64,000 nucleotides of DNA from contig NZ_CP038853.1 in the NCBI RefSeq assembly GCF_004792415.1, positions 124,001-188,000 on the forward strand, given 5' to 3'. The DNA comes from Pantoea vagans. Lineage in GTDB: Bacteria; Pseudomonadota; Gammaproteobacteria; Enterobacterales; Enterobacteriaceae. A program made the position numbers and the translations under genes. Of this stretch, positions 1-64,000 are shown piece by piece. The notes under the pieces are model-generated. The model saw only the letters and a program-made list of their open reading frames with translations, ran no database searches and was not told the DNA's origin. Within the stretch, counting starts at the first letter, position 1. Each line of letters opens with the position of its first letter.

Positions 1-897
<897 letters not shown>

Positions 898-1337
898 AGC
901 AGACTCCGGTAAAACGGCGGCAAGGCGACGCCTTTGCCTGAAAGACGGCGACAGAGATTTTCAGGCGATCGGCGTCCGGGATAAGCGCAGTGTATACCAG
1001 CCAGTCCTGGCGTCCGTATAGAAAGACTTTTCTGCGCAGAGCCTGCGGTGAGTGCCTGTTTAAATCTGAGAAGAAACAGTCTGCAGAAGGTTTGTGCGTT
1101 GCGGCCCGCTGTTTTGCGGTTCCGGACGGGCGGATATTAACCGACCATGAACGCCAGACAACGGCTAGAGGTAAGTCAGTTTATAAATGAGGTAAAAAGG
1201 CTGGATACGGCAGATAAAGAAGGGAATCGATCAGAGAAATAAAGCAACAGGCTTAATAAAAAGAAAAGGCGTGCTGGTTAACAGCACGCCAACGCATCGT
1301 TTCGGATGCTCAGAGCCCACCATACAGACTTATTTTA
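898..1337. other. Intergenic stretch without a supported gene
   Basis: These 440 bp lie upstream of yicG and downstream of the flippase fragment. A 66-codon plus-strand frame at 990-1190 has no recognisable motif and I do not support it. The only clear element is the terminator hairpin near 1256-1290. Confidence 0.6.
1256..1290 (-). terminator. Rho-independent terminator behind the flippase fragment
   Basis: GGCGTGCTG and CAGCACGCC form a 9-bp stem. Read on the minus strand it is followed by TTTTCTTTTT. It lies just downstream of the leftward flippase-like gene. Confidence 0.75.
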
Positions 1338-1982
1338 TTATTTGTTTCTTGCACGAATTTTAGAAAAGGCTTTCAGGCTAAAATGGTATTCCGGCTGGAA
1401 CCATGAACGACCATAGTAGCAGTAAATCAGCATACGAATAGATGCCATCGCCAGGTAACCCCAGATCGCACACAATACTGAAGGTGTCAGCCAGACGGTA
1501 AATAAAGTGACGGCAAGACCGGCTAATACTGATGAGGTTTCAGCAAAAGCGATACGGGTATATTGTTTTTCGCGCTGTAATATCGCACGGTAATGCTGAC
1601 CCTGCGGGATGATAATAAACACCACTGAGACCATCTGCAGCATTAACGCCAGTTCAGGTTGACCAAACAGACTATTCAGCAGATGACTGCCCGTAAATAA
1701 CAGACCAAACACCGCGACACCCATCAACATATTACCCCAGTAGATCGTGGAGAGGTCGTTGATAGAGAGCATACAGCGGCGGATCAGCTTATTTGAGAAG
1801 CCGCGATCGGCCAGCGTATCGATAGCCAGTAAAGCTATCACGGCGATCGCCAGCAGGTTCAGTTCATTCGCCTGCAGAATCTGCGCCAGCAACGAAAGCT
1901 GCAGTACGCCGATGCCAATAATTTTGATTGAAGAGAGCAGAGACCACTTTGCGCTATTAAGACTGCTTTCACGTATTGCCAT
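1338..1982 (-). pseudogene. N-terminal half of a WzxC-type polysaccharide flippase (truncated)
   Basis: The 214-residue product starting at MAIRESSLNSAKW resembles the N-terminal half of WzxC/AmsL flippases of the MOP family, which translocate lipid-linked polysaccharide units across the inner membrane. Matching landmarks are the AKW start, D-TLADRGFSN, IYWGN, IPQGQHYRAILQRE and YYGRSWFQPEYHFSL. WzxC proteins are about 490 residues, and here the frame stops just after the HFSL stretch with a basic tail (KIRARNK). About half of the membrane helices are therefore missing. Upstream in-frame ATGs exist at 2003 and 2039, and I chose 1982 because it matches the family start. A terminator follows. 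It is probably a decayed gene; a functional short protein cannot be excluded. Confidence 0.65.
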
Positions 1983-2064
1983 AATATACTCGTTAGAGTT
2001 CATTGACTCTGTGAGAATTAAATCGTTGTGTAACAGCAATGAGAGGTTGCTGTGACACCGTTGG

Positions 2065-2331
2065 TTAGTGCATTTTTTCCGGCCGGAGTCCTGAAAACCC
2101 TTTCCAAGCTTGCCATGTTATTATGGATTCAATCAAATAGTGCCCGGATAAAAAACAGATATCCCTGGTAAATTCTCTGTTTCGTGTCATGGCGGAATCC
2201 CCTGCAGCGAATAAGAATTCCGCCAGATCACGAATAAATCCTGTTGTAGTTTTATATTCTCCTGCCAGCATCCTTGCGGCAATCTCAACGAATTCTTTTT
2301 CTGATAACAAAGGATACGCAGAGCGGTCCAT
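2065..2331 (-). CDS. Small hypothetical protein, 88 residues
   Basis: I do not recognise this protein. It starts MDRSAYPLLSEKEF and is mostly helical in appearance, with no signal peptide or membrane segment. It includes a cysteine in DICFLSGHYL and ends with a basic stretch. It lies immediately upstream of the flippase fragment on the same strand, so the two could be remnants of one transcript. The flanking DNA is A+T-rich, which suggests a recently acquired or decaying stretch. A genuine gene is likely but not certain. Confidence 0.5.
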   Translation of the reverse strand: MDRSAYPLLSEKEFVEIAARMLAGEYKTTTGFIRDLAEFLFAAGDSAMTRNREFTRDICFLSGHYLIESIITWQAWKGFSGLRPEKMH

Positions 2332-2765
2332 GACTTTTTTCCTGCTTTATCATTATGGGTATTGCTGTGTGTGGAATGATTTATACATTGTTTTATTTAA
2401 TTTAACACCATAAGAAAAGTCTGATTACGCGACCGCAGAAATAAATGGTTTCACTTCATGCATGATAAATATTAAATCTCCAGTACGAGAGTAATAAACG
2501 ATTGTTGATGATTAATGTATGTGTTTTAGCGAAATTGTTTACACAGCAGATGAAGATGCCTGAAATCAGCGGGGATAGCCTGCCTGTCAGGCACTTTTGC
2601 CAGGAATTTTCCTGGCAACAATGCTTAAGCAGGGTTGGTGATAAACGTGCAGAAGGGGCATGCAATCAGATAAACGCTTTATGCTTTATCATCGGAAGTT
2701 TTTCTGTTTTTTTTCATAAACAGCCAGTGATAAGTACAGAGAAAAAATCGAGCTAAGTCATTGAT
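2332..2765. other. A+T-rich intergenic stretch with two small hairpins
   Basis: No convincing gene is seen. Two adjacent inverted repeats are visible: TGCCTG-T-CAGGCA near 2580-2592 and TGCCAGGA-ATTT-TCCTGGCA near 2598-2618. They may be protein-binding sites or weak transcript ends. The short frames on both strands here show no motif. Confidence 0.5.
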
Positions 2766-3161
2766 TTACTGTGTCAGAAGCTGGTTAAGCTTCTCAAGAT
2801 CGTTGCTAACCCATTCAATATCCTGCTTAAATCTATCATCTGAAGTAAATGGCTGGCGGTAAACCGTTACCATTACCTCGGCACCCTGCTCGTTGGCTAT
2901 CACGCGCATCGGTACATAGATTTCCTTTCCTGAACCACTGTCAATCCAGTGATCCATTACGCCAAACGGATTATGTGGCGAGAACCGGAGCTTTACGTTT
3001 CCCTGAGGGCCTTTAGCACGCCAGCGATTGCCATCAGGTTCTAATGCACTATTCGTCAGCCCGGACGCCCACTTTGGAAAAAATTCCGGCTTCCAGATGG
3101 TTTCATAAAGATCTAACCAGTGACGCGGAATCGTCAGGCTCAGCGTGCGCGAGGAGAGCAT
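2766..3161 (-). CDS. SRPBCC (START-like) family protein
   Basis: The 131-residue protein begins RTLSLTIPRHWLDLYETIWKPEFFPKWASGL, a typical opening of small SRPBCC ligand-binding domains in which a beta strand is followed by two helices and a W-containing loop. The middle has the expected beta-sheet pattern (VKLRFSPHNPFGVMDHWID, VPMRVIANEQGAEVMVTVYR) and the C-terminus the long final helix (DIEWVSNDLEKLNQLL). These proteins bind small hydrophobic molecules in a deep cavity; the ligand here is unknown. It lies upstream of, and on the same strand as, no obvious partner, and precedes the end of the PLP enzyme gene by 136 bp. Confidence 0.65.
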   Translation of the reverse strand: MLSSRTLSLTIPRHWLDLYETIWKPEFFPKWASGLTNSALEPDGNRWRAKGPQGNVKLRFSPHNPFGVMDHWIDSGSGKEIYVPMRVIANEQGAEVMVTVYRQPFTSDDRFKQDIEWVSNDLEKLNQLLTQ

Positions 3162-3297
3162 ATAACCTCCAAAGGATAAGCTAAAAAAGCATTAAAGCAT
3201 GGGGTAAGGCTCGTTAATACGTTGTAACAGCAGAAGTGTGGTGTTGAGAGGGTTTCGTACAAACGGCAGACAACGGATGAGGCTGTCTGCCACTGAC

Positions 3298-4479
3298 TCA
3301 GATGAAATTGCCGCGTGCAGAAACTGCGTGCTCTTCGCTATGCCCACTGGCGCGACGCAGAACAAAGCCATCCGACTGCGCCATCACTGCGCAGCTGTGA
3401 TTCGGGAAGATGCGAAGCAGCGTGCCGACTTCAGGACGGCGATCCTGATAAAGCAGAAAACCATGCTCCTCAGATAACTTTGTCACCTCATACGTGTGGC
3501 CCGCTTCGTCGGCTGCAACACCAAAGCCGCTGGCATTAGTGCCGTGTGGCCCTTTATCCGAACTCAGCATTTTCGATCCGGCATCCACAATTGCGAAATG
3601 ATCGTTTACCGCTACCACACGGGTAATGACGCTCATTGCCAGTTGGTCGACGTGACTTAGCCCGAGGCGACAGGCGGTAAGGTCCAGCAGTGCATAGTTG
3701 CCAGGCCGGATTTCACTGATGCCGGGCGCAACCTCGGCTGCCAGGGCCGTAGGCGTTGAACCCACAGAGAGCGGGCAGTCTGTAAATCCCGCAGCCTGCA
3801 GTCTTGCCTGAAGCTGCTGCATCAATACGGTTTCCTGCCTGGCAACATCAACAATAGCCGCGGCATTACCGGCACCATAAGCGTGACCGGCATGCGACAC
3901 TATTCCGGCAAAGCGTATGCCTCTGTCCCGCAGCGCCTGAGCAATCAGCACGGCTTCATCACTATCAGGATTAACACCAATCCGGTGTAATCCAACATCC
4001 ACCTTAATCGCCACCGCCAGCGTGCAGTCTGGCTGTTGCTGCCACGCATCTGCAATCGCTGCCACACCCTGCAGCCTGTCCGCGATCAGGGTAAGTTTTG
4101 CCTGATGAAGCACGGCGAGACGCAGCAACTCAGCTACGCATTGTGGTTGCACAACCGGGTAGGCTAACAGCAGATCGCGAACGCCCCCCTGAATAAAGCT
4201 GATACCTTCGCTGGGTTTAGAGACCGTGACACCCTGAGCACCATATTCAAGCTGACGCTGAGCAATCCAGACGCTTTTATGTGTTTTGATATGCGGACGC
4301 AGCGCGACGCCTGCCGCACTGGCTTTGCGCTGCATATGCTGCAGGTTCTGCTCCAGCCGCTCTGCATCCACTTCAATATAGGGCGTAAGGCGGTCATCAA
4401 TCAGCGGCCTCTGCCACTGCTGTGTATCGTTGATATCCATAAGCTTATCCGGCTTTAACGAGGTAAGAGGATTCATCAT
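3298..4479 (-). CDS. D-threonine aldolase / D-serine dehydratase-like PLP enzyme (fold type III)
   Basis: The 393-residue product has the alanine-racemase-like N-terminal barrel of the D-threonine aldolase family. The stretch RPHIKTHK contains the lysine that binds pyridoxal phosphate in this family, and SVGSTPTA and GNYALLD follow in the expected order. Near the C-terminus FPNHSCAV supplies the histidine and cysteine that coordinate the divalent metal. The family cleaves D-threonine to glycine and acetaldehyde or dehydrates D-serine or D-threo-3-hydroxyaspartate; sequence alone does not settle the substrate. The gene stands alone. Starts at 4479, 4476 and 4440 are possible, and the last has a better-spaced GGAT upstream. 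Confidence 0.8.
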   Translation of the reverse strand: MMNPLTSLKPDKLMDINDTQQWQRPLIDDRLTPYIEVDAERLEQNLQHMQRKASAAGVALRPHIKTHKSVWIAQRQLEYGAQGVTVSKPSEGISFIQGGVRDLLLAYPVVQPQCVAELLRLAVLHQAKLTLIADRLQGVAAIADAWQQQPDCTLAVAIKVDVGLHRIGVNPDSDEAVLIAQALRDRGIRFAGIVSHAGHAYGAGNAAAIVDVARQETVLMQQLQARLQAAGFTDCPLSVGSTPTALAAEVAPGISEIRPGNYALLDLTACRLGLSHVDQLAMSVITRVVAVNDHFAIVDAGSKMLSSDKGPHGTNASGFGVAADEAGHTYEVTKLSEEHGFLLYQDRRPEVGTLLRIFPNHSCAVMAQSDGFVLRRASGHSEEHAVSARGNFI

Positions 4480-4622
4480 TCCTTAATTAACTTTCTGATA
4501 CCAGCCTGGTGGCCGGGGAAGAGGCGCTGACCAGCAAAATTAAAGCGGGTGTTAACCCGGGATAGAGGATGCAGCACATGGATGAACTGGAGAGGATATT
4601 TAAGCAGACGGGATTAGCAGAA

Positions 4623-4648
4623 TAAAAAAAGCAGGCGCGGTGCCTGCT
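4623..4648 (-). terminator. Terminator of lpxP
   Basis: AGCAGGC and GCCTGCT form a stem, followed on the minus strand by a run of seven T. It sits just behind the leftward lpxP stop. The remaining bases between the aldolase-like gene and lpxP hold nothing else I can support. Confidence 0.75.
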
Positions 4649-4660
4649 TTATCTGTTTAC

Positions 4661-5584
4661 TCAGACATAGAGTGATTGTTCACCCGGCGGACGGGTTTTG
4701 AATCGGCGATGCAGCCAAAGATATTGTTCTGGTGCGCGCAGAATCTGATTCTCGATCACTTTATTCATATAAGCTGCAGCAGCAGCCTCGTCCGTATGAG
4801 GATAATTTTCCAGCATCGGCTCAATGATCAGATGGTAGCCATCATTATCTGCATTACGAATCAGCATAATCGGCACCATCGCTGGCTTCGCCAGACGCGA
4901 CAGCACAAAAGTGCCGTTGGTGGTGGCCGCTTTTTCTACCGCAAACAGTGGCGCAAAGGTGCTGCCTTTCGGGCCGTAATCCTGGTCCGGCGCAAACCAG
5001 ACCGATTCACCCTGTTTCAGAGCATTAACCATGCCGCGCAGATCGCGGCGGTCGATCATCGCTTTGTTTGAGCGCATCCGGCCTTTAGTCTGCACATATT
5101 CCATTGCCTGATTGTTGTGCGGGCGATACATCGCCATCATCGGCTGACAGAGACCGCTGATGCGGCCGCCCAGCTCCAGTGACATGAAATGCACGCCAAT
5201 CAGCATCACACCGCGCTTTTCATTCTGCGCAGCGTGGAGATTATCCATACCTGACACTTTAAACAGACGTTTTACCGCACGGTCAGACCAGAACCAGGCA
5301 ATACCGGTTTCAGCCAGCGCCATGCCTAACGACGCAAAATTACCGGCAATCATATGTTCTGTTTTTTCTTCACTGATGCCAGGAAAGCAGAGCTCAATGT
5401 TACGACGGGTGATTCGCTCACGGCGCTGCAGGAAATGACGGGAAATTTTGCCGGCACCGGCACCGAGACGCATAAGAACAGGGTAGGGAAGCTGGACCAG
5501 AAGCCAGAGCACACCAAGACCAAACCAGGTAAACCAATAACGCGGATGCAGCAGCGAACTGCTAAATTTTCCGGTGTTTTTCAT
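4661..5584 (-). CDS. lpxP: Lipid A palmitoleoyltransferase LpxP (LpxL family)
   Basis: The 307-residue inner-membrane acyltransferase has an N-terminal anchor (WFTWFGLGVLWLLVQLPYPVLM) and the HX4E catalytic motif HFMSLE. Compared from memory with E. coli LpxL and LpxP it follows LpxP more closely, for example GVHFMSLELGGR, GLCQPMMAMYRPHNNQ and WFAPDQDYGPKGSTFAPLFAVE. LpxP replaces laurate by palmitoleate on Kdo2-lipid IVA at low temperature and thereby keeps the outer membrane fluid. The ATG at 5584 with GAAGG about seven bases upstream is preferred over a TTG at 5590. LpxL cannot be fully excluded, since the two are paralogues. Confidence 0.85.
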   Translation of the reverse strand: MKNTGKFSSSLLHPRYWFTWFGLGVLWLLVQLPYPVLMRLGAGAGKISRHFLQRRERITRRNIELCFPGISEEKTEHMIAGNFASLGMALAETGIAWFWSDRAVKRLFKVSGMDNLHAAQNEKRGVMLIGVHFMSLELGGRISGLCQPMMAMYRPHNNQAMEYVQTKGRMRSNKAMIDRRDLRGMVNALKQGESVWFAPDQDYGPKGSTFAPLFAVEKAATTNGTFVLSRLAKPAMVPIMLIRNADNDGYHLIIEPMLENYPHTDEAAAAAYMNKVIENQILRAPEQYLWLHRRFKTRPPGEQSLYV

Positions 5585-6006
5585 TAACAACCTTCATGAG
5601 ATAGATGGATGTATCGCATAAAGAGCACTTCCATAAGTCTCCAGGCGGTACAGCTGTACTGATTTCGACCAACACTTTATCAAAAAGTGCCTTCAAAGAA
5701 AGGGAAACTGCGGAATCTACAGGATTGACCTGTTTCATGGAACCAGCGCTTCGGGTGCGAAGAAAGGGTTCACAACAGAAAAAAGATTTTAAATTCAGAA
5801 AATTAAAAAAGACAGACCTGAAAGTGAAAACGTGACAGACAGGCACTACAGAAGAGTCCGGAAATGATTATTTATCTATCTTTACGTAATAACGAGGCCA
5901 GCCACGCCCTCAGAACACCCTGCATGCTGATGTAGAAGAAAGGTCATTACTTAGAGAATGAACAAAGCGCCATCGCTGACGCTTCATCTCAGACCTGAGT
6001 TAAGAT
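5585..6006. other. Intergenic region between lpxP and the satellite left end
   Basis: This stretch should contain the lpxP promoter and leader. Open frames on both strands (for example 5605-5835 and 5562-5846) lack motifs and overlap each other, and I do not support them. Before the satellite inserted, this DNA would have adjoined the 3' end of yicC. Confidence 0.55.
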
Positions 6007-6027
6007 CTTACTCGATATTCTGAATCT
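6007..6027. repeat. Left attachment site (att core, copy 1)
   Basis: The 21 bases from CTTACTCG to GAATCT are identical to 18435-18455. The bases on either side differ, which defines the core. This copy is the one separated from yicC by the insertion. Confidence 0.9.
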
Positions 6028-6087
6028 AAATATTTAAATAAGTTTAAGGTTTTGTTTATAATGGGATTTATCTATATTATAAAATAT

Positions 6088-6107
6088 TTGGTACACCCTA
6101 TGGTACA
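6088..6107 (+). repeat. Paired GGTACA repeat near the left end, possible integrase arm site
   Basis: TTGGTACA and ATGGTACA are spaced 12 bp apart. The same pair with the same spacing and orientation recurs at 18308-18327 near the right end. Matching repeats at both ends fit integrase or excisionase arm-type binding sites, which is inference. Confidence 0.5.
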
Positions 6108-6241
6108 AAAAAACCACGATGAATGGTGTAGTGTGTGCGAACTTCCGCCAACTAAGGGCAAAGATGGTCTTTCACCCTTAGTTGAAGCAGTATATGGGAT
6201 CACCGCCGCCGGTCATGAGACCGTGAAGCCATTCATCGTGG
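6107..6241 (-). ncRNA. Structured RNA of the DRT3 system with a CACACAC template-like tract
   Basis: On the minus strand a closing stem of 13 bp pairs the complements of 6229-6241 and 6114-6126 and is followed directly by U7 (6107-6113), so it also acts as a terminator. Inside lie a 5-bp hairpin (6210-6214 with 6219-6223, loop 4) and a longer hairpin of 10 bp (6149-6158 with 6175-6184) capped by a further 5-bp stem. Between the long hairpin and the 3' closing arm is an unpaired CACACAC (6137 down to 6131). It lies 19 bp behind the second RT stop on the same strand. As I recall from recent DRT3 work, an ACACAC tract in the ncRNA templates GT-repeat DNA made by the first RT. The 5' end is a guess; a TTGCTA-N15-GATACT promoter-like pair ends near 6251. 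Confidence 0.75.
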
Positions 6242-6250
6242 CATCGAAAA

Positions 6251-6277
6251 AGTATCCTATCAGTAGACGCTTAGCAA
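6251..6277 (-). promoter_or_regulatory. Candidate promoter for the DRT3 RNA
   Basis: Read on the minus strand, TTGCTA and GATACT are separated by 15 bp, and transcription would start about 7 bases further, close to the first base of the closing stem. The spacing is short for sigma-70. The pair lies inside the last codons and 3' flank of the second RT gene. The RNA could equally be processed from the RT message. Confidence 0.3.
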
Positions 6278-8221
6278 TTCCTTTTTCTCTAAAAACATAC
6301 GTAAATCGAAGTTATCCCATTGTACAAACCAGTATTCGCGAGCTAGTTCTTTCCAATACGTATCAATTTCTTTGTTTGACGGTTTACGGCCCAGGTGCAG
6401 CTTAACGACTTCTGAAGCTAATCCTTTCCTCTTTTTTAGTTCAATAAATGGGCAGTTTATTATATCCAACATAAGATAGAATTTTAATGAATCTATTTTA
6501 ATGTCGGTAACATTCTCAAGAATTGACTTTACATGCTTAAACATTTTATCCTTTAAGCTGTTGTAATGAGTGTCATTATCTGCATAATAAAAGAATGTTA
6601 TTATCTCAAAATAACTGAAGTTTGTTCGTGTGTCTATGTTGTATATTGAGCTTAGAAAATCCCGTGTAAGCCTATAATCTTCCCCCAGCAATTTAAGAGC
6701 TATCAGTAGATTAAGGTTTTCAAATGCTATTTTTTTTATTCTATTACCTTTTTCAATTTCTATACATCTTTCAAAATAACTATGTATCAAGTTAAAAATT
6801 AACCCCTTCAGCATGCTTGCATCGTCAGAAATCATTTTAGTTGCATTTTTGCAAATTATGTCAACGAATATGCATATTTTAATAGAGGAGTTATGGCTTG
6901 GCGATATAAAAAACAGATGAAATATTATTTCAGTCGCCACATAGAAAAAGTCGCTTATGGTTTGCTCATTTAATTTTAAAAATTCAATATTAGCCTTGCA
7001 TTTTCTGTCAATGGTAATAGCAATATTTGTTAAGCATGAAATAGTATAGCCGGCCGCTAAATTATAGTTTTCTCTTTCAAGAACAAACATAGATTTTATC
7101 TTGTTCAGATAAGAAATTACTGTGTTTCTTCTGCTATAAATTCTTTTTATCTTTTCAGGGTTCTCAGGATCGAGAAATTTACTTGTTAGCGAGTTTAGTA
7201 TTTCATTTAATTGATTGATTGTCCCGGATTTTGCTGTTGAAAAAGGTCGGAAAGTAATGCTAATTTTTTGTTTATTGATTGTAAGCTTATATTTTTTAAG
7301 CGTATCTTCTACTATATCTCTGATGTCGTTGAGGATCTTTTCATTTAACGTGAAAACAAATATGTCGTCAACATATCTTCTGATTGTATAATCTCGACCG
7401 TTAGAGTAGCCAAGTTCTTTCAATTGGTTTTCAATATCACGGTCAATATCCTGAAAAATGATCTCTGAAAAAATTCTACTTACTTCGGGACCAATTATTA
7501 TACCCGCTGTTTCATTATAATTAATAGATTGCATTAGCCTGTCAAATATTGTTCCAAACGAGTTTTTTATCTGACGGTTTTGCTTGGAGAATTCTTTGTT
7601 TTTTATTGCCCAAGTTATGCTATGAGTGTAAATGCTGTCAAAGCACTTTGCGACATCTAAGCTGCAAAATACGTCGAACTTTTTTTCTAAATTAAGGAAT
7701 TCTTCTGAGTTAAAAAATTTATAAAGGCGAGTGTATCTATTATATGAAAAATAAGATGCTAAATGTTTGTATTTTTTTTCTTCTGTGTCAGATTGAATCT
7801 CGCCTCTTGAATATTCAAGATCATTCATTTCTGTATTTTTTATATAGTATTTTGATGATATTTTCGAAGGTGACCTTAGGCTGAAATCGCTTTTTTGGCA
7901 TGTAGATATGATTAAATTAGAAAAATTCTCATAAAACTCTGCAATGCAAATCTGGCTACGCGGATGTATTAGTGATAATACTCGCGATGAATCAATGTCT
8001 TTTTTTATCTTATAGGTAAGCGGGACAGTATAATCTTCGTTAAGATTTTTTTCAAAAAGAAAAGAAAGTATGCTGTTTTCAACTTTGTTTTTATTGTGAT
8101 AAGAAATGTTATTGTAAAATCCCAAGTTTGAAAAAATTGCGGGAACCTCATAAGGCGAAGTTTCTGTAAGAATCACCCTCAGAAAATCTTTCCTTTTAAC
8201 TTGTTTAGAAGTTCTCTTCAT
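6260..8221 (-). CDS. drt3b: DRT3 reverse transcriptase b (UG8-type), 653 residues
   Basis: The reverse-transcriptase core occupies about residues 180-320. LDVAKCFDSIYTH carries the first catalytic aspartate (about residue 189), TAGIIIGPEVSRIF is motif B, and RRYVDDIFVF holds the paired aspartates (about 285-286). A helical C-terminal extension of more than 300 residues without a known motif follows. The two-gene arrangement, lengths and order match DRT type 3, where a UG3 RT is followed by a longer UG8 RT and both are needed for phage defence. In recent reports, as I recall, this second RT makes the AC-repeat strand without a nucleic-acid template. I prefer the ATG at 8221, which forms an ATGA overlap with the stop of the upstream RT and has AAGGA nine bases before it, over the ATG at 8230, which abuts the AAGGA. 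The gene is strongly A+T-rich. Confidence 0.87.
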   Translation of the reverse strand: MKRTSKQVKRKDFLRVILTETSPYEVPAIFSNLGFYNNISYHNKNKVENSILSFLFEKNLNEDYTVPLTYKIKKDIDSSRVLSLIHPRSQICIAEFYENFSNLIISTCQKSDFSLRSPSKISSKYYIKNTEMNDLEYSRGEIQSDTEEKKYKHLASYFSYNRYTRLYKFFNSEEFLNLEKKFDVFCSLDVAKCFDSIYTHSITWAIKNKEFSKQNRQIKNSFGTIFDRLMQSINYNETAGIIIGPEVSRIFSEIIFQDIDRDIENQLKELGYSNGRDYTIRRYVDDIFVFTLNEKILNDIRDIVEDTLKKYKLTINKQKISITFRPFSTAKSGTINQLNEILNSLTSKFLDPENPEKIKRIYSRRNTVISYLNKIKSMFVLERENYNLAAGYTISCLTNIAITIDRKCKANIEFLKLNEQTISDFFYVATEIIFHLFFISPSHNSSIKICIFVDIICKNATKMISDDASMLKGLIFNLIHSYFERCIEIEKGNRIKKIAFENLNLLIALKLLGEDYRLTRDFLSSIYNIDTRTNFSYFEIITFFYYADNDTHYNSLKDKMFKHVKSILENVTDIKIDSLKFYLMLDIINCPFIELKKRKGLASEVVKLHLGRKPSNKEIDTYWKELAREYWFVQWDNFDLRMFLEKKELLSVY

Positions 8222-9501
8222 TTCCAACATTCCTTAATTTGTTTCAGTCGAGTATAATTAAAAGTATGGAATCGCACTAAGTAGAATCCATTTTTAAAAT
8301 TTAGCTTACATAATTCTCTTTTTTGTTTTATAGAAATGCATGTTGATAATCTTTTGTATAATTTGTTTTGTTTAGAAAATAATATACTTCGTAAGAAATT
8401 ATCTAAATTTTCAAGGGCGCAATTTAATGACGAGTTTTTGTGCTGGTAATTATAAAATATACCAGAGTTTATTTTAATACCCGAACTCGGATCTTTGATC
8501 GGGTAGTTCCCTGTTATAAATTTTATCCGATCATTTAGTAAATCAAAGTCCGTCTGAGATTGATTGCTTCCAATATAGGACAAGAACGATTTTATTATTC
8601 TTTTCTTTATTTTGACTATCTTCGTGCTAGATAAGTCAACCTGCACTTTTCTGTTATTGTTTGAAAATGTAAAGTCGTTATTATCATATACATTATAGAT
8701 TTTGAACTCGTAGCCTAGAAAGTCCATTTTAAAAGGCTGCTCTGATTGTAATTGAATTTTTTCCGAGCAGTCTCTGGCGCGCGAAACATTGAGAAATGCT
8801 AATTTATCTTTATCATGCAATTTAAGGTTTTTTGGTAATTTTTCAAAAAAATAGTCTATGATAATTTGCTTGGTTATTTTATCGCCATGATGCAAAATTA
8901 AAATGTCATCAACGAATCGTGAATAGAAGAAAACGTCTTTTCTTTTGAGGAAATAAGAATCTATATCCTGTAAGCAAAGCTCAGCAAGTGTGGCGCTTAA
9001 GCTTACTCCCCTTGGTAATCCTTGTATGTTTTTGCTGCTCAAGGATTCTTTGTATTTATAAAGAAGATTGAGGTTATATCTTGATATTCTGCCTTCTGAT
9101 GTTATTTTCTCGAGAAGAAAATTAAAATCTATGCTTTCGTAGAAGCTTCTTATATCAAGGCGAGTTATATTGTAAGGGCTTCCATCTTTCAAATGCGTTA
9201 TGAGGTTCTTTATAATTTCGTGCCTGTTGACCTTTCTGATTCTGTAGCCTTTTTTTATGTTTTTAACCAGCAGTTTTGATATAAGCTTATCTTCGATGTT
9301 GCTATATTTAACCCCTTTCTTTCCGGCTATGCTTATCTCTTTTATTCCATTGTCTAGGAAAAGCTTTGCTGCTGCCTTTGATTGAGCGCTTAATGATGCG
9401 GCGATCCTATTGGAGTAATCAATTAAAGTCTTATCTTCCATTAGGTCAGTGTATGTGATGCAGTCATAGAGGTTGCTATGCGTATAGGAAAGTTGCTCCA
9501 T
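8218..9501 (-). CDS. drt3a: DRT3 reverse transcriptase a (UG3-type), 427 residues
   Basis: This is a reverse transcriptase with LDIRSFYESID (residues 115-125, catalytic D116), GLPRGVSLSATLAEL (161-175, motif B) and RFVDDILI (195-202, catalytic D198 and D199), followed by FLGYEF (261-266). There is no maturase, endonuclease or integrase domain, so it is neither a group II intron nor a retron of the usual kind. It precedes the second RT in the same transcript with a 4-bp ATGA overlap. GGAAA about five bases before the ATG at 9501 supports the start. Assignment to the UG3/DRT3a group rests on length, partner gene and the downstream RNA. It is expected to copy the ACACAC tract of the RNA into GT-repeat DNA during phage infection; that is inference from published DRT3 work. 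Confidence 0.87.
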   Translation of the reverse strand: MEQLSYTHSNLYDCITYTDLMEDKTLIDYSNRIAASLSAQSKAAAKLFLDNGIKEISIAGKKGVKYSNIEDKLISKLLVKNIKKGYRIRKVNRHEIIKNLITHLKDGSPYNITRLDIRSFYESIDFNFLLEKITSEGRISRYNLNLLYKYKESLSSKNIQGLPRGVSLSATLAELCLQDIDSYFLKRKDVFFYSRFVDDILILHHGDKITKQIIIDYFFEKLPKNLKLHDKDKLAFLNVSRARDCSEKIQLQSEQPFKMDFLGYEFKIYNVYDNNDFTFSNNNRKVQVDLSSTKIVKIKKRIIKSFLSYIGSNQSQTDFDLLNDRIKFITGNYPIKDPSSGIKINSGIFYNYQHKNSSLNCALENLDNFLRSILFSKQNKLYKRLSTCISIKQKRELCKLNFKNGFYLVRFHTFNYTRLKQIKECWK

Positions 9502-9740
9502 ATATTTTCCTTTTTATTTTTTTGGAATTAACTATTTATCTTGTTAAGTCACATTTTGACCGATATCGAGGTTTGATTGATTTATAACTCAAAAAGTCCG
9601 TAGTGGTGACCGTTACACTACGAAAACCGATTTTAATGCAGATGTATGCTCATTCTAAAACTAAGGTAACTCAAACATTTATATTAATACTAAAGGAAAC
9701 CACGTTCTTATAGCTTCAAAGCCTACCTATATACATTACC
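9502..9740. other. Upstream region of the RT operon, with a hairpin at 9599-9622
   Basis: A+T-rich DNA that should hold the leftward promoter of the RT genes. The inverted repeat CGTAGTG...CACTACG (9599-9605 with 9616-9622) is followed on the minus strand by GACTTTTT, so it could be a weak terminator insulating the RT operon from the satellite genes, or an operator. No gene is visible. Confidence 0.45.
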
Positions 9741-9974
9741 CTACAGAAAATCTTTATGGTTGTGAACAAACTTCGCGTCGAAAACGTAGGGCTTAGTAAT
9801 TTTGCAATTCTGCCCATCTGCGCGCGCTCGTAGCCCCGCCACGCCTGCCCGCTTTATGCAGCGGTTTTCATGCACCTGCATGATTAGCTCTGAGCCGCGC
9901 CGCTGCTGGCCTTGCCTGCCGTTCCGGGATGCCCGAGACTCATGCATTTTCATGCAGCATAGACATGCACTCAC
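9741..9974 (-). pseudogene. Ash-like small satellite gene, apparently cut off at the cargo junction
   Basis: The 77-residue frame ends DAKFVHNHKDFL. As I remember it, proteins annotated Ash-like in P4-type satellites continue after a similar (K/R)F..N(H/Y)KDF stretch with MVAQAGQP-like residues. Here a stop follows immediately and the DNA changes from G+C-rich to A+T-rich at the same point. I read it as the 5' half of an Ash-family gene truncated by exchange of the cargo. It could also be a non-coding passenger frame, since the codons contain many repeats of CATGCA-like words. Confidence 0.35.
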
Positions 9975-9985
9975 GCAGCAGATGT

Positions 9986-10010
9986 AAAAAAGCCCGGCAC
10001 GGGCCGGGCT
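9986..10010 (-). terminator. Terminator of the satellite delta-psu transcript
   Basis: GCCCGGC (9992-9998) pairs with GCCGGGC (10003-10009). Read leftwards the stem is followed by six T. It lies 25 bp behind the stop of the psu-position gene. Confidence 0.85.
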
Positions 10011-10034
10011 TCGGTGAGTTCCTGAGTCTGCGGC

Positions 10035-10847
10035 TCAGAAAAGTTTACGCTTGCGGCGGTCGGTTCTGGCTCCCCGGAAAGGATGCGCACCGCTGACGCT
10101 CAGCACGTCATCACGGAACATCAGCGGCTGATTTACGCTCGTCCATCGCTTAATGAGGTTCTGGACATATACGCGGTACAGCGTATCGGCATCGTTCGCG
10201 CCTTCGATAACCCCCGGTGCATGCGTTGAGCCATTCCGTTCAAACTGGCTGTACTTCATCCTGAGCAGGCTGCTCAGCTCTGCGCCGTGAATGATAAAGA
10301 AGTCATCAATAAGCGTATCAATACGCTCATCCGTGATGCCCTCATGACAGAATACGTAAGCGTTAGCCTTGCGCCCGGTTACATCTGCCAACACCGGCAG
10401 CTGCTTTTCCTTTTCGGCAATCAGCCCGGCAAGGTCTGATGCCGTTTCCTGCTGCTCCAGATACTCCGCGCGCAGCGCCTTCATCTCCGGCGTGACGTTG
10501 CCGCCATTCTGTCCCAGCAGTTCACGGAAGTGTACCCGGTTGTCCCGGCTTACCTGCTCCATTTCGGCCTTACGCTGGCGCAGCTCACTGAGATTTTCAG
10601 TAGCGTCGTTTTCGGTCTGCCTTGCCTCCAGCCAGGCCAGCATCTTCGTGTTGAGGTCTTCGATACGCAGCCGCCATTCAGAGGACAGCCCCTTTACCAG
10701 CTCAGTGGTGTGCCTGATCACGTCGGCCTCGGGTAACCGCAGGAGCCATCCGGCTTCCTTGAGTGGCCGCTGTGATCTGGCCTGCGCCGTGCCTATACGG
10801 TTGCCAGCGGTCTGAATCTGTTCGTCGGTCATCTGCTGCTGTGTCAT
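10035..10847 (-). CDS. Satellite late protein in the psu position, 270 residues
   Basis: The start MTQQQMTDEQIQTAG at 10847 has GAGAGGAAA upstream; the longer open frame to 11129 runs through the neighbouring delta gene and is not used. The protein is rich in charged helices (for example residues about 60-160, LNTKMLAWLEARQTENDATENLSELRQ pattern), contains a heptad-like region, and has a basic C-terminus (RTDRRKRKLF). In P4 the gene downstream of delta is psu, whose product decorates the satellite capsid and inhibits Rho. The location fits, but at 270 residues it is longer than the roughly 190 of P4 Psu and I cannot see clear similarity. Treat the Psu assignment as positional. Confidence 0.6.
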   Translation of the reverse strand: MTQQQMTDEQIQTAGNRIGTAQARSQRPLKEAGWLLRLPEADVIRHTTELVKGLSSEWRLRIEDLNTKMLAWLEARQTENDATENLSELRQRKAEMEQVSRDNRVHFRELLGQNGGNVTPEMKALRAEYLEQQETASDLAGLIAEKEKQLPVLADVTGRKANAYVFCHEGITDERIDTLIDDFFIIHGAELSSLLRMKYSQFERNGSTHAPGVIEGANDADTLYRVYVQNLIKRWTSVNQPLMFRDDVLSVSGAHPFRGARTDRRKRKLF

Positions 10848-10864
10848 GCTGTTTTTCCTCTCTG

Positions 10865-11140
10865 TCAGGGCTGTGCGTGACGGTCTTTGCGGGCACTGGC
10901 TGAGCCATAGCGGCCCAGCGTCTGCGGCTGGCGAACCGGTACGTCGTTCTGCTGTTCTGGCTCTGCCGCCACGGATTTTTGCGGCTTCATAATGATTTTC
11001 TCGACGCTCTCCAGCGCGGTGAACGTGCAGGAACAGTCGAGGTTCTGGCACTGATACCAGGTGCGCTTTACGGACGGGGCTTCGTAGGCGCTGGTGCGGG
11101 TGTGGGCTACCTGACCGCATTCGGGACATTTCAGGGCCAT
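10865..11140 (-). CDS. Delta/Ogr-like zinc-finger transcription activator
   Basis: The 91-residue protein opens MALKCPECGQVAHTRTS and has a second cysteine pair in YQCQNLDCSCTF, giving the CX2C...CX4C zinc site of the Ogr/Delta family. Delta of P4 switches on late promoters of the satellite and of its P2-type helper. The ATG at 11140 is preceded by AGGA; the longer frame to 11287 has no support. The tail after residue 55 is poorly conserved in such proteins. It is followed at 17 bp by the psu-position gene and preceded by the iteron region. Confidence 0.88.
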   Translation of the reverse strand: MALKCPECGQVAHTRTSAYEAPSVKRTWYQCQNLDCSCTFTALESVEKIIMKPQKSVAAEPEQQNDVPVRQPQTLGRYGSASARKDRHAQP

Positions 11141-11277
11141 TTCTTTTTCCTGTATGGTCGTTTTCAGTAAGTCAATTGTGCCGGGGCTGGCACAGGTGAG
11201 CCATGTGCGGGCGGTGTGCCGTGCCTGACACAACGCCTGCCAGAAAAGGGCTGCTGGCTGACTTACCTTCTGTAAGC

Positions 11278-11472
11278 GGTGTAACACGGGTGACAGGTGT
11301 TACAGCTGTGAATTAAAAGGATATTTTCTTATTCTTCCGGTGTAACACGACGGGTAACACGGTGTAACAGCGTTGACAGATGCGTTACACCTGTTACACC
11401 TCACCAGTTAGAGAGGTGTAACAGGCTGATGCCTTACTGAATGCGGCTGTTACACCCGTTACACCTGTTACC
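11278..11472. repeat. Iteron array (GGTGTAACA-type), likely satellite replication region
   Basis: About ten copies of GGTGTAAC or GGTGTTAC-like words occur on both strands, at 11278, 11296, 11339, 11351, 11361, about 11384-11400, 11415, about 11447 and 11458-11472. They sit between alpha and delta. In P4 the alpha protein binds short iterons at ori and at the cis-required crr region, so this is a good candidate for ori or crr of the element. The rest of the 366-bp gap holds the delta promoter region. Confidence 0.75.
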
Positions 11473-11506
11473 CTTTAAAAATAAGACTCACGCAAAGCTC
11501 TTAACG

Positions 11507-14179
11507 TCAGCCCGGCACCTCGCTGTTGAAGACGTAGAGCCTGCGCACGTTCATCTCTGGCGGGCGGATGCTGGTCTGAAGCTTGCCGTCGGCAGAGGCC
11601 AGCAGATAACCCCGGTCCGCACAGAGGCGCGCCACCTTGCGCGGGTCAAACCCCCTGCAGATTTCCTTCCAGCCGGACGGCATGACGTAGAACGTCGTGG
11701 CCGCCTCGGTGCCCTGCGCGGTACTGCCTTTCTCTACCCTGCGCCAGCCCACCATATTGCCGGGGCGGTTGCGCTCGTCGTGCCAGTCGGCAAAGCGGCT
11801 GTACTGGTTCGCGGTAAAGAAGCTGCGCACCTGCTCCAGCGCGGCAATGTCTTCCTGGTTGGCGGTGTGGCCGCGGTCTTTCAGCCAGGCGTTCAGGCAC
11901 ACGCGGGTTGCCCGCAGCGCTTCACCTTCCTGCCAGCCGGTAATGCCCAGCCGGGTTGCCAGCTCACCGGCCATTGCCACCAGGGCAAAGCGGTTGACTG
12001 CGCGGCCTACCTGATTGCCCGCGTCAGGCGGGGTCAGGGCGGCGGTGTACTCCTTCAGCAGCGTTTTCGCCTGCGCCGTCAGCCCGTTCAGGTCGGCGGT
12101 CAGCGCCTTCAGCCACTCGCGGAATGGCGCACCGTAGTAGCTGGCCGTGGCCCATTCCAGATGTTCGGCTAGCGCCTTCCCGCTCTCAAAGCCGTGCAGC
12201 TCCTCAAACACGCCAAACTTCCCGGAGTCGCTGGGTATCTGGATCATCCTGACCTCCATTCCGGCAAAGGTGCGCTCACCGGCCTTCGCGGCGTGCTCGG
12301 TCAGCGACAGTTCGCCGGTGGAGAAGAACAGCAGCCGCCACTGCTTGCGGGTGCGCAGCTCGCCGTCCGTACCGGCGCGGCCCTTGCCCTGGCCGTTTGC
12401 CAGCATGTAGGCGATGTTGCCCGCCTCGCGCCCGTCCACCTCGCGGATTTCGTCGAGCATCATGGCCGCGTCGTTGCGGCGGCTGGCGCAGCCTTCCAGC
12501 GCGTTGCCGGTAGCGCGCCACGTCTGCCAGTAGTCCGGCCCGCCGCACACGGAGGTAGCCGCCTTCATGGTGGTGGTCTTGCCGTCCGTGGATTCCCCCT
12601 TGAGGTGATAGCCGCCGCCGTCCATGCCGACCAGGCGCAGCAGCGGGGCGGCAAAGGCGAGGCTGACCGCAAACGCTACGCGGGAGTTGCCGGTGCAGAA
12701 GCGGGAAACGTGCTCGCGCCACTCCTGCGTGGTGCCGGACACGCGGAAGTCCCGCCCCTGCACGGAGGTGGTCTGGAGAATGACGCCGTCTGCGCCGTCG
12801 CCGCTCACCTCGTCCTGAAGGACGTAAACCTGACCGTGCCAGCCGGTGCGGCTCACGCAGGTCACGCGGCGCTCCGGCTTGCACAGCGAGATGTATTCCA
12901 TCAGGCGCGCGCGGGCCTCGCCGGTGGTGCTGATGTATGACAGGCCGTTGACCAGCAGCACCCGGCGCAGCTCCTCGCCGCTGCCGCTCAGCATCTCCAT
13001 CGGCATGGCCCACCGGCGGCGCTCGCCCCAGGTGTCCTCCCACTCCAGCAGGCGGCCAAAGTTGCCGCCGTCGGCATCGCAGGTGATGGCCGTGACGCGC
13101 AGCGGATTGCAGATTTTCACGTTCTGTATTTCGGTTTCGCCGTTGCGCTGCACCTGCTTCTCGTACCAGAGATATTCCTGCGTCAGCCGGAACCCGTGCG
13201 GCAGCTGCGTGCGGCCCTCACCGCACAGCATCAGACCGTTACGAAAGGCTTCGCGGGCGCGTGTCACGCCGTGCTCCCGGTGAAAGTCGTTCCAGTCGGC
13301 TTTGATTTCGCCCGGCGGCAGGCTCACCCAGCCACTGACGGCTTTTGCTGCCTTCTCTGCGAACGCTCTGCCGGGGTTCTCACCCGCATCCTGAAAATCG
13401 TTATCACCGGCGATGATGATTTTCACCTCCGGCCAGCGCGCCCGCATCGCCTGCGCCACGTTCGGCAGGTTACCCGCCGAAATCGCGGCCACCACGCAAC
13501 CGGCGGTCAGCTGGCTTACCGTGAGCGCCGTGGCGTAGCCCTCGGTGATGACCACCTGCACCGGCGGCTCAGGCGGCAGCGGGCTGAACGCCACAAACGC
13601 AGCCTTCATGGTGCTGCCGGGCAGCAGGCTTTTATCCCCGGCGGGGGCAACCAGCTGCGCACCGGTCACCGCGCCGTCTGATGTGGTCAGCGGCAGCAGC
13701 AGGGAACCCGCAGGGAAGGCCGTGCCGCCTATGCGCTGTGCGCTGCCGGTCAGGCAGGCCGGATAACCGGCAAAGCCTTTATCTGCGAGGTAGGCACTTT
13801 CACCGCTGTGGCTGGCCTTCACCAGTGCACCGACGATGGCGGCCATGTCGCGCTTCGGGGATTTTTCTCTGGCAGGCTTAACCGGCAGGGCCTGCACGTC
13901 ACGCACGTCCAGCACCTCTGCCACCGCCTGTGCGGCCAGCTTTACCCCTTTGCCCGTCACCAACTTCACCAGATCAAGGCCGTCACCGTGGCCGCAGTGG
14001 CTGCAAATCCACGTACCCCGGCCCTCAAGGTCATCCATGCGGAAACGGTCTTTGCCTTCACACTTAGGGCAGGGGCCGTGCCTGCCGCCGTCCGGCACGT
14101 CTACGCCCAGCATCTGAAGAATGACCGGCCAGCGGCCGCGTGCGGCGGCTGTGATGTGTGATACTGACTGTACTGTCAT
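11507..14179 (-). CDS. P4 alpha-type primase-helicase, 890 residues
   Basis: Replication initiator of the satellite. Residues 37-62 form a zinc-binding primase finger (Cys 37, 40, 59 and 62 around DRFRMDD). A Toprim-like segment with TEGYATA (212-218) and AGDND (257-261) follows. A DUF927-type region (about 410-500) leads into the helicase with Walker A GESTDGKTTT (528-537) and Walker B AAMMLDEI (571-578). P4 alpha combines primase, helicase and origin binding in one chain of about 777 residues; this one is longer, and the C-terminal part would be the iteron-binding domain. The iteron array lies directly behind the gene. Many long frames on the opposite strand here are compositional shadows of this G+C-rich gene. 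Confidence 0.93.
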   Translation of the reverse strand: MTVQSVSHITAAARGRWPVILQMLGVDVPDGGRHGPCPKCEGKDRFRMDDLEGRGTWICSHCGHGDGLDLVKLVTGKGVKLAAQAVAEVLDVRDVQALPVKPAREKSPKRDMAAIVGALVKASHSGESAYLADKGFAGYPACLTGSAQRIGGTAFPAGSLLLPLTTSDGAVTGAQLVAPAGDKSLLPGSTMKAAFVAFSPLPPEPPVQVVITEGYATALTVSQLTAGCVVAAISAGNLPNVAQAMRARWPEVKIIIAGDNDFQDAGENPGRAFAEKAAKAVSGWVSLPPGEIKADWNDFHREHGVTRAREAFRNGLMLCGEGRTQLPHGFRLTQEYLWYEKQVQRNGETEIQNVKICNPLRVTAITCDADGGNFGRLLEWEDTWGERRRWAMPMEMLSGSGEELRRVLLVNGLSYISTTGEARARLMEYISLCKPERRVTCVSRTGWHGQVYVLQDEVSGDGADGVILQTTSVQGRDFRVSGTTQEWREHVSRFCTGNSRVAFAVSLAFAAPLLRLVGMDGGGYHLKGESTDGKTTTMKAATSVCGGPDYWQTWRATGNALEGCASRRNDAAMMLDEIREVDGREAGNIAYMLANGQGKGRAGTDGELRTRKQWRLLFFSTGELSLTEHAAKAGERTFAGMEVRMIQIPSDSGKFGVFEELHGFESGKALAEHLEWATASYYGAPFREWLKALTADLNGLTAQAKTLLKEYTAALTPPDAGNQVGRAVNRFALVAMAGELATRLGITGWQEGEALRATRVCLNAWLKDRGHTANQEDIAALEQVRSFFTANQYSRFADWHDERNRPGNMVGWRRVEKGSTAQGTEAATTFYVMPSGWKEICRGFDPRKVARLCADRGYLLASADGKLQTSIRPPEMNVRRLYVFNSEVPG

Positions 14180-14188
14180 AACGCCTCC

Positions 14189-14566
14189 TTAATGCCGGTA
14201 CAGCGACGCGCCGGTGTCGCAGAACGATTCAAATGCCGCCGGAAGCGTGGCGTAAAGCCCTTCCATTACCTCATACCCGCGCGCCGTCAGAGCGGGCGGT
14301 GCGGTCAGGAGCGTCGGCTCCACCATGTCGGTAAGCAGTGCCAGCGCCGCCGCAGCGCCGTGCGCTTCGCCATACTCGTTAACCATCGCGCTCTCAATAT
14401 GCAGGGCGATGGCCATCTCGATTCGCTCCACCGTCATGTGGTGCGGGCCGCGCATTTCGCTGCCGGTGTCGGTCAGATGCTTAGCCCGCCATGCGGAAGC
14501 GATGGCGCGACGGTATAGTGCCGTGGTCAGCTCAGCCGGAAAAACGGATACCTGTGGCTTCTTCAT
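14189..14566 (-). CDS. Satellite early protein in the P4 orf106 position (DUF5375-like)
   Basis: The 125-residue protein begins MKKPQVSVFPAELTTALYRRAIASAWRA and is mostly helical. It lies 9 bp upstream of alpha, the place of orf106 in P4, and resembles what is annotated as DUF5375 in related satellites, from memory. Its function is unknown. Its ATG overlaps the stop of the preceding gene as ATGA, and GGAGGA lies upstream, so it is translationally coupled. Confidence 0.7.
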   Translation of the reverse strand: MKKPQVSVFPAELTTALYRRAIASAWRAKHLTDTGSEMRGPHHMTVERIEMAIALHIESAMVNEYGEAHGAAAALALLTDMVEPTLLTAPPALTARGYEVMEGLYATLPAAFESFCDTGASLYRH

Positions 14567-14844
14567 ACGCGGTCCTCCTCGAGCAGTGCGCAGCAGCGCG
14601 TGACGTCGGTCAGGTCGGCGCGCAGGTAGTCCATCAGTGCGGCCAGGCCGGGCACGCTGTGTGCGCTGAATGAACCCGGACAGGAGTGCTCGGAAAACAG
14701 GAGCTGGAGCAGGTCGCAGGCTTCCTTTGCACGGGTCAGCTTCTCAAAAGCGTCTTCCGGCAGGCCGTAGGTAAAGGCGGCAAAAGTACCGTTTTCAGGC
14801 AAGGGGATGCCCTGAGCACCGTTGTGCCCGATTGAAACTGTCAT
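14563..14844 (-). CDS. Satellite early protein in the P4 epsilon (derepression) position
   Basis: The 93-residue protein begins MTVSIGHNGAQGIPLPENGTF and contains the stretch FAAFTYGLPEDAFEKL. In P4 the gene two before alpha is epsilon, an anti-repressor that inactivates the C repressor of a resident P2 helper. Position and size fit epsilon-type derepression proteins, but I see no diagnostic motif. It is coupled to the next gene by an ATGA overlap. Confidence 0.6.
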   Translation of the reverse strand: MTVSIGHNGAQGIPLPENGTFAAFTYGLPEDAFEKLTRAKEACDLLQLLFSEHSCPGSFSAHSVPGLAALMDYLRADLTDVTRCCALLEEDRV

Positions 14845-14871
14845 GTTTTCTCCGTTAAAGCTGGCTGTGTG

Positions 14872-15228
14872 TCAGAGGAATTTTGAATAGTGGCCGTCGT
14901 CAGGCTCCGCAGGCTGCTGTGCAGCCCGCTCCCGCCAGCGCTCATACTTCACCGTGGGATGCAGATTAAACGGGCTGAACCCGCCGCTGCCTCCGGTCGG
15001 AGCGGTGAGGCGATGCGGTGTACCGGCAAGCCGGATATAGTTTTCCTCAAACCACGCCAGCGGGGAGGAGGTCACCTGACCGTCGCTGTCGTAGCGATAC
15101 AGAACCTCGTGACTGAACTCAGGGTTAACGGATGCGACTGACGCAGGTGCATCGGTAAATCGCAGTATTGTCACCGTCCAGCCCTGTGAATGCTGCCAGC
15201 GTTCGCCGCGCCGTGGAAATTCACGCAT
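14872..15228 (-). CDS. Small satellite protein, 118 residues, function unknown
   Basis: The ATG at 15228 has a strong CGGAGG six bases upstream and overlaps the end of the Icd-like gene by 8 bp; the longer frame to 15420 is not used. The first half (RRGERWQHSQGWTVTILRF, HEVLYRYDSDGQ, PLAWFEENY) has the beta-strand pattern of small DUF4222-like phage proteins that open with a G-x-V/T-V-T signature. The second half is proline- and charge-rich. I do not assign a function. Confidence 0.6.
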   Translation of the reverse strand: MREFPRRGERWQHSQGWTVTILRFTDAPASVASVNPEFSHEVLYRYDSDGQVTSSPLAWFEENYIRLAGTPHRLTAPTGGSGGFSPFNLHPTVKYERWRERAAQQPAEPDDGHYSKFL

Positions 15229-15400
15229 GACGGCCTCCGTGGAAGGGCAGGCGGCCCGCAAATAGCAGGATGTAATCAGCCGCCATCCGGCTGCGGGCGC
15301 TGCGCTCGTCAGTGGCAGTAATACGCAGCATGACGGGGCGGCAGGACAACTGAGAACGGTTGATTGCCGCGAAGATCCAGGTAGACTTTGATGCAGCCAT
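15221..15400 (-). CDS. Icd-like host cell-division inhibitor homologue, 59 residues
   Basis: This short gene reads MAASKSTWIFAAINRSQL and then SCRPVMLRI, DERSARSRMAADYIL and FAGRLPF, which is the pattern of the Icd-like proteins that P4-type satellites carry upstream of their early genes. In the P4 family the corresponding Kil/Icd product blocks host cell division when overexpressed. GGGAG lies seven bases before the ATG at 15400. Its stop overlaps the start of the next gene by 8 bp (ATGCGTGA), so the two are coupled. Confidence 0.8.
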   Translation of the reverse strand: MAASKSTWIFAAINRSQLSCRPVMLRITATDERSARSRMAADYILLFAGRLPFHGGRHA

Positions 15401-15490
15401 AGGAGTACTCCCAAGTTCATTTATGGTCAGGCTTTGCGAGGTATTGCGAGTACCTTGCAGAGCCGCTTGTTTTCAAATGCTTTGTTATAT

Positions 15491-15534
15491 AAGGTACGTA
15501 CCTTACCGTTCTTATTAAAGTTAAAGGTACGTAC
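15491..15534. promoter_or_regulatory. Palindromic operator pair upstream of the ribbon-helix-helix gene
   Basis: AAGGTACGTACCTT at 15491-15504 is a perfect 14-bp palindrome. AAGGTACGTAC recurs at 15524-15534, 33 bp (about three helical turns) further and immediately before the start codon of the small DNA-binding protein. A related GTACCTT word lies near 15451. This is the layout expected for autoregulation, and the sites also face the divergent early operon. Confidence 0.65.
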
Positions 15535-15535
15535 A

Positions 15536-15724
15536 ATGTCAAGAGTTAAAGATCGCACTCCTAAAACCGGTGGCAAATCGCCCACCTTCCAGATCCGCAT
15601 CAATCCAGAGCTAAGAGAGCAACTCGATCTTGAAGCTGCCAAAGACCAAACCACACTCGGCAACTGGTTCAAGGAGGTTGCAAGAGAAGAACTTAGGCGT
15701 CGTGGCATTGAACCTAAAGGATGA
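15536..15724 (+). CDS. Ribbon-helix-helix DNA-binding protein, 62 residues
   Basis: The only plus-strand gene of the satellite. MSRVKDRTPKTGGKSPTFQIRINPELREQLDLEAAKDQTTLGNWFKEVAREELRR-type layout shows a basic tail, the short beta strand FQIRI and two helices, as in Arc/CopG-like regulators. The ATG at 15536 lies directly behind the second operator copy; the longer frame from 15434 reads through the operators and is unlikely. It is divergent from the early genes, like a P4 immunity or control switch, and convergent with the AlpA-like gene at 30 bp. No toxin gene accompanies it, so I favour a regulator over an antitoxin. Confidence 0.75.
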   Translation: MSRVKDRTPKTGGKSPTFQIRINPELREQLDLEAAKDQTTLGNWFKEVAREELRRRGIEPKG

Positions 15725-15754
15725 TTTTTGCGGTGACTCGTCGCCGCATATTTA

Positions 15755-15961
15755 TCAATGTGCACGCTGCTGCCCTATCCATTCTTTTACTTCCTCAGCG
15801 CGCCAGGCAGTAATACGAGCGGAAATTTTTACTGGCTTCGGAAATGATCCAGATGCAACCCGTCGCCATAGCGTTGCTGACGAAAACGGCAGGCAATGCA
15901 TCAACTGTTTTTGTCTGATAAATCCGGTTTCAGGGATGATTCCGTAAGGTGTGTGCTTCAA
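15755..15961 (-). CDS. AlpA/Vis-like excision and late-promoter regulator, 68 residues
   Basis: The product has the AlpA pattern: GFIRQKQLMHCLPFSSATLWRRV with the helix-turn-helix, then GSFPKPVKIS and TAWRAEEVKEWI. AlpA-type proteins (Vis in P4) act as excisionases and transcription regulators in satellites and cryptic prophages and stimulate integrase activity. The gene is upstream of no other gene on its strand; the long regulatory stretch with repeats before it is a likely target of its own product. Confidence 0.88.
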   Translation of the reverse strand: MKHTPYGIIPETGFIRQKQLMHCLPFSSATLWRRVASGSFPKPVKISARITAWRAEEVKEWIGQQRAH

Positions 15962-16333
15962 ATTAGGATCTCCTATCTCAATGAGTACAAGTGGTGTGAG
16001 ATGAGATTAATGGAGACACATTGATGTATTCCACTGAAAGTGGAATTCCATCAAGAATATGAAAATTCCATCAAAAAAAATGAATTCCATGGATTCATTA
16101 CTGCTGGAGAGGGAGGGTGAGGGCTTTTAAATTTATGATTTATAAGTAACTTATTATAAAGAGATTTGTATTGCACTTCATTGCACCTCATTGCCCTTTA
16201 TAAACACTTAGGTTCGACACTATTGGCCAATATTGGCAACTAAAGGGCAATCAAAGGTAATGCCTAGGCATTGTTTGGCACATTTCGATACCGGAAGAGA
16301 TATCAATGCATCTTAAGAGCAAGCAACAAAACG
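15962..16333. promoter_or_regulatory. Repeat-rich control region between alpA and the integrase operon
   Basis: No gene is visible. The region contains the hairpin ATTCCAC-TGAAA-GTGGAAT (16028-16046), three A/GAATTCCAT words (16042, about 16064 and 16081), three close ATTGC repeats (about 16170-16195), an 11-bp inverted repeat ATTGCCCTTTA (16190-16200) with TAAAGGGCAAT (16241-16251), the palindrome ATTGGCCAAT between these arms and the 14-bp palindrome AATGCCTAGGCATT (16259-16272). These are probably binding sites for AlpA/Vis, the unknown int-coupled protein or integrase. Confidence 0.55.
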
Positions 16334-17047
16334 TCACTCCTCATCATAAAGTGAGTTAAGAGATGCTCTCAGCTTGTCGTAAAAAGAAGATTTACCCATC
16401 CCTTTTTGGCTTATGCCATTAGATTTCGCATAATCGCTCAACAATCTGTGCAAAGGTTCGATGCTTGGGGAACCAGCATTGTTAATCCACTTTGTCGATC
16501 CACTGGCTGATTTTTCCATAGCGAGATTGATCGCGAGCAAACCTATAATTTTATGAAGAGATGCATTCTCCTCGTTTTTCTTGTGGGCACCACGCTTGTC
16601 CTGAGCATTTTCTTTAGCAATTAAAACTGCCTTTTCGCCGCCACACTGAAAAATGAGTGATTCACCATACTTTTTATATGTTTGACTCAAGGCTTGAGTG
16701 CATCTTTCAATCAAAAAATCGGGAGTTACATCTTTTTCAAGAAGAATGAAACAAGATGAGAAAAGGATGTTTGCCTCTATGGGGCTATTGGTCGCGATTG
16801 TTTTAGGATAAAGTATGTCCAGTTCATTTTGCTTTCCTTGTGATTTAAGGATAGCGTGTAAATTCCTGTTAACTCTAATGAGATATACACAATAATCACT
16901 GATAATACTGTTTTTATCTTTCGGTAACTCATCGTTTCTAAGGTTAGGATCAACATTGGCTAATGCTCTAGCTAATTCCTTTATTTCAACTTGAGGGTAG
17001 TGGACTAGCCTTTCAATGGAGCTACCTTTTGAGAAACTAAAATGCAT
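16334..17047 (-). CDS. Unknown 237-residue protein translationally coupled to the integrase
   Basis: I do not recognise a family. The protein is soluble, with no signal peptide or membrane helix. The middle (about residues 95-140) has FSSCFILLEKDVTPDFLIERC, a charged linker KENAQDKRGAHKKNEEN follows, and then a helical block IIGLLAINLAMEK. The C-terminal third (LSDYAKSNGISQKGMGKSSFYDKLRASL) looks like a helix-turn-helix. Its ATG overlaps the integrase stop as TAATG, so it is made from the int message. The DNA is A+T-rich like int. A role in controlling integration, or an accessory or defence role, is possible. Confidence 0.7.
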   Translation of the reverse strand: MHFSFSKGSSIERLVHYPQVEIKELARALANVDPNLRNDELPKDKNSIISDYCVYLIRVNRNLHAILKSQGKQNELDILYPKTIATNSPIEANILFSSCFILLEKDVTPDFLIERCTQALSQTYKKYGESLIFQCGGEKAVLIAKENAQDKRGAHKKNEENASLHKIIGLLAINLAMEKSASGSTKWINNAGSPSIEPLHRLLSDYAKSNGISQKGMGKSSFYDKLRASLNSLYDEE

Positions 17048-18267
17048 TATAACTTCGCCTCTATTTCAGCCAGAAAATCAGCTAGTTTATTAAGCGCTAA
17101 TTTTCTTTCATTAAAGTAATTATGTCTATTGTAGATACCTTCAACGCCTTTAATGCGATGGTTAAGACAACGCTCTGCCACCACTGGGTCAATACCTAAA
17201 AAGGCCAGATGTGTTCTGGCGGTTCGCCTGAAGTCGTGGATAGTAAAGCCTTCAACATCCTCCATAAGCGGTTTAAGCTTTGCCAGCGCTACGGGAAGAG
17301 TGCTTTCTGCAATGTGAGGTATCATCCTATTCTGCATCTTTCTTGCAGGCAGAACCCATTCACTGCCTAAAGAGAGTTGCTTTAGCTCATTCAGCCAAAC
17401 CAAAGATAATTCAGGAAGAGGGATATCCAGGTTGTCGCCATTTTTAGTGTTTTTCAAATACCACACGCCCTCTTCAAGGTTAAAATCTTCCCATTTGGCC
17501 GAGCACAGTTCCATTTTCCTGCAGCAAAGAAGTAAAAGTAGTTTAAAAGTTATTTCATTCTGTCGGCTAAATCCTTTAGCTATTTTCATCGCGCGAAAAA
17601 GTAACGTAATTTCCTCTTCCGAAAGAAAACGATCTCTGGATTTTTCCTGTCCACCTGCATCATTGTTATCAAAGGCTGCCGCTGGGTTAACACTCAGATA
17701 GTGACGTTTTATACCATAGTTGAATATGCGCTTTATCCAACGTAATACATCATTAGCGATAGTTGGCGCGCCGCGTTGAACAATGCTTTGCAACATTTTA
17801 TCAATATCACCAGGCTTAACGTCTTCAGCCTTTATGTTGCCTATGTGAGGATTAATATCTTTTTCAATGCGCCTGCGAAGAATATCGGGGTGTTTCCAGC
17901 GTCCAACAATTTGTTTCTCGTAGTACTCAATCGCAAGGTCAGAAACACGACGAGCATTCTTCTCTTTCTCGATTTTGGCAAGCGTAGAGGCTTTACGCTC
18001 CTGCTTCTCTCCGGCGACGTCATAGCCTAAAGCTACTCTTGCCGATAGCTCTCTGGCCCGTTCGCGCGCTTTTGCTAAGGATAGATCTCCGTATGAACCG
18101 ATCCACATCGCACGAGCTTTGCCTCCGTAGCTGTAGCGAAAGCGCCATTTAGGTATTGAGAACTCTTTGCGGTAGCAAAGGTACAATCCGTTTCCGTCAG
18201 AACGTCCTTCAAACCGTTCCTGAGACTTGAGCCAGGCTTTTATCTGTATGTCTGTTAGCTTTCCCAT
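17047..18267 (-). CDS. int: P4-type tyrosine integrase
   Basis: The 406-residue recombinase has the DUF4102 N-terminal domain (GNGLYLCYRKEF, WRFRYSYGGKARAMWIGSYGDLSLAKAR), a core-binding domain and the catalytic domain. Catalytic residues are R250 in CCRKMEL, H344 and R347 in HDFRR, H370 in LNHRI and Y379 in GIYNRHNY. The TTG of the longest frame lies at 18285; the ATG at 18267 (MGKLTDIQIK) is the likely start. The gene lies next to the right att with its 5' end outward, the standard P4 layout. Because the integration site is yicC and not a tRNA gene, this integrase should have a distinct core specificity. Confidence 0.93.
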   Translation of the reverse strand: MGKLTDIQIKAWLKSQERFEGRSDGNGLYLCYRKEFSIPKWRFRYSYGGKARAMWIGSYGDLSLAKARERARELSARVALGYDVAGEKQERKASTLAKIEKEKNARRVSDLAIEYYEKQIVGRWKHPDILRRRIEKDINPHIGNIKAEDVKPGDIDKMLQSIVQRGAPTIANDVLRWIKRIFNYGIKRHYLSVNPAAAFDNNDAGGQEKSRDRFLSEEEITLLFRAMKIAKGFSRQNEITFKLLLLLCCRKMELCSAKWEDFNLEEGVWYLKNTKNGDNLDIPLPELSLVWLNELKQLSLGSEWVLPARKMQNRMIPHIAESTLPVALAKLKPLMEDVEGFTIHDFRRTARTHLAFLGIDPVVAERCLNHRIKGVEGIYNRHNYFNERKLALNKLADFLAEIEAKL

Positions 18268-18307
18268 TCTGCCTGCTTGTACCAAACCGATAACGGTAAA
18301 AGGATAA

Positions 18308-18327
18308 TTGGTACATAAGATGGTACA
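18308..18327 (+). repeat. Paired GGTACA repeat near the right end, possible integrase arm site
   Basis: TTGGTACA and ATGGTACA, 12 bp apart, duplicate the arrangement at 6088-6107 in the same orientation. They overlap the probable int promoter region, so they could link integration with int autoregulation. Confidence 0.5.
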
Positions 18328-18372
18328 GTAAAAGCGCGAGGTTTTGCGAGAAGTGATGATTCTTAATGAGAC

Positions 18373-18401
18373 AATAAAACCCGTAACTCACGGGTTTTAT
18401 T
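18373..18401. terminator. Bidirectional terminator between int and yicC
   Basis: AATAAAACCCGT and ACGGGTTTTATT form a 12-bp stem with loop AACTC. A and T runs on both sides make it usable in both directions, mainly for the leftward yicC message. Confidence 0.7.
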
Positions 18402-18434
18402 GTTGTTATGACATCATGTGAAAGTAAGTGAGAA

Positions 18435-18455
18435 CTTACTCGATATTCTGAATCT
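18435..18455. repeat. Right attachment site (att core, copy 2) at the yicC 3' end
   Basis: Identical over 21 bases to 6007-6027. It includes the last six codons and the stop of yicC, so integration leaves the gene intact. Confidence 0.9.
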
Positions 18456-19299
18456 GCTCGCGCATCTGTTCAATCAGCACTTTCAGTTCGATCGCTGACG
18501 TAGTGATTTCTGCGTTGATCGACTTCGATGCCAGCGTGTTCGACTCACGGTTGAACTCCTGCATCATGAAATCAAGACGACGGCCAACGGCCTCTTTCTT
18601 CTTCAGGATGTTGTAGGTCTCTTTGACGTGAGCATCCAGGCGATCCAGCTCTTCAGAGACGTCAACACGCTGCGCCATCATCACCAGTTCCTGCTCAAGG
18701 CGATTGTTTTCCAGCTGGACTTCAGCATCTTCCAGTTTGGCCACCAGACGCTCGCGCTGCCATTTGATGACTTCAGGCATCTGCGCACGCACTTTGCTGA
18801 CTTCCTGTGAAACCCCTTCCAGACGCTGCTCAATCATCGCTTTCAGCGCGGTGCCTTCGCTTTCACGTGCCGCAATGAAATCATCCAGTGCACTATCCAG
18901 CGCCTTCAACAACTGCGTGTTAATGGCATCCAGATCCTGCTCCTGTGCAGACATCACACCGGGCCAGCGCAGGATATCCAGCGGATTAATCGCGCCTTCA
19001 TCGCTCTGCATTTTCACCCAGTTGGCCGCCTGCACCAGCTGTTTCGCCAGCGTTTCATTAAGCATCAGCTCGCCCTGCGCGCTGGGGTCGGCATCAAAAC
19101 GCAGGTTGCACTCAATTTTACCGCGCGTCAGACGCTGGCGAATGCGTTCGCGGATAACCGGCTCCAGCCCGCGAAACTGTTCCGGCAGACGGATGTAGGT
19201 TTCCAGATAACGCTGGTTAACAGAACGCAGCTCCCAGGCGGCGCTGCCCCATTCGCCTTTGGCTTCGCTGCGGGCATAAGCGGTCATACTGCGGATCAT
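18436..19299 (-). CDS. yicC: YicC/YloC family endoribonuclease
   Basis: The 287-residue protein starts MIRSMTAYARSEAKGEWGSAAWELRSVNQRYLE, the invariant opening of the family, and ends with the conserved DUF1732 block EAVGRRLDFMMQEFNRESNTLASKSINAEIT. E. coli YicC is reported as an endoribonuclease that affects small-RNA turnover. The gene is complete despite serving as the satellite attachment gene. In E. coli it is divergent from rph; here a lipoprotein and a nucleoside-transporter gene separate the two. Confidence 0.93.
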   Translation of the reverse strand: MIRSMTAYARSEAKGEWGSAAWELRSVNQRYLETYIRLPEQFRGLEPVIRERIRQRLTRGKIECNLRFDADPSAQGELMLNETLAKQLVQAANWVKMQSDEGAINPLDILRWPGVMSAQEQDLDAINTQLLKALDSALDDFIAARESEGTALKAMIEQRLEGVSQEVSKVRAQMPEVIKWQRERLVAKLEDAEVQLENNRLEQELVMMAQRVDVSEELDRLDAHVKETYNILKKKEAVGRRLDFMMQEFNRESNTLASKSINAEITTSAIELKVLIEQMREQIQNIE

Positions 19300-19454
19300 A
19301 AGCGGTACTCATTTGCGGAAAGATGGGTGAAGTATAGCGAGGCGAGCCACGGCATAACAGGCATAAGCGTCTCACCGGAAAATAACGAACCATTTCCGCT
19401 TTCCGCGAGAGCCACTTATGATGACCACTGACCCCTTGTGAGGATGATCGATCT

Positions 19455-19880
19455 ATGTCACGCGTTATTGCCCTTCCTGTAGTGATGGCTCTGCTGCTGG
19501 CGGGTTGCCAGACGCGCCACGCGCCGCCCACGAAACCGCAACCCATCTGTGCGGGTGGCGACATGATGATGCAGACCACACTGTGGTTTGGACTGAGCAA
19601 ACCAGATGGCGGCAGGGTGAGTTCACTCGACTGGATGAACTTTGTGGACAATGAGGTTACGCCACGCTTCAAAGCGGGACTGTCGGTTTATGACGCTAAA
19701 GGGCAATGGCTGGGCGAGAACGGCAGACTGGCACGTGAGAACAGTAAAGCGCTGATGCTGATCCACGGTATCGATCCTGCCACTAATCAGGACATTGAGG
19801 CGTTACGTACCCTCTATAAAAAACGCTTTGGTCAGGAATCGGTGATGCGGGTGGATGCACCCGTCTGTGTTGGATTCTAG
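19455..19880 (+). CDS. DUF3574 lipoprotein
   Basis: The 141-residue protein has a short signal peptide ending in the lipobox LLAGC, so it should be lipid-anchored. The mature part (WFGLSKPDGGRVSSLDWMNFVDNEVTPRF, GLSVYDAKGQWLGENGRL, SKALMLIHG) follows the DUF3574 pattern. Its function is unknown. It stands alone, with a strong terminator hairpin behind it shared with the convergent transporter gene. Confidence 0.8.
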   Translation: MSRVIALPVVMALLLAGCQTRHAPPTKPQPICAGGDMMMQTTLWFGLSKPDGGRVSSLDWMNFVDNEVTPRFKAGLSVYDAKGQWLGENGRLARENSKALMLIHGIDPATNQDIEALRTLYKKRFGQESVMRVDAPVCVGF

Positions 19881-19887
19881 GATGAAC

Positions 19888-19911
19888 GCGGGCGGCAGCG
19901 AGGCCGCCCGC
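19888..19911. terminator. Convergent-gene hairpin
   Basis: GCGGGCGGC and GCCGCCCGC form a 9-bp stem with a short loop between the lipoprotein gene and the convergent transporter gene. There is no long T run, so termination is likely but not certain. Confidence 0.5.
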
Positions 19912-19918
19912 GGAATAC

Positions 19919-21103
19919 TCAGATAAACAGACCGGCAAAAGCCGCAGAGAGCAGGCTCACCAGCGTGGAGCCATAGACCAGCTTCCAGCCAAACCGGGAA
20001 ACCACATTTCCCTGTTTCTCGTTCAGGCCTTTAATTGCGCCCGCCACAATGCCGATAGAGGCAAAGTTAGCAAAGGAAACCAAGAACACCGACAGAATAC
20101 CCAGACCACGCGTACTCATGCCCGCCGCGACTTTCTGTAACTCAATCATCGCCACAAACTCATTCGCGACCAGCTTGGTCGCCATGATGCTGGCCGCCTG
20201 CAGGGCATCCGCTTTGGGAATGCCGATCAGCCAGGCCAGAGGATAGAACAGGTAGCCGAGCAGCTGCTGGAAGCTGTAACCGAACACCGCCGCAAACAGC
20301 GCGTTGATGGCAGCAATCAGGGCAATAAAGCCAATCAGCATGGCCAGAATGATCATCGCCACTTTGAAACCAGCCAGGATGTACTCACCCAGCATCTCAA
20401 AGAAACTCTGCTCTTCATGCAGTTTTTCCAGCGCGATAGGCTGCTCATTCTGGCTCTCCATCGGGTTGATGATCGACAGAATGATGAAGGTACTGAACAT
20501 GTTAAGCAGCAGGGCGGCAACCACATACTTCGGTTCAATCATCGACATATAAGCACCGACAATCGACAGCGAAACGGTAGACATCGCGGTCGCTGCCATG
20601 GTGTAGAGCCGGCGCGGCGGGATATCACCCAGAATCCCTTTATAGGCGATGAAGTTTTCCGACTGACCGAGAATCAGCGTGCTGACGGCGTTGAACGACT
20701 CCAGTTTGCCCATGCCGTTAATCTTCGACAGCAGCGTCCCGAAAATCCGGATCAACAGCGGCAGGATGCGCCAGTGCTGCAATATGCCGATGAGTGCTGA
20801 AATAAAGACAATCGGGCAGAGCACGCCAAGGAAGATAAATGCCAGCCCCTGTTTACTCATTCCGCCAAACACAAATTCTGTGCCCTGTGCGGCAAAGCCC
20901 AGCAGCGTCTCAAAGAATCCCGCGAATGAGCCGACCAGCGCCAGCCCTCCGGCAGAGTGAAGGAAGAACCAACCCAGCGCGGCTTCCACCACAATCAGTT
21001 GAACAATAAAGCGCAGACGAATCTGTTTACGGTCATGACTGACCAGCAGCGCAAGGGCAAAAATCACCACCAGCGCCAGCAGGAAATGAAGAATGGCGGC
21101 CAT
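19919..21103 (-). CDS. NupC-family (CNT) concentrative nucleoside transporter
   Basis: The 394-residue inner-membrane protein has the CNT layout with FVFGG and [13 protein letters not shown] in the first gate region, then [22 protein letters not shown] and [10 protein letters not shown], and later NEFVAMIEL and [17 protein letters not shown]. The G-QSEN and NEF motifs are the nucleoside and cation binding signatures of NupC proteins. These import nucleosides with protons. It may correspond to NupC, NupX or PsuT; the sequence does not separate these for me. Confidence 0.87.
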
Positions 21104-21253
21104 ATGTCTTTTTTATCAGAGAGAAAGGAAAGCGCATTTAGCCACAGCTGGCCGGGAATTTCATCTGGTGCCTGCGTCAGACCGGCGCAAGAGACAGCGG
21201 GCAAGGAAGTCCGTATAATGCGCAGCCAATCATTAGCAAGCCGGAGAATACCC

Positions 21254-21970
21254 ATGCGTCCAGCAGGCCGTAGCGCACAACAGGTGCGTCCAGTCACATT
21301 GACCCGCAATTACACCAAACACGCAGAGGGTTCCGTTCTGGTGGAATTCGGCGAAACGAAAGTGCTTTGCACTGCCTCCGTAGACGAAGGGGTTCCGCGT
21401 TTCCTTAAAGGCCAGGGCCAGGGCTGGGTCACGGCTGAATATGGCATGCTGCCGCGTTCAACCCACAGTCGTATGGCGCGTGAAGCCGCAAAAGGTAAGC
21501 AGGGTGGCCGTACGCTGGAGATTCAGCGTCTGATCGCCCGTTCACTGCGCGCCGCGGTTGATCTTAAAGCGCTGGGTGAATTTACCATTACGCTCGACTG
21601 TGACGTCATTCAGGCCGATGGCGGCACCCGCACCGCGTCAATTACCGGCGCCTGCGTGGCGCTGGCCGATGCGCTGAACAAGCTGGTGGCCAGCGGCAAG
21701 CTGAAAGCCAATCCAATGAAGGGCATGGTCGCGGCGATTTCAGTAGGTATCGTTAAAGGCGAAGCGCTGTGCGATCTGGAGTACGTTGAGGACTCCGCAG
21801 CAGAAACCGACATGAACGTCGTGATGATGGAAGATGGTCGCATGATCGAGGTGCAGGGCACCGCTGAGGGCGAACCGTTCAGCCATGAAGAGCTGCTGAC
21901 GCTACTGGCGCTGGCACGTGGCGGCATTGAGGAATTGATTCAGGCGCAGAAAGCAGCGCTGGAAAATTGA
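21254..21970 (+). CDS. rph: Ribonuclease PH
   Basis: The 238-residue enzyme starts [33 protein letters not shown] and has [16 protein letters not shown] and [11 protein letters not shown], the RNase PH signatures. It trims tRNA 3' ends phosphorolytically. The frame is intact to residue 238, unlike the frameshifted allele of E. coli K-12. GGAG lies nine bases before the ATG at 21254; the longer frame from 20957 is not used. Translation of rph controls the attenuator before pyrE. Confidence 0.95.
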
Positions 21971-21976
21971 TGTAAC

Positions 21977-22005
21977 AGGCGACCTCTGGGTCGCCTTTTC
22001 TTTAT
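21977..22005 (+). promoter_or_regulatory. pyrE attenuator (terminator between rph and pyrE)
   Basis: AGGCGACC and GGTCGCCT form an 8-bp stem followed by TTTTCTTTATTT, just behind the rph stop. In enterobacteria this terminator is overridden when low UTP lets ribosomes follow closely on rph, raising pyrE expression. Confidence 0.85.
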
Positions 22006-22019
22006 TTGAGGAGTGAGAA

Positions 22020-22661
22020 ATGAAAGCCTGGCAGCGTCAGTTTATTGAATTTGCCCTGAACAAGCAGGTGCTGAAGTTCGGTGAGTTCACTTTAAAGTCA
22101 GGGCGTAAAAGCCCCTATTTCTTTAATGCTGGTCTGTTTAACAGCGGACGGGATTTAGCGCTGCTGGGACGCTTCTACGCGCAGGCGCTGGTGGATGGCG
22201 CTGTCGATTTCGATCTGCTGTTCGGCCCGGCCTATAAAGGCATTCCGATTGCGACTACCACGGCGGTGGCGCTGGCGGATCATCATGACCGCGATGTGCC
22301 TTACTGCTTCAATCGCAAAGAAGCCAAAGATCACGGTGAAGGCGGCCTGCTGGTGGGCAGCCCGCTGCAGGGCAAAGTGATGCTGGTGGACGATGTGATC
22401 ACGGCAGGTACAGCGATTCGTGAGTCGATGGATATTATCGGTGCGCACAACGCTACCCTGGCAGGCGTTCTGGTGTCGCTTGACCGTCAGGAGCGTGGAC
22501 GTGGAGAGATGTCGGCGATTCAGGAAGTGGAACGTGATTATGGCTGCAAAGTGACCGCCATTATCACACTGGCCGACCTGATTAGCTGGCTGGAAGAGAA
22601 GCCGGAGATGGCCGATCATCTGGCTCAGGTTCGTGCCTATCAGAAAGCGTACGGGATTTAA
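22020..22661 (+). CDS. pyrE: Orotate phosphoribosyltransferase
   Basis: The 213-residue enzyme converts orotate and PRPP to OMP in pyrimidine synthesis. The PRPP-binding signature [14 protein letters not shown] is present, as are [15 protein letters not shown] at the N-terminus and [14 protein letters not shown], the catalytic loop. It begins 16 bases after the rph attenuator with GAGGAG ahead of the ATG and ends at a hairpin shared with slmA. Confidence 0.96.
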
Positions 22662-22665
22662 CAGA

Positions 22666-22684
22666 GGCGGGCATGATGCCCGCC
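22666..22684. terminator. Bidirectional terminator between pyrE and slmA
   Basis: GGCGGGC and GCCCGCC form a 7-bp stem with loop ATGAT between the two convergent genes. Confidence 0.7.
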
Positions 22685-22696
22685 TTCTTTGACTCT

Positions 22697-23293
22697 TTAC
22701 ACCAGCTGGGCGGCCATCAGCGGCCAGCGAGCCTCAAAGTCTGCGGTGGGACTGAAGCGAAACTCAGAACGGACATAGCGCGACAGTAAACCTTCACAGA
22801 AAGCCAGCAGCTGGCTTGCCAGTAATGCCTCATCAGCCTGAAAAGCTTCGCCCTCACGCATTTTCCGTTCACGCATCACCTGTCGCAGTTGCACTTCAAT
22901 CCGCTCAAACAGCTGATTAATACGTCCCTGCAGCCGGTCCTGCTCGAACATCAGCGCATGGCCGGTCAGGATGCGCGTCAGTCCCGGATTACGCTCACCA
23001 AATCCCAGAATCAGTTGCACGATCAGACGCAAGCGCGTCATGGTCTCTTTTTCATCTTTGAGGATCAGATTGATGCGGGTAATCAGACTGTCTTCGATAA
23101 ACTCAATCAGGCTATCGAACATGCGTGTCTTACTGGGGAAGTGACGATACAGCGCCGCTTCGGAAACGCCTACCGTGGCTGCCAGCTTGGCGGTGGTAAT
23201 GCGCTGACTGCCATCACCTGACTCCAGCATCTGTGCCAGCGCCTGCAAAATCTCTTCGCGACGGTTCCGCTTCGCGACTTTTTTTTCTGCCAT
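22697..23293 (-). CDS. slmA: Nucleoid occlusion factor SlmA
   Basis: The 198-residue TetR-type protein starts [23 protein letters not shown] and has the DNA-binding helix-turn-helix [24 protein letters not shown] at about residues 34-57. SlmA binds chromosomal sites and blocks FtsZ ring formation over the nucleoid. The slmA-dut-coaBC neighbourhood is the same as in E. coli. Confidence 0.95.
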
Positions 23294-23412
23294 GACCTTA
23301 AAAACCCCTGAAATTCACCTAAAAACAGGCAACACCTACGCATCTGCCACAGGAACGCGTCCCATGGCGATGAGGAAAAATAACGGGCGTAAGTGAAAGT
23401 CGGTAATGCGGG

Positions 23413-23871
23413 TTACTGGCGACCTGAGTGGCCGAAGCCGCCTTCGCCGCGCAGGCTGGCGTCGAAATCGTCGACCAGGTTAAATTCCGCCTGTACCACC
23501 GGTACAAAGACCAGTTGTGCCATGCGATCGCCGGGTTGCAGAGAGAAACTTTCCTGGCCGCGATTCCAGACCGACACCATCAGCTGTCCCTGATAGTCGG
23601 AGTCAATCAACCCGACCAGGTTACCCAGCACGATACCGTGTTTATGGCCAAGGCCGGAGCGCGGCAGGATCACAGCGGCCAGATCGGGGTCGGCGATATG
23701 AATCGCCAGGCCGGTCGGGACCAGCGTTGTTGTGCCTGGTGCGATGTCGAGGACCTTATCAATACAGGCGCGTAAATCTAACCCAGCGGAACCTGACGTG
23801 GCGTAGGTCGGCAGTGGAAACTCTTTGCCGACACGCGCATCCAGAATTTTAACGTCTATTTTTTTCATCAT
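23413..23871 (-). CDS. dut: dUTP diphosphatase
   Basis: The 152-residue dUTPase starts [11 protein letters not shown] and carries the five family motifs, including [21 protein letters not shown] and the C-terminal GEGGFGHSG. It hydrolyses dUTP to dUMP and keeps uracil out of DNA while supplying dTMP synthesis. The start overlaps the end of coaBC by 23 bp, so it is probably translated from the same message. Confidence 0.96.
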
Positions 23872-25069
23872 AACGGCTGACAATCTCGTCTATTAATTGT
23901 TGGCCAAGGAGAGACTTATCGCTGAGCGGTAAGCGTTTTTCTCCATCCTGCCAAAAAAGGTGAAGAGCATTGGTGTCGCTATTAAATCCCTGTCCGGCTT
24001 TAGCGACATCGTTAGCGCAGATCAGGTCCAGATTCTTGCGCACCCGTTTTTGCCGGGCATATTCTTCCACATTCTGTGTTTCAGCAGCAAATCCAACCAC
24101 AAATGGCCGGTTTTCCTGAAGTGCGGCGACCCCGGCAACAATATCGGGATTCTTTACCAGGTTCAGCGTGACGTTATCATCGCCGCCCTGTTTCTTGATT
24201 TTATCGGCCGCAATATCGGCTGCCCGGTAGTCTGCCACGGCTGCGCTTGCAATGAAAATATGTTGTTTATCTATCTCGCTCATAACAGCGGCCTGCATCT
24301 CCAGCGCGCTGGTAACATCAATGCGCCGCACACCCGCTGGTGCCGCCAGGCTGACCGGACCACTGACCAGCGTTACCTGTGCGCCGCGCCTGGCAGCAGC
24401 GGCGGCAATCGCAAAGCCCATTTTGCCGGAGCTGTGATTCGAGATGTAGCGCACCGGGTCCAGGGCCTCGCGGGTTGGACCGGCGGTTATCATAATGTTA
24501 AGATGTTGCAGATCGTTGACGGGCGCAGCCCACTGCACCGCATGGTCAACAATCACCAGCGGGTCAAGCATCCGGCCCGGCCCGATATCACCGCAGGCCT
24601 GGCTGCCGCTGTCCGGCCCCCAGATCAGCACGCCACGCTCATGCAGCGTCTGCAGGTTGTACTGGGTTACCGCCGCACGATACATCTGCTGATTCATAGC
24701 GGGCACTACCGCCACGGGTGAGGCCGTCGCTAAGACGGCGGTAGTCACCAGATCGTTTGCCATACCGGCAGTGATTCGGGCAATCAGGTCGGCAGTGGCC
24801 GGTGCCAGCACAATCAGGTCGGCCCATTTTGCCAGTTCAATATGACCCATCGCCGCTTCCGCTGCCGGATCAAGCAGATCGTCAAACACCGGATAGCCTG
24901 AAACGGCCTGCAGGCTGAGCGGAGTAATAAAGGCCTTTGCCCCCTCCGTCATCATTACGCGGACATCAGCGCCGCGGTCGCGCAGGCGACGCACCAGCTC
25001 AGGTGCTTTATAAGCGGCGATACCGCCGCTCACGCCAAGAAGAATTTTTTTGCCGGCTAATCCCATCAT
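23849..25069 (-). CDS. coaBC: Bifunctional phosphopantothenoylcysteine decarboxylase/synthetase CoaBC
   Basis: The 406-residue protein starts [21 protein letters not shown]. The N-terminal CoaC half has the flavin-binding GGIAAYK loop and the catalytic cysteine region [12 protein letters not shown]; the C-terminal CoaB half has [25 protein letters not shown]. It makes 4'-phosphopantetheine from phosphopantothenate in coenzyme A synthesis. I use the ATG at 25069, preceded by GTGAGG, rather than the longer frame to 25192. It is divergent from radC, as in E. coli. Confidence 0.96.
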
Positions 25070-25249
25070 GATGTTGGCCTCACTAAGCTCTCTGCCGCCC
25101 GCGGCGGCGAATGCACGGACTTTATCACAAAAGCGTGGACGCGCCTTTTCACCAACTGCGTTTGCGAGCCGCCTCGAAGATTGATGCGCCACTGATAGCG
25201 GTACGCTTCATGATGGGCCACTCTTAGGCGCATCTCAGGGAGAGCAAAG

Positions 25250-25906
25250 ATGAAAATTAAGGGACCACGGGAAAAACTGCAAAAACTGGGTGCGCATTCG
25301 CTCAGCGATACCGAACTGCTGGCCATCTTTCTCCGCACCGGCTCGCCGGGGCAGAACGTCCTTGAGCTGGCCGGGCAGATGCTGGAGGGATTTGGCTCGC
25401 TTTATCAGCTCATGACGTCAGACAAAGCGGCAATTTGCAAAATTAAAGGTGTCGGTGATGCCAAGCTGGCGCAACTGCACGCGATTGCCGAACTGGCGAA
25501 GCGCTTTTTCGCCAGTAAGCTGGCGCGCGAAAGCGTGATGGAAAATCCACAGATTACACGCCAGTATCTGCAAAGTCTGTTAGCCCACCAGGAACGGGAG
25601 ATCTTTATGGCCCTGTTTCTGGATAATCAGCATCGGGTGCTGCGGGCACAGAATATGTTCTCTGGCTCCATTAATAGCGTGGAAGTTCACCCCCGCGAGA
25701 TCGTCCGGGAAGCGCTGAAGCTCAACGCAGCCGCCCTGATACTGGCGCATAATCATCCGTCGGGGATGGCGGAACCGAGCCGAGCTGACCGTGAAGTGAC
25801 CCATAAAGTCAGCGAAGCCTGTCAGCTACTCGACATCCGTCTGCTCGATCATCTGGTGATTGGCCATGGCGAATATGTCTCCTTTGCTGAGCGGGGATGG
25901 CTCTGA
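25250..25906 (+). CDS. radC: RadC (JAB/MPN domain) DNA-repair-associated protein
   Basis: The 218-residue protein combines an N-terminal helix-hairpin-helix ([16 protein letters not shown], about residues 63-80) with a C-terminal MPN/JAB metalloprotease-like domain containing [14 protein letters not shown] and [15 protein letters not shown]. The exact role of RadC is unsettled. The start reads [14 protein letters not shown], slightly shorter than the common form because the first residues before PREKL differ. GGGAGAG lies upstream. It precedes rpmB by 241 bp. Confidence 0.93.
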
Positions 25907-25974
25907 TTCAGGGAAAATTCGCGCCAGGTGGCGGCTTTTTGCCCGATCATTCGGGATCTTTATCTGTTCGGGAC

Positions 25975-26003
25975 TTGAGCACTTGGGCTGAGCGGCGTAT
26001 ACT
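25975..26003 (+). promoter_or_regulatory. Sigma-70 promoter of rpmB-rpmG
   Basis: TTGAGC and TATACT are separated by 17 bp, close to consensus and about 145 bp before the rpmB start. A long leader with inverted repeats lies between. Confidence 0.75.
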
Positions 26004-26384
<381 letters not shown>

Positions 26385-26400
26385 GGTACTAAGGAACTGA

Positions 26401-26571
<171 letters not shown>

Positions 26572-26586
26572 TTTTAGTGTTCTGCT

Positions 26587-26613
26587 AAAAACCCGGCTCC
26601 GGCCGGGTTTTTT
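26587..26613 (+). terminator. Terminator of rpmB-rpmG
   Basis: AACCCGGC and GCCGGGTT form a stem with loop TCCG-like bases, followed by six T, directly behind rpmG and before mutM. Confidence 0.9.
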
Positions 26614-26640
26614 GTTTGTGTAAAACGCAGAGGAGAAGGT

Positions 26641-28698
<2,058 letters not shown>

Positions 28699-28699
<1 letters not shown>

Positions 28700-29973
28700 T
28701 AGTGGGCCCGTGGTGGCAGATGCGGTTCGAGTAACTGTAGCAGACGCTGAAGTGCACCCTGGTTCTGGTGCAGTACGTCTACCGCATGGCGTCCGTAATA
28801 ACGGCGGTAATCATCATCCTGTAACAGGTTGGTGACCTCTTTTTCGAGCGAAATGACGTCGGTGACGGTGATCAGACCCTGGCCTTCCTGCAACTTGCTG
28901 CAGATATCTTTGAAGTTCCAGATGTAAGGCCCCATCAGCACCGGAAGGGCATGGGCAGCGGGTTCGAGCGGGTTGTGTCCGCCCCGCTCAACCAGGCTGC
29001 CGCCGACAAACGCCAGATCGGCGATGCCGTAAAGCAGCATCAGTTCACCCATTGAGTCGCCGATGACCACCTGCGTGGAACCCGAAGGGATCTCACCGCT
29101 GCTGCGCAGGATAAAGCTGAAGCCGCGTTCCTGCGTCAGTTCGCGCGCATCGTTAAAGCGTTCAGGATGGCGGGGAACCAGAATCAGCAGCAGATCCGGA
29201 AACGTCTGCAGCAGGCGACGATGGGTATCCAGCACGATGGCCTCTTCGCCTTCGTGCGTGCTGGTGGCAATCCACACCGGGCGACGCGGCGCCCACTGGC
29301 GACGCAGTGTTACCGCTCTGGCGGCCAGTTCTGGCGTCACGGAGATATCAAACTTCAGGCTGCCGGTAATCGCCAGCTGTGAACGTTTCAGGCCCAGACT
29401 CAGGAAGCGGTCGCCATCTTCCGTATTCTGTGCCGCAATCAGCGTGATGCTCTGCAACAGCTGGCGCATAAATTTACCCAGCTTGCGATAGCCTTTGGCG
29501 GAGCGGGCCGAGAGGCGGGCATTGGCGATCACCAGCGGAATGTTACGCTGGTGCAGAATGCGGATAATGTTCGGCCACAGCTCCGTTTCCATGATGATCA
29601 CCAGCCGTGGATTAACCGTATCCAGAAAACGATTAATCGAACCTGGCAGATCATAAGGCAGATAGACGTGGTGCACATCTTTGCCAAAAGCAGATTGCGC
29701 CCGCTCAGAGCCGGTTGGCGTCATGGTGGTGACGGTAATCGGCAGGGTCGGGTAACGATGACGCAGTGCGCGCACCAGCGGAATCGCGGCCAGCGTTTCA
29801 CCCACAGAGACCGAGTGCAGCACAATGCCGTCAGGCTTCACTTTGCCGACACAATAGCCATAGCGTTCTGCCCAGCGTTTGCGATAGGCAGGCGCTTTAC
29901 GACCGCGCAGCCACAGGCGCAGCCAGATCAGTGGCTGAATGAAGTAGAGCAATGCGGTGTAAATGGTCGTCAT
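28699..29973 (-). CDS. waaA: 3-deoxy-D-manno-octulosonic acid (Kdo) transferase
   Basis: The 424-residue inner-membrane transferase has an N-terminal anchor ([19 protein letters not shown]), then [39 protein letters not shown] and [17 protein letters not shown], all hallmarks of WaaA. It attaches two Kdo residues to lipid IVA and is essential in most Gram-negative bacteria. It is separated from the wabG-like gene by 92 bp, which could hold its own promoter. Confidence 0.96.
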
Positions 29974-30065
29974 AGTTACCGTTACAGCAGGTTCGCGTCT
30001 AAAAACAGATTAAAATGAGATGGCGGCATGGTATCAGAAACCCCGCATGCACTCATCCCACATTG

Positions 30066-31199
30066 TCAGTTGCTACTCACTACCTGCTGATAAAGCGAAG
30101 TCAGCGCCTGCGCCAGCCGTTGTGGACCATAAGGCTCAATTTTACGTCGCGCTGCGTCACCCATTCGTGAATCGACGGAAAGCGCCGGTATGGCGTTAAT
30201 GGCCTGATTTAAGCCATTGATATCCAGGGCATCACAGACGAAGCCTTCCTGACCAGCGGTAATAAATTCTGCGCCACCGCAACCGGTGCTGGTAATTACC
30301 GGTAATCCGCAGGCCATCGCCTCCAGCACCACATTCGGAAAGGGATCATAGAGCGTGGGCAGCAACAGGCCATCCGCCGCGTGATAGAACGGCTGCACAT
30401 CCTGCTGCACGCCGATAAAGCGCAGCCGGTCCAGGCAGTGAAGCTGGTTTGCCAGCTGCTGATAACGTTGTAATTGTTTATCCTGGCCCACCACAATCAG
30501 ATAGCGATCGCTGGCGGCCAGCGCCTGAATTGCGGCTTTCAGTCCCTTGCGCTCAAAGCCGGAGCCGACATAAATCAGTACGGTCGCGGCATCGGGCAGT
30601 GATAGCTGCTGTCGGGAGGCGCGACGGGTTGCTTCTGTAGCGGGCTGGAAACGGCTGGCATCAATAGCGTTATGAATAACGTGGATTTTTCCGGCGTCGA
30701 GCGAAAAGCAGCGCAGGATATCGCGCTTTACCATCTCTGAATTACAGATCACTGCTTTCAGCGTCGGAGAGTTAAACATCTCCGCTTCCGCCTGCAGAAC
30801 ATAGCGATGGTAAGAACTAAGCGTCGCGCTCAGCCGTTGCCAGGATGAGACGATGCGGGCACGCTGTTCCAGCCACACGCGATGCACGCCATCACCCGCA
30901 CGGAAAATGTCACAGCCGGCGATGCGCTCATGGCTTTGTACAATATCAAACTTTTCGCGCTCCCAGCAGGCGCGTGCTGCCCGGGCAAACCCGCGCTCAC
31001 GCGATACCCGACCCAGCTTTGCCGGATTACAGATATGCAGATGCCAGTCAGGATTAGGCGTGCCCTGCCAGCTGCGGGTAATGATATTGAGATCGAGCTT
31101 TTCGCTGCCCAGCGCCTCCAGCGCGCGTGAGATAAAACGTTCAGCACCGCCATCCGGACGATATTTCTGCCGGACAATCGCCAGCCTTAACTTACTCAT
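30066..31199 (-). CDS. wabG: WabG-like LPS core glycosyltransferase (GT4)
   Basis: The 377-residue family 4 transferase starts MSKLRLAIVRQKYRPDGGAERFISRAL and has DIVQSHERIAGCDIFRAGDGVH, CNSEMVKRDI, YVGSGFERKG and the C-terminal DPFPNVVLEAMACGLPVI nucleotide-sugar site. This agrees, from memory, with WabG of Klebsiella, which adds galacturonic acid to heptose II, more than with E. coli WaaG. The ATG at 31199, preceded by GAGGAG, overlaps the waaQ stop by 8 bp. The sugar donor is not proven by sequence. Confidence 0.78.
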   Translation of the reverse strand: MSKLRLAIVRQKYRPDGGAERFISRALEALGSEKLDLNIITRSWQGTPNPDWHLHICNPAKLGRVSRERGFARAARACWEREKFDIVQSHERIAGCDIFRAGDGVHRVWLEQRARIVSSWQRLSATLSSYHRYVLQAEAEMFNSPTLKAVICNSEMVKRDILRCFSLDAGKIHVIHNAIDASRFQPATEATRRASRQQLSLPDAATVLIYVGSGFERKGLKAAIQALAASDRYLIVVGQDKQLQRYQQLANQLHCLDRLRFIGVQQDVQPFYHAADGLLLPTLYDPFPNVVLEAMACGLPVITSTGCGGAEFITAGQEGFVCDALDINGLNQAINAIPALSVDSRMGDAARRKIEPYGPQRLAQALTSLYQQVVSSN

Positions 31200-32268
31200 G
31201 CAGGTAGCTCCTCGCTGCCGCGACCACATCCTTTACCGGAATGGCCGAGAGATAACGCTGGTCAGTTTTGGTGTCGATGGAATCGGGTGAGGGCAGCGGG
31301 CCATAATCACCCGCCCAGATAACCTGATTGTTGTCGCCCCAGGGGCGCCAGTGCTGCAGCTTGGTCGGGCCAAATAGCGCAATACAGGGCGTTTCAAGCG
31401 CGGCCGCCATGTGCATTGGCGCAGAGTCGACGCCAATAAACAGACGGGCATGATCGATAAGCGCCGCCAGCTGCGGCAGCGTGAACTGACCCGCCAGCGA
31501 AACTACGTCAGGCGACGCACAGCGCGCGCGAATGCGGTTAATCATCGCCAGCTCCTGCTTGTCCGGCCCGGCGGTCAGCACCACTTTGCGGCCCGGCTGC
31601 GCCAGCTGATCAAGTGTGGCTGCAACGCTCTCCTCTTCCCAGCATTTAAAGCCCCAGCGTGAGGTCGGCTGCACCACAATATAGGGCGCGGTAATATGAT
31701 GTTCCGCCAGTCGGGCCAGTACGATTTGCCGATCAGCGTCGCTGTAGTGCATTGAAACGCGTGCGCCATCGCTGCTGATGCCAAGGGGGGCCAGCGCCGA
31801 CATGTTCTGTTCAACGGTATGCAGTTTGCTGTGATTGTGTGTGGGGACCAGACGGTTGTGACACCAGCGCCACAGGGCGTTATCGCGTTTTTTGAACGCA
31901 AAACCGATACGAACCGGTGCCCCGGACAATCGCGTAATCAGGGCCGCGCGCCACTGATCGGCCAGGTTAATCACCAGATCATAATGGGCGTCACGCACAG
32001 CGCGAATTAATGCACGCTCATGGCCCAGCTTGCGCCAGGTGCCCTCCTGCTTCCATTTGCGATCGATGACGTGCAAATGGCGGATGGCCGGATGCGCTTC
32101 CAGCATCGGACGCGTTTCCTGATAGAGCAATACGTCGATGCTGGCCTGCGGGTAACGCTCATGAAGCGCATTGATGGCGGGCGTTGTGAGCAGCATGTCA
32201 CCATGGTGGCGCAGCTTAATCAGTAATATATTTTTTGGAGAGATGTTTGCTGGAATCAGGCTGGCCAT
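31192..32268 (-). CDS. waaQ: LPS core heptosyltransferase III WaaQ
   Basis: The 358-residue family 9 transferase begins ILLIKLRHHGDMLLTTPAINAL after a short N-terminus and has RIGFAFKKRD, QPTSRWGFKCW, GVDSAPMHMAAAL and ALFGPTKLQHWRPWG. These match WaaQ, which adds the branch heptose III to heptose II. I use the ATG at 32268 over an upstream TTG. It overlaps the wabG-like gene and follows the GT2 gene by 73 bp. Confidence 0.9.
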   Translation of the reverse strand: MASLIPANISPKNILLIKLRHHGDMLLTTPAINALHERYPQASIDVLLYQETRPMLEAHPAIRHLHVIDRKWKQEGTWRKLGHERALIRAVRDAHYDLVINLADQWRAALITRLSGAPVRIGFAFKKRDNALWRWCHNRLVPTHNHSKLHTVEQNMSALAPLGISSDGARVSMHYSDADRQIVLARLAEHHITAPYIVVQPTSRWGFKCWEEESVAATLDQLAQPGRKVVLTAGPDKQELAMINRIRARCASPDVVSLAGQFTLPQLAALIDHARLFIGVDSAPMHMAAALETPCIALFGPTKLQHWRPWGDNNQVIWAGDYGPLPSPDSIDTKTDQRYLSAIPVKDVVAAARSYLHE

Positions 32269-32341
32269 AAACAAGAGTTCTCAGAATTCAGTGAACCGAT
32301 TGTAGGGCAAACCCTTTTTAGGATAAAGCCAGCCTCAAAGG

Positions 32342-33328
32342 TTATTTATCACGCCACCGATAGAGCCGCGCCAGCCATAACAGCAACTGATACCACTGCT
32401 TAATTCCCCGCGCATTACGGAGCATGCGCAGGTGTGTACCTGTCGTGAACAGATCGGCAATGATCGCCTGGCGTGCGCGGGCATCAGGCTCACGCCTCAC
32501 ACTGTGACAAACGCTGAGCGCTTCATGCGTTACCTGATAGTGAAACGACGGGTAGATCTTCACGCGGTCACGATAACGGGTGTTTAGCTCTTCCAGCAGC
32601 CGCGCAATCTTCAGGTAGTGACGCTGATATTCCACGTTGCGCTCGCCGGTCCGTTTGCGGTTGCTGATGGAGGCGTCGTGCATATAGTAGCGATAGAGCA
32701 CTGCGTCGGTGTATCGCACGCGTTTTGCCAGCAGCATAAACTCGGTGGTCCAGGGGATATCCTGATGATGCAGGCCCGGTTCAAACTGCAACTGATGCTG
32801 CTCAATCAGTTCCCGACGATAGATCCCAAGCCAGACCACATGCATATAACGATGCGTTTTCAGCGCGGTATTGAGCCAGTCGGCACCGCTCAGCACCGGC
32901 GTGCTGCGCAAACGGTCCAGCGGAATCAGCGGTTTTACCCGCTGGCTGTGTTTGAAAAACCACTCGGCATTGCACTGTGCCGCATCCAGATTGTCCGCTT
33001 CTGCCATCGTCACCAGCGTCTGATACATATCGGGCTGCATGGTGTCATCTGCATCCGGGAAGGTGACATATTTCCCACGGGCTATCGCCAGACCCGCGTT
33101 ACGGGCGCGCGACACGCCGCCGTTTTCCTGATGAATCACACGAATATGAGCGTGCTGCTGTGCATACTGGTCAGCGCGCTCACCTGAGCCGTCGGTTGAA
33201 CCGTCATCGACAATGATGATCTCCAGCGAGGCCAGCGACTGCGCCAGCAGAGACTGCATAAACTCATCAAACATGCTGCCCGCATTGAACATCGGCGTAA
33301 TGATACTCAGCAGAGGAGAAGTACTCAT
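32342..33328 (-). CDS. GT2 family glycosyltransferase of the LPS core cluster
   Basis: The 328-residue protein starts LLSIITPMFNAGSMFDEFMQSLLAQ, then LEIIIVDDGSTDGSGE, HQENGGVSRARNAGL and FPDADDTM, the GT-A fold with its DxD metal site. The C-terminal half is basic and probably binds membrane lipid. The acceptor is presumably an outer-core sugar. I choose the ATG at 33328; the longer frame to 33394 reads through a region without a good ribosome site. A 329-bp A+T-rich gap separates it from the upstream GT8 gene. Confidence 0.82.
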   Translation of the reverse strand: MSTSPLLSIITPMFNAGSMFDEFMQSLLAQSLASLEIIIVDDGSTDGSGERADQYAQQHAHIRVIHQENGGVSRARNAGLAIARGKYVTFPDADDTMQPDMYQTLVTMAEADNLDAAQCNAEWFFKHSQRVKPLIPLDRLRSTPVLSGADWLNTALKTHRYMHVVWLGIYRRELIEQHQLQFEPGLHHQDIPWTTEFMLLAKRVRYTDAVLYRYYMHDASISNRKRTGERNVEYQRHYLKIARLLEELNTRYRDRVKIYPSFHYQVTHEALSVCHSVRREPDARARQAIIADLFTTGTHLRMLRNARGIKQWYQLLLWLARLYRWRDK

Positions 33329-33657
33329 CACACTATCTTCACCCGCGTTGAATTCACTGCGAAAAGGCGTTGCCTCGTCATAAATCATTTCCAAATCAGC
33401 AGAGTGGAATCAGGAAGTTCACGATTATAAGACGGTGTAGCTTTCCTGCTTTACTAAAAACCACGCCCGACAATAATAATGCGCTATATGCGCTTTTTTT
33501 ACGCAAAGTCGCTTTACAGGTAAACAGATTATTATGCTGGTGTTCATTCAGCGTCTTTTTTATAAGAGATGGTGGTAAACAGCAGGCGGGATAAATGACG
33601 GGAAAGTCAGGCGCTGAAATAACCGCGCCCGTATCAATTATGATAAACCTGAGAGCG
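33329..33657. other. A+T-rich gap inside the LPS-core cluster
   Basis: No gene is visible. A short frame on the minus strand (33396-33695) overlaps the GT8 stop and has no motif. The base composition is unlike that of the flanking genes. It may hold a second promoter for the downstream genes or be the scar of a lost gene. Confidence 0.5.
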
Positions 33658-34662
33658 CTATTGCTCGCTCTGCTTAAAAAACTTGAGACTGACATACTTC
33701 ATCATCCAGCTCATGCTTTCAGCATACTGTTTCTGATGCCACTTGATGCGGGAAAATCGCTTTATCTCTTTATAATGTCTCGGCGTATCAAGCGGCTGTG
33801 AAGCCCAGGGTGAGCGCTGGTAATAGCGATAGTAGAGCTGAGCAAGATCGCTACCGGCCCATGCATGCCAGGGTTTGCATTTACCGGTGTAGTGAATCAT
33901 CACGGTGTCATCTGGCACGCCAGAGTGATCCCAGACTTTATTGGCGATGATGTCGTAAATATGGTTATAGCGGTCCGGCAGGATCAGAATCTCATTCTCC
34001 AGCACGATATTCAGCGCATCCTGATCCGGGAAACCAAACTCTGCGCCCTGCGTCACCAGCACGTCAGTAATGCGCGCCGTAGTCTGCCTTTCGAGCCAGC
34101 GCGGAATATTGATCAGCATAAAGCCAGAATTGAAATAGTGATGATGCTTCAGCCCCAGCCTTGCGCACTGGTTCTGCCGCGCACGTGGTGTGTCGTTACA
34201 GGCCGCCAGCGTGTAATCCGCGATATCCAGGGCGAACAGGGGCGAGTAGTCACCTACTACAAGCGTGTCAGCATCAATATAGATCACCCGATCGCTGTAG
34301 CTCGCTACAGTTTCAGGGATCAGGAAGCGGTAATGGATGCTTTTAGGATAGCGACCCACCGCAGGCAACTGATCAACCCAGGCACTGTTAAAAATATGCA
34401 ACGTAATCGCCAGACGGTGGCCTGTGGCCAGCAAGCGCAGTTTTTCCACATCTTCATCACGCAGGGAATCGGAGAAAATATGGGCGTGGAACGCGGTATC
34501 AGGATGATGATGGAGAAGTGAAAACAGCGTAATGCCCAGGCCACGCGCGTAGGCGTGGTTGATGCCAAACGCAACGTGAACCGGGTTGTCATCCGTGTCA
34601 GCAAGCGTGTTGACCAGCAGCTGACTTTGCTGAACGGCATCAGCAAGAGGGGTAATTGCCAT
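33658..34662 (-). CDS. GT8 family LPS outer-core glucosyl/galactosyltransferase
   Basis: The 334-residue protein has the GT8 pattern VHVAFGINHAYARGLGITLFSLLHHHP, then YRFLIPE, DRVIYIDADTLVVGD with the DxD site, YFNSGFMLINIPRW, FPDQDALNIVL and the late IHYTGKCKPWH. These are shared by WaaI, WaaJ and WaaO enzymes that extend the outer core with glucose or galactose; the exact linkage is not readable. It lies 9 bp behind the GT9-like gene in the same operon. Confidence 0.85.
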   Translation of the reverse strand: MAITPLADAVQQSQLLVNTLADTDDNPVHVAFGINHAYARGLGITLFSLLHHHPDTAFHAHIFSDSLRDEDVEKLRLLATGHRLAITLHIFNSAWVDQLPAVGRYPKSIHYRFLIPETVASYSDRVIYIDADTLVVGDYSPLFALDIADYTLAACNDTPRARQNQCARLGLKHHHYFNSGFMLINIPRWLERQTTARITDVLVTQGAEFGFPDQDALNIVLENEILILPDRYNHIYDIIANKVWDHSGVPDDTVMIHYTGKCKPWHAWAGSDLAQLYYRYYQRSPWASQPLDTPRHYKEIKRFSRIKWHQKQYAESMSWMMKYVSLKFFKQSEQ

Positions 34663-34671
34663 TACGCTTCA

Positions 34672-35748
34672 CTATTCCAGATTATGAGTAATAAACGTTT
34701 GTATTCTAGTCAGTTTATCGTGATCCAGCCCGAATAATTTTTCAGCGGGCTGATCAAACTTAAAACGGGTGGCAAAAACGAACGTCGAGGCTGCAATATT
34801 ATCGGGTCCGATAAACAACACGTTATTGACCGGACGCTGCTCCCTGACTTCACACGGCCCATAAAGCATGATCACCGGAATCTGCTGGGCATCAGCAATA
34901 TACGCATTGCCAGAATCAGAGGCGATATAGAAATCCATCTGCGCAATGGCCCAGGGAACCTCTTCCAGTTTCAGCTCACCAATCAGGCTGACGATATTCT
35001 CTTTGGGGCCGGTCAGGCTCAGTAACTCATCCAGCCACGGCTGCTCAGCCGGTGGGCCAAAGACATAAAAGGTGCAGGGCAGGTCAGCCAGCGACGTCAT
35101 CAGCTGCTGCCAGATGCTGGCAGGAATGGTTTTGGCCCGATTACCGGCAGAAATACTGATACCTATTTTAATGCCGCTGCGCGGATTACGCAGCGCGGCG
35201 GGCGGCTCAGCCGGCTGCAAGAGCGGCGAGGTCGCATGTTTAGGAAAATCGGTATAGCGGTAGTCACGGTTAATCAGCTTCAGATAACTGTCGAGCGTTA
35301 AATCCGTTTTGCTATGGTCGACAATGCCGCTGGCGCTGCGATAGAAAGTTGCATGATAGGACTTACGCACATAGGTGCGCAGAAATTGCTTGTTCGGTGC
35401 GTTACATAACGCGGCGAAAAACAGGTTCACGCTGTTGGGCTGCACCAGATAGACGTTGTCATAACGGTTCATCAGCGTGATCGCGAGCTTCAGTTTGGCA
35501 AAAAAGCTGCGTTTAGCATCTTCGATAAGAAAGTAGCGGCTGACCGTGTCATCGTGACGCACCAGCGGCTCGACCGCCTTGCTGATCAGCAGTTCAGACT
35601 GACCCAGGGCGCGCAGCATCGGGGTGATATTGATGAAATCACCTATCTTTGCCGTCTGGATGATTAAGCTGCGTCCGGTTGGACGGTAAAACAGCCGCAT
35701 TACCGTCCGCAAAGGCACCAGCAGCAGATAGATCAGCACATAGTTCAT
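34672..35748 (-). CDS. GT9 (heptosyltransferase-like) glycosyltransferase
   Basis: The 358-residue protein opens with a hydrophobic anchor (YVLIYLLLVPLRTVMRLF), unusual for the family, and then has IIQTAKIGDFINITPMLRAL, GISISAGNRAKTIPASIW, FYIASDSGNAYIADAQQIPVIMLYGPCEV, the GT9 arrangement seen in WaaC, WaaF and WaaQ. It is more divergent than the true heptosyltransferases and may transfer an outer-core heptose. Its ATG overlaps the waaC stop as ATGA. Confidence 0.75.
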   Translation of the reverse strand: MNYVLIYLLLVPLRTVMRLFYRPTGRSLIIQTAKIGDFINITPMLRALGQSELLISKAVEPLVRHDDTVSRYFLIEDAKRSFFAKLKLAITLMNRYDNVYLVQPNSVNLFFAALCNAPNKQFLRTYVRKSYHATFYRSASGIVDHSKTDLTLDSYLKLINRDYRYTDFPKHATSPLLQPAEPPAALRNPRSGIKIGISISAGNRAKTIPASIWQQLMTSLADLPCTFYVFGPPAEQPWLDELLSLTGPKENIVSLIGELKLEEVPWAIAQMDFYIASDSGNAYIADAQQIPVIMLYGPCEVREQRPVNNVLFIGPDNIAASTFVFATRFKFDQPAEKLFGLDHDKLTRIQTFITHNLE

Positions 35749-36722
35749 GGCGTATTTTCCCTGATAACGGCCTGAAGTTTTTCTGCCACCGCGTCAGCAG
35801 TCAGCTCTGCCAGATTGTGATTCGGGGCGCTCAGTGCCTGTTGGTTCTGTCCGTACCCGCCAATCAACCCCGGATCGGTCGGGCCATACAGTGTGAGGTT
35901 GGGGCGGTCCAGTGCCGCCGTCAGGTGGCTCAATCCGGTATCGACCGAAACCACCGCCCGCGCGCCCGCCAGCTGCTGTGCTATCGCTTCCAGCGTCAGC
36001 TTAGGCAGCACCTCAACATGCTCAAAGCCTTCTGCAAGGCGCAAGGCACGTTGATGCTCGTGTTCAGCACCCCAGGGCAGTTTCACCTGCAGCCCGCTGG
36101 GCTGCACCAGCTCAATCAGCTGACGCCAGTGTGATTCCGGCCAGTGTTTGTTGTCACGCGTCGTGGCATGCAGAAAGACCAGATAATGATGTGCGTCAGC
36201 GGACAGATGATGCAGAAAGTGTCCGGCAATCGCGTAGTCACCCTGACTTTGCGGCTTTTCATAGCCCAGGCTTTTGGCGAACAGTTCGCGCGTCCGCTCA
36301 ACAGCGTGTTGTCGCTTACTGACTTCATGGCGGACGTCATACCACCAGCTGGCAAACGGCTCACGCGCGCTGCGGCTGTCCTGCCCATGCTTTACCCCTT
36401 TCGATAAGCGGGTAACCAGCGCGGCACTTTTGATCAGTCCCTGCGCATCAATGACGACATCGTACTTACGCGACTGTAACGCGCGCTTAAACAGCACACG
36501 CTCTTCACGCTGCTGACTGCCAAACCAGTGTTTGCGCCAGCGACGGATTGCCACCGGTAACACCTTATCGACCGCAGGATGCCAGCCAGGGATCTGCGCG
36601 AAGTTCTCTTCCACCACCCAGTCGAAACGGATGCTGGGAATAGCATGCATCGCATCGGTCAGTGCCGGCAGTGAATGCAGCACATCGCCCATCGAAGAGG
36701 TTTTAACAATCAGGACGTGCAT
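35745..36722 (-). CDS. waaC: LPS heptosyltransferase I
   Basis: The 325-residue enzyme starts MHVLIVKTSSMGDVLHSLPAL and has FDWVVEENFAQIP, VIDAQGLIKSA, LHATTRDNKHWPE and VVSVDTGLSHLTAALDRPNLTLYGPTDP. It adds the first L,D-heptose to Kdo. The start overlaps the waaF stop by 13 bp. Confidence 0.96.
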   Translation of the reverse strand: MHVLIVKTSSMGDVLHSLPALTDAMHAIPSIRFDWVVEENFAQIPGWHPAVDKVLPVAIRRWRKHWFGSQQREERVLFKRALQSRKYDVVIDAQGLIKSAALVTRLSKGVKHGQDSRSAREPFASWWYDVRHEVSKRQHAVERTRELFAKSLGYEKPQSQGDYAIAGHFLHHLSADAHHYLVFLHATTRDNKHWPESHWRQLIELVQPSGLQVKLPWGAEHEHQRALRLAEGFEHVEVLPKLTLEAIAQQLAGARAVVSVDTGLSHLTAALDRPNLTLYGPTDPGLIGGYGQNQQALSAPNHNLAELTADAVAEKLQAVIRENTP

Positions 36723-37765
36723 GGCACCTCCTGTGGTGCGAGCAGTTCGCTCAGCGTCTGATGTACGCGCTCAGGCTGAATATCGATCAGGCTCTGGTGA
36801 TAGCCCTGGTCGGCATCGCCTTTACGCACTTTGTGATAGCCGGTAATCAGGCGAATAATACGCGCCTGTTTTGCAAGCGGCGGCGTAAAGTCAGGGCTGC
36901 TCGGCCCATAGAGCGCCACCAGCGGACGGTCCAGCGCCGCAGCGATATGCATCAGGCCGGAATCGTTACTGACCACGGCCCGGCATTGCGCCAGCAGAAT
37001 CACTGCCTGCTCCAGCTGGGTTTCACCGGCCAGATTACGGCAGTGGCCGCGTGCATCTTCTGGCAGCGCAGCGATAATCTCGTCGCCGGTCGGGCGATCT
37101 TTGGCGGAGCCAAACAGCACAATCTGGAAGCCTTCAGCAATCAGCTGACGGGCCAGCGTGGCGTAGTGATAGTGCGGCCAGCGTTTGGCCGGACCAAATT
37201 CGGCACCCGGACAAAAACCGATGATCGGACGGGTTGCCGCCAGCTGAAACTGTGCGGCGGTTTCAATCTTTTCCTGCTCTTCAACCTGCAGCTTTGGCCA
37301 CAACAGCGGCTGCGGCAGCTGCGCCGCCGAGGCAAGCGGTGTGTCGTAGCCCAGCGCAACGTAGCGCTCAACCATGAGTGGAAAAGCCGCTTTATCCAGC
37401 ACCCGCAAATCGTTCAGCAGGCCATAGCGCATTTCACCGCGCCAGCCGACGCGGCGTTTTATTCCGGCAAAGAAAGGGACCAGCGCCGACTTAAAGGAGT
37501 TAGGCAGCACATAAGCACGGTCGTAGTGACTGGCGCGCAGCACTTTTCCCAGCCGGCGACGCTCACCAATCTCCAGTGCGCCATGCCCGAGCGGCATCGC
37601 CAGCGCCTGATTCACCTCCGGCATGCGTGACAGCAACGGACGGCACCACGCCGGAGCCATCACATCAATCACTGCATCCGGATGTTCGGCCTTGAGTGTG
37701 CGATAGAGACTTTGCGACATCATCATATCGCCGACCCACGACGGGCCGATTACCAGAATTTTCAT
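36710..37765 (-). CDS. waaF: LPS heptosyltransferase II
   Basis: The 351-residue enzyme starts MKILVIGPSWVGDMMMSQSLYRTL and has APAWCRPLLSRMPEV, CPGAEFGPAKRWP and VVSNDSGLMHIAAALDRPLVALYGPSSP. It adds the second heptose. It follows hldD by 17 bp, so substrate supply and transfer are in one operon. Confidence 0.96.
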   Translation of the reverse strand: MKILVIGPSWVGDMMMSQSLYRTLKAEHPDAVIDVMAPAWCRPLLSRMPEVNQALAMPLGHGALEIGERRRLGKVLRASHYDRAYVLPNSFKSALVPFFAGIKRRVGWRGEMRYGLLNDLRVLDKAAFPLMVERYVALGYDTPLASAAQLPQPLLWPKLQVEEQEKIETAAQFQLAATRPIIGFCPGAEFGPAKRWPHYHYATLARQLIAEGFQIVLFGSAKDRPTGDEIIAALPEDARGHCRNLAGETQLEQAVILLAQCRAVVSNDSGLMHIAAALDRPLVALYGPSSPDFTPPLAKQARIIRLITGYHKVRKGDADQGYHQSLIDIQPERVHQTLSELLAPQEVPCTS

Positions 37766-37782
37766 CGCCGGAGCAGCTTCCT

Positions 37783-38715
37783 TTATGCGTTGCGGTTCAG
37801 CCAGACCATATATTCAGCGACGCCCTGCGCCACCGTTTTAAAGGGCTTGTCGTAGCCGGCAGCACGCAATTTAGTGAGATCGGCCTGGGTATAAGCCTGA
37901 TAGCGCCCTTTGAGTTTTTCCGGGAACGGGATGTACTCGATCTGACCTTTCTGGTGGAACTTCAGTACCGCATCAGCCACTTCCTGGAAGGATTCGGCGC
38001 GGCCAGTACCACAGTTATAAATTCCGGAGACGCCATTTTCCCAGCACCACAGATTCACTTCTGCCACATCATCAACGTGGATGAAATCACGTTTAAAGCC
38101 ATCGCTGCCTTCAAACAGTTTTGGATTTTCATCGTTGCTGATCTGTGTGTTCAGATGGAAGGCAACGCTGGCCATGCTGCCTTTATGGCCTTCGCGCGGA
38201 CCGTAGACGTTGAAATAGCGGAAACCGCACACCGGCGAGTTCGCTTCCGGCAGCATCTGACGGACGTAATGGTCGAAAAGCATCTTGGAGTAGCCATAGA
38301 CATTCAGCGGCTGCTCATACTGGCGCTCTTCGATGAAATTCTCGTTGCGTCCACCGTAAGTGGCTGCGGAAGAGGCGTAAAGGAACGGGATCTCGCGCTC
38401 AAGGCAGAAGTGCAGCAGCTCTTTGGAGTACTGATAGTTGTTCTCCATCATGTACTTGCCATCCCACTCGGTGGTGGAGGAGCAGGCGCCCTGATGGAAG
38501 ACCGCTTCGATCGGGCCTAAATCATCGCCCGCGATCACGCTCATCAGGAACTCTTCTTTGTCCATGTAATCGACAATATCCAGGTCGACTAAATTGGCAA
38601 ACTTGGTGCCATCCTTCAGATTATCCACCACCAGAATGTCGGTGTGACCGCGATCGTTCAGCGCTTTGACGATGTTGCTGCCAATCATTCCTGCGCCGCC
38701 AGTTACGATAATCAT
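37783..38715 (-). CDS. hldD: ADP-L-glycero-D-manno-heptose 6-epimerase
   Basis: The 310-residue enzyme starts [19 protein letters not shown] with the NAD(P)-binding glycine motif and has the YxxxK motif in YGYSK (about 140-144). It converts ADP-D,D-heptose to the L,D form used by WaaC and WaaF. The ATG at 38715 gives the normal family length; the frame to 38787 is not used. It is divergent from kbl, as in E. coli. Confidence 0.96.
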
Positions 38716-38945
38716 GTTGTTACCTTCAACGTTGTGGGGTGAAACAGGAGGTTTCACACACGAATACCTCACATCATAACATTTCATCAGGGTGCAGACA
38801 GCCAGATGACTCTGTAACGCGTTACGCGTACATCGTCGTGGCGTGAACTATGCTGCAAAAATGACATTCTGTTGGGCGATTTATCGTGAAGAAGCGGCCT
38901 GTTCAGTAAGATATGCCAGATTTTTGCCATCTGAGGAGAGCAATG

Positions 38946-40142
38946 ATGCCTGCGCAATTTTATCAACAACTTCGTCAGCAACTTGATGATGCACGTCAGG
39001 AAGGACTGTTTAAACAGGAGCGGATCATCACCTCTGCCCAGCAGACGGAGATCGCGGTTGGCAGCGATCCGGCAGTGATTAACTTCTGCGCTAATAACTA
39101 TTTAGGCCTGGCGAACCATCCGGCGCTGATTCAGGCGGCGAAAGAGGGGATGGATTCGCATGGTTTCGGCATGGCGTCGGTGCGCTTTATCTGCGGCACG
39201 CAGGACAGCCATAAGCAGCTGGAAAAGCGGCTGGCAGAGTTTCTCGGGATGGAGGATGCCATTCTCTACTCCTCCTGTTTCGACGCCAACGGCGGTCTGT
39301 TCGAAACCCTGCTTGATGCGCAGGATGCCGTTATCTCGGATGCGCTGAATCATGCCTCCATTATCGACGGCGTCCGGCTGTGCAAAGCGCAGCGTTATCG
39401 CTATGCCAATAATGACATGGCGGAGCTGCGGGCCTGTCTGCAGGAAGCACGCGGTAAAGGTGCCCGACATATTCTGATTGCCACCGATGGCGTCTTCTCA
39501 ATGGATGGGGTGATTGCAAATCTGCCCGCCATCTGCGATCTGGCCGATGAATTCTCCGCGCTGGTGATGGTAGATGATTCCCATGCGGTGGGTTTTGTCG
39601 GGAACGCCGGACGCGGCACCCATGAATATTGCGACGTCATGGGCCGGGTCGACATCATTACCGGCACGCTCGGGAAAGCGCTCGGCGGCGCGTCCGGTGG
39701 CTACACGGCTGCAAAAGCCGAAGTGGTGGAGTGGCTGCGTCAGCGTTCCCGTCCCTATCTGTTCTCTAACTCGCTGGCGCCGGCCATTGTGGCCGCCTCG
39801 CTGCGGGTGCTGGATCTGCTCAGTGAAGGTGACGGACTGCGTCAGCGTCTGTGGGACAACGCCCGTTACTTTCGCGAGCAGATGACGGCGGCGGGCTTTA
39901 CGCTGGCTGGGGCCGATCACGCCATTATCCCGGTGATGCTGGGTGAAGCCAGCGTTGCCCAGGAATTTGCCCGCCTGCTGCAACAGGAAGGTATCTACGT
40001 GACCGGTTTCTTCTATCCGGTGGTGCCAAAAGGTCAGGCACGCATCCGCACCCAGATCTCTGCGGCGCACACCCAGCAACAGCTGGAACGTGCGGTGGCG
40101 GCCTTTACCCGCATCGGTAAACAACTGGGCGTCATCGCCTGA
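38946..40142 (+). CDS. kbl: Glycine C-acetyltransferase (2-amino-3-ketobutyrate CoA ligase)
   Basis: The 398-residue PLP enzyme has [25 protein letters not shown] and [14 protein letters not shown] with the PLP lysine. It cleaves 2-amino-3-oxobutyrate with CoA to glycine and acetyl-CoA in threonine breakdown. GAGGAG precedes the ATG pair at 38943 and 38946, and the second gives the family length. tdh follows after 10 bp. Confidence 0.96.
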
Positions 40143-40152
40143 GGAGTCCGTC

Positions 40153-41181
40153 ATGAAAGCACTCGCCAAACTGAAGAAGGAAGCGGGCATCTGGATGGTG
40201 ACCGATGCCCCGGTTCCTGAGCCGGGTCACAACGATCTGCTGATTAAGATCCGTAAAACCGCCATCTGCGGCACCGATGTTCATATCTACAACTGGGATG
40301 ACTGGTCGCGCAAAACCATTCCGGTGCCGATGATTGTCGGTCATGAGTATGTGGGTGAAGTGGTCGCGATTGGACAGGAAGTGAAAGGCTTTAAAATTGG
40401 GGATCGGGTTTCGGGCGAGGGGCACATTACCTGTGGACACTGTCGCAACTGCCGCGCCGGACGCACCCATTTATGCCGTAACACGATGGGCGTGGGCGTT
40501 AACCGTCAGGGCTGCTTTGCGGAGTATCTGGTCATCCCCGCCTTTAATGCATTTAAAATTCCCGACAACATTTCCGATGAGCTGGCGGCAATCTTTGATC
40601 CGTTCGGCAACGCGGTGCACACCGCACTCTCGTTCGACCTGGTCGGTGAAGATGTGCTGATCTCGGGTGCAGGTCCAATCGGCATCATGGCCGCTGCAGT
40701 CTGTCGCCACGTCGGCGCACGCAATGTGGTGATCACGGACATCAATGAGTATCGCCTGGCACTGGCGCGGAAAATGGGCGTCACACGTGCGGTCAATGTG
40801 GCGAATGAAGATCTGCGCGACGTGATGCACTCGCTGGGGATGACGGAAGGATTTGATGTCGGACTGGAGATGTCCGGCGCACCTCCTGCCTTTCGCTCGC
40901 TACTGGAGGTGATGAATCACGGTGGGCGGATCGCACTGCTGGGTATTCCGCCGGGTGAAATGGCGATCGACTGGAATCAGGTGATTTTTAAGGGGCTTTT
41001 TATCAAAGGCATTTATGGCCGTGAGATGTTTGAAACCTGGTACAAAATGGCGGCGCTGATTCAGTCCGGTCTCGATTTAACGCCGATCATTACGCATCGC
41101 TATGGTATCGACGATTTCCAGCAGGGCTTTGATGAGATGCGTTCAGGACGCTCGGGGAAAGTGATACTAAGCTGGGATTAA
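40153..41181 (+). CDS. tdh: L-threonine 3-dehydrogenase
   Basis: The 342-residue zinc alcohol-dehydrogenase family enzyme has the catalytic zinc ligands in [12 protein letters not shown] and GHEYVGEV, the structural zinc loop [15 protein letters not shown] and the NAD site [13 protein letters not shown]. It makes the substrate of Kbl. GAGGAG precedes the ATG. Confidence 0.97.
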
Positions 41182-41186
41182 AGCAA

Positions 41187-41207
41187 CGGCCGCTGGCACG
41201 GCGGCCG
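41187..41207. terminator. Hairpin between tdh and the convergent glycosyltransferase gene
   Basis: CGGCCGC pairs with GCGGCCG across a 7-base loop in the 31-bp gap between convergent genes. No T run follows, so termination strength is unclear. Confidence 0.4.
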
Positions 41208-41212
41208 CAGGA

Positions 41213-42124
41213 TTAGCTTTTCTTCTTCTCTTCGTCGGTCAGGTAGCGCACTTTGCGCGTGTAGTCCTGGCCTTTGAAGTTCAGCGGCTGCTGCGGGTCA
41301 GCAAGGTATTTTTGCCATTCCGACAGCGGAAAGCCGCCATGCGCGCCCACCACTTCCGGCGGGATGACTGCTGACTGACCGCCGATTTTCTTGGAGACCG
41401 GCCAGTTAGCCCATTCGCCCAGATTGACGGTTTTGATATCCAGCATGTCCAGCAACACCGCGAGCGGCAGCTGATCGGTCGGCGGCTGGCTGTCGTTCAT
41501 TAAATTCCACGTGTCATTAAACAGCGTCAGCCACAGCGGCGAAATGCGCTGCCAGACTTCACGGGTGGCAGCCAGGTAAGCGCCATTCACGTGGTCCACC
41601 AGATAAGGCCGGATACTGTGCGGATAGTAAGCGGGAATCGCCTCTTGCGGCGCACCGTCCAGCTTGGCAATCATTTTCCCCTGACGGAAGCTGGAATAGA
41701 GATGGCCCGGCTTCATCATGATCTGCGGCATCTTAAGCAGATTGAGGTCGGAATCGATCATCAGAATACCGTCGCCTTCTGCCTGCAAGGGCGCCTGCAA
41801 TTTGATCAAACGACTGCGATAGATCTGCTTGTAGCGATAACTATCTTCCCGGTGCGGCACATCCAGCGTCGCCACGCGGATTTTAGCCGGCAGGCTGCCA
41901 AAGGCGTGCGCGGGCTGATCGCTGACAATCACGACCTCTTTTGCCTCCGTCGCGAAACGCGCTGCAAAATCGGCGCTGAGCAGGGCTTCTTCAATATAGT
42001 CCGCGCCGGTGCAGGGGATAACAACAGAGGTGACCGGCACAGTGCCCTGAACCTCTTTTTGCGAATAAGGCAGGTTATGGCGCGCTCTGATATGGCGGTA
42101 ACGGGGATTTAAAAAATTAAGCAT
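41213..42124 (-). CDS. GT-A type glycosyltransferase, 303 residues
   Basis: The protein starts MLNFLNPRYRHIRARHNLPYS and then SVVIPCTGADYIEEALLSA, KEVVIVSDQPAH and GILMIDSDLNLLKMP, a nucleotide-sugar fold with a DSD metal site. The C-terminus is charged (TDEEKKKS). I know no named relative. The ATG at 42124 overlaps the stop of the GT4 gene by 8 bp (ATGCTTAA), so both are one unit, probably modifying a cell-surface glycan. In E. coli this position holds yibD (waaH). Confidence 0.7.
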   Translation of the reverse strand: MLNFLNPRYRHIRARHNLPYSQKEVQGTVPVTSVVIPCTGADYIEEALLSADFAARFATEAKEVVIVSDQPAHAFGSLPAKIRVATLDVPHREDSYRYKQIYRSRLIKLQAPLQAEGDGILMIDSDLNLLKMPQIMMKPGHLYSSFRQGKMIAKLDGAPQEAIPAYYPHSIRPYLVDHVNGAYLAATREVWQRISPLWLTLFNDTWNLMNDSQPPTDQLPLAVLLDMLDIKTVNLGEWANWPVSKKIGGQSAVIPPEVVGAHGGFPLSEWQKYLADPQQPLNFKGQDYTRKVRYLTDEEKKKS

Positions 42125-43346
42125 GAGGTTTCTTTTTGGCGACGCTTTGCAGAATATTCTCGACGCCGCTGATATAGGTTTCAATGGCGTACTGTTCACG
42201 TACGCGTTTCGCTGCCGCATTGATCAGGCGTTGACGCAAATCCGCATCCTGCCACAGCGCGGTCAGGTGCTGGGTCAGTTGTACCACGTTGCCATAATCA
42301 AACAGCAGCCCGGTTTCGTCATGACTGATCAATTCGGCAGTGCCGACCACACGGGATCCCACAACGGCGGTATTCACCAGCATCGCCTCCAGCACAACCC
42401 GGGGTAAGCCTTCACTGCGTGAGGCCAGAATAAACGCATCAAAAGCCGTGAGGTAATCGAGAGCATTGTTCTGAAAGCCCGTAAAAACCACGTGATGCTG
42501 GATGTTCTCTGCAGTCGCAAGTTGCAGCAGATGCTGAAGTTCCGGACCAGCGCCGACAATCACCATCCGCCAGTCTGCATCGGGATTGGCGCGTTTAAAA
42601 CGGCCCAGCGCCTGCAGGATATGGTGATTAGATTTGCGCAATATCAGAGAGCCGATAGTGCCAAATACGAAGGTCGAAGGGGAGAGTTTGAAACGCTGGC
42701 GGACTTCAAGGCGGTCGGGCAGAGTCTGGTGAACGTCGATGGCATTACTGACGGTAAAACAGCGTTCCGCATCGATACCATGGCGACGCAGGGTGTTATT
42801 GACGCCCTGAGATACAGCAATCACAGCCTGGCAATCCTGATTCACCATGCTGACCAGCCGCGGTTCCAGAACCGGATCGATACGGCAGTGTTGAACCACC
42901 GCAACGTCAAGGCTGCGCGCGGCCAGATAACCTTCCACATTAGTACTGGGCTGGTTATTCATATAGAGCGTGTCGAAGTTACCCAGTTGCAGCAGTGAAT
43001 TGATTTTGCTGGCATTAGGCATAATTCGCCAGCGCGTATCAATCTCGTCGATAACACGCTTCTTAAGCTTTTTGTTGAAAAACAGCAGCGCACGCACGGC
43101 TTCTTTAACAAATTTTGCCCAGCGTGGCTGTTTGATTTGCGGAATAAAAAAGACCGGAATGGCCAGCGCATTCAGCGTGGCCTCAATCGTTTCGTCGTTA
43201 CCACGGCTGTAGTTGTGGTAGAAGCAGCAGGTGATATCAAATTTTTGACGATCGATACGTTTCAGCAGCTCCAGCATACTGTTGGTGCCGCCGCCCCACT
43301 CTCTGCCGTTATCCAGCAGCAGGATTTTTTGTTTATTTATCGTCAT
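42117..43346 (-). CDS. GT4 family glycosyltransferase, 409 residues
   Basis: The protein starts MTINKQKILLLDNGREWGGGTNSMLELL and has VVQHCRIDPVLEPRLVSMV, AVSQGVNNTL, VSNAIDV, FGTIGSLILRKSNHH, VIVGAGPEL and the C-terminal ASRSEGLPRVVLEAM site of GT-B retaining transferases. It forms a two-gene unit with the following GT-A enzyme. The ATG at 43346 is used rather than the longer frame to 43439. Substrate and glycan are not predictable. Confidence 0.8.
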   Translation of the reverse strand: MTINKQKILLLDNGREWGGGTNSMLELLKRIDRQKFDITCCFYHNYSRGNDETIEATLNALAIPVFFIPQIKQPRWAKFVKEAVRALLFFNKKLKKRVIDEIDTRWRIMPNASKINSLLQLGNFDTLYMNNQPSTNVEGYLAARSLDVAVVQHCRIDPVLEPRLVSMVNQDCQAVIAVSQGVNNTLRRHGIDAERCFTVSNAIDVHQTLPDRLEVRQRFKLSPSTFVFGTIGSLILRKSNHHILQALGRFKRANPDADWRMVIVGAGPELQHLLQLATAENIQHHVVFTGFQNNALDYLTAFDAFILASRSEGLPRVVLEAMLVNTAVVGSRVVGTAELISHDETGLLFDYGNVVQLTQHLTALWQDADLRQRLINAAAKRVREQYAIETYISGVENILQSVAKKKPHA

Positions 43347-43449
43347 CCCTATCACTGTTTCCGCACAGCCCGTTATTGTCCGACCCTGGATTATAGTAAT
43401 TTCTGCGTATAAATGAACGCTAAGCCTGAGACTTAGCATTCATAGCAAA

Positions 43450-44352
43450 TCAGAACAGATTTTTTAGCGTGGTAAACAGTGGGCTGTGATTCACACTTTC
43501 AGCGATTACCGCTAAGGCTCGGGTCGCCGGAACCGGGGCCAGTGGCTGTTTTGCTTTACACAGGCTGGCAGGCTGGAAGCGCGGCGGTACCGGCTTTGCC
43601 GGTGCAACAGGCGTCCGTGATCCGCTGCGTAGCGATTCGTTCAGCAGCTGGCTGGGACGAACCAGCGTAATGTCGGCTGGCAGCGTGGGTAACATCTGCT
43701 GCAGCACCCGAACGGTAGTCGGATGGGGATGACCAATGGCAATCGCATAACCGTCGCGCTGCGCCAGCTTCACCGCCCGGCTGAACTGCTGGCGGATGGC
43801 GTTAATATCCTGGCTGTCATCAAGGAATACCCGACGTTTTAACACCTTGACCTGGGTACCCTGCGCGGCAGGTATCGCCTGACTGTTAGCGATGGTCATG
43901 CTATCCAGGAAGTAAAGATTGTAGTGGTTCAGCGCCTGCATCACTTTCTGCATGCCGGGCAGGCTTGAGGTCATCCTGCTGCCCATATGGTTGTTCAGAC
44001 CGACGGCATAAGGCACGTTGTTAACCGCATTACGCATGATGCGGGTAACCTCTTCACTGCTCATCTCCGGCGTTAAGGTATCTTTTTCCAGCGGCTGTTT
44101 GCTCAGGGGTGCCATCGGCAGATGGATCAGCACTTCGTGACCACTCTGATGTGCTTTAGTCGCCATTTCACGGGCGTGGGGGGCATTGGGCAATACCGCG
44201 ACTGAAATAGCCTGCGGCATCTGCAGGACTTTGTTCTCTTCGGCAGGGCGATAGCCGACGTCATCGATGACAATGGCCAGTTTGCCCGCCTGTGCAGCAT
44301 AGCTGAACAGTAAGGCGCTCAACAGAACGGAGATTTTTCGACGTTGCAGCAA
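43450..44352 (-). CDS. yibQ: Divergent polysaccharide deacetylase family protein YibQ
   Basis: The 300-residue protein has a signal peptide (ISVLLSALLFSYAAQA) and then GKLAIVIDDVGYRPAEENKVL, HEVLIHLPMAP, AVGLNNHMGSRMTS and AIAIGHPHPTT, the divergent NodB-like metal site of YibQ. It is periplasmic and follows envC by 3 bp, so it probably belongs to the same cell-wall remodelling operon. Its enzymatic activity has not been shown as far as I know. Confidence 0.9.
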   Translation of the reverse strand: MLQRRKISVLLSALLFSYAAQAGKLAIVIDDVGYRPAEENKVLQMPQAISVAVLPNAPHAREMATKAHQSGHEVLIHLPMAPLSKQPLEKDTLTPEMSSEEVTRIMRNAVNNVPYAVGLNNHMGSRMTSSLPGMQKVMQALNHYNLYFLDSMTIANSQAIPAAQGTQVKVLKRRVFLDDSQDINAIRQQFSRAVKLAQRDGYAIAIGHPHPTTVRVLQQMLPTLPADITLVRPSQLLNESLRSGSRTPVAPAKPVPPRFQPASLCKAKQPLAPVPATRALAVIAESVNHSPLFTTLKNLF

Positions 44353-44355
44353 AAC

Positions 44356-45657
44356 TTATTTTCCTAACCACGGGAGTGGATTGACGGCCTGTCCCTGACG
44401 TCGGATTTCAAAATAGAGCGACGGGGTACCGCGGCCACCACTGGTGCCCACCAGTGCGATAGGCTGTCCTGCCTTCACCTGCGTACCCACGCTCACCAGC
44501 GCACTTTGGTTGTAGCCATACAGGCTCATATCACCTTTGCCGTGCTCCAGCACCACCACCAGACCGTAGCCCTGTAACCAGTCGGCCATCAGCACACGAC
44601 CATCGGCAATCGCTTTCACCTCGGTGCCTTCCCGCGCATCAATCACCAGTCCTTTCCAGCGCAGTTCACCCTGCAGCTGTTCACCAAAGCGATGTTCAAT
44701 GCGTCCGCGCACCGGCCACAACGCCTGTCCGCCCGCGCGCCCCAGTCCACCCGTGCGGGCTACCAGTTCACGTTCGCTCTGAGTCGGCTGATAGCTGGAG
44801 CCTTTGGCTTTCGCCTGCGCCTGACGCTGACGCACTTTTTCCGCCTCACGCGCTTCACGGGCTGCGCGCTCGCGCGCCTCGCGTTCCGCACGGGCGATCT
44901 TATCCTGCAGACGGCTTTCGTTCTGGCGCATCTCGACCAGATCGGCCTGATCTTTTTCCAGCGCGCTCTCCAGTGATGTCAGGGTCTTTTTACGCGCGTC
45001 GCTCGCCTGTTGCAGCTTCTGCTGTTGGCCCTGCTGCTGTGCTAATAACTCTTTCTGCTGCTGCTGCTTCTGCTCCAGCGAGGCGCGTTGCTGGTCTAAA
45101 TCCTGTCGCGTCTTTTGCAGCGATTCGATACTTTTCTGGCGGGCATCATTGAGATAGCCGAAATAGGCCAGAATACGCTCACTGCGCTGGCTCTCTTCAC
45201 CGCCCATCAAAAGCTGCACGCCGCTGTGCTGACCCTGACGAAATGCCGCATCAAGTTGTTCAGAAAGCAGGTTTTCCTGGCGGGTTTGCTGTTTTTCAAG
45301 CCGGGCGATGGAGGTGGCGAGTTGTTTCATCTCATCATTCAGAGCAGTGAGGCTATTGCGGGTGTCACGCAGCTGACGGCTCGCCTGAGCGATGATCTTT
45401 TCCTGGCTCTGCAACTGATCCAGTAATTTGCTACGCTGCAGTTTCTGCGCTTTAACGCTTTTCTCTTTTGCAGCAATGTTTTGCTGAATGGATTGCAGCT
45501 GAGATTTACTGTCCTCTGCGCTGTGAACAGCGGCAGGCAACAACAGTGCTCCCGCACAAAGCAGACTAAGGGAGAGGCTGGACAGGTGTGTGAACAACGG
45601 CAGGTTATCGCCGTTGGGACGGGTCCTTGTGTGCGAAACGGTTGTTTTTCCCTTCAT
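44356..45657 (-). CDS. envC: Murein hydrolase activator EnvC
   Basis: The 433-residue periplasmic protein has a signal peptide (LSLLCAGALLLPAAVHSA), a long coiled coil (about residues 60-290, rich in Q, E, K and R) and a C-terminal LytM domain (about 320-430: RIEHRFGEQL, VIDAREGTEVKAIADGRV, YGLVVVLEHGKGDMSLYGYN, YFEIRRQGQAVNPLPWL). The second catalytic-type histidine of active LytM enzymes is changed, as in EnvC, which activates AmiA and AmiB at the septum instead of cutting itself. I use the ATG at 45657. In E. coli gpmM lies upstream; here it does not. Confidence 0.95.
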   Translation of the reverse strand: MKGKTTVSHTRTRPNGDNLPLFTHLSSLSLSLLCAGALLLPAAVHSAEDSKSQLQSIQQNIAAKEKSVKAQKLQRSKLLDQLQSQEKIIAQASRQLRDTRNSLTALNDEMKQLATSIARLEKQQTRQENLLSEQLDAAFRQGQHSGVQLLMGGEESQRSERILAYFGYLNDARQKSIESLQKTRQDLDQQRASLEQKQQQQKELLAQQQGQQQKLQQASDARKKTLTSLESALEKDQADLVEMRQNESRLQDKIARAEREARERAAREAREAEKVRQRQAQAKAKGSSYQPTQSERELVARTGGLGRAGGQALWPVRGRIEHRFGEQLQGELRWKGLVIDAREGTEVKAIADGRVLMADWLQGYGLVVVLEHGKGDMSLYGYNQSALVSVGTQVKAGQPIALVGTSGGRGTPSLYFEIRRQGQAVNPLPWLGK

Positions 45658-45909
45658 AGGCCAATGATTATTCCACGATGAACCGCCGCTTACCAGTGCT
45701 GCCAGCGGGCATTTGCTTTTCCAGTTATGTCCACTTTCACCATGACATGGATTAACCCTTACGCCATTTTTGCCTTTCAGCCACTTTTTTTGGAAAATGG
45801 AGCACAAATCGATACTCTGGCCGCATAGCATCTGTACATGCGAAGTGGCGCAGGTATACTCAGAACCCTTGTTTTAGCTTATTAGCCCGGTCTGGAGTCG
45901 TTACCCCTC

Positions 45910-46341
45910 ATGCAAGAAATTATGCAGTTTGCAAGCAATCACCCCATCCTGAGTCTGGCATGGGTCGTTTTACTCGTTATGGTGATTGTGACTACCGTTA
46001 AAGGAATGTTCTCTAAGGTAAAAACGATCAGCCGCGGTGAAGCCACCCGCCTGATTAATAAAGAGGACGCGGTAGTAGTAGACGTGCGTTCGCGCGACGA
46101 TTTCCGCAGGGGTCATATTTCAGGTGCGTTGAATGTGGCAGCCGCTGAGATTAAAAAAGGCAACCTCGACGAACTGGCAAAGCATAAAGCGCATCCCATA
46201 ATTGTGGTGTGTGCAACCGGACAAAGCGCAGGCGATTCTGCTGCACACCTCAGTGCGGCAGGCTTTGAGCAGGTTTCAGTGCTGAAAGAGGGTATCAGTG
46301 GCTGGAGCGGCGAAAATCTGCCGTTAGTTCGCGGTAAATAA
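45910..46341 (+). CDS. yibN: Rhodanese-domain membrane protein YibN
   Basis: The 143-residue protein has one N-terminal membrane segment ([18 protein letters not shown]) and a rhodanese domain with [13 protein letters not shown] and the active cysteine in [13 protein letters not shown]. It heads the yibN-grxC-secB-gpsA operon, as in E. coli. Confidence 0.93.
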
Positions 46342-46360
46342 TCTTACAGAGGTGCTGATC

Positions 46361-46615
46361 ATGGCAAATGTTGAAATGTATACCAAGGCCACCTGTCCTT
46401 ACTGCCATCGTGCGAAGGCGCTGTTAACGCAAAAAGGCGTCTCGTTTCAGGAAATCCCCATTGATGGCGATATGGCTAAGCGCGAAGAGATGATCAAGCG
46501 TAGCGGTCGTACCACCGTGCCTCAGATTTTTATTGATGCGCAGCACATTGGCGGCTGCGATGACTTATTCGCACTCGATAATCGCGAAGGTTTAGATCCC
46601 TTACTGCAGGCGTAA
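46361..46615 (+). CDS. grxC: Glutaredoxin 3
   Basis: The 84-residue thiol-disulfide protein has the active site TCPYCHRAK near the N-terminus, the cis-proline in TTVPQIFID and the glutathione-binding GGCDD. The ATG at 46361 has AGAGG upstream; the frame start at 46352 is not used. Confidence 0.96.
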
Positions 46616-46653
46616 TTTTACGCCGGACAACCTCATATATAGGATTTGGTCAC

Positions 46654-47124
46654 ATGTCAGAACACAACACCAACGAAATGCAGTTCCAGATTCAGCGCGT
46701 ATTCACTAAAGATATCTCCTTTGAAGCGCCAAATGCCCCGCAGGTTTTCCAGAAAGAGTGGGAACCGGACGTTAAGCTGGACCTGGATACTGCATCTTCT
46801 CAGCTGGCTGACGAAGTTTACGAAGTGGTACTTCGTGTGACTGTAACCGCAACTGTGGGCGAAGAGACCGCTTTCCTGTGTGAAGTTCAGCAGGCCGGTA
46901 TTTTCACCATCAGCGGTATCGAAGGAACGCAGATGGCACATTGCCTGGGTGCATACTGCCCGAACATTCTGTTCCCGTACGCACGCGAATGCATTACCAG
47001 CCTGGTATCACGTGGTACCTTCCCGCAGCTGAACCTGGCACCGGTTAACTTTGATGCGCTGTTCATGAACTACCTGCAGCAGCAGCAAGGTGAAGAAGGT
47101 GCTGAACCACATCAGGATGCCTGA
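46654..47124 (+). CDS. secB: Protein-export chaperone SecB
   Basis: The 156-residue acidic protein matches SecB ([52 protein letters not shown]). It keeps precursor proteins unfolded and delivers them to SecA. Its stop overlaps the gpsA start as TGATG. Confidence 0.97.
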
Positions 47125-48140
47125 TGACAACTCACGCTTCGATTAGCGTCATCGGTGCCGGTTCCTACGGCACCGCTTTGGCGATTACCCTGGCCCGTAA
47201 CGGCCATCCGGTGCTGTTGTGGGGACATAACCCGGCGCATCTGGCGCAACTTCAGACTGACCGCTGCAACACTGCTTTCCTGCCCGATGTCCCGTTCCCC
47301 GATAACCTCTCCCTTGAGCCTGATCTGACCAAAACCATTGCCGCCAGCCGCGATTTATTAATCGTGGTGCCGAGTCATGTGTTTGGCGATGTGCTGCAGC
47401 AGATTAAACCTCATCTGCGGCCAGACTCGCGTATTGTCTGGGCGACCAAAGGGCTGGAAAAAGAGACGGGCCGGCTGTTGCAGGACGTGGCACGTGACAT
47501 CGTAGGCGATGCCATTCCGCTGGCCGTGATCTCCGGGCCGACCTTTGCGAAAGAGCTGGCGGCAGGATTACCGACGGCCATCGCGCTGGCCGCCACGGAT
47601 GCGCAGTTTGCTGACGACCTGCAGCAGAAGCTGCACTGCGGTAAAAGCTTCCGCGTTTATAACAACCCTGATTTCATCGGCGTACAGCTGGGCGGCGCGG
47701 TAAAAAACGTGATTGCTATCGGTGCTGGTATGTCCGACGGGATTGGTTTTGGCGCAAACGCGCGAACTGCACTGATCACCCGTGGTCTGGCCGAAATGAG
47801 CCGGCTGGGCGCAGCGCTGGGTGCCGATCCCACCACCTTTATGGGGATGGCGGGTCTGGGCGATCTGGTGCTGACCTGTACCGATAATCAGTCGCGTAAT
47901 CGTCGTTTTGGCATGATGCTGGGCCAGGGCGAAGATGTAGATAGCGCGCAACGCATTATCGGACAAGTTGTAGAAGGGTACAGAAACACTAAAGAAGTCA
48001 AAGCATTGGCTGCGCGTTTTGGTGTGGAAATGCCGATCACCGAGCAGATTTATCAGGTGTTGTATTGCGAAAAACCGGCGAGAGATGCAGCATTGAGCCT
48101 GCTGGGACGAACAAGGAAGGACGAAAACAGCATCAGCTAA
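47124..48140 (+). CDS. gpsA: Glycerol-3-phosphate dehydrogenase [NAD(P)+]
   Basis: The 338-residue enzyme starts with the NAD site [21 protein letters not shown] and has [29 protein letters not shown] and [11 protein letters not shown]. It makes sn-glycerol 3-phosphate for phospholipids. It is coupled to secB and followed by a terminator. Confidence 0.97.
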
Positions 48141-48167
48141 CGCAGGACGCGTAGCATCATCACCTGC

Positions 48168-48190
48168 AGCGCCATTCAGGCGCTTTTTTT
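48168..48190 (+). terminator. Terminator behind gpsA
   Basis: AGCGCC and GGCGCT form a 6-bp stem with loop ATTCA, followed by seven T. cysE begins shortly after and would need its own promoter or read-through. Confidence 0.75.
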
Positions 48191-48207
48191 ATCGGGAGAA
48201 AGTAGCA

Positions 48208-49029
48208 ATGTCGTCTGATGAGTTAGAACTGGTCTGGAATAATATTAAAGCAGAAGCGCGCGCCCTGGCTGATTGTGAGCCGATGCTGGCCAGTTTCTTC
48301 CACGCGACATTGCTCAAGCATGAAAATCTCGGTAGTGCACTGAGTTACATGCTGGCCAACAAGCTGGCAAACCCGATTATGCCTGCTATCGCCATTCGTG
48401 AAATCGTTGAAGAAGCCTACCGCGAAGATCCGTCCATGATACTGTCGGCGGCTTACGATATTCAGGCGGTACGTCAGCGTGACCCGGCGGTCGATAAATA
48501 CTCCACGCCGCTGCTCTATCTCAAAGGATTTCATGCGCTTCAGGCCTACCGCATTGGTCACTGGCTATGGAATGAAGGCCGACGCGCGCTGGCGGTTTAT
48601 CTGCAGAATGAAATTTCTGTCTCCTTTGCCGTCGATATTCATCCCGCCGCGAATATAGGCCACGGCATCATGCTCGACCATGCTACAGGCATTGTGATTG
48701 GTGAAACCGCCGTAGTTGAGAATGATGTCTCGATCCTGCAATCAGTGACGCTGGGCGGTACCGGCAAAACCAGCGGCGATCGCCATCCGAAAATTCGTGA
48801 AGGGGTGATGATTGGTGCCGGCGCGAAAGTGCTGGGCAATATTGAAGTCGGCAGGGGAGCAAAAATCGGCGCCGGTTCTGTGGTGTTACAGCCTGTGCCG
48901 CCACACACTACGGCAGCAGGCGTCCCCGCGCGTATCGTCGGCAAGCCAGGCAGTGAAAAGCCGTCAATGGATATGGATCAGCACTTCAATGGCAGCCTCG
49001 CCGGTTTTCAGTTTGGCGACGGCATCTAG
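48208..49029 (+). CDS. cysE: Serine O-acetyltransferase
   Basis: The 273-residue enzyme has the helical N-terminal domain and a C-terminal left-handed beta helix of hexapeptide repeats ([32 protein letters not shown]) with the catalytic HPAANIGHG region. It makes O-acetylserine for cysteine synthesis and is feedback inhibited by cysteine through its C-terminal tail. Its last 4 bp overlap the convergent trmL. Confidence 0.97.
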
Positions 49030-49499
49030 TCTTTAATCAGTGCGCCCGCGTAATCGAGCTGGCGCCACGCTTCATAGACCACCACCGACACGGCATTCGA
49101 TAAATTCATGCTGCGGCTCTCCGCTCTCATCGGGATGCGGATTTTCTGCTGCGCCGGTAATGCCGCCAGAATTTCCGCTGGCAGTCCACGGCTCTCAGGT
49201 CCAAACAGCAGATAATCGCCCGCCTGATACGCGACGGCACTGTGTGCGGGCGTTCCTTTGGTCGTCAGCGCAAACAGACGTTCAGGCGACTCAGCGGCGA
49301 TAAACGCCTGATAGTCAGCATGGAATTTTATGGCCGTGAATTCGTGGTAATCCAGTCCGGCGCGGCGTAAACGCTTGTCATCCCAGGCGAAGCCGAGCGG
49401 CTGAATCAGATGAAGCTGGAAGCCCGTATTGGCGCACAGGCGAATGATATTGCCGGTATTTGGCGGAATTTCTGGTTCAAACAAGACAATGTTAAGCAT
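49026..49499 (-). CDS. trmL: tRNA (cytidine/uridine-2'-O-)-methyltransferase TrmL
   Basis: The 157-residue SPOUT methyltransferase starts [22 protein letters not shown] and has [11 protein letters not shown] and the knot-forming [23 protein letters not shown]. It methylates the wobble base of leucine tRNAs. The ATG at 49499 gives the family length. Confidence 0.95.
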
Positions 49500-49535
49500 A
49501 AGGCCCCCCGATGACAGGGGCCGAAGCATAGCAAA

Positions 49536-50915
49536 TTATTGACGACCGGAGGAGTAGAGTGGCAACCAGAGGGTCAGACGCAGACCACCCAGTGGGCTGT
49601 CATCGGCTTTAACCCAGCCGCGATGCTGCTGCACTGCTGTTTCGACAATCGCCAGGCCAAGACCGGTGCCGCCTGATTCGCGATCGCGTGCTTCATCGGT
49701 ACGGTAGAAGGGACGGAAAATCTGTTCGCGATCTTCCGGACTCACGCCAGGACCGTCATCATCAACGTGTACCGTGATACCGGAAATATCGACGGAGAAG
49801 CTGACGCTGATATGTGTGTGTGAATAGCGCAGCGCATTGCGAACGATATTTTCCAGCGCACTCTCCAGCGCATGAGGGTTGCCATAAAGCGGCCACGGGC
49901 CAGGCGGGTAGGGAATATCCATCTTCTTGCCCATCTGTTCCGCTTCGAAACGGGCATCTTCCAGCACCCCATTCCACAGCTGATTCGCCTTCATCGCTTC
50001 GCTGACCAATGCATTTTTATGCTGGGTGCGTGACAGCACCAGCAGGTCGTTAATCATGCCATCAAGACGCTGTGCTTCCATCTCAATCCGCTCCAGCTCT
50101 TTACCTTCGCCCTGACGCCGACGCAGCAGCGCGGTAGCCAGTTGCAGACGGGTAAGCGGGGTACGAAGCTCATGGCTGATATCCGATAGCAGACGTTGCT
50201 GACCGGTCATCATCCGCTCCAGCGCACTGACCATCTGGTTAAAGCTGGAACCCGCCGCCAGAAACTCCTGCGGACCTGATTCCAGTTCCGGATGCTGACG
50301 CAGATTTCCGCTTGCGACTTCATCGGCGGCATATTTCAGCTTACGCGCCGGACGCGCCAGGCTCCAGGCGAGCCACAGCAGCAGCGGTGAGCTTATGAGC
50401 ATGGTGACAATAAGCAGCAGTAACGGACGGTCAAACAGCAGATTGACGAAATCGAGCTGGGAGCTGTTGGCGGGACGGATCATGTAAAGCTGGTAGTTAT
50501 CTTCGCCATCCCGGACGGCAAAAGGCCCTACCAGCTCAACACGACCATATTTCTTCTTCTGCGGATGATCGGCGTTATCAGACTGGCCGATAAAATTGCG
50601 GATAACCTGCATTTCGTTATGTTGTGCGCCAATCACCCGACCTTCACTGGTCACTAACAGCAGCCGCTGACCCGGCGGTGCCCACTTCTCCACGGCGCGA
50701 AACAGACGACGCCACCACATCAGATCGTTAGGGGGATCCTGTGACAGCTCTGCTTCGACGTGTTGCTCAATCATGATGCCCTGCCGCTGTTCACTCTCCA
50801 GCAGCGAGGTCATCTGTCGTGAATCGAGCTTGGGCACCATTAGCACCAGCATCAACACCAGCGCCAGCGTTAACCAGAAGATGGCGAAGATACGGGTGGT
50901 CAGACTTCCAATCAT
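49536..50915 (-). CDS. cpxA: Envelope-stress sensor histidine kinase CpxA
   Basis: The 459-residue kinase has an N-terminal membrane segment (ARIFAIFWLTLALVLMLVL type), a periplasmic sensor domain to about residue 165, a second segment, a HAMP linker, the phospho-acceptor SHELRTPLTRLQLA (His about 247) and the ATP-binding ENIVRNALRYS and GTGLGLAI. It responds to misfolded envelope proteins and is held inactive by CpxP. Its ATG overlaps the cpxR stop as ATGA. Confidence 0.96.
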   Translation of the reverse strand: MIGSLTTRIFAIFWLTLALVLMLVLMVPKLDSRQMTSLLESEQRQGIMIEQHVEAELSQDPPNDLMWWRRLFRAVEKWAPPGQRLLLVTSEGRVIGAQHNEMQVIRNFIGQSDNADHPQKKKYGRVELVGPFAVRDGEDNYQLYMIRPANSSQLDFVNLLFDRPLLLLIVTMLISSPLLLWLAWSLARPARKLKYAADEVASGNLRQHPELESGPQEFLAAGSSFNQMVSALERMMTGQQRLLSDISHELRTPLTRLQLATALLRRRQGEGKELERIEMEAQRLDGMINDLLVLSRTQHKNALVSEAMKANQLWNGVLEDARFEAEQMGKKMDIPYPPGPWPLYGNPHALESALENIVRNALRYSHTHISVSFSVDISGITVHVDDDGPGVSPEDREQIFRPFYRTDEARDRESGGTGLGLAIVETAVQQHRGWVKADDSPLGGLRLTLWLPLYSSGRQ

Positions 50916-51610
50916 GATGCCGAAACCATCAGATAGCCGCGGCCACGTAAGGTTTTAAACCAGGGATGACCGTCACGGCGTTCAGGCAGCTTGCGACGCA
51001 GATTCGAGATGTGCATATCGATGGCGCGGTCAAAAGGTGTCAGGCGTTTGCCCAGCACTTCCTGACTCAGATGTTCACGCGATACAACCTGGCCCAGGTG
51101 CTGCGCAAGCAGATAGAGCAGGGTGAACTCCGTGCCGGTGAGATCCAGCGTGACATCATCAAAACTCGCTTCCTGACGGCCAGGATTGAGCCGCAGGCAG
51201 TCCACTTCCAGTGTGGGCGAGCTATTGTCGTGTTGCTGCTGCTGTTCACTCCAGTTGGAGCGCCGCAGAATAGCGCGGATACGCGCCACCAGTTCGCGAT
51301 CGTTAAACGGCTTGGGCAGATAGTCATCTGCACCCAGTTCAAGGCCCAGTACACGATCCAGCTCGCTGCCGCGCGCCGTTAGCATGATGACGGGGGTTTG
51401 ATGTTGCTGTCGCAGTTCTTTCAGGGTGTCGATACCGTTTTTCTTCGGCATCATGACATCCAGTAAAAGCAAATCAATAGAGTTATCGAGCAGGTTCAGC
51501 GCCTGTTCACCATCGCTGGCTACCACCACTTCAAACCCTTCCATTTCTAACAGTTCTTTTAAAAGCGAAGTTAATTCGCGGTCGTCATCTACCAACAGGA
51601 TTTTATTCAT
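50912..51610 (-). CDS. cpxR: Response regulator CpxR
   Basis: The 232-residue OmpR-type regulator starts MNKILLVDDDRELTSLLKEL, has the phosphorylated aspartate in LLLLDVMMPKKNG (D51), the K in the receiver end (DDYLPKPF) and a C-terminal winged helix. The ATG at 51610 is used. A perfect CpxR box lies upstream, which predicts positive autoregulation. Confidence 0.97.
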   Translation of the reverse strand: MNKILLVDDDRELTSLLKELLEMEGFEVVVASDGEQALNLLDNSIDLLLLDVMMPKKNGIDTLKELRQQHQTPVIMLTARGSELDRVLGLELGADDYLPKPFNDRELVARIRAILRRSNWSEQQQQHDNSSPTLEVDCLRLNPGRQEASFDDVTLDLTGTEFTLLYLLAQHLGQVVSREHLSQEVLGKRLTPFDRAIDMHISNLRRKLPERRDGHPWFKTLRGRGYLMVSAS

Positions 51611-51664
51611 TTTTGTAGCCCTCCGCAGGCAAAATACCGTGTTCCTGGCGCACCTATCTATCGC

Positions 51665-51679
51665 TTTACGTAGTTTTAC
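51665..51679. promoter_or_regulatory. CpxR box between cpxR and cpxP
   Basis: TTTAC-GTAGT-TTTAC reads on the minus strand as GTAAA-N5-GTAAA, a perfect match to the known CpxR consensus. It lies about 85 bp before cpxP and 55 bp before cpxR and can serve both divergent promoters. Confidence 0.88.
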
Positions 51680-51758
51680 ACCCCCTGACGGATGTTTGCA
51701 GCTGTCGCCGTACACTGGCTCTCGTTGAATCGCAAAACGGAACGAACTGGAGTACACG

Positions 51759-52268
51759 ATGCGCAAATTAACCGCCGTCGTCCTTGCCTCAGCGATGGCT
51801 CTGAGTGTCGCCAGCGCAGGTGCTAAAGATGCGACGACGATTGACGAGATGCATCATGGCGGATTGCCGACAGGCAGTATGACGCAAAATCCGCAAAGCC
51901 ACATGTTCGATGGTATCGAGCTGACTGAAGAGCAGCGTCAGCAGATGCGTGACCTGATGCAACAGGCCCGACATGAGCGCCCGGTCGTTCATATTGATGA
52001 TATCGCAGCACTACACGACTTAGTGACTGCAGACCAGTTTAACGAAGCGGCCATCCGCGCAAAGGCGGAAGTCATCGCCAGAGTTCAGGTTGAACAGCAG
52101 GTTGAGATGGCGCGCGTACAGAATCAAATGTTTCAACTGCTAACGCCGGACCAGCAGGCCACGTTGCAGAAGAATTACCAGCGGCGACTTAATGAGCTGC
52201 GACAGTTTTCGAATCTGCATTCAGCGTCATCGCTGCAGGCAGTGAGTAGTACCAGCAGTAACCAGTAA
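51759..52268 (+). CDS. cpxP: Periplasmic Cpx inhibitor and chaperone CpxP
   Basis: The 169-residue protein has a signal peptide (MRKLTAVVLASAMALSVASAG) and the two LTxxQ-type motifs, LTEEQRQQMRDLM and LTPDQQATLQKN, of the CpxP/Spy family. It damps CpxA and delivers misfolded proteins to DegP. It is divergent from cpxRA with a CpxR box between. Confidence 0.95.
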   Translation: MRKLTAVVLASAMALSVASAGAKDATTIDEMHHGGLPTGSMTQNPQSHMFDGIELTEEQRQQMRDLMQQARHERPVVHIDDIAALHDLVTADQFNEAAIRAKAEVIARVQVEQQVEMARVQNQMFQLLTPDQQATLQKNYQRRLNELRQFSNLHSASSLQAVSSTSSNQ

Positions 52269-52311
52269 CATAGTATCCCTGTTTTCCTTGCCATAGACAC
52301 ATCCCTGTCTT

Positions 52312-52340
52312 CCCCCGCCATGATGGTGGGGGTTTTTTTT
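52312..52340 (+). terminator. Terminator of cpxP
   Basis: CCCCCGCC and GGTGGGGG form an 8-bp stem (one G-U pair) followed by eight T. Confidence 0.85.
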
Positions 52341-52596
52341 ATCTTTTTTTCGCTTTTTTTAATTTGACTGGAATCATCACCACGCAACAAAACCTCCATT
52401 TTATTAGCGCTTGTTTAACGTTTGTTTGTCAGGCCCGATGATTATTGACTATTCAGGCCATAACGTAAATTTAAGCGTACCGGTAAGCATCTTAAGGTCC
52501 TTTAAATACTTTAAGCCACTGAAAATAATAGATTTATAACCTTATCATGTAAGCTTTTATCTTAACTTTCAACGCGTTGCTTTTCCCGCGTTACGC

Positions 52597-52624
52597 TTGC
52601 CGGTTCAGGCGCAACCTCTACACT
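52597..52624 (+). promoter_or_regulatory. Possible sigma-S-type promoter of the KGG-repeat gene
   Basis: CTACACT resembles the sigma-S -10 element CTATACT, with TTGCCG 16 bp upstream of TACACT. The start would be about 95 bp before the gene. KGG-repeat genes are stationary-phase genes in E. coli, which fits. Confidence 0.4.
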
Positions 52625-52723
52625 TAATCCTGTCACTGAAGGGAAGTTAAGTGTCTTTGCGAAGTCTCAGGGAGCAGCAACCACATTATGTAGTCCTGAA
52701 TGAATCTATTAACGGAGTAAGTT

Positions 52724-52879
52724 ATGGCAGAGCATCGTGGTGGTTCAGGTAATTTCGCAGATAATCCGCAAAAAGCGTCTGAAGCAGGTAAGAAAGGCGG
52801 CCAGAGCAGCGGCGGCGGAAACTTCAAAAACGATCGTGAAAAAGCATCAGAAGCAGGGAAAAAGGGCGGCAAAAAGTAA
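52724..52879 (+). CDS. KGG-repeat general stress protein (YciG/YmdF-like), 51 residues
   Basis: The reading frame MAEHRGGSGNFADNPQKA then SEAGKKGGQSSGGGNF, DREKASEAGKKGGKK contains two copies of the stress-induced repeat (F-x-D/N-D/x-K-A-S-E-A-G-K-K-G-G). The protein is very polar, glycine- and lysine-rich and probably disordered. Relatives are induced in stationary phase or by acid. GGAG lies eight bases before the ATG and a strong terminator follows. Confidence 0.9.
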   Translation: MAEHRGGSGNFADNPQKASEAGKKGGQSSGGGNFKNDREKASEAGKKGGKK

Positions 52880-52946
52880 TCGCCGCGTATTTCTCAGCTC
52901 AGACCAGCCTATGACTGTGGTCTGACACTGATGTGTATGACACTTT

Positions 52947-52981
52947 GCCCCGTCCTCCCCGAGGTCGGGGCTTGTTTTTTA
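52947..52981 (+). terminator. Terminator of the KGG-repeat gene
   Basis: GCCCCG and CGGGGC pair around an inner CCTC/GAGG stem and are followed by TTGTTTTTT. Confidence 0.85.
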
Positions 52982-53115
52982 TGCCTGCCAGGCTTTTGCA
53001 AAAGAGACTGAGCCATTGAATGACCCGCTAAGCACTGCCCGCCTCCTGGTGTTAAACTTTAGCCATTCTTTCATTTGAGTACGCATCGTCGCTGATGCTG
53101 CATAGGGAATCTGGC

Positions 53116-54018
53116 ATGCAACCCTCTTATGGCCGACTGGTAAAGCGTGCTGCGCTGGCCGCCACCATTCTTGCATCTGTGCTGTTAATCGTGAAAATTT
53201 TTGCCTGGTGGTACACCGGTTCAGTGAGTTTGCTGGCCTCACTGGTGGACTCGCTGGTGGATATCGCTGCCTCGCTGACCAATCTGCTGGTGGTGCGTTA
53301 TGCGCTGCAGCCTGCCGACGAAGATCACACGTTCGGGCACGGCAAAGCGGAGTCCCTGGCAGCACTGGCGCAAAGTATGTTTATCTCCGGCTCGGCGCTG
53401 TTTCTGTTTCTGACCAGCCTGCAGCATCTTGCCTCGCCCAGTGAGATGCGGGCACCCGGCGTCGGTATTGTGGTGACCGTTGTGGCACTGAGCTCAACGC
53501 TGGTGCTGGTCGCCTTTCAGCGCTGGGTGGTGCGTAAAACCCGCAGCCAGGCGATTCGGGCTGATATGCTGCACTATCAGTCGGACGTCATCATGAATGG
53601 TGCCATTCTGATCGCGCTGGTCCTGAGCAGCTATGGCTTTGCCCGGGCAGATGCCCTTTTTGCGCTGGGGATTGGCATTTTCATTCTCTACAGTGCGTTG
53701 CGTATGGGCTATGAGGCGGTGCAGTCATTGCTGGATCGCGCGCTACCGGAAGAGGAGCGACAGCAGATTCTGACGCTGGCGACAAACTGGCCACAGGTGC
53801 AGGGCGTCCACGATCTGCGAACCCGCCAGTCCGGCCCGACAAAATTTATTCAGCTACATCTGGAACTGGAAGACCAGTTGCCACTGGTGCAGGCACATCG
53901 GGTAGCCGATCAGGTTGAGAAGGCGTTACGCAAAGAATTTCCTGGGTCAGACGTAATTATCCATCAGGATCCCTGTTCTGTGGTACCGTTCGAGAGAGAA
54001 GATTCTTTAGGTTTTTAA
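53116..54018 (+). CDS. fieF: Ferrous-iron/zinc efflux pump FieF (CDF family)
   Basis: The 300-residue cation diffusion facilitator has about six membrane segments, the metal-site motifs [12 protein letters not shown] and [10 protein letters not shown], the [12 protein letters not shown] stretch and a cytoplasmic C-terminal domain ([24 protein letters not shown]). It exports iron and zinc against protons. The ATG at 53116 gives the E. coli length of 300. Confidence 0.95.
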
Positions 54019-54096
54019 CGTAAATGAATCAAATCGATACGAAAGGAATGACGTAACGCTAACATTGCTGCAAAAAATAGTGAAAAGTTGTCTGAC

Positions 54097-54110
54097 CTGA
54101 ATCAATTCAG
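54097..54110. promoter_or_regulatory. Cra (FruR)-like operator upstream of pfkA
   Basis: CTGAATCAATTCAG is a perfect 14-bp palindrome that matches the core TGAATC-N-TTCA pattern of Cra sites. It lies about 120 bp before pfkA, a known Cra-repressed gene in E. coli. Confidence 0.7.
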
Positions 54111-54225
54111 CAGCAAGCCTTTGATATACTATCTGCCATCACATGTCGCGCTAATCGTAAAATGACCTTCAGCAGCGATCGACAGGCAGGATTAACCCTT
54201 AGTTTTGAACAATCCAGAGGTTGTC

Positions 54226-55188
54226 ATGATCAAAAAAATTGGTGTATTAACCAGCGGCGGTGACGCCCCAGGCATGAACGCAGCTATTCGTGGAGTGGTT
54301 CGTTCCGCGCTGAGTGAAGGACTGGAAGTTTTTGGGATCTATGACGGTTATCTGGGATTGTACGAAGATCGCATGATCAATCTTGATCGCTACAGCGTCT
54401 CCGACATGATTAATCGCGGCGGCACGTTCCTGGGCTCAGCGCGTTTCCCTGAGTTCCGTAATGAAGATGTGCGCCAGGTTGCCATTGAGAACATGAAAAA
54501 GCGCGGCATTGATGCGCTGGTTGTGATTGGTGGTGATGGTTCTTACATGGGTGCTAAGCGCCTGACTGAAATGGGCTTCCCCTGCATCGGTCTGCCAGGC
54601 ACCATTGATAACGACGTGGCCGGAACGGATTACACCATCGGTTATTTCACTGCGCTGGAAACCGTGGTTGAAGCGATTGACCGCCTGCGTGATACCTCTT
54701 CTTCACATCAGCGTATTTCAATTGTTGAAGTGATGGGCCGCTATTGTGGTGATCTGACCCTGGCAGCGGCGATTGCCGGTGGCTGTGAGTTCATCGTCCT
54801 GCCAGAGTTCCCGTATACCCGCGAAGAGCTGGTGGCGGAAATCAAAGCGGGCATCGCCAAAGGTAAAAAGCACGCTATCGTGGCGATTACCGAACACATC
54901 TGCGATATCGACGATCTGGCGCGTTTCATTGAAACAGAAACCAAACGTGAAACCCGTTCGACCGTTCTGGGCCATATTCAGCGTGGCGGTGCACCTTGTG
55001 CGTATGACCGTATCCTGGCGTCACGCATGGGCGCTTACTCCATTGAACTGCTGATGCAGGGTTACGGCGGCCGTTGTGTGGGTATTCAGAACGAGAAGAT
55101 GGTGCATCACGATATTGTCGACGCCATTGAAAACATGAAGCGTCCGTTCAAGCGCGACTGGCTGGACACCGCGAAAAAGCTCTATTAA
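54226..55188 (+). CDS. pfkA: 6-phosphofructokinase I
   Basis: The 320-residue enzyme starts [23 protein letters not shown] and has [29 protein letters not shown] with the catalytic aspartate, and the effector site residues in the C-terminal half. It phosphorylates fructose 6-phosphate in glycolysis. The ATG at 54226 gives the exact family length. fieF-pfkA-sbp order is as in E. coli. Confidence 0.97.
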
Positions 55189-55332
55189 TTCCCCTGCGGG
55201 GGTGTGCTGCACAGCATGCCCCGGCATTCCCCTTCTATATTCCCCGCGGTTATAACAGCTTATTTTTAATTCTTTTAGCTCTGTAATGGTTTATGTCACG
55301 CTTAGCCCATAACGACATTGGGAGAGTGCGTA

Positions 55333-56322
55333 ATGAACAAGTGGAGTATCGGCGTTACCCTGTTGCTGGCCTCAACCAGCGTGCTGGCGAAAGACATTCA
55401 GCTGTTAAACGTTTCCTACGATCCAACGCGTGAGCTGTACGAACAGTACAATAAAGCGTTCAGTGCGCACTACAAACAGGAAACCGGCGACAATGTCGTG
55501 GTCCGCCAGTCGCATGGTGGCTCTGGCAAGCAGGCGACCTCCGTGATTAACGGCATCCGCGCGGATGTGGTCACACTGGCGCTGCAATCCGATGTTGATG
55601 CCATTGCCGAACGTGGTCGCATTGATAAGAACTGGATCAAACGTCTGCCGGACAACTCTGCGCCTTACACCTCGACCATTGTCTTCCTGGTCCGTAAAGA
55701 TAACCCTAAGGGTATCCATGACTGGAGTGACCTGACGAAGCCAGGCGTGTCCGTGATTACCCCTAACCCGAAAACGTCCGGCGGCGCACGCTGGAACTAT
55801 CTGGCGGCCTGGGGCTGGGCACTGGATCATAACAACGGCGATCAGGCCAAAGCGCTGGCTTACGTCAGAGCGCTGTTTAAGAACGTTGAAGTACAGGATT
55901 CGGGTGCACGCGGCGCAACCAACACATTTGTTGAGCGCGGGATTGGTGATGTGCTGATCGCCTGGGAAAACGAAGCTTATCTGGCCGTTAACAAACTGGG
56001 CAAAGATAAGTTCGAGATTGTTACCCCGAGCGAATCGATTCTGGCTGAACCGACCGTGTCGGTGGTCGACAAAGTGGTGGATGAAAAGGGCACGCGTAAA
56101 GTCGCTGATGAGTATCTGAAATATCTCTACTCGCCAGAAGGCCAGACCATCGCTGCACAGAATTACTATCGTCCGCGTGATGCTGAAATCGCGAAGAAAT
56201 TTGCCAGCACCTTTGCGCCAGTGAAGCTGTTTACCATTCAGGACAAGTTTGGTGGCTGGGCGCAGGCTCAGAAAGCCCACTTCGCCGATGGCGGCAGCTA
56301 TGACGAGGTTATGAAACCATAA
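55333..56322 (+). CDS. sbp: Periplasmic sulfate-binding protein
   Basis: The 329-residue protein has a signal peptide cleaved near SVLAKD and then [39 protein letters not shown] and [20 protein letters not shown], the sulfate-binding family signatures. It delivers sulfate to the CysTWA transporter and is normally controlled by CysB. A hairpin without T run lies just behind the gene. Confidence 0.95.
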
Positions 56323-56330
56323 TGTATTAC

Positions 56331-56353
56331 GGTCAGCGCGTTCTGCGCTGACC
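56331..56353 (+). terminator. Hairpin behind sbp
   Basis: GGTCAGCGC and GCGCTGACC form a 9-bp stem with loop GTTCT. A T run is missing, so it may be a weak terminator or an RNA-stabilising end. Confidence 0.5.
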
Positions 56354-56482
56354 GCTTATCCGCCTCTATCACGTCTTTTCTCTTCTCTGCCCAGCCGCCA
56401 GTTCATCAGCCCGAATTCCCCGTGACATTCTTTTTTCGCCAGGCGAGGATGCAGGCTGTTAAACCATTCAGGAAGCGTTGTT

Positions 56483-57289
56483 ATGCCGACCAATCGTCGT
56501 GCAACCCGCCTGGTTGCCGTTCTGCTGGCGCTGGCTGTTGTGGGGATGCTGGCCGCCGCACTGCATTTCAAAAAGAACAGTGATGCACTCTGGCAGATCG
56601 TCAGCGAGAAATGCCTGCCTCATCAGCAAAGCAGCGGAGACCCTGCGCCCTGCCAGCGTGTCGACCAGCCGCATCGCTATGCCATGCTGAAAGATATGAA
56701 CGGGCCGTTGCAGTATCTGCTGATCCCGCTCGACAAAATCACCGGCATCGAAAGCCCCCGGTTACTGCAACCCGCGACGCCCAACTATTTTGCCCTTGCG
56801 TGGCATGAACGAACTCTGCTTGCACAGCGACGCGGCTCACCCATTGCTGATCGGGTCCTGTCACTGGCGATCAATTCGCAATATGGCCGCACGCAGAATC
56901 AGCTCCATATTCATCTCTCCTGTCTGCGACCCGATGTGCGTCAGCAGCTGGATAAGCTGACGCCGCAGCTTAGCAGTCAATGGCAGGCGAGCACGCTGCG
57001 TAAGCACCGCTACTGGCTGCGAACCCTGACGGCAGATGAGCTGACTCAGCAGAGTGCCTTTATCCGTCTGGCCGATGAACGGCCTGAGGCACGGACAGAG
57101 ATGGGGAAATATGGGCTGGCACTGGCTGAATTAAGCGATGGGAGACTGGTGTTAATGGCGATAGAGCGGAACTGGCTGCTGCTGAACAGTGGTTCGGCGG
57201 AGGAGTTGCAGGATCACGCCTGTGAGCTGATTGCGCCCATAAAAAAAGGCGGCTTAAGCGCCGCCTCTGACCGGAATGCTAATGCTTAA
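56483..57289 (+). CDS. cdh: CDP-diacylglycerol diphosphatase
   Basis: The 268-residue protein has an N-terminal membrane anchor ([20 protein letters not shown]) and the HIT-like motif NQLHIHLSC with the catalytic histidines, plus [15 protein letters not shown]. It hydrolyses CDP-diacylglycerol to phosphatidate and CMP. Its last codons ([10 protein letters not shown]) also encode the terminator of the convergent tpiA, and the stops overlap by 4 bp. Confidence 0.93.
57239..57266 (-). terminator. tpiA terminator embedded in the cdh coding sequence
   Basis: AGGCGGC and GCCGCCT form a 7-bp stem. Read leftwards a run of seven T follows. It lies wholly inside the 3' end of cdh. Confidence 0.8.
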
Positions 57290-58053
57290 GCGCTTTTTGC
57301 AGCCGCCGCAGCTTTAACGATTACCGCGAAAGCATCTGCTTTCAGTGACGCACCGCCAACCAGCGCGCCATCGATGTCAGGCTGGGTGAACAGCTCAGCA
57401 GCGTTCTTGTCGTTCACTGAGCCGCCATACTGAATGATGACCTGTTCTGCGATAGCCGCATCTTTCTTCGCGATATGATCACGAATGAATTTGTGCACGG
57501 CCTGAGCCTGAGCAGGGGTCGCAGATTTGCCGGTACCAATGGCCCAGACGGGCTCATACGCGATAACCGCATCTTTGAACGCTTCAGCGCCCTGAGTTTC
57601 CAGAACGGCATCCAGCTGACGCGCGCAGACTTCTTCGGTTTTACCCGCTTCGTTTTCTGCTTCGGTTTCACCGATGCACAGCACCGGGACCAGGCCCACT
57701 GACTTCAGTACCGCGTATTTCTTCGCGATGAACTCGTCGCTCTCTTTGTGGTAAGTGCGGCGTTCTGAGTGACCGATAATGATATATTTCGCGCCGATAT
57801 CTTTCAGCATTTCAGCGGAAACTTCACCGGTAAACGCGCCAGACAGGTTAACGTCCACGTTCTGCGCACCCAGTGCGATGTGGCTACCGGAGATGGCGTG
57901 TTTTGCCTGCTCGAGATAGAGCGCTGGCGGTGCAATGGCGACGCCACAACCCTCAACGCCAGAGAGTTCCTTGCGCAGACCGGCGATCAGTTCAGCTGTG
58001 ATCTGCTTGCTGCCATTCAACTTCCAGTTACCCATAACCAGTGGATGTCGCAT
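57286..58053 (-). CDS. tpiA: Triosephosphate isomerase
   Basis: The 255-residue TIM barrel starts [16 protein letters not shown] with the catalytic N-K pair and has IIGHSERR and [16 protein letters not shown] with the catalytic histidine and glutamate. The ATG at 58053 with GGAGGA upstream is used; the longer frame to 58131 is not. Confidence 0.97.
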
Positions 58054-58173
58054 TCTATCCTCCGCATAACGCGATACATGAAAAATCGCTGCCAGCCGGC
58101 AGCGTTGTCTGCCAGACAGTATAGAGATCAAATGTAGTGATGGCTTTGCTTTTCGTCATTTTCAGCCACATCA

Positions 58174-58764
58174 TCAGGGGCTCGCGAGCGCCAGTTTGAC
58201 CGGTTCGGCCGCGAAGGTCAGCCCCTTGTCACCGTTGTCAGCGACCACAAAACGCAGTGCGCCGTCGACCTGCGCAAAGTAGGGTAAATCCTTACCTTCC
58301 TTCAGCAGACCCTCCAGCTTTTTGCGCCCCTCGTCAGCACTTAATCCCGGTACAAAGAAGCGCAGCATGGCGGTCATGTAGGCCAGTGCTTTTTGCTGTG
58401 AGGCGCTCTGGTCCGGGCCAGGCAGTGGCAGCCAGGTAATCTGCAGCGTCTTGATTTTGCCGGTGCCGGGCTCCAGCGCGGTAGAGGCATAGAGCGTTTC
58501 ATTGATTTTGCTGGCGGCGCGCGTCAGGTTGCTTTTATCACCCCGATTATCAATAGCGCGATACTCCGGCAGCATCAGCGCTGCATTAGCCAGATTATAT
58601 TTTTCGCGAAACTGGCCGATAGTCATATCAAAGGTGGGAGCGCCCGCCAGCAGATAAGGCGCGGTGGGCAACGCATCCGGCCGTTCCTGCGGTGGCGGAT
58701 CGGCGGCAAAGACCGGAACCGTCAGCGCAAACGATAACAGCAGTGCGCCAGGCAAATTCTTCAT
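58174..58764 (-). CDS. yiiQ: DUF1454 protein YiiQ
   Basis: The 196-residue protein has a signal peptide (NLPGALLLSFALTVPVFA) and a periplasmic DUF1454 domain (TFDMTIGQFREKYN, INETLYASTALE, LQITWLPLPGP, YMTAMLRFFVP). Its function is unknown. It lies between tpiA and yiiR, as in E. coli. Confidence 0.9.
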   Translation of the reverse strand: MKNLPGALLLSFALTVPVFAADPPPQERPDALPTAPYLLAGAPTFDMTIGQFREKYNLANAALMLPEYRAIDNRGDKSNLTRAASKINETLYASTALEPGTGKIKTLQITWLPLPGPDQSASQQKALAYMTAMLRFFVPGLSADEGRKKLEGLLKEGKDLPYFAQVDGALRFVVADNGDKGLTFAAEPVKLALASP

Positions 58765-58862
58765 TTTGTCGATCCTAACCCGTAAACTCAGGCGCAAATT
58801 AAAACGGTTTTTATCCGCGAGGTCAAAAGCGCGGCGGTTCTCTTCTCTCTGGATGATAATGC

Positions 58863-59297
58863 ATGACGTTACAACAATGGTGTTTTTCCTGGCGCGGCCG
58901 GCTGGGACGACGTGATTTCTGGATCTGGCAGGCGGTCTGGTTGCTGACCACGACACTGTTATTCGTCTTAGCGGCAAACGACTGGATTGATACTCAGATG
59001 GCGGCCTTTGGCGTGGTCTGCCTGCTGTGGCCCGCCAGCGCGGTTATGGTTAAACGGCTGCACGATCGTAACCGACGCGGCTACTGGGGATTTCTGGTGA
59101 TTCTGGTCTGGCTGCTGGTGGCGGGAAACTGGAGCATGCTGGGGGGGATTCTGCCCTGGCTGCTGGGCCGCGCCATTCCGTTTATGTTGATAGCTGGCCT
59201 GCTGCTCGATCTCGGCGTCTTCCGCGGTACCCCCGGCGCTAACCGGTTTGGTACCGCGACGCAGCCGGTGCGATACCGGCAAACGGCTCACCAGTAA
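58863..59297 (+). CDS. yiiR: DUF805 inner-membrane protein YiiR
   Basis: The 144-residue protein has four hydrophobic segments and the DUF805 pattern: WRGRLGRRDFWIWQ at the start, AVMVKRLHDRNRRGYW in the middle and GTPGANRFG near the end. Function unknown. It overlaps the convergent fpr by 10 bp. Confidence 0.9.
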   Translation: MTLQQWCFSWRGRLGRRDFWIWQAVWLLTTTLLFVLAANDWIDTQMAAFGVVCLLWPASAVMVKRLHDRNRRGYWGFLVILVWLLVAGNWSMLGGILPWLLGRAIPFMLIAGLLLDLGVFRGTPGANRFGTATQPVRYRQTAHQ

Positions 59298-60034
59298 TGT
59301 TCACTGGTGATATGGCCTGGCTTACGCTTCAGGTGTTTGCGCATCTCGCGCGTCTCTTTCAGTAACTGCTGCGTATCACGCACCATCTGCGGGTTGCCGC
59401 ACAGCATCACATGGCTGCTGTCGGCATCCAGCGTTAATCCGGTGGCACGCTCCAGCTCGCCATTTTCGATCAGCGCCGGAACCCGGCCCGTCAGCGAACC
59501 GGGGATCGCTTCACGACTCACTACCGTCTGGATGTGCAATTTACCGTGATAGCGCTGCTGCAGCTGCTGCATCATCGGCAAAAAGCTCAGGTCAGCCGCA
59601 TAGCGCGCAGCATGCACCAGCACGATGTTTTCAAAGCGATCCAGCCCTTCGCCCTGCTGGAGTATCGACAGGTAGGGACCAATCGCGGTACCGGTTGCCA
59701 GCATCCATAAGGTTTTGCACTCCGGGACTTCATCCAGCACAAAGAATCCCGCGGCTTCTTTGGTAACCATCACCTGATCGCCCGGCTGAAGTGCCTGCAG
59801 ATGCGGACTCAGCTTGCCGTCTGGCACTGTAACCAGATAAAACTCCAGCAGGTCATCTTTCGGCGCATTAACGTAGGAGTAAGCGCGCTGCACTCGCTCA
59901 CCGTCGATTTCCAGCGCCAGCTTGGCAAATTGCCCGGCGATAAAGGGATCGATGGGCGCTTTTACCCGGAGACTGAACAGTGCATCCGTCCAGTTTTTGA
60001 CTTCCTTTACTTCACCATTGACCCACTCAGCCAT
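59288..60034 (-). CDS. fpr: Ferredoxin/flavodoxin-NADP+ reductase
   Basis: The 248-residue flavoenzyme starts MAEWVNGEVKEVKNWTDALF and has the FAD site RAYSYVNAP, the NADP site LATGTAIGPYLSIL and the characteristic C-terminus SEHYW. It exchanges electrons between NADPH and flavodoxin and is part of the SoxRS response in E. coli. The ATG at 60034 is used. Confidence 0.95.
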   Translation of the reverse strand: MAEWVNGEVKEVKNWTDALFSLRVKAPIDPFIAGQFAKLALEIDGERVQRAYSYVNAPKDDLLEFYLVTVPDGKLSPHLQALQPGDQVMVTKEAAGFFVLDEVPECKTLWMLATGTAIGPYLSILQQGEGLDRFENIVLVHAARYAADLSFLPMMQQLQQRYHGKLHIQTVVSREAIPGSLTGRVPALIENGELERATGLTLDADSSHVMLCGNPQMVRDTQQLLKETREMRKHLKRKPGHITSEHYW

Positions 60035-60307
60035 AATCACTCCCTGGTTGTTGATTATTCAGGCAGGTCACTATTTTCGCGACTCGCCGGTGAGATTGCC
60101 AGCCTGCGACCTGGCAAAGGCTCTAATCGACAAACTGTTGCTTTGTCTTTACAGGCTGGCGCATAAACTTGACAGGCGCAAGCCGGGACCTTTTCGCTTA
60201 CCTCTCGCTTTGTCATCTAATCCTGATATTTTGCCCGCCATAACAAGATGACTGGCGGGTGAACCGCTGTTTTAACCTCCTTTCACAGAAAGAAATTTTG
60301 CATAATC

Positions 60308-61501
60308 ATGATTAGTAAACTGGAAAATCGCCCACTGCTGGTGATGCTCATTGTGCTGGTGGCTGTCGGGCAGATGGCACAGACTATCTACGTCCCGGCG
60401 ATGTCGGTGATGGCGGATGCCCTGAATGTGCGGGATGGCGCGCTGCAGCGTGTGATGGCGGCTTATCTTATGACCTATGGCGGATCCCAGCTGATCTACG
60501 GTCCGCTGTCAGACAGCGTGGGCCGTCGTCCGGTGATCCTGGCGGGCATGATGATCTTTATGATCGGCGCAATTACGGCTCTGATGGCGACATCACTCGA
60601 TATGCTGGTGCTCGGCAGTGCTATTCAGGGACTGGGAACCGGCGTGGCAGGCGTAATGGCCCGTACCATGCCGCGCGATCTCTACGAGGGTCACGCGCTG
60701 CGCCGCGCTAACAGCCTGCTTAATATGGGCATTCTGGTCAGCCCGCTGCTGGCGCCGGTGATTGGCGCACTGCTGACCCAGCTCTTTGGCTGGCACGCCT
60801 GCTTTGCTTTTCTGCTGCTGCTCTGTCTGGCGGTGACCGGTTCCATGGCGCGCTGGCTGCCGGAGACCCGGCCGCAGAGTGCGGAAGTGACCCCTTTCTT
60901 TAAACGTTATGCCCGCCTGCTCAGCGACGCGAATTTCGTCCGCTACATCGTGCTGCTGATTGGCGCGCTGGCCGGGATTGCGGTCTTTGAGTCGAGCTGT
61001 GGCGTTCTGCTGGGCGGCGTGCTTGGCCTGCACAGCCTCACCGTCAGCATCCTGTTCATCCTGCCGATTCCGGCGGCGTTCTTCGGTGCCTGGTTTGCCG
61101 GGCGTGAGCAGGGTTCATGGCACAGCCTGATGTGGTGGGGAGTGAATAGCTGCCTGCTGGCGGGCATTCTGATGTGGATCCCGGCGTGGTTCGGCGTGAT
61201 GAATATCTGGACGCTGCTGGTCCCCGCCGCGCTGTTCTTCTTTGGTGCCGGTATGCTGTTTCCGCTGGCGACCTCAGGCGCGATGGAGCCGTATGCGTGG
61301 CTGGCGGGTAGCGCGGGCGCACTGATTGGCGGCATGCAGAATCTGGGATCGGGGCTGGTGGCGTGGCTCTCAGCCATGATGCCGCAGCGCGATCAGTTCA
61401 GCCTTGGCATGCTGATGTTCTTTACCGCGCTGGTGATGCTGCTCTGCTGGTTGCCGCTCTCACGTCAGCCGGAGCGCGGCAACCAGCCGGTTACAGGATA
61501 A
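60308..61501 (+). CDS. emrD: Multidrug transporter EmrD (MFS)
   Basis: The 397-residue protein has twelve hydrophobic segments and the Bcr/EmrD-type drug:H+ antiporter pattern: YVPAMSVMADAL, AAYLMTYGGSQLIYGPLSDSVGRRPVIL with motif A, and GLGTGVAGVMARTMPRDLYEG. It exports uncouplers and detergents in E. coli. It overlaps the convergent glpX by 11 bp; in E. coli emrD lies elsewhere. Confidence 0.9.
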   Translation: MISKLENRPLLVMLIVLVAVGQMAQTIYVPAMSVMADALNVRDGALQRVMAAYLMTYGGSQLIYGPLSDSVGRRPVILAGMMIFMIGAITALMATSLDMLVLGSAIQGLGTGVAGVMARTMPRDLYEGHALRRANSLLNMGILVSPLLAPVIGALLTQLFGWHACFAFLLLLCLAVTGSMARWLPETRPQSAEVTPFFKRYARLLSDANFVRYIVLLIGALAGIAVFESSCGVLLGGVLGLHSLTVSILFILPIPAAFFGAWFAGREQGSWHSLMWWGVNSCLLAGILMWIPAWFGVMNIWTLLVPAALFFFGAGMLFPLATSGAMEPYAWLAGSAGALIGGMQNLGSGLVAWLSAMMPQRDQFSLGMLMFFTALVMLLCWLPLSRQPERGNQPVTG

Positions 61502-62501
61502 ACGGATGGAGCGCCGGATCTTTACGGTCGAGATAGTGAATCGACTGGATGCGGCGAATGGTGCGTGATTTACCGCGAATCAGCAGCGTTTCGCTGGTGG
61601 CAATATTGCCCTGACGCGTAATGCCTTTCAGTAGTTCGCCACTGGTAATGCCGGTGGCGGCAAACACCACGTTGTCGTTGCGCGCCATCTCACCCAGCGT
61701 CAGCTTTTTACCTGCTTCAATTCCCATCTCTGCACAGCGCTGCAGCTCCTGCTCACCGAGCCGACGGTTTTCAGCGCTGTCGCCTTTCACATGATGACGT
61801 GCCAGCAACCGGCCCTGCATATCGCCGTCCAGTGCACGGATCACCGCCGCAGAGACCACGCCTTCCGGTGCGCCACCAATGCCATACATCACATCCACTT
61901 CGCTGTCCGGCATGCAGGTCAGAATCGAGGCTGCGACGTCGCCATCCGGGAAGGTAAATACCCGCACGCCCAGCTGCTGCAGCTGGCTAATCACCGCATC
62001 GTGACGCGGCTTTGCCAGAATCGATACGGTCAGCTGCGACAGCGGCTTGTTCATCGCTATTGCGATATTACGCAGGTTGGTTTCCAGCGGCAGGTCGAGG
62101 TCGATCGCACCATGCGCTGCCGGACCGACAATCAGCTTCTCCATGTACATGTCAGGGGCGTGCAGAAAGCTGCCTTTATCGCCGACGGCCATCACGGCCA
62201 GTGCGTTAGCCTGGCCAAGCGCCGTCATGCGGGTGCCTTCGATCGGATCGACAGCAATATCGACCGCATCGCCGCGACCGGTACCGACTTTTTCGCCAAT
62301 ATAGAGCATTGGCGCTTCGTCGATTTCGCCTTCACCGATCACAATCTGACCGTCAATTTCAATGGAGTTCAGGACATGACGCATGGCATGGACTGCCGCA
62401 CCGTCAGCCGCATTTTTGTCGCCGCGTCCTAACCAGTGATAGCCTGCCAGGGCGGCAGCTTCGGTTACGCGGGAAAATTCAATGGCAAGTTCTCGTTTCA
62501 T
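61491..62501 (-). CDS. glpX: Class II fructose-1,6-bisphosphatase
   Basis: The 336-residue enzyme starts MKRELAIEFSRVTEAAALAGYHW and has GEGEIDEAPMLYIGE and VDPIEGTRMTA with the metal ligands. It is distinct from Fbp and belongs to the glpFKX operon. It follows glpK after 96 bp that contain a hairpin. Confidence 0.95.
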   Translation of the reverse strand: MKRELAIEFSRVTEAAALAGYHWLGRGDKNAADGAAVHAMRHVLNSIEIDGQIVIGEGEIDEAPMLYIGEKVGTGRGDAVDIAVDPIEGTRMTALGQANALAVMAVGDKGSFLHAPDMYMEKLIVGPAAHGAIDLDLPLETNLRNIAIAMNKPLSQLTVSILAKPRHDAVISQLQQLGVRVFTFPDGDVAASILTCMPDSEVDVMYGIGGAPEGVVSAAVIRALDGDMQGRLLARHHVKGDSAENRRLGEQELQRCAEMGIEAGKKLTLGEMARNDNVVFAATGITSGELLKGITRQGNIATSETLLIRGKSRTIRRIQSIHYLDRKDPALHPFIL

Positions 62502-62566
62502 GGCATCTACCTGACAAAAAACCGGCAGGCAGTGTATCACAGCGGGGCAGAGGGGCGGGGAAAAGG

Positions 62567-62589
62567 CCCGCGACCGCCATCGTCGCGGG
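62567..62589 (-). terminator. Hairpin between glpK and glpX
   Basis: CCCGCGAC and GTCGCGGG form an 8-bp stem. Only four T follow after two C on the minus strand, so it may reduce rather than stop transcription into glpX. Confidence 0.5.
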
Positions 62590-62597
62590 CACAGAGA

Positions 62598-64000
<1,403 letters not shown>

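What the first reader, a model, noticed from the sequence alone, without database searches (positions are those of the whole stretch)
6107..9501. Two-reverse-transcriptase DRT3 defence module with its RNA inside a P4-like satellite
Two adjacent, A+T-rich RT genes (both with intact catalytic DD motifs and no intron or endonuclease domain) are coupled by ATGA and followed on the same strand by a folded RNA. Gene order and sizes match the UG3+UG8 pair known as DRT type 3. The position between the psu-place gene and the att site is the classic cargo slot of P4-type satellites, so the satellite probably arms its host against other phages. I could not compare this pair with described DRT3 members.
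Basis: partly seen in the sequence, partly recalled or inferred. Interest (0 to 1): 0.92.

Follow-up and report, generated by a model that had tools for sequence, protein, structure and literature searches.

The report
DRT3 antiphage module in P4-like satellite
A small phage satellite in this bacterium carries a recently explained two-enzyme-plus-RNA immune module that is thought to make repetitive GT/AC DNA to stop phages; it is a genuine, intact-looking relative of a known system, and its RNA copying template is almost unchanged in the distant relatives examined.

Summary
The reading holds. Window 8218-9501(-) is Drt3a and 6260-8221(-) Drt3b, far above curated cut-offs and matching solved DRT3 structures. 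The downstream RNA (6242-6113, -) folds better than 200 of 200 shuffles; a covariance model built from 10 relatives without the window has one hit in 64 kb, here. It carries 5'-ACACAC-3' directly 3' of a hairpin, as published for DRT3, and Drt3b has the published gate and primer residues (E25, R80, R249, Y653). The module sits in a 12.4-kb P4-like satellite at yicC; a congener shows the empty site. DRT3 and its mechanism are known, and E. coli C21 has a DRT3 in the same slot: a new member of a known kind. Added here: ACACAC follows drt3b in 75 of 77 genome loci and 16 of 16 viral contigs; the gate is E or D in 77 of 78 rows; this RNA clade differs from the E. coli ones; the sequenced parts of the cassette are about 99% identical in a second species whose satellite is about 96% identical overall. 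Defence was not tested.

The parts
8218..9501 (-). drt3a: RNA-templated reverse transcriptase (UG3), 427 aa, catalytic FVDD
   Evidence: PADLOC Drt3a 7.7e-118; NF041747 331.8 bits, cut-off 200; PDB 9z6y_A Drt3a 1.6e-43
6260..8221 (-). drt3b: reverse transcriptase expected to work without a nucleic-acid template (UG8), 653 aa from the ATGA-coupled start (656 aa from the upstream ATG at 8230), catalytic YVDD; E25, R80, R249, Y653 align with E22, R71, R241, Y666 of EcoDRT3b
   Evidence: PADLOC Drt3b 2.7e-204; NF041748 624.8 bits, cut-off 350; PDB 9z6y_H 1.8e-114 and 26cz_A 3.3e-97; residues by alignment, with a tag of 108 residues assumed for 26cz
6113..6242 (-). DRT3 non-coding RNA: 14-bp outer stem (6242-6229 with 6126-6113) enclosing four hairpins, the last at 6148-6137
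   Evidence: fold z -5.9, 0 of 200 shuffles; only hit up to E 10 of relative-built covariance model R1 in 64 kb, 6111-6241, 24.9 bits, E 6e-4
6131..6136 (-). 5'-ACACAC-3' template for Drt3a, unpaired in the fold and directly 3' of the fourth hairpin
   Evidence: published template in PMC13174585
6003..6027 (+). left att repeat of the satellite
18431..18455 (+). right att repeat, overlapping the 3' end of yicC
17047..18285 (-). tyrosine integrase of the satellite
   Evidence: PF00589, PF13356, PF22022
11507..14179 (-). P4 alpha-type primase-helicase
   Evidence: phrog_1139 3e-176; PF06048, Toprim_3; best E. coli matches 84% DNA identity
10865..11140 (-). Ogr/Delta-type late activator
   Evidence: PF04606 1.1e-15 with the longer ORF 10865-11287; phrog_603 1.3e-20
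10035..10856 (-). psu-like polarity suppression gene
   Evidence: phrog_6165 8.3e-22; no Pfam match

Best explanation
This is a complete type 3 defence-associated reverse transcriptase (DRT3) system carried as cargo by a P4-like phage satellite. Drt3a most likely copies the ACACAC site of the adjacent RNA over and over into poly(dTdG). Drt3b, primed on its C-terminal Tyr653 and steered by E25 and R249, most likely makes the complementary poly(dCdA) without any nucleic-acid template. The strands anneal to repeat dsDNA that host RecBCD normally removes; a phage that blocks RecBCD lets it build up and the infected cell stops growing. Shown here by computation: genes, RNA, template, key residues, satellite and its insertion site. 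Inferred from the published E. coli system: all biochemistry and the RecBCD trigger.
For: Family assignment. RNA found by an independent covariance model whose 10-sequence seed shows covariation: 97.5% of cells paired against 31.6-44.5% when slid, 12 of 21 pairs with changes on both sides. ACACAC within 300 nt of drt3b in 75 of 77 genome loci against 193 of 3850 shuffles, and in 16 of 16 IMG/VR loci. Gate residues conserved. Published mechanism in PMC13174585. recB is present in the host genome. Empty site in a congener.
Against: No expression, product or phage data for this locus. Its proteins are only about 32-34% identical to the two E. coli DRT3s fetched here, and its RNA is not of their sequence class: the model of its clade found one weak hit in 61 other loci (L112, E 0.48, on the strand opposite drt3b). 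All three structural features around the template hold in 42 of 95 RNAs (the window is one of the 42), not in all. Of the loci scored, L027, L066, L083 and L085 lack ACACAC within 300 nt. Drt3a has FVDD where the E. coli enzymes have YVDD. No cos site or P2-like scaffold gene was found. The Drt3b structure prediction did not finish.
Confidence: 0.9

Rival explanations
1. The genes are DRT3-like but the module is non-functional or decaying cargo.
For: No expression data; the satellite's integrase (97-98% identical) was seen in only 2 of the 11 other congener loci fetched, out of 39 other congener genomes searched.
Against: Both ORFs are full length with intact catalytic, gate and primer residues. 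In a second species the RNA is unchanged (1 difference in 160 nt, outside the RNA), drt3b differs at 5 of 492 nt and drt3a is 99.26% identical over 809 nt.
Confidence: 0.06
2. The pair works like DRT3 but Drt3b or Drt3a makes a different repeat here.
For: Drt3b is distant from the solved enzymes; Drt3a has FVDD; the RNA belongs to another sequence class.
Against: The template is ACACAC and the E, R and Tyr residues are all conserved.
Confidence: 0.04
3. The folded RNA is an ordinary transcription terminator or a repeat element at the att site.
For: It ends 85 nt from the att repeat and its outer stem is followed by a run of U.
Against: Architecture, ACACAC site and covariation are shared with RNAs behind drt3b in ten relatives of other genera or from metagenomes, whose model finds this RNA. 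The simple terminator scan did not list it, but that scan allows only loops of 3-8 bases and so says little.
Confidence: 0.03

Closest known systems
EcoDRT3 (Drt3a + Drt3b + ncRNA; PMC13174585; Deng et al. 2026, not read)
   Same: RNA encoded downstream of drt3b, ACACAC in a loop next to a stem-loop, YVDD in Drt3b, E, R, R gate residues and a terminal Tyr primer
   Different: Low protein identity; the model of this RNA clade does not recognise the E. coli RNAs fetched here (L127, L128; the RNA of EcoDRT3 itself was not fetched); Drt3a has FVDD; the Tyr is the last residue rather than the penultimate one; carried by a satellite at yicC
DRT3 of E. coli C21 in a P4-like element (L127)
   Same: Same cargo slot next to psu-like, Ogr/Delta and TOPRIM-DUF927 genes; the fetched part of the primase is 93.5% identical
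   Different: Drt3a 33.8% and Drt3b 34.4% identical, in a distant part of the tree; gate residue D instead of E
P4-like satellite defence hotspot (Rousset et al. 2022, PMC9122126)
   Same: Defence cargo next to psu and cos; passages read mention retrons, an RT-nitrilase system and restriction systems there
   Different: DRT3 is not mentioned in the passages I read, and yicC does not occur in the main text; here the integrase lies at the other end of the integrated element
DRT9 and DRT10
   Same: PMC13174585 places the ACACAC loop analogously to the templates of DRT9 and DRT10 RNAs; DRT10 makes tandem-repeat DNA (start of the PMC12632851 abstract in a search listing)
   Different: No Drt3b-type partner (from the descriptions seen; not tested here)

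Membership tests
DRT3 | UG3-type RT (Drt3a) | tested here: met
   331.8 bits against curated cut-off 200
DRT3 | UG8-type RT (Drt3b) adjacent on the same strand | tested here: met
   624.8 bits against cut-off 350; ATGA overlap
DRT3 | ncRNA encoded downstream of drt3b | tested here: met
   (computation; no RNA data)
DRT3 | ACACAC template next to a stem-loop | tested here: met
   6136-6131(-), directly after hairpin 6148-6137
DRT3 | Drt3b gate residues E22, R71, R241 and primer Tyr666 | tested here: met
   E25, R80, R249, Y653 by alignment
[quoted passage not shown]
   needs biochemistry or product sequencing
DRT3 | phage defence; toxicity without RecBCD | not testable with these tools
   needs plaque and viability assays
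P4-like satellite | alpha primase, Ogr/Delta, psu and tyrosine integrase between att repeats | tested here: met
P4-like satellite | cos packaging site | tested here: inconclusive
   A 19-base cos consensus recalled from memory gave 0 matches with up to 3 mismatches; the probe may be wrong or the site diverged
P4-like satellite | mobilisation by a P2-like helper | not testable with these tools
   the P2 scaffold family PF05929 has no match in the host genome, so no helper is evident there
retron / group II intron / AbiK | best match to these RT families | tested here: not met
   scores far below Drt3a and Drt3b

The most novel reading that the evidence does not exclude
DRT3 is a family whose DNA product is frozen while RNA sequence and proteins diverge: the AC template and the E/D-plus-R gate of Drt3b stay fixed together across phyla. 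P4-type satellites have apparently picked up such modules at least three separate times and trade them as a cassette, perhaps because a RecBCD-guarding weapon hits competitor phages that encode RecBCD inhibitors while sparing the helper.
Probability: 0.35. Interest if true: 0.6.

Novelty: new member of a known kind. Interest (0 to 1): 0.42.

Why it matters
The published DRT3 RNA model started from relatives of EcoDRT3 and covers 41 systems (PMC13174585, legend and methods). This locus belongs to another RNA clade with its own covariation, and the survey indicates that RNA template and protein gate are kept together widely. It also gives a mobile, satellite-borne DRT3 with a clean empty site, which makes it testable whether a satellite uses this weapon against competitors without harming its helper.

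Tried and rejected
Looked for co-variation between RNA template and protein gate: the gate is E in 53, D in 24 and H in 1 of 78 rows, but loci with each of the three letters have an ACACAC template, so no matching template switch was seen. In Rfam nothing reached the gathering score at this place (the only hit in the window is Hrs1, elsewhere). The clade model R1 does not recognise the more distant DRT3 RNAs among the 61 loci given to it. A search for the P4 cos site found nothing. In the phage collection the satellite backbone had no match and Drt3b only partial matches in 9 records, none covering 80%. For a P2-like helper in the host genome, PF05929 gave none and PF05954 four hits; the one on contig C2 lies in a stretch whose plasmid matches are type VI secretion genes including vgrG, the other three were not examined. 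Host name: that stretch matches Pantoea ananatis plasmids best, at 76% over 55%, but most of the 38 matching records are Cronobacter (13) and Rahnella (9), with Pantoea 6; the genus is not established.
Full report
WHAT IS THERE. Two overlapping minus-strand genes encode RTs of 427 and 653 aa (8218-9501 and 6260-8221). PADLOC gives Drt3a 7.7e-118 and Drt3b 2.7e-204 as best families, NCBIfam gives Drt3a 331.8 bits (cut-off 200) and Drt3b 624.8 bits (cut-off 350), and Pfam sees only RVT_1 in each. In the PDB the best matches are the solved Drt3a (9z6y_A, 1.6e-43) and Drt3b chains (9z6y_H, 1.8e-114; 26cz_A, 3.3e-97). The genes are 30-34% G+C against 50-66% in the next 3 kb to their right.

KEY RESIDUES. 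PMC13174585 (seen: outline and abstract, results parts 1 and 2 of 3, the RecBCD section, figure legends part 1 of 2, the method sections on the RNA model and on residue conservation, and passages) reports that EcoDRT3b uses E22 and R241, with R71, to alternate dA and dC and primes on Y666. By alignment these are E25, R80, R249 and Y653 in the window. Over the window plus 77 of the 80 genome loci (L026, L056 and L075 dropped because their N-terminus is missing or misaligned) the gate is E 53, D 24, H 1; R249 is R in 78 of 78; R80 is R in 76 of 78; the Tyr is present in 74, with gaps in the other 4. All 120 Drt3b homologues listed (of 1501 found) end in Tyr. Drt3a here has FVDD; FVDD was the first pattern match in 109 of the 120 Drt3a homologues listed (of 587 found), and I did not check the other 11. 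So FVDD is normal among its relatives.

THE RNA. The stretch 6242-6113(-) folds into a 14-bp outer stem around four hairpins, with ACACAC at 6136-6131 unpaired right after the fourth; 0 of 200 shuffles fold as well, z -5.9. Ten RNAs from the nearest Drt3b relatives (A3, made without the window) share a 17-bp outer stem and the template-adjacent hairpin: 97.5% of cells paired against 31.6-44.5% when partners are slid, and 12 of 21 pairs with changes on both sides, reached by 1 of 500 shuffles (the structure came from these sequences, so the paired percentage leans its way). A covariance model of these ten (R1) has one hit in the 64-kb window up to E 10: 6111-6241(-), 24.9 bits, E 6e-4 (E-values are rough). 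With filters off over 5600-10030 the next best place scores 3.9 bits. The same model found one weak hit in 61 of the other loci (L112, E 0.48, on the strand opposite drt3b), so this is a sequence clade apart from, for example, the RNAs of E. coli L127 and L128, although those also carry ACACAC.

FAMILY-WIDE TEMPLATE. Loci were chosen by Drt3b peptide patterns, blind to the RNA; the best 80 of 214 were kept. ACACAC occurs within 300 nt after drt3b in 75 of 77 loci (L001, L055 and L077 were too short), against 193 of 3850 shuffles and 3 of 77 for GTGTGT; near-copies are included. It occurs in 16 of 16 IMG/VR loci and in 9 of 11 Enterobacterales whole-genome loci, one of which is the window itself (a twelfth, L092, is broken up and was left out). 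Against: L027 (Snodgrassella alvi) has none on that strand anywhere in the locus; L066 has it only at 366 nt; L083 and L085 have shorter CACACA and CACAC sites, that of L085 just after a hairpin. Around the template, at least 5 of 6 unpaired bases (55 of 95 against 11.7% of 1629 control sites), a hairpin ending within 3 nt (70 of 95 against 26.8%) and enclosure hold together in 42 of 95 RNAs against 1.8%; enclosure alone does not discriminate (93 of 95 against 96.9%) (L027 could not be scored).

THE SATELLITE. Between 25-bp repeats at 6003 and 18431 (96% identical) lie a tyrosine integrase, an alpha-type primase, Ogr/Delta and psu-like genes. The right repeat overlaps the 3' end of yicC. In congener G267 the left flank aligns to locus L148 up to 10556 and the right flank from 10532 on, so one 25-bp copy stands where the window has 12.4 kb. 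The cargo lies between psu and the left att, so in an excised circle it would sit between psu and int (inference), the hotspot described in PMC9122126 (passages read). The best E. coli match to the backbone covers 71% of a 3.9-kb query at 84%; 1462 of 5426 genomes have some match.

MOVEMENT OF THE CARGO. Congener G412 has the same satellite in two contig pieces; the middle of the cassette was not seen. Over 6100-6259 there is 1 difference, outside the RNA; over the drt3b tail 5 in 492; over the drt3a piece identity is 99.26%. The long piece as a whole is 95.87% identical; psu to alpha is 94.9% and int 95.1%, but backbone bins of 500 nt vary from 89.8 to 99.2%. This fits a cassette exchanged more recently than the backbone (inference). 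E. coli C21 (L127) has another DRT3 in the same slot, and IMG/VR loci L118, L122 and L126 also lie with P4-type genes (most loci hold only about 4-6 kb of flank, the whole-genome ones about 1.5 kb, so others may be missed). In a quick tree of 91 Drt3b rows the window, L127, and L118 with L122 fall in separate groups; L126 has a very long branch. The tool's own count, over the 8 labelled rows only, forces 2 changes of the P4 label, no fewer than shuffled labels (171 of 500 as low). At least three captures is therefore my reading, not a test result. In complete E. coli genomes 27 of 5426 have DNA similar to drt3b at this sensitivity, over 7% of the query; among Enterobacterales whole genomes 12 of 394, the window's own included, have Drt3b above the cut-off.

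MECHANISM AND LIMITS. By analogy with EcoDRT3 the module should make poly(TG)/poly(CA) duplex, kept low by RecBCD and released when a phage blocks RecBCD (PMC13174585). The host has recB and a single Drt3b. Nothing about activity was measured here. PMC13314766 was seen as abstract, section 4 part 1 and passages, PMC13213688 as abstract and outline. That DRT3 in P4-like satellites was not found described rests on the listings and the passages, in open-licence papers only. The annotation of E. coli C21 shows that the arrangement is already in public genomes.

Noticed in passing
L027 (Snodgrassella alvi), 4001-9995: Drt3a/Drt3b pair with E and R gate residues but no ACACAC on that strand anywhere in the locus; possibly an orphan pair or an RNA elsewhere.
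   Followed up: partly
L074 (Moraxella caprae), Drt3b N-terminus: The gate position that is E or D in the other 77 rows reads H (PYHMP), while the downstream site is CACACACAC; a possible natural gate variant.
   Followed up: no
L085 and L083 downstream of drt3b: Shortened sites (CACAC followed by G; CACACA), that of L085 directly after a predicted hairpin: possible short-template variants.
   Followed up: partly
window 6100-9501 against L145/L146 (congener G412): The sequenced parts of the DRT3 cassette are about 99% identical between two species while the satellite is about 96% identical overall, suggesting cassette exchange.
   Followed up: partly
L112, L114, L115, L116, L125 (IMG/VR): Related DRT3 modules on viral contigs of 32-45 kb, two of them (L112, L116) with an Ogr/Delta gene in the fetched stretch; probably prophage-borne DRT3.
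   Followed up: no
L146:8073-10449; G408 and G422 near yicC: In congener G412 about 2.4 kb of other DNA, with an ORF that looks like Hcp by eye, lies between the conserved left flank and the att site; G408 and G422 have a second copy of the 25-bp att repeat about 2-3 kb from yicC: a repeatedly used insertion point.
   Followed up: no
window 52266-52339 (-): Hrs1, an Hfq-regulated sRNA, above the Rfam gathering score.
   Followed up: no
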